Assembly (NCBI GenBank): GCA_016929465.1
Contig: JAFGIT010000034.1
Coordinates: 1 to 11,633, forward strand
Direction: 5' to 3'
Length of the DNA: 11,633 bases
Source of the DNA: JAFGIT01 sp016929465 [NCBI: Candidatus Coatesbacteria bacterium]
GTDB taxonomy: Bacteria; B130-G9
Shown: positions 1 to 11,633 of the stretch, in pieces
Layout of the letters: every line of letters starts with the position of its first letter
Numbering within the stretch: the stretch's first letter is position 1
The notes under the pieces: model-generated
Seen by the model: the letters and a program-made list of their open reading frames with translations, nothing else
What the model was told of the DNA's origin: nothing
The model's database searches: none
Translations under genes and position numbers: made by a program

Positions 1-960
1 CTCGGAACGAATGACGGTGGCGTCAGCATCTTTGACGGCACGGACTGGACCACGCTCTGTGCCGGGCATTTCAATGCACCCGACACCCGCCTCGATAAGG
101 TCGTATTCGACGCGGCGGGAAAGGCCTGGTTCGCCTCCAACGGCGGCGGGGTAACGGTATTCGATGGATCACACTGGCAAAACTATACCCATAGGAACGC
201 CCCGTTCAGGAGCGCATGGGTGGGTGCGATTGCGGTCCACCCGGATGGCACCGTGTGGGTCGGAACGGAGGGGGGCGGCGCCTATTCCTTCGACGGAAAC
301 GCCTGGAGAATTTTCGCGCCGCCGGAGACCGGCTTTATCCACGACGCGATCACCGATATAGCAGTGGACCAGGCCGGACGGACATGGTTCGCCACTGGAC
401 ACCACGGCCTGAGCGTCTTCGACGGCAAGAAGTGGACGGTCTATAATCCGGCGGACAGCGGACCTACGAGCCGCGATGTGCGTGGCATTGCGATCGATGC
501 GAAGGGCAGGATGTGGTTCGCGACTATGAATGGTCTCGCACGTTTCTATGGTAAGTCATGGAAGGTCTATAGCACCACTAACAGCGGCCTGGACCAGGAC
601 AGGTGTTACTCCATCGCGGCCACGCGCGACGGTTCCGTGTGGGTGGGTCACCAGAACTCGGTCAGCGTGTTCGACGGTAAGGGGTGGTCGGTCCACAAGG
701 CGCATCAAGACGGCCTCCCGTCTGGCTTTGTGCAATCGATAACCGAGGATGAGGATGGTGCGATCTGGTTTGGGACATCGCGGGGAGGACTCGCCAGGCT
801 TCTCAACGCGAGCTGGAAGATCTATACTGCGCAGAATTCGATGCTCGCGGACAACGAAGTGACGGATGTCGGGGTCGCTCCCGACGGTCGGTTGTTCATT
901 ACGACCGGACTGGGCCTGAATGTCCTGACAATTACGGAGCCGGAAGCCCAGTCCGAATAA
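1..960 (+). CDS. Beta-propeller (two_component regulator propeller / Reg_prop-like) protein, 5'-truncated
   Basis: The reading frame is open from the first base to a TAA stop, giving 319 residues without a start; the gene begins left of the window. Seven visible repeats of 42-44 residues each contain a hydrophobic-I-D-x-x-G-x-x-W-[FV]-[AG]-T strand followed by F-D-G-x-x-W. The final Trp of each unit falls at residues 16, 60, 102, 145, 187, 229 and 272 of the visible part. This is the pattern of the Reg_prop / ligand-binding sensor propeller family (COG3292-like). In hybrid two-component sensors such propellers precede a Y_Y_Y domain, a membrane segment and a kinase. Here the chain stops about 47 residues after the last Trp with no membrane segment, kinase or Ig domain, so it is probably a stand-alone secreted or periplasmic propeller, though the N-terminus is unseen. 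It is convergent with the next propeller gene. Ligand and role are unknown. Family call is confident; function is not. Confidence 0.85.
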   Translation, partial: LGTNDGGVSIFDGTDWTTLCAGHFNAPDTRLDKVVFDAAGKAWFASNGGGVTVFDGSHWQNYTHRNAPFRSAWVGAIAVHPDGTVWVGTEGGGAYSFDGNAWRIFAPPETGFIHDAITDIAVDQAGRTWFATGHHGLSVFDGKKWTVYNPADSGPTSRDVRGIAIDAKGRMWFATMNGLARFYGKSWKVYSTTNSGLDQDRCYSIAATRDGSVWVGHQNSVSVFDGKGWSVHKAHQDGLPSGFVQSITEDEDGAIWFGTSRGGLARLLNASWKIYTAQNSMLADNEVTDVGVAPDGRLFITTGLGLNVLTITEPEAQSE

Positions 961-995
961 TTGCGGCGACCGGCTTCAGAGCCGCAGCGCCAGAG

Positions 996-1031
996 ATGGA
1001 CAATATGGACTGAATGGACAACATGGACAGG
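996..1031 (+). repeat. 9-bp tandem repeat, ATGGACWRN type, four copies
   Basis: ATGGAC recurs exactly every nine bases at 996, 1005, 1014 and 1023, with variable last three bases (AAT, TGA, AAC, AGG). It lies just after the stop of the propeller gene and is the first of three different tandem repeats packed into this convergent junction. It is not coding in any supported frame. Confidence 0.8.
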
Positions 1032-1050
1032 CGGGAAGCCCGTCCTGGAC

Positions 1051-1080
1051 GTTGGCAGTTAGCAGTTGGCAGTTGGCAGT
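1051..1080 (+). repeat. Heptamer tandem repeat GTTGGCA, four copies
   Basis: Units are GTTGGCA, GTTAGCA, GTTGGCA, GTTGGCA, then a partial GT. The same heptamer in the same orientation reappears at the other convergent junction (4654-4679). The style resembles the degenerate heptanucleotide STRR repeats described in cyanobacteria, but identity with any named family is not claimed. Confidence 0.85.
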
Positions 1081-1095
1081 CCGCCTTCCTCCCAA

Positions 1096-1176
1096 TTGAC
1101 CTCTTTGCCCCCTTTGACCTTTTGACCCTTTGACCTATTTACCTATTCGCCCTTTTGACCTATTGACCCCTTGACC
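1096..1176 (+). repeat. Octamer-period tandem array of TTGACC (YY) units
   Basis: TTGACC or a one- or two-base variant occurs at 1096, 1105, 1114, 1122, 1130, 1138 (TTTACC), 1146 (TTCGCC), 1155, 1163 and 1171, a period of 8-9 bases over ten units. The plus strand is pyrimidine-rich, so the 3' end of the minus-strand propeller transcript would be purine-rich with GGTCAA units. No hairpin followed by a T-run is present, so it is not a classical intrinsic terminator. Shorter versions occur near 4692 and 8811. Confidence 0.85.
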
Positions 1177-1179
1177 CGT

Positions 1180-3399
1180 CTAATCTACATGATATGACGC
1201 TATGGCGACCTTGCCATCGCGTGGGCCGATCAGGAGGTCCATACCACCGAATAGGCTTATGCCCGCGTAGAAGGTGTAGTCGCCCGGGGTGAGGAGAGAT
1301 GTGTCTATATTGACGAGTTCCTCAGTCCGGCAAGATGAGGCTGATAGCGTCAGGTTGAGCGGCGATGGTTCTGGGCCCCAATTGGGATAGTAGAATATAT
1401 TGCCATTGTATTCACATGCCAGCCACAGCGATACGGGGATTATTTCGCCCGCATTCGTGAGATCTGCGGCCAACTTCAGGGTGCCGACCGGATTCTCGGC
1501 AGCCGAGAGTGCAATCGACTGCTGGGCAGGACCACCATCCTCGAGGCGCGAAAGCCCACCAGATGTGCCGACCCACTTGTCGCCGTTATGGTCGATTGTG
1601 ATAGAGTAGAGCCTCGTGCCTGCGAGCCCATCAGATTGATGGAATTCGGCCACGGAGCCGTCCTGCTTCATGCTGATCACGCTGTAGCGTCTCATCGAGT
1701 CATAGGCCAGGAACCAAAGATCACCGTTCGCATCAAAGGCCCCGAAAGTCGTCATTTCGCTCGATAGCTCCTTCCAACTCCCCTCATCGAGGCGATAGAC
1801 CCCCGCCTGAGTGAAAAAGACAAGGCGCTGCTGTAGGTCGAATACCACGCTTGCCACACCGACATCGGCGAACGGCAAGGGTTCTGGAAGCTGGTCCACT
1901 CGCCAGTTCTCGCCGTCGAATATACTGATTAAGCTGTCCAGTATGACCCAGATTTCGTCATTCGATGCAATCGCAAGCGTTGGCGCTTCACGACCTCCAA
2001 TGCCTGGGCCGAATATACTGCCGGTCGGATAGACGTCCCACACATCGTCCTTTATCCGTACAACGCCGCTGAAATCGCTTGTATAATCGGGCCCCACACA
2101 GGCCCATATTTCCCCATCTGGGCCGGGCTCCAGCGTCTCGGCGATGCAGTCCGTTACGCCGTGGTCATATCCTTCCTGGAATGAGAATTCTACGCCATCG
2201 AAGGTTATCAGGCGGAATGGATACTGCAGCACGTGTATAGCCCCCTCCGTGTCCCCGCACGCCGCGATAATGCCGGCGTTGCCGAATACACCCTCTGGCC
2301 TGAAGTACTTCCAGGCATCGCCTTCTTTGTATCCTGTGCCATATATAGATGGATGGTCCGTGGCGATCCAATCGCGTCCCTGGAAGTCCTCTACTACATC
2401 CATAATGACATTTTCGGGAGGGCCATCGGGGAATCCGATGTGCGAGAAATCAATCCCATCGAATAGAATGAGGCCGTCGGTCCTGGTGGCTATCAGAATG
2501 CTCTCGCCCCCCAGGGGTGCCACTCCCCATACACCATACCGATAGGTCGCCTGGTCATCGGGGTCATAAACCAAGCTGATCCCGCATGCCTCGGTGATGA
2601 TCAGCTCATCGCCCCCACGGTTTCGTCGGAGGAGACCGGCGCTGGCGTACGCCCATAGGGTTCCATTTGCATTGAAGTTGAAGCCGTTTGGCCCGTACGG
2701 GAACGGGCCCCAGATTGAGCCATCGTCGAGCTTGATCCACTCGTCTTCATCAAACATCCAGAGACCTTGCTCAGAGCCAGCATAGACAACGCCCGATAGG
2801 TCGCGAGAAAACTGGTACAGACCAGTTTCGAACTCCTTGCAGTCGATGAACGTCCCGCTGTGCTCATCGTACCTCTCTATGCCATTTGCTGCGTAAAAGA
2901 CATTGCCAGATCGATCCACAATCAACTCATAAGGGAAGCCTTCCGTAGAGACGGGATTCACTTCAGTGCCGACAATATGGAATAAGTGGTCCCAGGGATT
3001 ACCTGGTATGGTCCCTATGACCCAAGCCTCGTCACGTGAGATGGCCGCGATACCATAGCCACCCGAGAATTCGGCGAAATTGTAAATCTCTCCGTCCGCA
3101 AGCCGTGCAACCTGCCAGCCGCCCATCCATACTGAGCCATCGGGAGCGATATCGGTGGCGCAGGTCTGGCTGAAACTCGCGCCAGTACTAGTCGAAAGCT
3201 CGGCGAGCTCCATGCCATCCCAGGCAAGCGTGCCGCAGAATGTGCCGATGGCAACGCTGCCTGCTTGTGAGGACACGATGTAGTTGTGGTTGTAATTTCG
3301 GTAGCTCTCGATCTCGAAACCTATCGCGAGAGAGCTGAAAAGCAGAAACAGCGCGGAGATGAGAACTATATTCAGGCTCGAACTCTTTTGGATAAGCAT
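1180..3399 (-). CDS. Exported beta-propeller protein with C-terminal Ig-like domain
   Basis: 739 residues from the chosen start. Residues 1-27 form a signal peptide (Lys, then a long Leu/Ile/Val core ending Ser-Ser-Leu-Ala-Ile-Gly), so the protein is exported. Residues about 35-620 are degenerate propeller units of the Reg_prop type, for example D-x-x-G-x-x-W strands near 87-92 and 603-611 and F-D-G-x-x-[FW] motifs near 313, 400 and 494. Residues about 627-739 form an Ig-like domain homologous to two linker domains of the beta-helix protein encoded nearby (conserved N-x-G, W/Y-x-A, G-x-x-[FY]-[LY]-P, and G-x-Y near the end). An ATG 16 codons upstream (3447) is also in frame, but the chosen ATG has GGAG eight bases before it and puts the signal peptide at the true N-terminus. 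No membrane anchor or sorting motif is recognised at the C-terminus. Likely a surface or secreted binding protein; ligand unknown. Confidence 0.87.
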   Translation of the reverse strand: MLIQKSSSLNIVLISALFLLFSSLAIGFEIESYRNYNHNYIVSSQAGSVAIGTFCGTLAWDGMELAELSTSTGASFSQTCATDIAPDGSVWMGGWQVARLADGEIYNFAEFSGGYGIAAISRDEAWVIGTIPGNPWDHLFHIVGTEVNPVSTEGFPYELIVDRSGNVFYAANGIERYDEHSGTFIDCKEFETGLYQFSRDLSGVVYAGSEQGLWMFDEDEWIKLDDGSIWGPFPYGPNGFNFNANGTLWAYASAGLLRRNRGGDELIITEACGISLVYDPDDQATYRYGVWGVAPLGGESILIATRTDGLILFDGIDFSHIGFPDGPPENVIMDVVEDFQGRDWIATDHPSIYGTGYKEGDAWKYFRPEGVFGNAGIIAACGDTEGAIHVLQYPFRLITFDGVEFSFQEGYDHGVTDCIAETLEPGPDGEIWACVGPDYTSDFSGVVRIKDDVWDVYPTGSIFGPGIGGREAPTLAIASNDEIWVILDSLISIFDGENWRVDQLPEPLPFADVGVASVVFDLQQRLVFFTQAGVYRLDEGSWKELSSEMTTFGAFDANGDLWFLAYDSMRRYSVISMKQDGSVAEFHQSDGLAGTRLYSITIDHNGDKWVGTSGGLSRLEDGGPAQQSIALSAAENPVGTLKLAADLTNAGEIIPVSLWLACEYNGNIFYYPNWGPEPSPLNLTLSASSCRTEELVNIDTSLLTPGDYTFYAGISLFGGMDLLIGPRDGKVAIASYHVD

Positions 3400-3407
3400 G
3401 GTGCAGA

Positions 3408-3411
3408 CTCC
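3408..3411 (-). promoter_or_regulatory. Ribosome binding site deciding the start of the exported propeller gene
   Basis: GGAG on the minus strand stands eight bases before the ATG at 3399. The alternative ATG at 3447 has no comparable site and would place 16 polar residues before the signal peptide. Confidence 0.65.
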
Positions 3412-3450
3412 GGAACAAGTAAATGAATAGTCATTAATTCTACGCATGTT

Positions 3451-3479
3451 ACCATAAGATATCTTTATGATTGAGTCAA
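3451..3479 (-). promoter_or_regulatory. Sigma-70-type promoter for the exported propeller gene
   Basis: On the minus strand TTGACT (3479-3474, five of six matches to TTGACA) is followed after 17 bases by TATGGT (3456-3451, four of six to TATAAT). It lies in an AT-rich part of the divergent gap. Transcription would start near 3444, giving a leader of about 45 bases with the GGAG site in it. Prediction from consensus only. Confidence 0.5.
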
Positions 3480-3491
3480 CAGAAACGGGAG

Positions 3492-3520
3492 TTGTGCTAT
3501 CGGGACGCGGCGGTTATTAT
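3492..3520 (+). promoter_or_regulatory. Candidate sigma-70 promoter for the DUF4037 gene
   Basis: TTGTGC (3492-3497, weak -35) and TATTAT (3515-3520, five of six to TATAAT) are separated by 17 bases. The expected start near 3527 gives a leader of about 33 bases. The two divergent promoter candidates are separated by about 12 bases, back to back, so a regulator bound here could affect both genes. Confidence 0.4.
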
Positions 3521-3546
3521 CCCTTAATTGCGAACCAATTTGGATT

Positions 3547-3551
3547 GGAGG
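3547..3551 (+). promoter_or_regulatory. Ribosome binding site of the DUF4037 gene
   Basis: GGAGG stands eight bases before the ATG at 3560, a strong and well-spaced Shine-Dalgarno match that supports the chosen start. Confidence 0.75.
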
Positions 3552-3559
3552 CGGGGTAG

Positions 3560-4642
3560 ATGAAATTTATGCCGGGGCTCGACCTTTGCGAGCGGTTTTA
3601 CCGCGACGCGGTCAGCCCGATACTCGAAAGGCACTTCCCGGGATTGGTTCATTCGGCGGGTAGGCTGGGCCGCGGTTCGGATGTTCTCGGCTTCGATACG
3701 CCGACTTCGATGGACCATCACTGGGGGCCCAGGGTCACTCTTTTCTTGAAGGGTGACGACTTCGACCGATACGGAGAGAGCATCCCCGAAGTCATGTCAA
3801 GGGAGTTGCCCTACGAGGTCTGCGGGATACCGACCAATTTCTGCCACCAGGAGGCCCGGTTCGGACAGCTCAAAGCAATCGAAAGCGGCCCGGTCAGCCA
3901 TGGTGTATCCGTGACCACGACCAAGGCCTTCTTCGAGGGCTATATCGGTATCAATGCGCTGGATGGACTATCGGCTCTCGATTGGCTCTTGATACCCCAT
4001 CAGCTGCTACGAACGATCGCATCGGGGAGGGTATTTCACGACGGGCTGGGAGAATTGGGACCCGCACGGGAGGTGCTTGCGTGGTATCCGCATGACGTTT
4101 GGCTGTATCTTTTGGCCTGCCAATGGAGACGGATCGATCAGGAAGAGCCTTTCATGGCTCGCTGCGACGACGTCGGCGATGAGCTGGGCTCTCGTCTCGT
4201 CGCATCGCGGATGATCAATGAGCTGATGAGGCTCTGCTTCCTGATGGAGCGGCAATATGCCCCCTATTACAAGTGGTTCGGCACGGCCTTCTCTCGGCTC
4301 GAATGCGCGAGCATTCTGACGCCGATATTCCAATCGATCTTCGACAGCAGGAATTGGCGGGAGCGAGAGCAGCACCTATCCACCGCATACATTCAAGTCG
4401 CGAAGATGCACAATGCACTTTCACTAACTCCCCACATAGAGCCCGAACTATCGAATTTCCACAGCCGACCATACATGGTTCTGCATTCGGAGCGATTCGT
4501 GGATGCTCTCCATGGTCAGATCGAGTCGGAAGAGGTCCGACTGCTGCCCAAGCATATCGGTGCGGTCTGGCAGTTTGCTGATTCGACGGACGTTCTCGAC
4601 AGGCTCAATAGGTGCAGGCAATTAAGGGTGCTATATCGCTGA
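3560..4642 (+). CDS. DUF4037 domain protein with nucleotidyltransferase-like N-terminus
   Basis: 360 residues, with no signal peptide or membrane segment, so cytoplasmic. Residues 37-63 carry the DUF4037 signature: G-R-G-S-D-V-L-G-F-D, then T-x-x-S-x-D-H-x-W-G-P-R, leading into a hydrophobic strand. Gly39-Ser40 with Asp46 and Asp52 resembles the G-S...D...D metal-binding motif of the nucleotidyltransferase fold; this is inference, as no substrate is established for the family. The rest (about 125-350) is helical, with R-Q-Y-A-P-Y-Y-K-W-F-G near 230-240, a conserved-looking feature of the family and reminiscent of the helical C-terminal part of kanamycin-type nucleotidyltransferases. Length is typical of DUF4037. 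It stands alone between two oppositely oriented surface-protein genes and has its own promoter and RBS, so no functional link to them is implied. An antibiotic-resistance role should not be assumed. Confidence 0.85.
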   Translation: MKFMPGLDLCERFYRDAVSPILERHFPGLVHSAGRLGRGSDVLGFDTPTSMDHHWGPRVTLFLKGDDFDRYGESIPEVMSRELPYEVCGIPTNFCHQEARFGQLKAIESGPVSHGVSVTTTKAFFEGYIGINALDGLSALDWLLIPHQLLRTIASGRVFHDGLGELGPAREVLAWYPHDVWLYLLACQWRRIDQEEPFMARCDDVGDELGSRLVASRMINELMRLCFLMERQYAPYYKWFGTAFSRLECASILTPIFQSIFDSRNWREREQHLSTAYIQVAKMHNALSLTPHIEPELSNFHSRPYMVLHSERFVDALHGQIESEEVRLLPKHIGAVWQFADSTDVLDRLNRCRQLRVLYR

Positions 4643-4653
4643 TTGCATTGGTC

Positions 4654-4679
4654 GTTGGCAGTTGGCAGTCAGCAGTTGG
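4654..4679 (+). repeat. Heptamer tandem repeat GTTGGCA, second locus
   Basis: Units are GTTGGCA, GTTGGCA, GTCAGCA, then partial GTTGG. Same heptamer, orientation and order relative to the following pyrimidine-rich array as at 1051-1080, and again placed directly after a plus-strand stop codon and before the end of a minus-strand gene. Confidence 0.8.
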
Positions 4680-4691
4680 TCTCCCTCCCCT

Positions 4692-4714
4692 CTGACCTTT
4701 TTGACCTTTTGTAC
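4692..4714 (+). repeat. Short TTGACC-type array, second locus
   Basis: CTGACC at 4692, TTGACC at 4701 and TTGTAC at 4709 keep the 8-9 base period seen at 1096-1176, inside a pyrimidine-rich run that reaches the stop of the beta-helix gene. No intrinsic terminator hairpin is visible for either flanking gene. Confidence 0.65.
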
Positions 4715-4729
4715 TTCCCCCCCGCCCGC

Positions 4730-7700
4730 CTACGGCAGCGGGTAGTGGTAGCCCATATCAACCTTGCCGGTGTCGGGTGTGCCATCCGCCTGGGTGGTCC
4801 TGTTCGAGAGGCCTGCATCGACGGCGGATTGGCTTCCCGCGTCTATGCACGGGCTGTCGGGGTGGAGGTAATAGCCGCCGAATGGGCCTGTGACGAATAT
4901 CGGATTGTCGTCGATACAGCCTTCCTCACCTGCCCATGGCCAGTCCTGGATGCAGCAGAATGAGATCGAGCCGTATATTCGATTTGGCTCCTCGGAGCCA
5001 GTGTTTCCCCATACGATGCAGTCCCTGACCAGATCATGGTCGTGGTGGATCGCACTTCCGAGGGGGGCGGAATTATTCGCTATCGTGCAATTGATGAGGG
5101 ACCTTCCGCCGTCATTGCAGAGGCCGCCGCCGAAATCATGCGCGCAATTGCCGGAAATCAAGCAGTTAACTATCAGGCCCTGGCAGCCGCTGACGCCACC
5201 ACCACCCATCCCAGCAGAATTATCCGCAATCAAGCAGTTGGATATCATGCCAGAGCAATCGTACAGGCCGCCACCGTGGAAGGCTGAATTGCTCCAGATC
5301 TCACAGTCGGATATGAGCCCGTCGCAGCCCGATATTCCCCCGCCGCCGAATGATGCGGCATTCCCGAAAATGCGGCAATTCGCTATCTCGATCTTTGAGA
5401 GAAGCGGGTTCCACCCCCCGATGCCGGCACGGATACCGCCACCGCTCTCTGCTGAGCCATTGGTGATCGACAAGCCCAGTATCTTGCATGTTTCGTTCTC
5501 GGTGCCATTCAACTCAATGACAGAGCCATTCTGGCCGCCGTCAATCACGGTCGTCTCCACGATATCGGGATCGAGAGGATCGAGGGAGGTTAGCGTCAGG
5601 TTCTTTCCGTCAAAGCTGACATTCTCGAGGTAGAGGCCTGGGTGGACGACGATCGTATCAGACTCCATGGCGCAATCGATAGCATGCTGAATGATATCGA
5701 AGTCGCCAGAACCATCCTGCTTCACCGAGAATTCCAGCGCGAAGCCGCGATGGTAGTTGATAGTGAATTCAGCGACGTTGCTTATGGGCTTCTGGCTAAT
5801 ATGATCGAGCACGAGCGCGTAAATGACAAATATATCTCCCCTCTCCAATGTGGTGAACGCATAGTCGAACGGCTTCGGGCTCCAGGTCTCTCCCGGCCCG
5901 AGTTCCACGCCGGAAGCCCATGGCGCCCAATGATCATCGAGTGCAGGCAGGAAGAGAAACTCGCCTTCAACCGTCTTCAGCGCTGCGAAAAGGTCAATCT
6001 CCCTTGTGCAGCCGATGTTTAGAACCTCAGCCTTGATCTCCATCACATCCTGACCGACGTACATATCCCGATCAGCGGCGACAGTGACGCTGCATCCCTC
6101 CAGGAACTCATAGGCACCAATATCAACGCCATCGCCGATTATGCGAAGTGAACCATCCAGATCGACGTCGCCGATCTGGGCATTCGAGTCGCCTGCATCG
6201 ATACAAGGAGAGGCTGATTGCAGACGGAAATCGCGAGTCCAGAAATCAACGAAGAGAGGGTCTTCCGATATGTTTCCGCTACCGCCACCACCCCAGGATT
6301 CGATGCAACAATGGGTCGGGATGCAAGATCCCAGATATATCGAAGGGCTGTCCTTTGCGGTATTATTCCAGATGATGGTGTTTATGATCTCTCCTTGAGG
6401 GTCGTGGAATCCGCCTCCTGATTGCGCCGAGTTGCCCGCGACGGTGCAATTCACAATTGACGCTCTGCCCCATGCGAAGCCGCCGCCCTCAGCGTCGGCG
6501 CCGTTGTTGCTGATCAGACAGCTGATGAAGCTGCCCCAACAGCTGCTTACTGCACCGCCACATGGCGCGGAATTATCGCTTATGACACAACGTTCGAATC
6601 GACCGCTGCCGCCGTAGATTGCACCTCCTGATTCCGAAGCGGCATTCTCCGTGATGACGCATCTCGACACAAGACCATCGCAGTTGCAGAGCCCGGCGCC
6701 AGAGCTTGCGGCTCGGTTGCCTGAAATGAGGCAATTAATGATGTCACCACCGCAATCATCCAGGCCGCCTGCCCCGCCAATAAGAGAAGTCCGTTGATTG
6801 GCGCGATTGCCAATGACCGAGCAACCCTCGATATCACAAGGACATGAAGAGAAGCCACCCCCGCCCCAACCTGCGATGTTCTCGGAGATAGTGCAGTTCG
6901 ATATGAGACCGGAACAGCGATTAAAGCCGCCCCCATCCAATCCCGATTCATTTCCGCCGATAAAGCTGTCTGCGACGTTGACATCACAGTGTGAAAGGCC
7001 TCCACCGTGCGCTTCAGAACGGTTCCCCGATATCGAGCAGCTACTTATGTCGCCCTTAAAGGCATATATGCCACCACCATCCTCGCTCGCCGAACTGTCG
7101 GATATTATGCAATTTTGCAGGATGTCATGTCCCCCGAACTCCACGGGCCTCGACCACAATATTCCGCCGCCATACGCTGCGAAGCCATGCTTCAGAGTGA
7201 TCCCCCCGAGCAGGATCGAGCCTCCGTCGCTCGTGAATGTCACCACGGAGCCTTCATCGCGCCCATCGACTATCGTTGCCTCAACGGTCGATGGGTCGTC
7301 TGGATCGATGGACCGCACCGTCAAATCCCGATTCCCAACTCTCAGGTTCTCGAAGTAAATCCCAGGATGAATGACAACCGAAGCGCCGGAACGAACGCCA
7401 TCTATAGCCGCTTGAATCGTGGGGAAATCGCCCGTGCCGTCGGGCTTCACAGTGTACTCGTTTGTTGGGGCGGAGCTGTAATGAAAGGAGCCGATGAAGA
7501 TATTGCTTGTGAATTCGCCGATCGAGCCAGCACTCGAGAGAGCAGCATAGGACCGGTACGTTCCACTGGGCTCGTATCCCGTGAATTGCGCGCCAAATGA
7601 CACGAAGGGCCTCGCGGAGATGTCCGCCTCCAACTCGAACGAGCTGAAGCAGGGAGTCCAATCTGGAGCAATCCAGGGCAGGAACAACAGATCCCCGAGT

Positions 7701-8800
7701 GGAGTCTCGACGGCGGCATATACATCGACGATGCGGGCCTTTCCCAGATTTCGCACCTCGAGCTCGAGCGTGAGCTGATCCCTGTCTGAGTAGGTTGGTT
7801 TGTCGCTTAGCATTCCGACGTAACATCCGAAGGGATACTCGAAAGCTCCCATGTCCACAGATGATCCAACGATTCTTGGATTGCCTTCGAGATCCCGATT
7901 GCCATAGCCGGCGGATTCAGAACCGGCATTCGCGCAGGGCGAGAAGGGGCTGAGCCGGTAGTCGCCCAGAAGCGGATCAATGAATTGCGGGTCGTCCGAG
8001 ATATTGCCTGCGCCGTTTGCGCCGCCTTGAACACAGGAATAGGTTGTGGAGCTCACGCAGAGCTCTCCCCCTTCGTTCCCCCAGAGAATCAGATTGCTGT
8101 TGTCGCCATAGCACATCGAGAGGCCGCCGCCTTCCCAGGCCGAGTTATATGCGATGGTGCAGTTGACGATCGCACCGTCACAGGATGCCAGACCGCCGCC
8201 TCTGATCTGCATGGTTCCACCGCGGTTGCCTGTGATAAGGCAATTCGATATCGTCCCACCACAACCGAATAGCCCTCCACAAACGCCCGAGGCAGAGTTG
8301 TTGCTGACTATGCAACGGTCGATCAAACCCCCGCAGTACACGATTCCACCTCCAGCGAAGCCCTCGTTAGCGGTCACGATGCAATCAGTTATCGTCGCCA
8401 TCGTGAATGGGCCCGAAGCGGAGAAAGGTGCACAATTGATGCCGCTGTCGTCGCCGTTTGTGATCTTGAATCCCGCCAGCAGGCAGTCTTCGCTCTCGGT
8501 CCCATCAAACGTTACAACTGCGCCGTAGCCTCCCCCGTCGATTACGGTCATCTCTACTACCGTCCGGTCCTTCGGATTGGTCGATACGAGCGCCAGGTTT
8601 TTCGCATTGAAGCGGATATTCTCATAGTAAGTCCCCGGATGAACGACGATCTCATCACCGTCCGCCGCCGCATCGATCGCATCCTGGATGGCTGTGAAGT
8701 CGCCGGTGCCGTCTTGCTTCACATTATATGTCGCTGCATGCGCCGCACCTGCAATTCCTATCAGAATTAGAGCACCCAGAATGCATCCGATTCGCTTCAT
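4730..8800 (-). CDS. Giant secreted right-handed parallel beta-helix protein, three modules with Ig-like linkers
   Basis: 1356 residues; residues 1-22 are a signal peptide (MKR, hydrophobic core, A-A-H-A). Three modules begin near residues 25, 449 and 1025 with V-K-x-D-G-[TS]-G-D-F, an A-I-D motif, V-[VI]-H-P-G-x-Y-x-E-N and a V-I/V-D-G turn. This is the N-terminal cap of pectate-lyase-like / polymorphic-outer-membrane-type helices. Each continues with coils of about 24 residues (C-x-G-x-I-x-x-C-x-I-x-x-N-x-A-x-x-G-G-G). Each ends in a choice_anch_Q-like segment: D-P-x-F, S-P-C-x-x-A-G, then D-[IM]-G-[AY] at about 265-322, 843-899 and 1296-1353. Ig-like domains (about 324-447 and 900-1020) link the modules; none follows module 3. 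Catalytic residues of a lyase are not recognised, so a structural or binding role is more likely. The ATG has a GGGG-type SD six bases upstream. It has no clear membrane anchor. Surface or secreted location is inferred. Confidence 0.9.
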   Translation of the reverse strand: MKRIGCILGALILIGIAGAAHAATYNVKQDGTGDFTAIQDAIDAAADGDEIVVHPGTYYENIRFNAKNLALVSTNPKDRTVVEMTVIDGGGYGAVVTFDGTESEDCLLAGFKITNGDDSGINCAPFSASGPFTMATITDCIVTANEGFAGGGIVYCGGLIDRCIVSNNSASGVCGGLFGCGGTISNCLITGNRGGTMQIRGGGLASCDGAIVNCTIAYNSAWEGGGLSMCYGDNSNLILWGNEGGELCVSSTTYSCVQGGANGAGNISDDPQFIDPLLGDYRLSPFSPCANAGSESAGYGNRDLEGNPRIVGSSVDMGAFEYPFGCYVGMLSDKPTYSDRDQLTLELEVRNLGKARIVDVYAAVETPLGDLLFLPWIAPDWTPCFSSFELEADISARPFVSFGAQFTGYEPSGTYRSYAALSSAGSIGEFTSNIFIGSFHYSSAPTNEYTVKPDGTGDFPTIQAAIDGVRSGASVVIHPGIYFENLRVGNRDLTVRSIDPDDPSTVEATIVDGRDEGSVVTFTSDGGSILLGGITLKHGFAAYGGGILWSRPVEFGGHDILQNCIISDSSASEDGGGIYAFKGDISSCSISGNRSEAHGGGLSHCDVNVADSFIGGNESGLDGGGFNRCSGLISNCTISENIAGWGGGGFSSCPCDIEGCSVIGNRANQRTSLIGGAGGLDDCGGDIINCLISGNRAASSGAGLCNCDGLVSRCVITENAASESGGAIYGGSGRFERCVISDNSAPCGGAVSSCWGSFISCLISNNGADAEGGGFAWGRASIVNCTVAGNSAQSGGGFHDPQGEIINTIIWNNTAKDSPSIYLGSCIPTHCCIESWGGGGSGNISEDPLFVDFWTRDFRLQSASPCIDAGDSNAQIGDVDLDGSLRIIGDGVDIGAYEFLEGCSVTVAADRDMYVGQDVMEIKAEVLNIGCTREIDLFAALKTVEGEFLFLPALDDHWAPWASGVELGPGETWSPKPFDYAFTTLERGDIFVIYALVLDHISQKPISNVAEFTINYHRGFALEFSVKQDGSGDFDIIQHAIDCAMESDTIVVHPGLYLENVSFDGKNLTLTSLDPLDPDIVETTVIDGGQNGSVIELNGTENETCKILGLSITNGSAESGGGIRAGIGGWNPLLSKIEIANCRIFGNAASFGGGGISGCDGLISDCEIWSNSAFHGGGLYDCSGMISNCLIADNSAGMGGGGVSGCQGLIVNCLISGNCAHDFGGGLCNDGGRSLINCTIANNSAPLGSAIHHDHDLVRDCIVWGNTGSEEPNRIYGSISFCCIQDWPWAGEEGCIDDNPIFVTGPFGGYYLHPDSPCIDAGSQSAVDAGLSNRTTQADGTPDTGKVDMGYHYPLP

Positions 8801-8810
8801 ATCATTCCCC

Positions 8811-8862
8811 TTGTCACCCTTTTTGCTTGTCCCTTCTCCTTTGCCCCCTTGACCTTTTGACC
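8811..8862 (+). repeat. Third TTGACC-type octamer array, within the leader of the beta-helix gene
   Basis: TTGTCC (8828), TTGCCC (8841), TTGACC (8849) and TTGACC (8857) keep an 8-base period at the last three units, with looser TTGTCAC-like sequence at 8811. The heptamer GTTGGCA is absent here. Read on the minus strand this is the purine-rich 5' leader of the beta-helix gene, ending in the AAGGGG that serves as its ribosome binding site. Confidence 0.7.
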
Positions 8863-8895
8863 TGCCATTTCGCGATTCGTGCGCTTTCTCGAACA

Positions 8896-8911
8896 GATAT
8901 TAAGCAATATC
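8896..8911. repeat. Inverted repeat GATATT-aagc-AATATC
   Basis: Six-base perfect arms with a four-base spacer. It overlaps the -12 element of the candidate sigma-54 promoter, so it could be a repressor site or may be chance. No T-run follows on either strand. Confidence 0.5.
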
Positions 8912-8918
8912 CATGCCA
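8903..8918 (-). promoter_or_regulatory. Candidate sigma-54 (RpoN) promoter of the beta-helix gene
   Basis: On the minus strand TGGCATG, four bases (GATA), then TTGCT matches the sigma-54 consensus TGGCACG-N4-TTGCW at all positions except one C to T. The invariant GG and GC are exactly ten bases apart, as required, and a T precedes the -24 element. Transcription would start near 8892, giving a leader of about 92 bases. RpoN promoters need an upstream enhancer-binding protein; a palindrome at 9021-9036 sits about 137 bases upstream. Consensus evidence only. Confidence 0.55.
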
Positions 8919-8923
8919 AACCC

Positions 8924-8935
8924 GTGAAAATTCAC
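8924..8935. repeat. Short inverted repeat GTGAA-AA-TTCAC
   Basis: Five-base arms around two bases, just upstream of the candidate -24 element. Operator-like in size, but short enough to be chance. Confidence 0.3.
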
Positions 8936-8969
8936 AGGAGGAGGGCCGCATGTCGGCTAAATGGGAGGG

Positions 8970-8975
8970 ATTATA
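8970..8975 (-). promoter_or_regulatory. Perfect -10 hexamer TATAAT, alternative promoter for the beta-helix gene
   Basis: TATAAT on the minus strand, but no good -35 hexamer lies 16-18 bases upstream and no extended -10 TG is present. A start here would give a leader of about 160 bases. Weaker candidate than the sigma-54 site. Confidence 0.25.
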
Positions 8976-9014
8976 CTAAGCGGGGAGTTATCTGCGGTCC
9001 TGATGGTGGATCGC

Positions 9015-9046
9015 TTGCCTGGATCAATATTGATCCACTCAGGCAA
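9015..9046. promoter_or_regulatory. Extended palindrome, possible enhancer/operator site
   Basis: GGATCAATATTGATCC (9021-9036) is a perfect 16-base palindrome. It is flanked by TTGCCT on the left and AGGCAA on the right (9041-9046), giving a longer imperfect inverted repeat. The AT centre and lack of a loop or T-run argue against a terminator. Its centre lies about 137 bases upstream of the predicted sigma-54 start, within the range used by bacterial enhancer-binding proteins. Function inferred. Confidence 0.5.
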
Positions 9047-9101
9047 ATTCAGCTGGGGCCTTAAGGTTCGGATCGCCGCCTATCAGCCAATCTGCAGAGG
9101 G

Positions 9102-9120
9102 TGGGTCAATTTTTGACCCA
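9102..9120. terminator. Hairpin-forming inverted repeat after priA
   Basis: TGGGTCAA-ttt-TTGACCCA forms a perfect eight-base stem with a three-base loop, 44 bases beyond the priA stop. In the priA direction no U-run follows, so it is at best a weak or non-canonical terminator; it may instead protect the mRNA 3' end or be a protein site. The arm contains the same TTGACC motif as the tandem arrays. Confidence 0.4.
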
Positions 9121-9163
9121 GCGCAGGACCACTGGATCACACGAGGGTGACTTCCCAATGGCG

Positions 9164-11239
9164 CTACAACATCGAGACAGGGTCGATATCTACGGAGATG
9201 CGGACGCCGCCAGATCCGAGTTTCGCCTTCTCGAACTCCTTCAGCTTGTGATGCAGGTAAGCATGCAATCGCTTGGAGTTGTATGACCGCGCAAACGCCT
9301 GGAATCGGAAGCGGTCCTTCAGCTTAGCAATCGGGGCCTCCGCTGGCCCGAGAATCGAGATGTCTTCGGTAAGGCCGGAGCGGAGTAGTTCTCCCACAAG
9401 TTCGGCCGCAACCATGGTCTTGTCCTGGTCCCTTCCGGTGATGAGGATCGAGGCGAGTCTGGTGAGTGGAGGCAGGCCCAGTTTCTTCCTGAATTTCATC
9501 TCCTGCTCAAAGAATAATGCGTAATCCTGCGCGGCGGCAGCCTTGATCGCGCAGTGCTCCGGTGAATACGTCTGTAGCAGGACCTTGCCTTGCTTTCCGT
9601 GTCTTCCGGGGCGACCGCAGACCTGTGTGAGTAGTTGGAATGTTCGCTCTGCAGCCCTGAAATCGGGCAAATTCAGTATTATATCTGCAAGGACGACGAC
9701 AGCGAGCGTTAGGTGGGGGAAGTTGTGGCCCTTGGCCGTAATCTGTGTCCCTACAATGATATCGACATCGCCCCTGGTTATCGCAGTCAGGGCGCTTTCG
9801 TATTTCTTCCTGGTCGAAATCGCGTCGCTGTCCATCCTGAGTATCTTCGCATCGGGAAAGATCCTCGCCGCCTCGTCCTCCACCCTCTCAGTCCCGAACC
9901 CGAACGAGACTATCTTCTCTGAATGGCACGAGTCGCACTGCCTCGGAACGCGGCGTGAGTTGCCGCAAAGATGGCAGACGAGCGAATCCCTTGCGCTGTG
10001 GTGCGTGAGGGTGATGTCGCAGTGGTCGCAGCGGAATACGTAGCCGCATTTGCTGCAGGTCAAAAACGACGAAAATCCCCTCACGTTCATGAAGAGAAGG
10101 ACCTGTTCACCTGCCGCGAGCGTCTTGGAGATGGCCTCCCTCGCCTCGAGAGTCAGGACGGAGGGAGCGACGATCTGTCTCTGCCTGAGATCGAGCATGG
10201 AGACCTCCGCCATTGGGCGAGAGTCGACTCTCTTGCTGAGAAAGATGTGCTCATATTTGCCTCGGCTCGAGTTGTAGAATGTCTCGAGAGAGGGCGTTGC
10301 CCCTGACAGGACGACTGGGCACGCATGAATCGAAGCCGACATCACCGCCACGTCCCTCGCGTTGTAGAATGGGCTTCCGCCCTGCTTGTAGGTCGTCTCG
10401 TGCTCCTCGTCAACGACGATAAGGCCGAGCTTCGAAAGGGGCGCGAAGACCGCCGAGCGAACGCCGATTACGATATCGACTTCGCCGCTATGTGCCCTTT
10501 CCCACTGGTCACGACGCTGGGCGGGCGTCAGCTTGCTATGGAATACGCCCGCTCTCTCACCGAAGCGGTGGGCAAGGAGCGAGAGAAGAGCCGGCGTCAG
10601 GGATATCTCTGGGACCAGGACCAGCGCCCGCCTGCCCTTTCTGATGACGTGCTCCGCAGCCCTCAAGAAGACCTCCGTCTTGCCGCTGCCAGTCACACCG
10701 TGAAGGAGTATGGGCTTCGGGTCCTTCGCGTCTGCAGCGGCGATGATCCTCGCAAGCGCAGCTTTCTGCTCCTCGTTGAGCTTCAGCTCCAGGTCGAACT
10801 CCCAGCCATCGGTGCAGAATTCGGATACCGAGGCGAGAGCTGCGACATTAATGGGGGGCTTCCCTCTTCGGCGCTTCGATTGCGTTTCATCCCTATAGCC
10901 CGGAGCAATGTCATCGAGGCCTCTGGGAATAGCCGCTTCCACAACTGATCCAATCGGGGCGAGGTAATACTCCGCGACCCACTCGATGAGCTTCATCATC
11001 CTGCTTGATAGGACCGGCATCGAATCGATGACCGAGGCTATCTCTTTGACGGAGGGGAGGCTGCACTTGGAGCTGAGACGCATTACGACGCCTACGCGCT
11101 GCCGGTTCCTCAGTTCGACAACGACTCGCTTCCCGGGGGCGACACTCGCGACAAGATGCTCCGGGACCGCGTAGGTGAAAGCGATCTTAGTGCCTATCCC
11201 GATCGAGACATCCGCGAAGAGAGAGTATTCCTGGTTCAT
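9164..11239 (-). CDS. priA: Primosomal replication-restart helicase PriA
   Basis: ATP-dependent 3'-5' helicase that recognises stalled forks and starts reassembly of the primosome. Numbering here is from the upstream ATG at 11284 (706 residues); the chosen ATG is residue 16, giving 691. N-terminal 3'BD domain about 20-120, winged-helix region to about 165. Helicase motifs: Walker A G-V-T-G-S-G-K-T at 196-203, D-E-E-H at 292-295, S-G-A-T-P-S at 327-332. Zinc-binding insertion with all eight cysteines: C410/C413, C419/C422, C437/C440, C450/C453. Then G-T-Q-I-T-A-K-G-H (512-520) and A-D-x-x-L-x-x-P-D-F-R-A-A-E-R. Motif VI reads Q-V-C-G-R-P-G-R (554-561), where Q-V-A-G-R-A-G-R is usual. Residue 16 is preferred because PriA normally starts a few residues before the first strand; neither ATG has a clear SD. 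It is complete and full-length for the family. No partner gene is adjacent. Confidence 0.95.
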   Translation of the reverse strand: MNQEYSLFADVSIGIGTKIAFTYAVPEHLVASVAPGKRVVVELRNRQRVGVVMRLSSKCSLPSVKEIASVIDSMPVLSSRMMKLIEWVAEYYLAPIGSVVEAAIPRGLDDIAPGYRDETQSKRRRGKPPINVAALASVSEFCTDGWEFDLELKLNEEQKAALARIIAAADAKDPKPILLHGVTGSGKTEVFLRAAEHVIRKGRRALVLVPEISLTPALLSLLAHRFGERAGVFHSKLTPAQRRDQWERAHSGEVDIVIGVRSAVFAPLSKLGLIVVDEEHETTYKQGGSPFYNARDVAVMSASIHACPVVLSGATPSLETFYNSSRGKYEHIFLSKRVDSRPMAEVSMLDLRQRQIVAPSVLTLEAREAISKTLAAGEQVLLFMNVRGFSSFLTCSKCGYVFRCDHCDITLTHHSARDSLVCHLCGNSRRVPRQCDSCHSEKIVSFGFGTERVEDEAARIFPDAKILRMDSDAISTRKKYESALTAITRGDVDIIVGTQITAKGHNFPHLTLAVVVLADIILNLPDFRAAERTFQLLTQVCGRPGRHGKQGKVLLQTYSPEHCAIKAAAAQDYALFFEQEMKFRKKLGLPPLTRLASILITGRDQDKTMVAAELVGELLRSGLTEDISILGPAEAPIAKLKDRFRFQAFARSYNSKRLHAYLHHKLKEFEKAKLGSGGVRISVDIDPVSML

Positions 11240-11298
11240 GAGAGCGCCACGAGCGCATGGGGACGGTTCTGAATTTGGTTGCATTCGGTCATAGCGTA

Positions 11299-11327
11299 TC
11301 GATACAGCGAATGCCGCTGGTTATCAA
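11299..11327 (-). promoter_or_regulatory. Weak candidate promoter for priA
   Basis: TTGATA (11327-11322, five of six to consensus) and TATCGA (11304-11299, poor -10) with 17-base spacing. Transcription would start near 11292, only about eight bases before the upstream ATG but about 53 before the preferred one, which mildly favours the latter. Confidence 0.25.
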
Positions 11328-11374
11328 GAGCGCTGATTCAATTTCTGGAAGTGAGGAACCAAGGGATCGGATTG

Positions 11375-11456
11375 TGCAGGGGCGGGGCTTGTCTCCGCCC
11401 TTTGCCGAACGCATTTCAATGTCACGAAACGGGCAGACACAAGGTCTGGCTCTACA
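11375..11456. repeat. Degenerate two-hairpin, MITE/REP-like intergenic repeat
   Basis: The left part has GGGCGG (11380-11385) pairing with CCGCCC (11395-11400) around a short loop. The right part has CAGAC (11434-11438) and GTCTG (11444-11448) around ACAAG. The outer ends TGCAGGGGC and, reversed, TGTAGAGCC are similar imperfect terminal repeats. The layout resembles small non-autonomous palindromic repeats of uncultured bacterial genomes. No transposase is nearby. The rest of the gene-free right end (11285-11633) holds nothing else that I can support as a gene. Confidence 0.55.
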
Positions 11457-11633
11457 GAATGCCATCATGTCGATTCTCAGGACAGCCTCCGAAAGCCAGT
11501 CCTACACCTGGTGGCCTGTATGTGATGAGGTAGAGGCGGAAAAAATAAGGCTGCTCCTAAGAATCTGTGCAATGAAGAAGTCAGTTGATGTGATGTAGAT
11601 GCACGTGCTAACACGTGTTCTCAGCGGAAATAA

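What the first reader, a model, noticed from the sequence alone, without database searches (positions are those of the whole stretch)
1051..1176. Same composite repeat at two convergent gene junctions
Seen directly: (GTTGGCA)~4 followed by a pyrimidine-rich array of TTGACC units with an 8-9 base period lies between a plus-strand stop and a minus-strand stop at 1051-1176, and again in the same order and orientation at 4654-4714. Both junctions lack a classical terminator. Inference: a composite element may be recruited to, or tolerated at, gene ends and may act in bidirectional termination, mRNA 3' processing or recombination. Its two-part make-up (7-mer plus 8-mer) is unlike REP or ERIC elements.
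Basis: partly seen in the sequence, partly recalled or inferred. Interest (0 to 1): 0.6.

Follow-up and report, generated by a model that had tools for sequence, protein, structure and literature searches.

The report
Repeat arrays facing each other between genes
The two repeat blocks are separate short tandem arrays that point inward from the ends of neighbouring genes, and they resemble the inverted arrays that frame a small, poorly understood gene family (S23) in other bacteria, so they may be remnants of an overlooked mobile element.

Summary
The arrays are real and far above chance, but they are not one composite element and not tied to convergent junctions. Module A is (GTTGGCA)n, B is TTGACC plus 2-3 bases, and a third, C, is (ATGGACNNN)n at 996-1029. 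All recur separately in this genome, in every junction type.

What holds is a polarity rule. In 119 foreign stretches (about 74 assemblies) GTTGGCA arrays sit just behind stop codons in sense orientation: stop/sense 45, stop/anti 6, start/sense 0, start/anti 11, against about 8-9 each by chance. Further arrays from 14 of those genomes gave 11/2/0/4. So at a convergent junction each gene can carry its own array, G-rich strand inward. The rule is published for quadruplex-forming heptamers (Rehm 2015). Generic arrays in random contigs did not confirm it (4 inward, 5 outward).

Unexpectedly, genes of family PF05635 (S23) are framed by inverted arrays of one unit, which differs between loci: by strict detection 12 of 20 plasmid and 17 of 28 genomic genes, all inverted, against 0 of 209 ordinary genes. 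This genome has such a cassette with module A's unit.

Best reading: solo arrays are S23-less relatives of IVS-like elements. The architecture is shown; derivation and mobility are inferred.

The parts
996..1029 (+). Module C: (ATGGACNNN) array, 3.8 copies, 35 bp behind the stop of the left gene
   Evidence: position; 45 matches in this genome against 0 for the reversed pattern
1051..1080 (+). Module A: (GTTGGCA) array, 4.3 copies, 90 bp behind the left stop, sense to the left gene
   Evidence: genome count
1096..1176 (-). Module B: TTGACC array on +, that is GGTCAA plus 2-3 bases on the G-rich - strand; ends 3 bp from the stop of the right gene and is sense to it
   Evidence: genome counts
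4654..4679 (+). Module A: (GTTGGCA) array, 3.7 copies, 11 bp behind the stop of the left gene, sense
4693..4710 (-). Module B remnant: two units, 19 bp from the stop of the right gene, G-rich strand sense to it
   Evidence: below the strict threshold
8841..8862 (-). Module B array in a co-directional junction, 40 bp upstream of the start of the beta-helix gene, G-rich strand sense to it
1..960 (+). Left gene of junction 1, propeller-repeat protein (Reg_prop), open at the contig start
   Evidence: (residues from 220-957)
1180..3447 (-). Right gene of junction 1, weak Reg_prop match
3560..4642 (+). Left gene of junction 2, DUF4037 protein
4730..8800 (-). Right gene of junction 2, beta-helix protein of 1356 residues

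Best explanation
The 'composite' is two or three independent tandem arrays from different repeat families sharing one intergenic space. Each points its G-rich strand away from the gene it lies next to: ATGGAC and GTTGGCA behind the left gene, GGTCAA behind the right gene. They belong to the class of short, mostly 7-base arrays that settle close behind stop codons in many bacterial groups. They most likely derive from, or share machinery with, IVS-like S23 elements: a small four-helix-bundle gene (PF05635) framed by inverted copies of one array unit, mostly placed in sense orientation behind another gene. Shown: the polarity rule for GTTGGCA; the cassette architecture; a GTTGGCA-framed S23 cassette in this genome. 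Inferred: in RNA the two arms pair into a stem round the S23 frame, as in the rRNA intervening sequences that RNase III cuts out; such a cassette is tolerated in transcripts because cuts would fall between genes; loss of the gene or of one arm leaves solo arrays whose copy number changes by slippage. Two solos facing each other give the junction that was reported.
For: Polarity: stop/sense 45 against 8.3 +- 2.8; start/sense 0 against 9.0; 31 assemblies in seven groups; 11/2/0/4 in 53 further arrays; first/last G-strand +- in 43 regions with two or more heptamer arrays, ++ 12, -- 7, -+ 0. Cassettes: 16 heptamer pairs, left unit against reverse complement of right 93%, swapped pairs 56%, maximum of 2000 shuffles 74%; inverted same unit in 12 of 12 plasmid and 17 of 17 genomic genes with arrays on both sides under strict detection; 0 of 209 ordinary genes. 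This genome: contig 320 S23 gene between GTTGGCA arrays; contig 330 between AGGTTCA-type arrays; 7 bp behind a stop; RNA fold z -4.28, 0 of 100 shuffles as good. An S23 copy with inverted arrays lies inside a 23S rRNA gene. Papers: PMC4990558 (RNase III excision, 28-bp terminal stem, heptameric repeats before the S23 frame).
Against: The window arrays have no S23 gene and no inverted partner of their own unit. Module B has no S23 cassette among those found. Solo units match S23 units of their own genome in only 11 of 38 cases against 5.0 by permutation (254 of 5000 as high). Generic arrays in random contigs gave 4 inward and 5 outward, and pairs +- 3, -+ 2. In this genome family A alone is weak (5/2/1/2) and C shows no bias. 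Mobility was not observed: no empty site could be compared, since the DUF4037 gene had no match in 20 other genomes. Of the S23 genes 8 of 28 genomic and 5 of 20 plasmid ones had arrays on one side only, and 3 and 3 none (strict).
Confidence: 0.5

Rival explanations
1. Neutral simple-sequence repeats: polymerase slippage builds 7-9-base arrays, which are kept where they do least harm, in non-coding DNA behind stop codons. No element is involved.
For: Period 7 dominates: 332 of 374 intergenic arrays of period 6-12 in the foreign stretches (these were chosen for a heptamer). Published surveys cited in PMC4679880 (introduction read) report heptamers as the commonest class and suggest slippage. 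Start-side and divergent regions are avoided.
Against: The same unit recurs at many unlinked places and in many phyla. Slippage does not predict strand polarity or one unit inverted on both sides of an S23 gene, different at each locus.
Confidence: 0.25
2. Gene-end function: the arrays act on transcription at gene boundaries, for example by R-loops or quadruplexes on the G-rich sense strand, or as C-rich Rho entry sites in transcripts that run into a gene from outside.
For: Sense position close behind stops. The B array is C-rich and unpaired on the + transcript. Rehm 2015 reports that transcripts start or stop more often at quadruplex-forming repeats than at controls (section read).
Against: No terminator-like pattern or stable hairpin. 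Only some genes carry arrays, and arrays also lie inside genes (20 of 131; 6 of 21 A in this family). Units without GG follow the rule (57 inward, 11 outward; many lie beside A arrays), so quadruplexes are not required. Rehm et al. found no regulatory role (Discussion read).
Confidence: 0.15
3. One reading: A and B form one two-part element recruited to convergent gene ends.
For: Both window junctions, and contig 340 at greater distance, show A before B in one orientation. A and B share regions more often than uniform scatter would give (my estimate from the places).
Against: Most A and B copies stand apart; order differs in contig 19; contig 340 has another array between. Each module has its own orientation rule relative to the nearer gene.
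Confidence: 0.04

Closest known systems
G-rich heptamer repeats GGGAATC / GGGGAYT of Xanthomonas and Nostoc (Rehm 2015, PMC4692102; abstract, passages, section 15 and Discussion read)
   Same: 7-base arrays, mostly intergenic, within 50 bp behind stops on the sense strand or before ORFs on the anti-sense strand; 70-75 convergent pairs per Xanthomonas genome.
   Different: GTTGGCA and GGTCAA have no GGG tract. The S23 framing is not in the parts I read.
TAACTGA heptamer arrays of Beggiatoaceae, Cyanobacteria and Bacteroidetes (MacGregor 2015, PMC4679880; abstract, three sections and passages read)
   Same: Dispersed heptamer arrays with scattered phylogeny, close to gene edges. TAACTGA forward before starts is the same polarity as GTTGGCA behind stops.
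   Different: Mostly before starts there; unit differs; a translational role was proposed.
Long simple sequence repeats (Mrazek 2007) and cyanobacterial STRR sequences; the first known only through PMC4679880, the second recalled
   Same: Period-7 tandem arrays in non-coding DNA.
   Different: Defined by repetition alone, without a gene or polarity rule.
rRNA intervening sequences (IVS) with an S23 frame, e.g. Coxiella (PMC4990558; abstract, introduction and passages read)
   Same: S23 gene between terminal inverted repeats; heptameric repeats before the frame; sense to the host transcript.
   Different: Confined to rRNA genes; the intergenic and plasmid cassettes here lie between protein genes. 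The window arrays contain no S23 gene.
REPIN-RAYT systems (Bertels and Rainey 2011, PMC3116915; abstract read)
   Same: Inverted short repeats dispersed in intergenic DNA, related to repeats beside a driver gene.
   Different: S23 is no known transposase; arms are tandem arrays, not single palindromic REPs.

Membership tests
Heptamer simple-sequence arrays (LSSR / STRR kind) | Head-to-tail units of 5-11 bases beyond chance | tested here: met
Heptamer simple-sequence arrays (LSSR / STRR kind) | Mainly non-coding position | tested here: met
   111 of 131 A arrays outside called genes; 15 of 21 A, 17 of 20 B and 21 of 24 C in this family
Rehm-type G-rich gene-end heptamers | Sense behind stops or anti-sense before starts, close to the gene | tested here: met
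   for GTTGGCA; for B sense in 8 of 8, of which 3 at starts, so the start side does not fit
Rehm-type G-rich gene-end heptamers | Tracts of three or more G, quadruplex-forming | tested here: not met
   no GGG inside the GTTGGCA or ATGGAC cores (sequence); quadruplex formation itself not tested
S23 / IVS elements | Carries an S23 (PF05635) frame | tested here: not met
   no S23 match among the five window proteins scanned; present in contig 320 with the same unit
S23 / IVS elements | Inverted terminal repeats of one unit | tested here: not met
   window arrays face arrays of another unit; met for S23 cassettes elsewhere
S23 / IVS elements | Excision from RNA by RNase III | not testable with these tools
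   reported for rRNA IVS only (PMC4990558)
REPIN-RAYT | RAYT transposase gene in the genome | not tested
   no search made
REPIN-RAYT | Palindromic REP units in inverted pairs | tested here: not met
   the units are not palindromic (sequence)
Intrinsic terminators | G+C-rich stem followed by a run of T | tested here: not met
   none in either junction; folds not better than shuffles

The most novel reading that the evidence does not exclude
S23 genes and gene-end heptamer arrays form one system. A cassette of S23 between inverted tandem arrays would be a mobile, transcript-embedded element whose rRNA form is the classic IVS, and the many solo arrays in bacterial genomes its gene-less offspring, as REPINs are to RAYTs. 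S23, a ring-forming protein related to the Avd protein of diversity-generating retroelements, would recognise the array or its RNA stem.
Probability: 0.35. Interest if true: 0.85.

Novelty: new variant of a known kind. Interest (0 to 1): 0.66.

Why it matters
Heptamer arrays at gene edges have been reported without an agent, and S23 proteins without a function (PMC4692102, PMC4679880, PMC4990558). If the two belong together, an unexplained repeat class gains a candidate driver and an unexplained protein family gains a candidate substrate, both testable in cultured carriers. The GTTGGCA data also suggest that the known gene-end rule does not need quadruplexes.

Tried and rejected
Composite A+B element: rejected. 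Convergent enrichment: not found in the main set; higher in the second, 13 of 36. Hairpin terminator: not found. Rfam: no match in the window. Clustering the neighbours of GTTGGCA arrays mainly returned translated arrays and common large families; one small family led to S23 (seven of 119 foreign stretches, anywhere in the stretch). Comparison at the same junction failed for want of a relative with the DUF4037 gene. A test of generic arrays in random contigs did not confirm the rule. Non-A heptamers in the discovery loci (74 inward, 16 outward) often lie beside A arrays and are not independent. Arrays inside called genes were mostly anti-sense in the first set (17 to 3) but not in the second (4 to 6). 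A 16S rRNA search to place the organism found none.

Errors on the way: the first gene caller missed the DUF4037 gene and was replaced. only wrote a file. One search printed its results and then failed while saving. One search took unit letters from wrong coordinates; its 'inverted same unit' figures are void and one search replaces them (its orientation counts do not use those letters). An earlier count gave B as 0 of 8; the recount is 0 of 7. Genes were called with my own script, not a standard gene finder.

Rows left out: arrays inside called genes in the end-distance tests; L424 and L430 (28 of 30 kept); periods 6, 9 and 12; 14 arrays already in the first set and 12 duplicates, where 43 of the 53 kept come from two genomes. 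Of 35 plasmid records (39 places) 20 were read, picked by hand to avoid near-copies; 18 of the 20 are cyanobacterial and some pairs are still related. Of 54 S23 matches in ten genomes chosen because they or their kin carry arrays, 30 loci were fetched.

Full report
Observation. The window is contig 67 of a 3.19 Mb assembly of 423 contigs, 86% complete. It carries the arrays described, with corrections. Junction 1 holds three: ATGGAC period 9, 3.8 copies, at 996-1029; (GTTGGCA)4.3 at 1051-1080; a TTGACC array at 1096-1176. Junction 2 holds GTTGGCA 3.7 copies at 4654-4679 and two units of B at 4693-4710. Another B array lies in a co-directional junction at 8841-8862. Counts in this genome against the reversed patterns are 50 to 3 for A, 18 to 0 for B and 45 to 0 for C.

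Not one element, not convergent-specific. Outside the window A is convergent at 1 of 7 classifiable intergenic places and B at 0 of 7; the rest of the 16 A and 15 B places lie at contig edges or in called genes. In 14 control contigs 9 of 76 junctions are convergent. Strict array patterns on about 397 kb of this genome and one relative find 21 A, 20 B and 24 C arrays in convergent, divergent and co-directional junctions, with 6, 3 and 3 inside called genes. A and B share an intergenic region at window junction 1, contig 19 and contig 340, plus window junction 2 with its weak B.

Spread. By accession prefix they come from 74 assemblies, among them Bacteroidota, Gammaproteobacteria, Cyanobacteria, Acidobacteria, Chloroflexi, Planctomycetes and one archaeon, labels taken from record titles. 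A 21-base pattern was present in 2 of 290 genomes of a broad sample, this one and a relative, and a B pattern in 1 of 290, this one.

Polarity rule. With genes called by my script, 111 of 131 GTTGGCA arrays lie outside genes. Gene ends within 40 bp are stop/sense 45, stop/anti 6, start/sense 0, start/anti 11; 500 random placements in the same intergenic space gave means of 8.3, 8.4, 9.0 and 8.6. The 45 come from 31 assemblies in seven groups. Further arrays from 14 genomes of the first set, shared flanks excluded, gave 11, 2, 0 and 4 among 53 arrays, 43 of them from two genomes. In foreign regions with two or more heptamer arrays the G-rich strand is plus first and minus last in 43, plus/plus in 12, minus/minus in 7, never the reverse. 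Reverse-complement units lie within 150 bp downstream in 17 of 87 arrays and upstream in 3 of 87. Junctions without arrays have skews of only -0.03 and +0.03 there.

Results against the rule. Generic arrays in random contigs of four genomes gave 4 inward and 5 outward within 40 bp, and region pairs +- 3, -+ 2. In this genome family A gave stop/sense 5, stop/anti 2, start/sense 1, start/anti 2; C showed no bias; B was sense in 8 of 8, but 3 of those at starts.

In print. Rehm et al. 2015 (PMC4692102) report the same rule for quadruplex-forming GGGAATC and GGGGAYT repeats: within 50 bp behind stops on the sense strand or before ORFs on the anti-sense strand, with 70 and 75 convergent pairs in two Xanthomonas genomes. 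Units without GG also follow it in my discovery loci (57 inward, 11 outward), though many lie beside GTTGGCA arrays. MacGregor 2015 (PMC4679880) finds TAACTGA arrays mostly forward before starts, which is the same polarity.

The S23 link. Neighbour clustering showed small four-helix proteins in 7 of 119 stretches and beside the longest GTTGGCA array seen in this genome, on contig 320; that protein matches PF05635, 23S_rRNA_IVP. All ten genomes searched have the family, 54 matches, while 14 well-known control genomes have none. Of 30 fetched loci 29 contain tandem arrays, against 21% of control segments of equal length. Within 300 bp, 18 of 30 have arrays on both sides, 10 on one side, 2 none. 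For 16 heptamer pairs the left unit and the reverse complement of the right unit are 93% identical, against 56% for swapped pairs (maximum of 2000 shuffles 74%); the left array is G-rich in 20 and C-rich in 1.

Independent check on plasmids. 35 plasmid records match the S23 protein; 20 were read, 18 of them cyanobacterial. Strict detection gives arrays on both sides in 12 of 20, with the same unit inverted in 12 of those 12; lenient detection 19 of 20 and 17 of 19. Genomic loci, strict: 17 of 28 and 17 of 17. Ordinary genes, strict: both sides 1 of 209, inverted 0; lenient: 7 of 209, inverted 0. Swapped pairs reach the same similarity in 12 of 132 and 22 of 272. Inverted-repeat scores exceed the 95th percentile of swapped pairs in 12 of 20. 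S23 runs the same way as its upstream neighbour in 16 of 19 annotated plasmid cases and in 23 of 25 genomic cases by my gene calls. One plasmid copy, L456, lies inside a 23S rRNA gene and has inverted GACGGAG-type arrays.

Meaning for the window. On contig 320 the S23 gene stands between a GTTGGCA array of about 12 copies, 7 bp behind the upstream stop, and inverted copies. Its RNA folds with z -4.28, none of 100 shuffles as good. On contig 330 another S23 gene stands between AGGTTCA-type arrays, which also occur solo in a control contig. S23-like frames below the family cut-off, on contig 162 and in a relative, lie beside ATGGAC arrays. Solo units in random contigs match S23 units of their own genome in 11 of 38 cases, against 5.0 by permutation, reached in 254 of 5000, which is only suggestive. 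No S23 cassette with module B's unit was found. The window arrays are thus relatives of S23 arrays by unit, polarity and position, not proven descendants.

Mechanism proposed. Shown: arms of one unit, inverted, round S23; a paired stem predicted in one case; mostly sense placement. From papers: rRNA IVS are excised by RNase III, and the Coxiella IVS has a 28-bp terminal stem and heptameric repeats before its S23 frame, while S23 proteins have no known function (PMC4990558; abstract, introduction and passages); PF05635 resembles Avd of diversity-generating retroelements (PMC10053308, passages); S23 genes occur in cas loci (PMC3936711, passage) and in rRNA insertions of CPR bacteria (PMC11270868, passages). 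Inferred: the same stem makes an intergenic cassette tolerable; gene or arm loss leaves solo arrays; slippage changes copy number.

Literature check. Searches, in an open-access library only, listed no paper whose title or abstract start reports inverted heptamer arrays round S23 genes; four of the listed papers were opened for passages. Searches covered heptamer repeats.

Noticed in passing
L064 1760-2300 (contig 320); L408-L437; L438-L457: S23 (PF05635) genes framed by inverted tandem arrays of one unit that differs from locus to locus, on chromosomes and plasmids.
   Followed up: yes
L443, L445, L446: S23 cassettes sit between cas genes (cas6/cas4, cas10/cmr3) on cyanobacterial plasmids, in the direction of the operon; S23 in cas loci is in print (PMC3936711).
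   Followed up: partly
L456: An Azospirillum plasmid carries a 23S rRNA gene with an S23 frame and inverted GACGGAG-type arrays inside it.
   Followed up: partly
window 996-1029; L287-L305: Module C keeps ATGGAC while the next three bases vary freely from unit to unit; 45 pattern matches in this genome. Such a fixed-plus-variable unit is unlike plain slippage.
   Followed up: partly
L295 427-1124 (contig 162): An S23-like frame below the family cut-off lies between ATGGAC arrays on opposite strands.
   Followed up: partly
L060, L061, L064, L065, L306, L308: GTTGGCA arrays lie inside called genes (glycosyltransferase, phosphoglucomutase, 3-dehydroquinate synthase, beta-helix proteins), anti-sense in five of six.
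   Followed up: partly
L057, L069, L070, L073, L075, L079, L080: Other short palindromes, such as GGGCGATTC...GAATCGCCC and GCCGCAGGC, recur in the same intergenic spaces as the arrays.
   Followed up: no
G293 contigs (L335, L336) and L412: One Lewinella genome uses an 8-base unit, GAGGAATC, both round an S23 gene and in solo arrays.
   Followed up: partly
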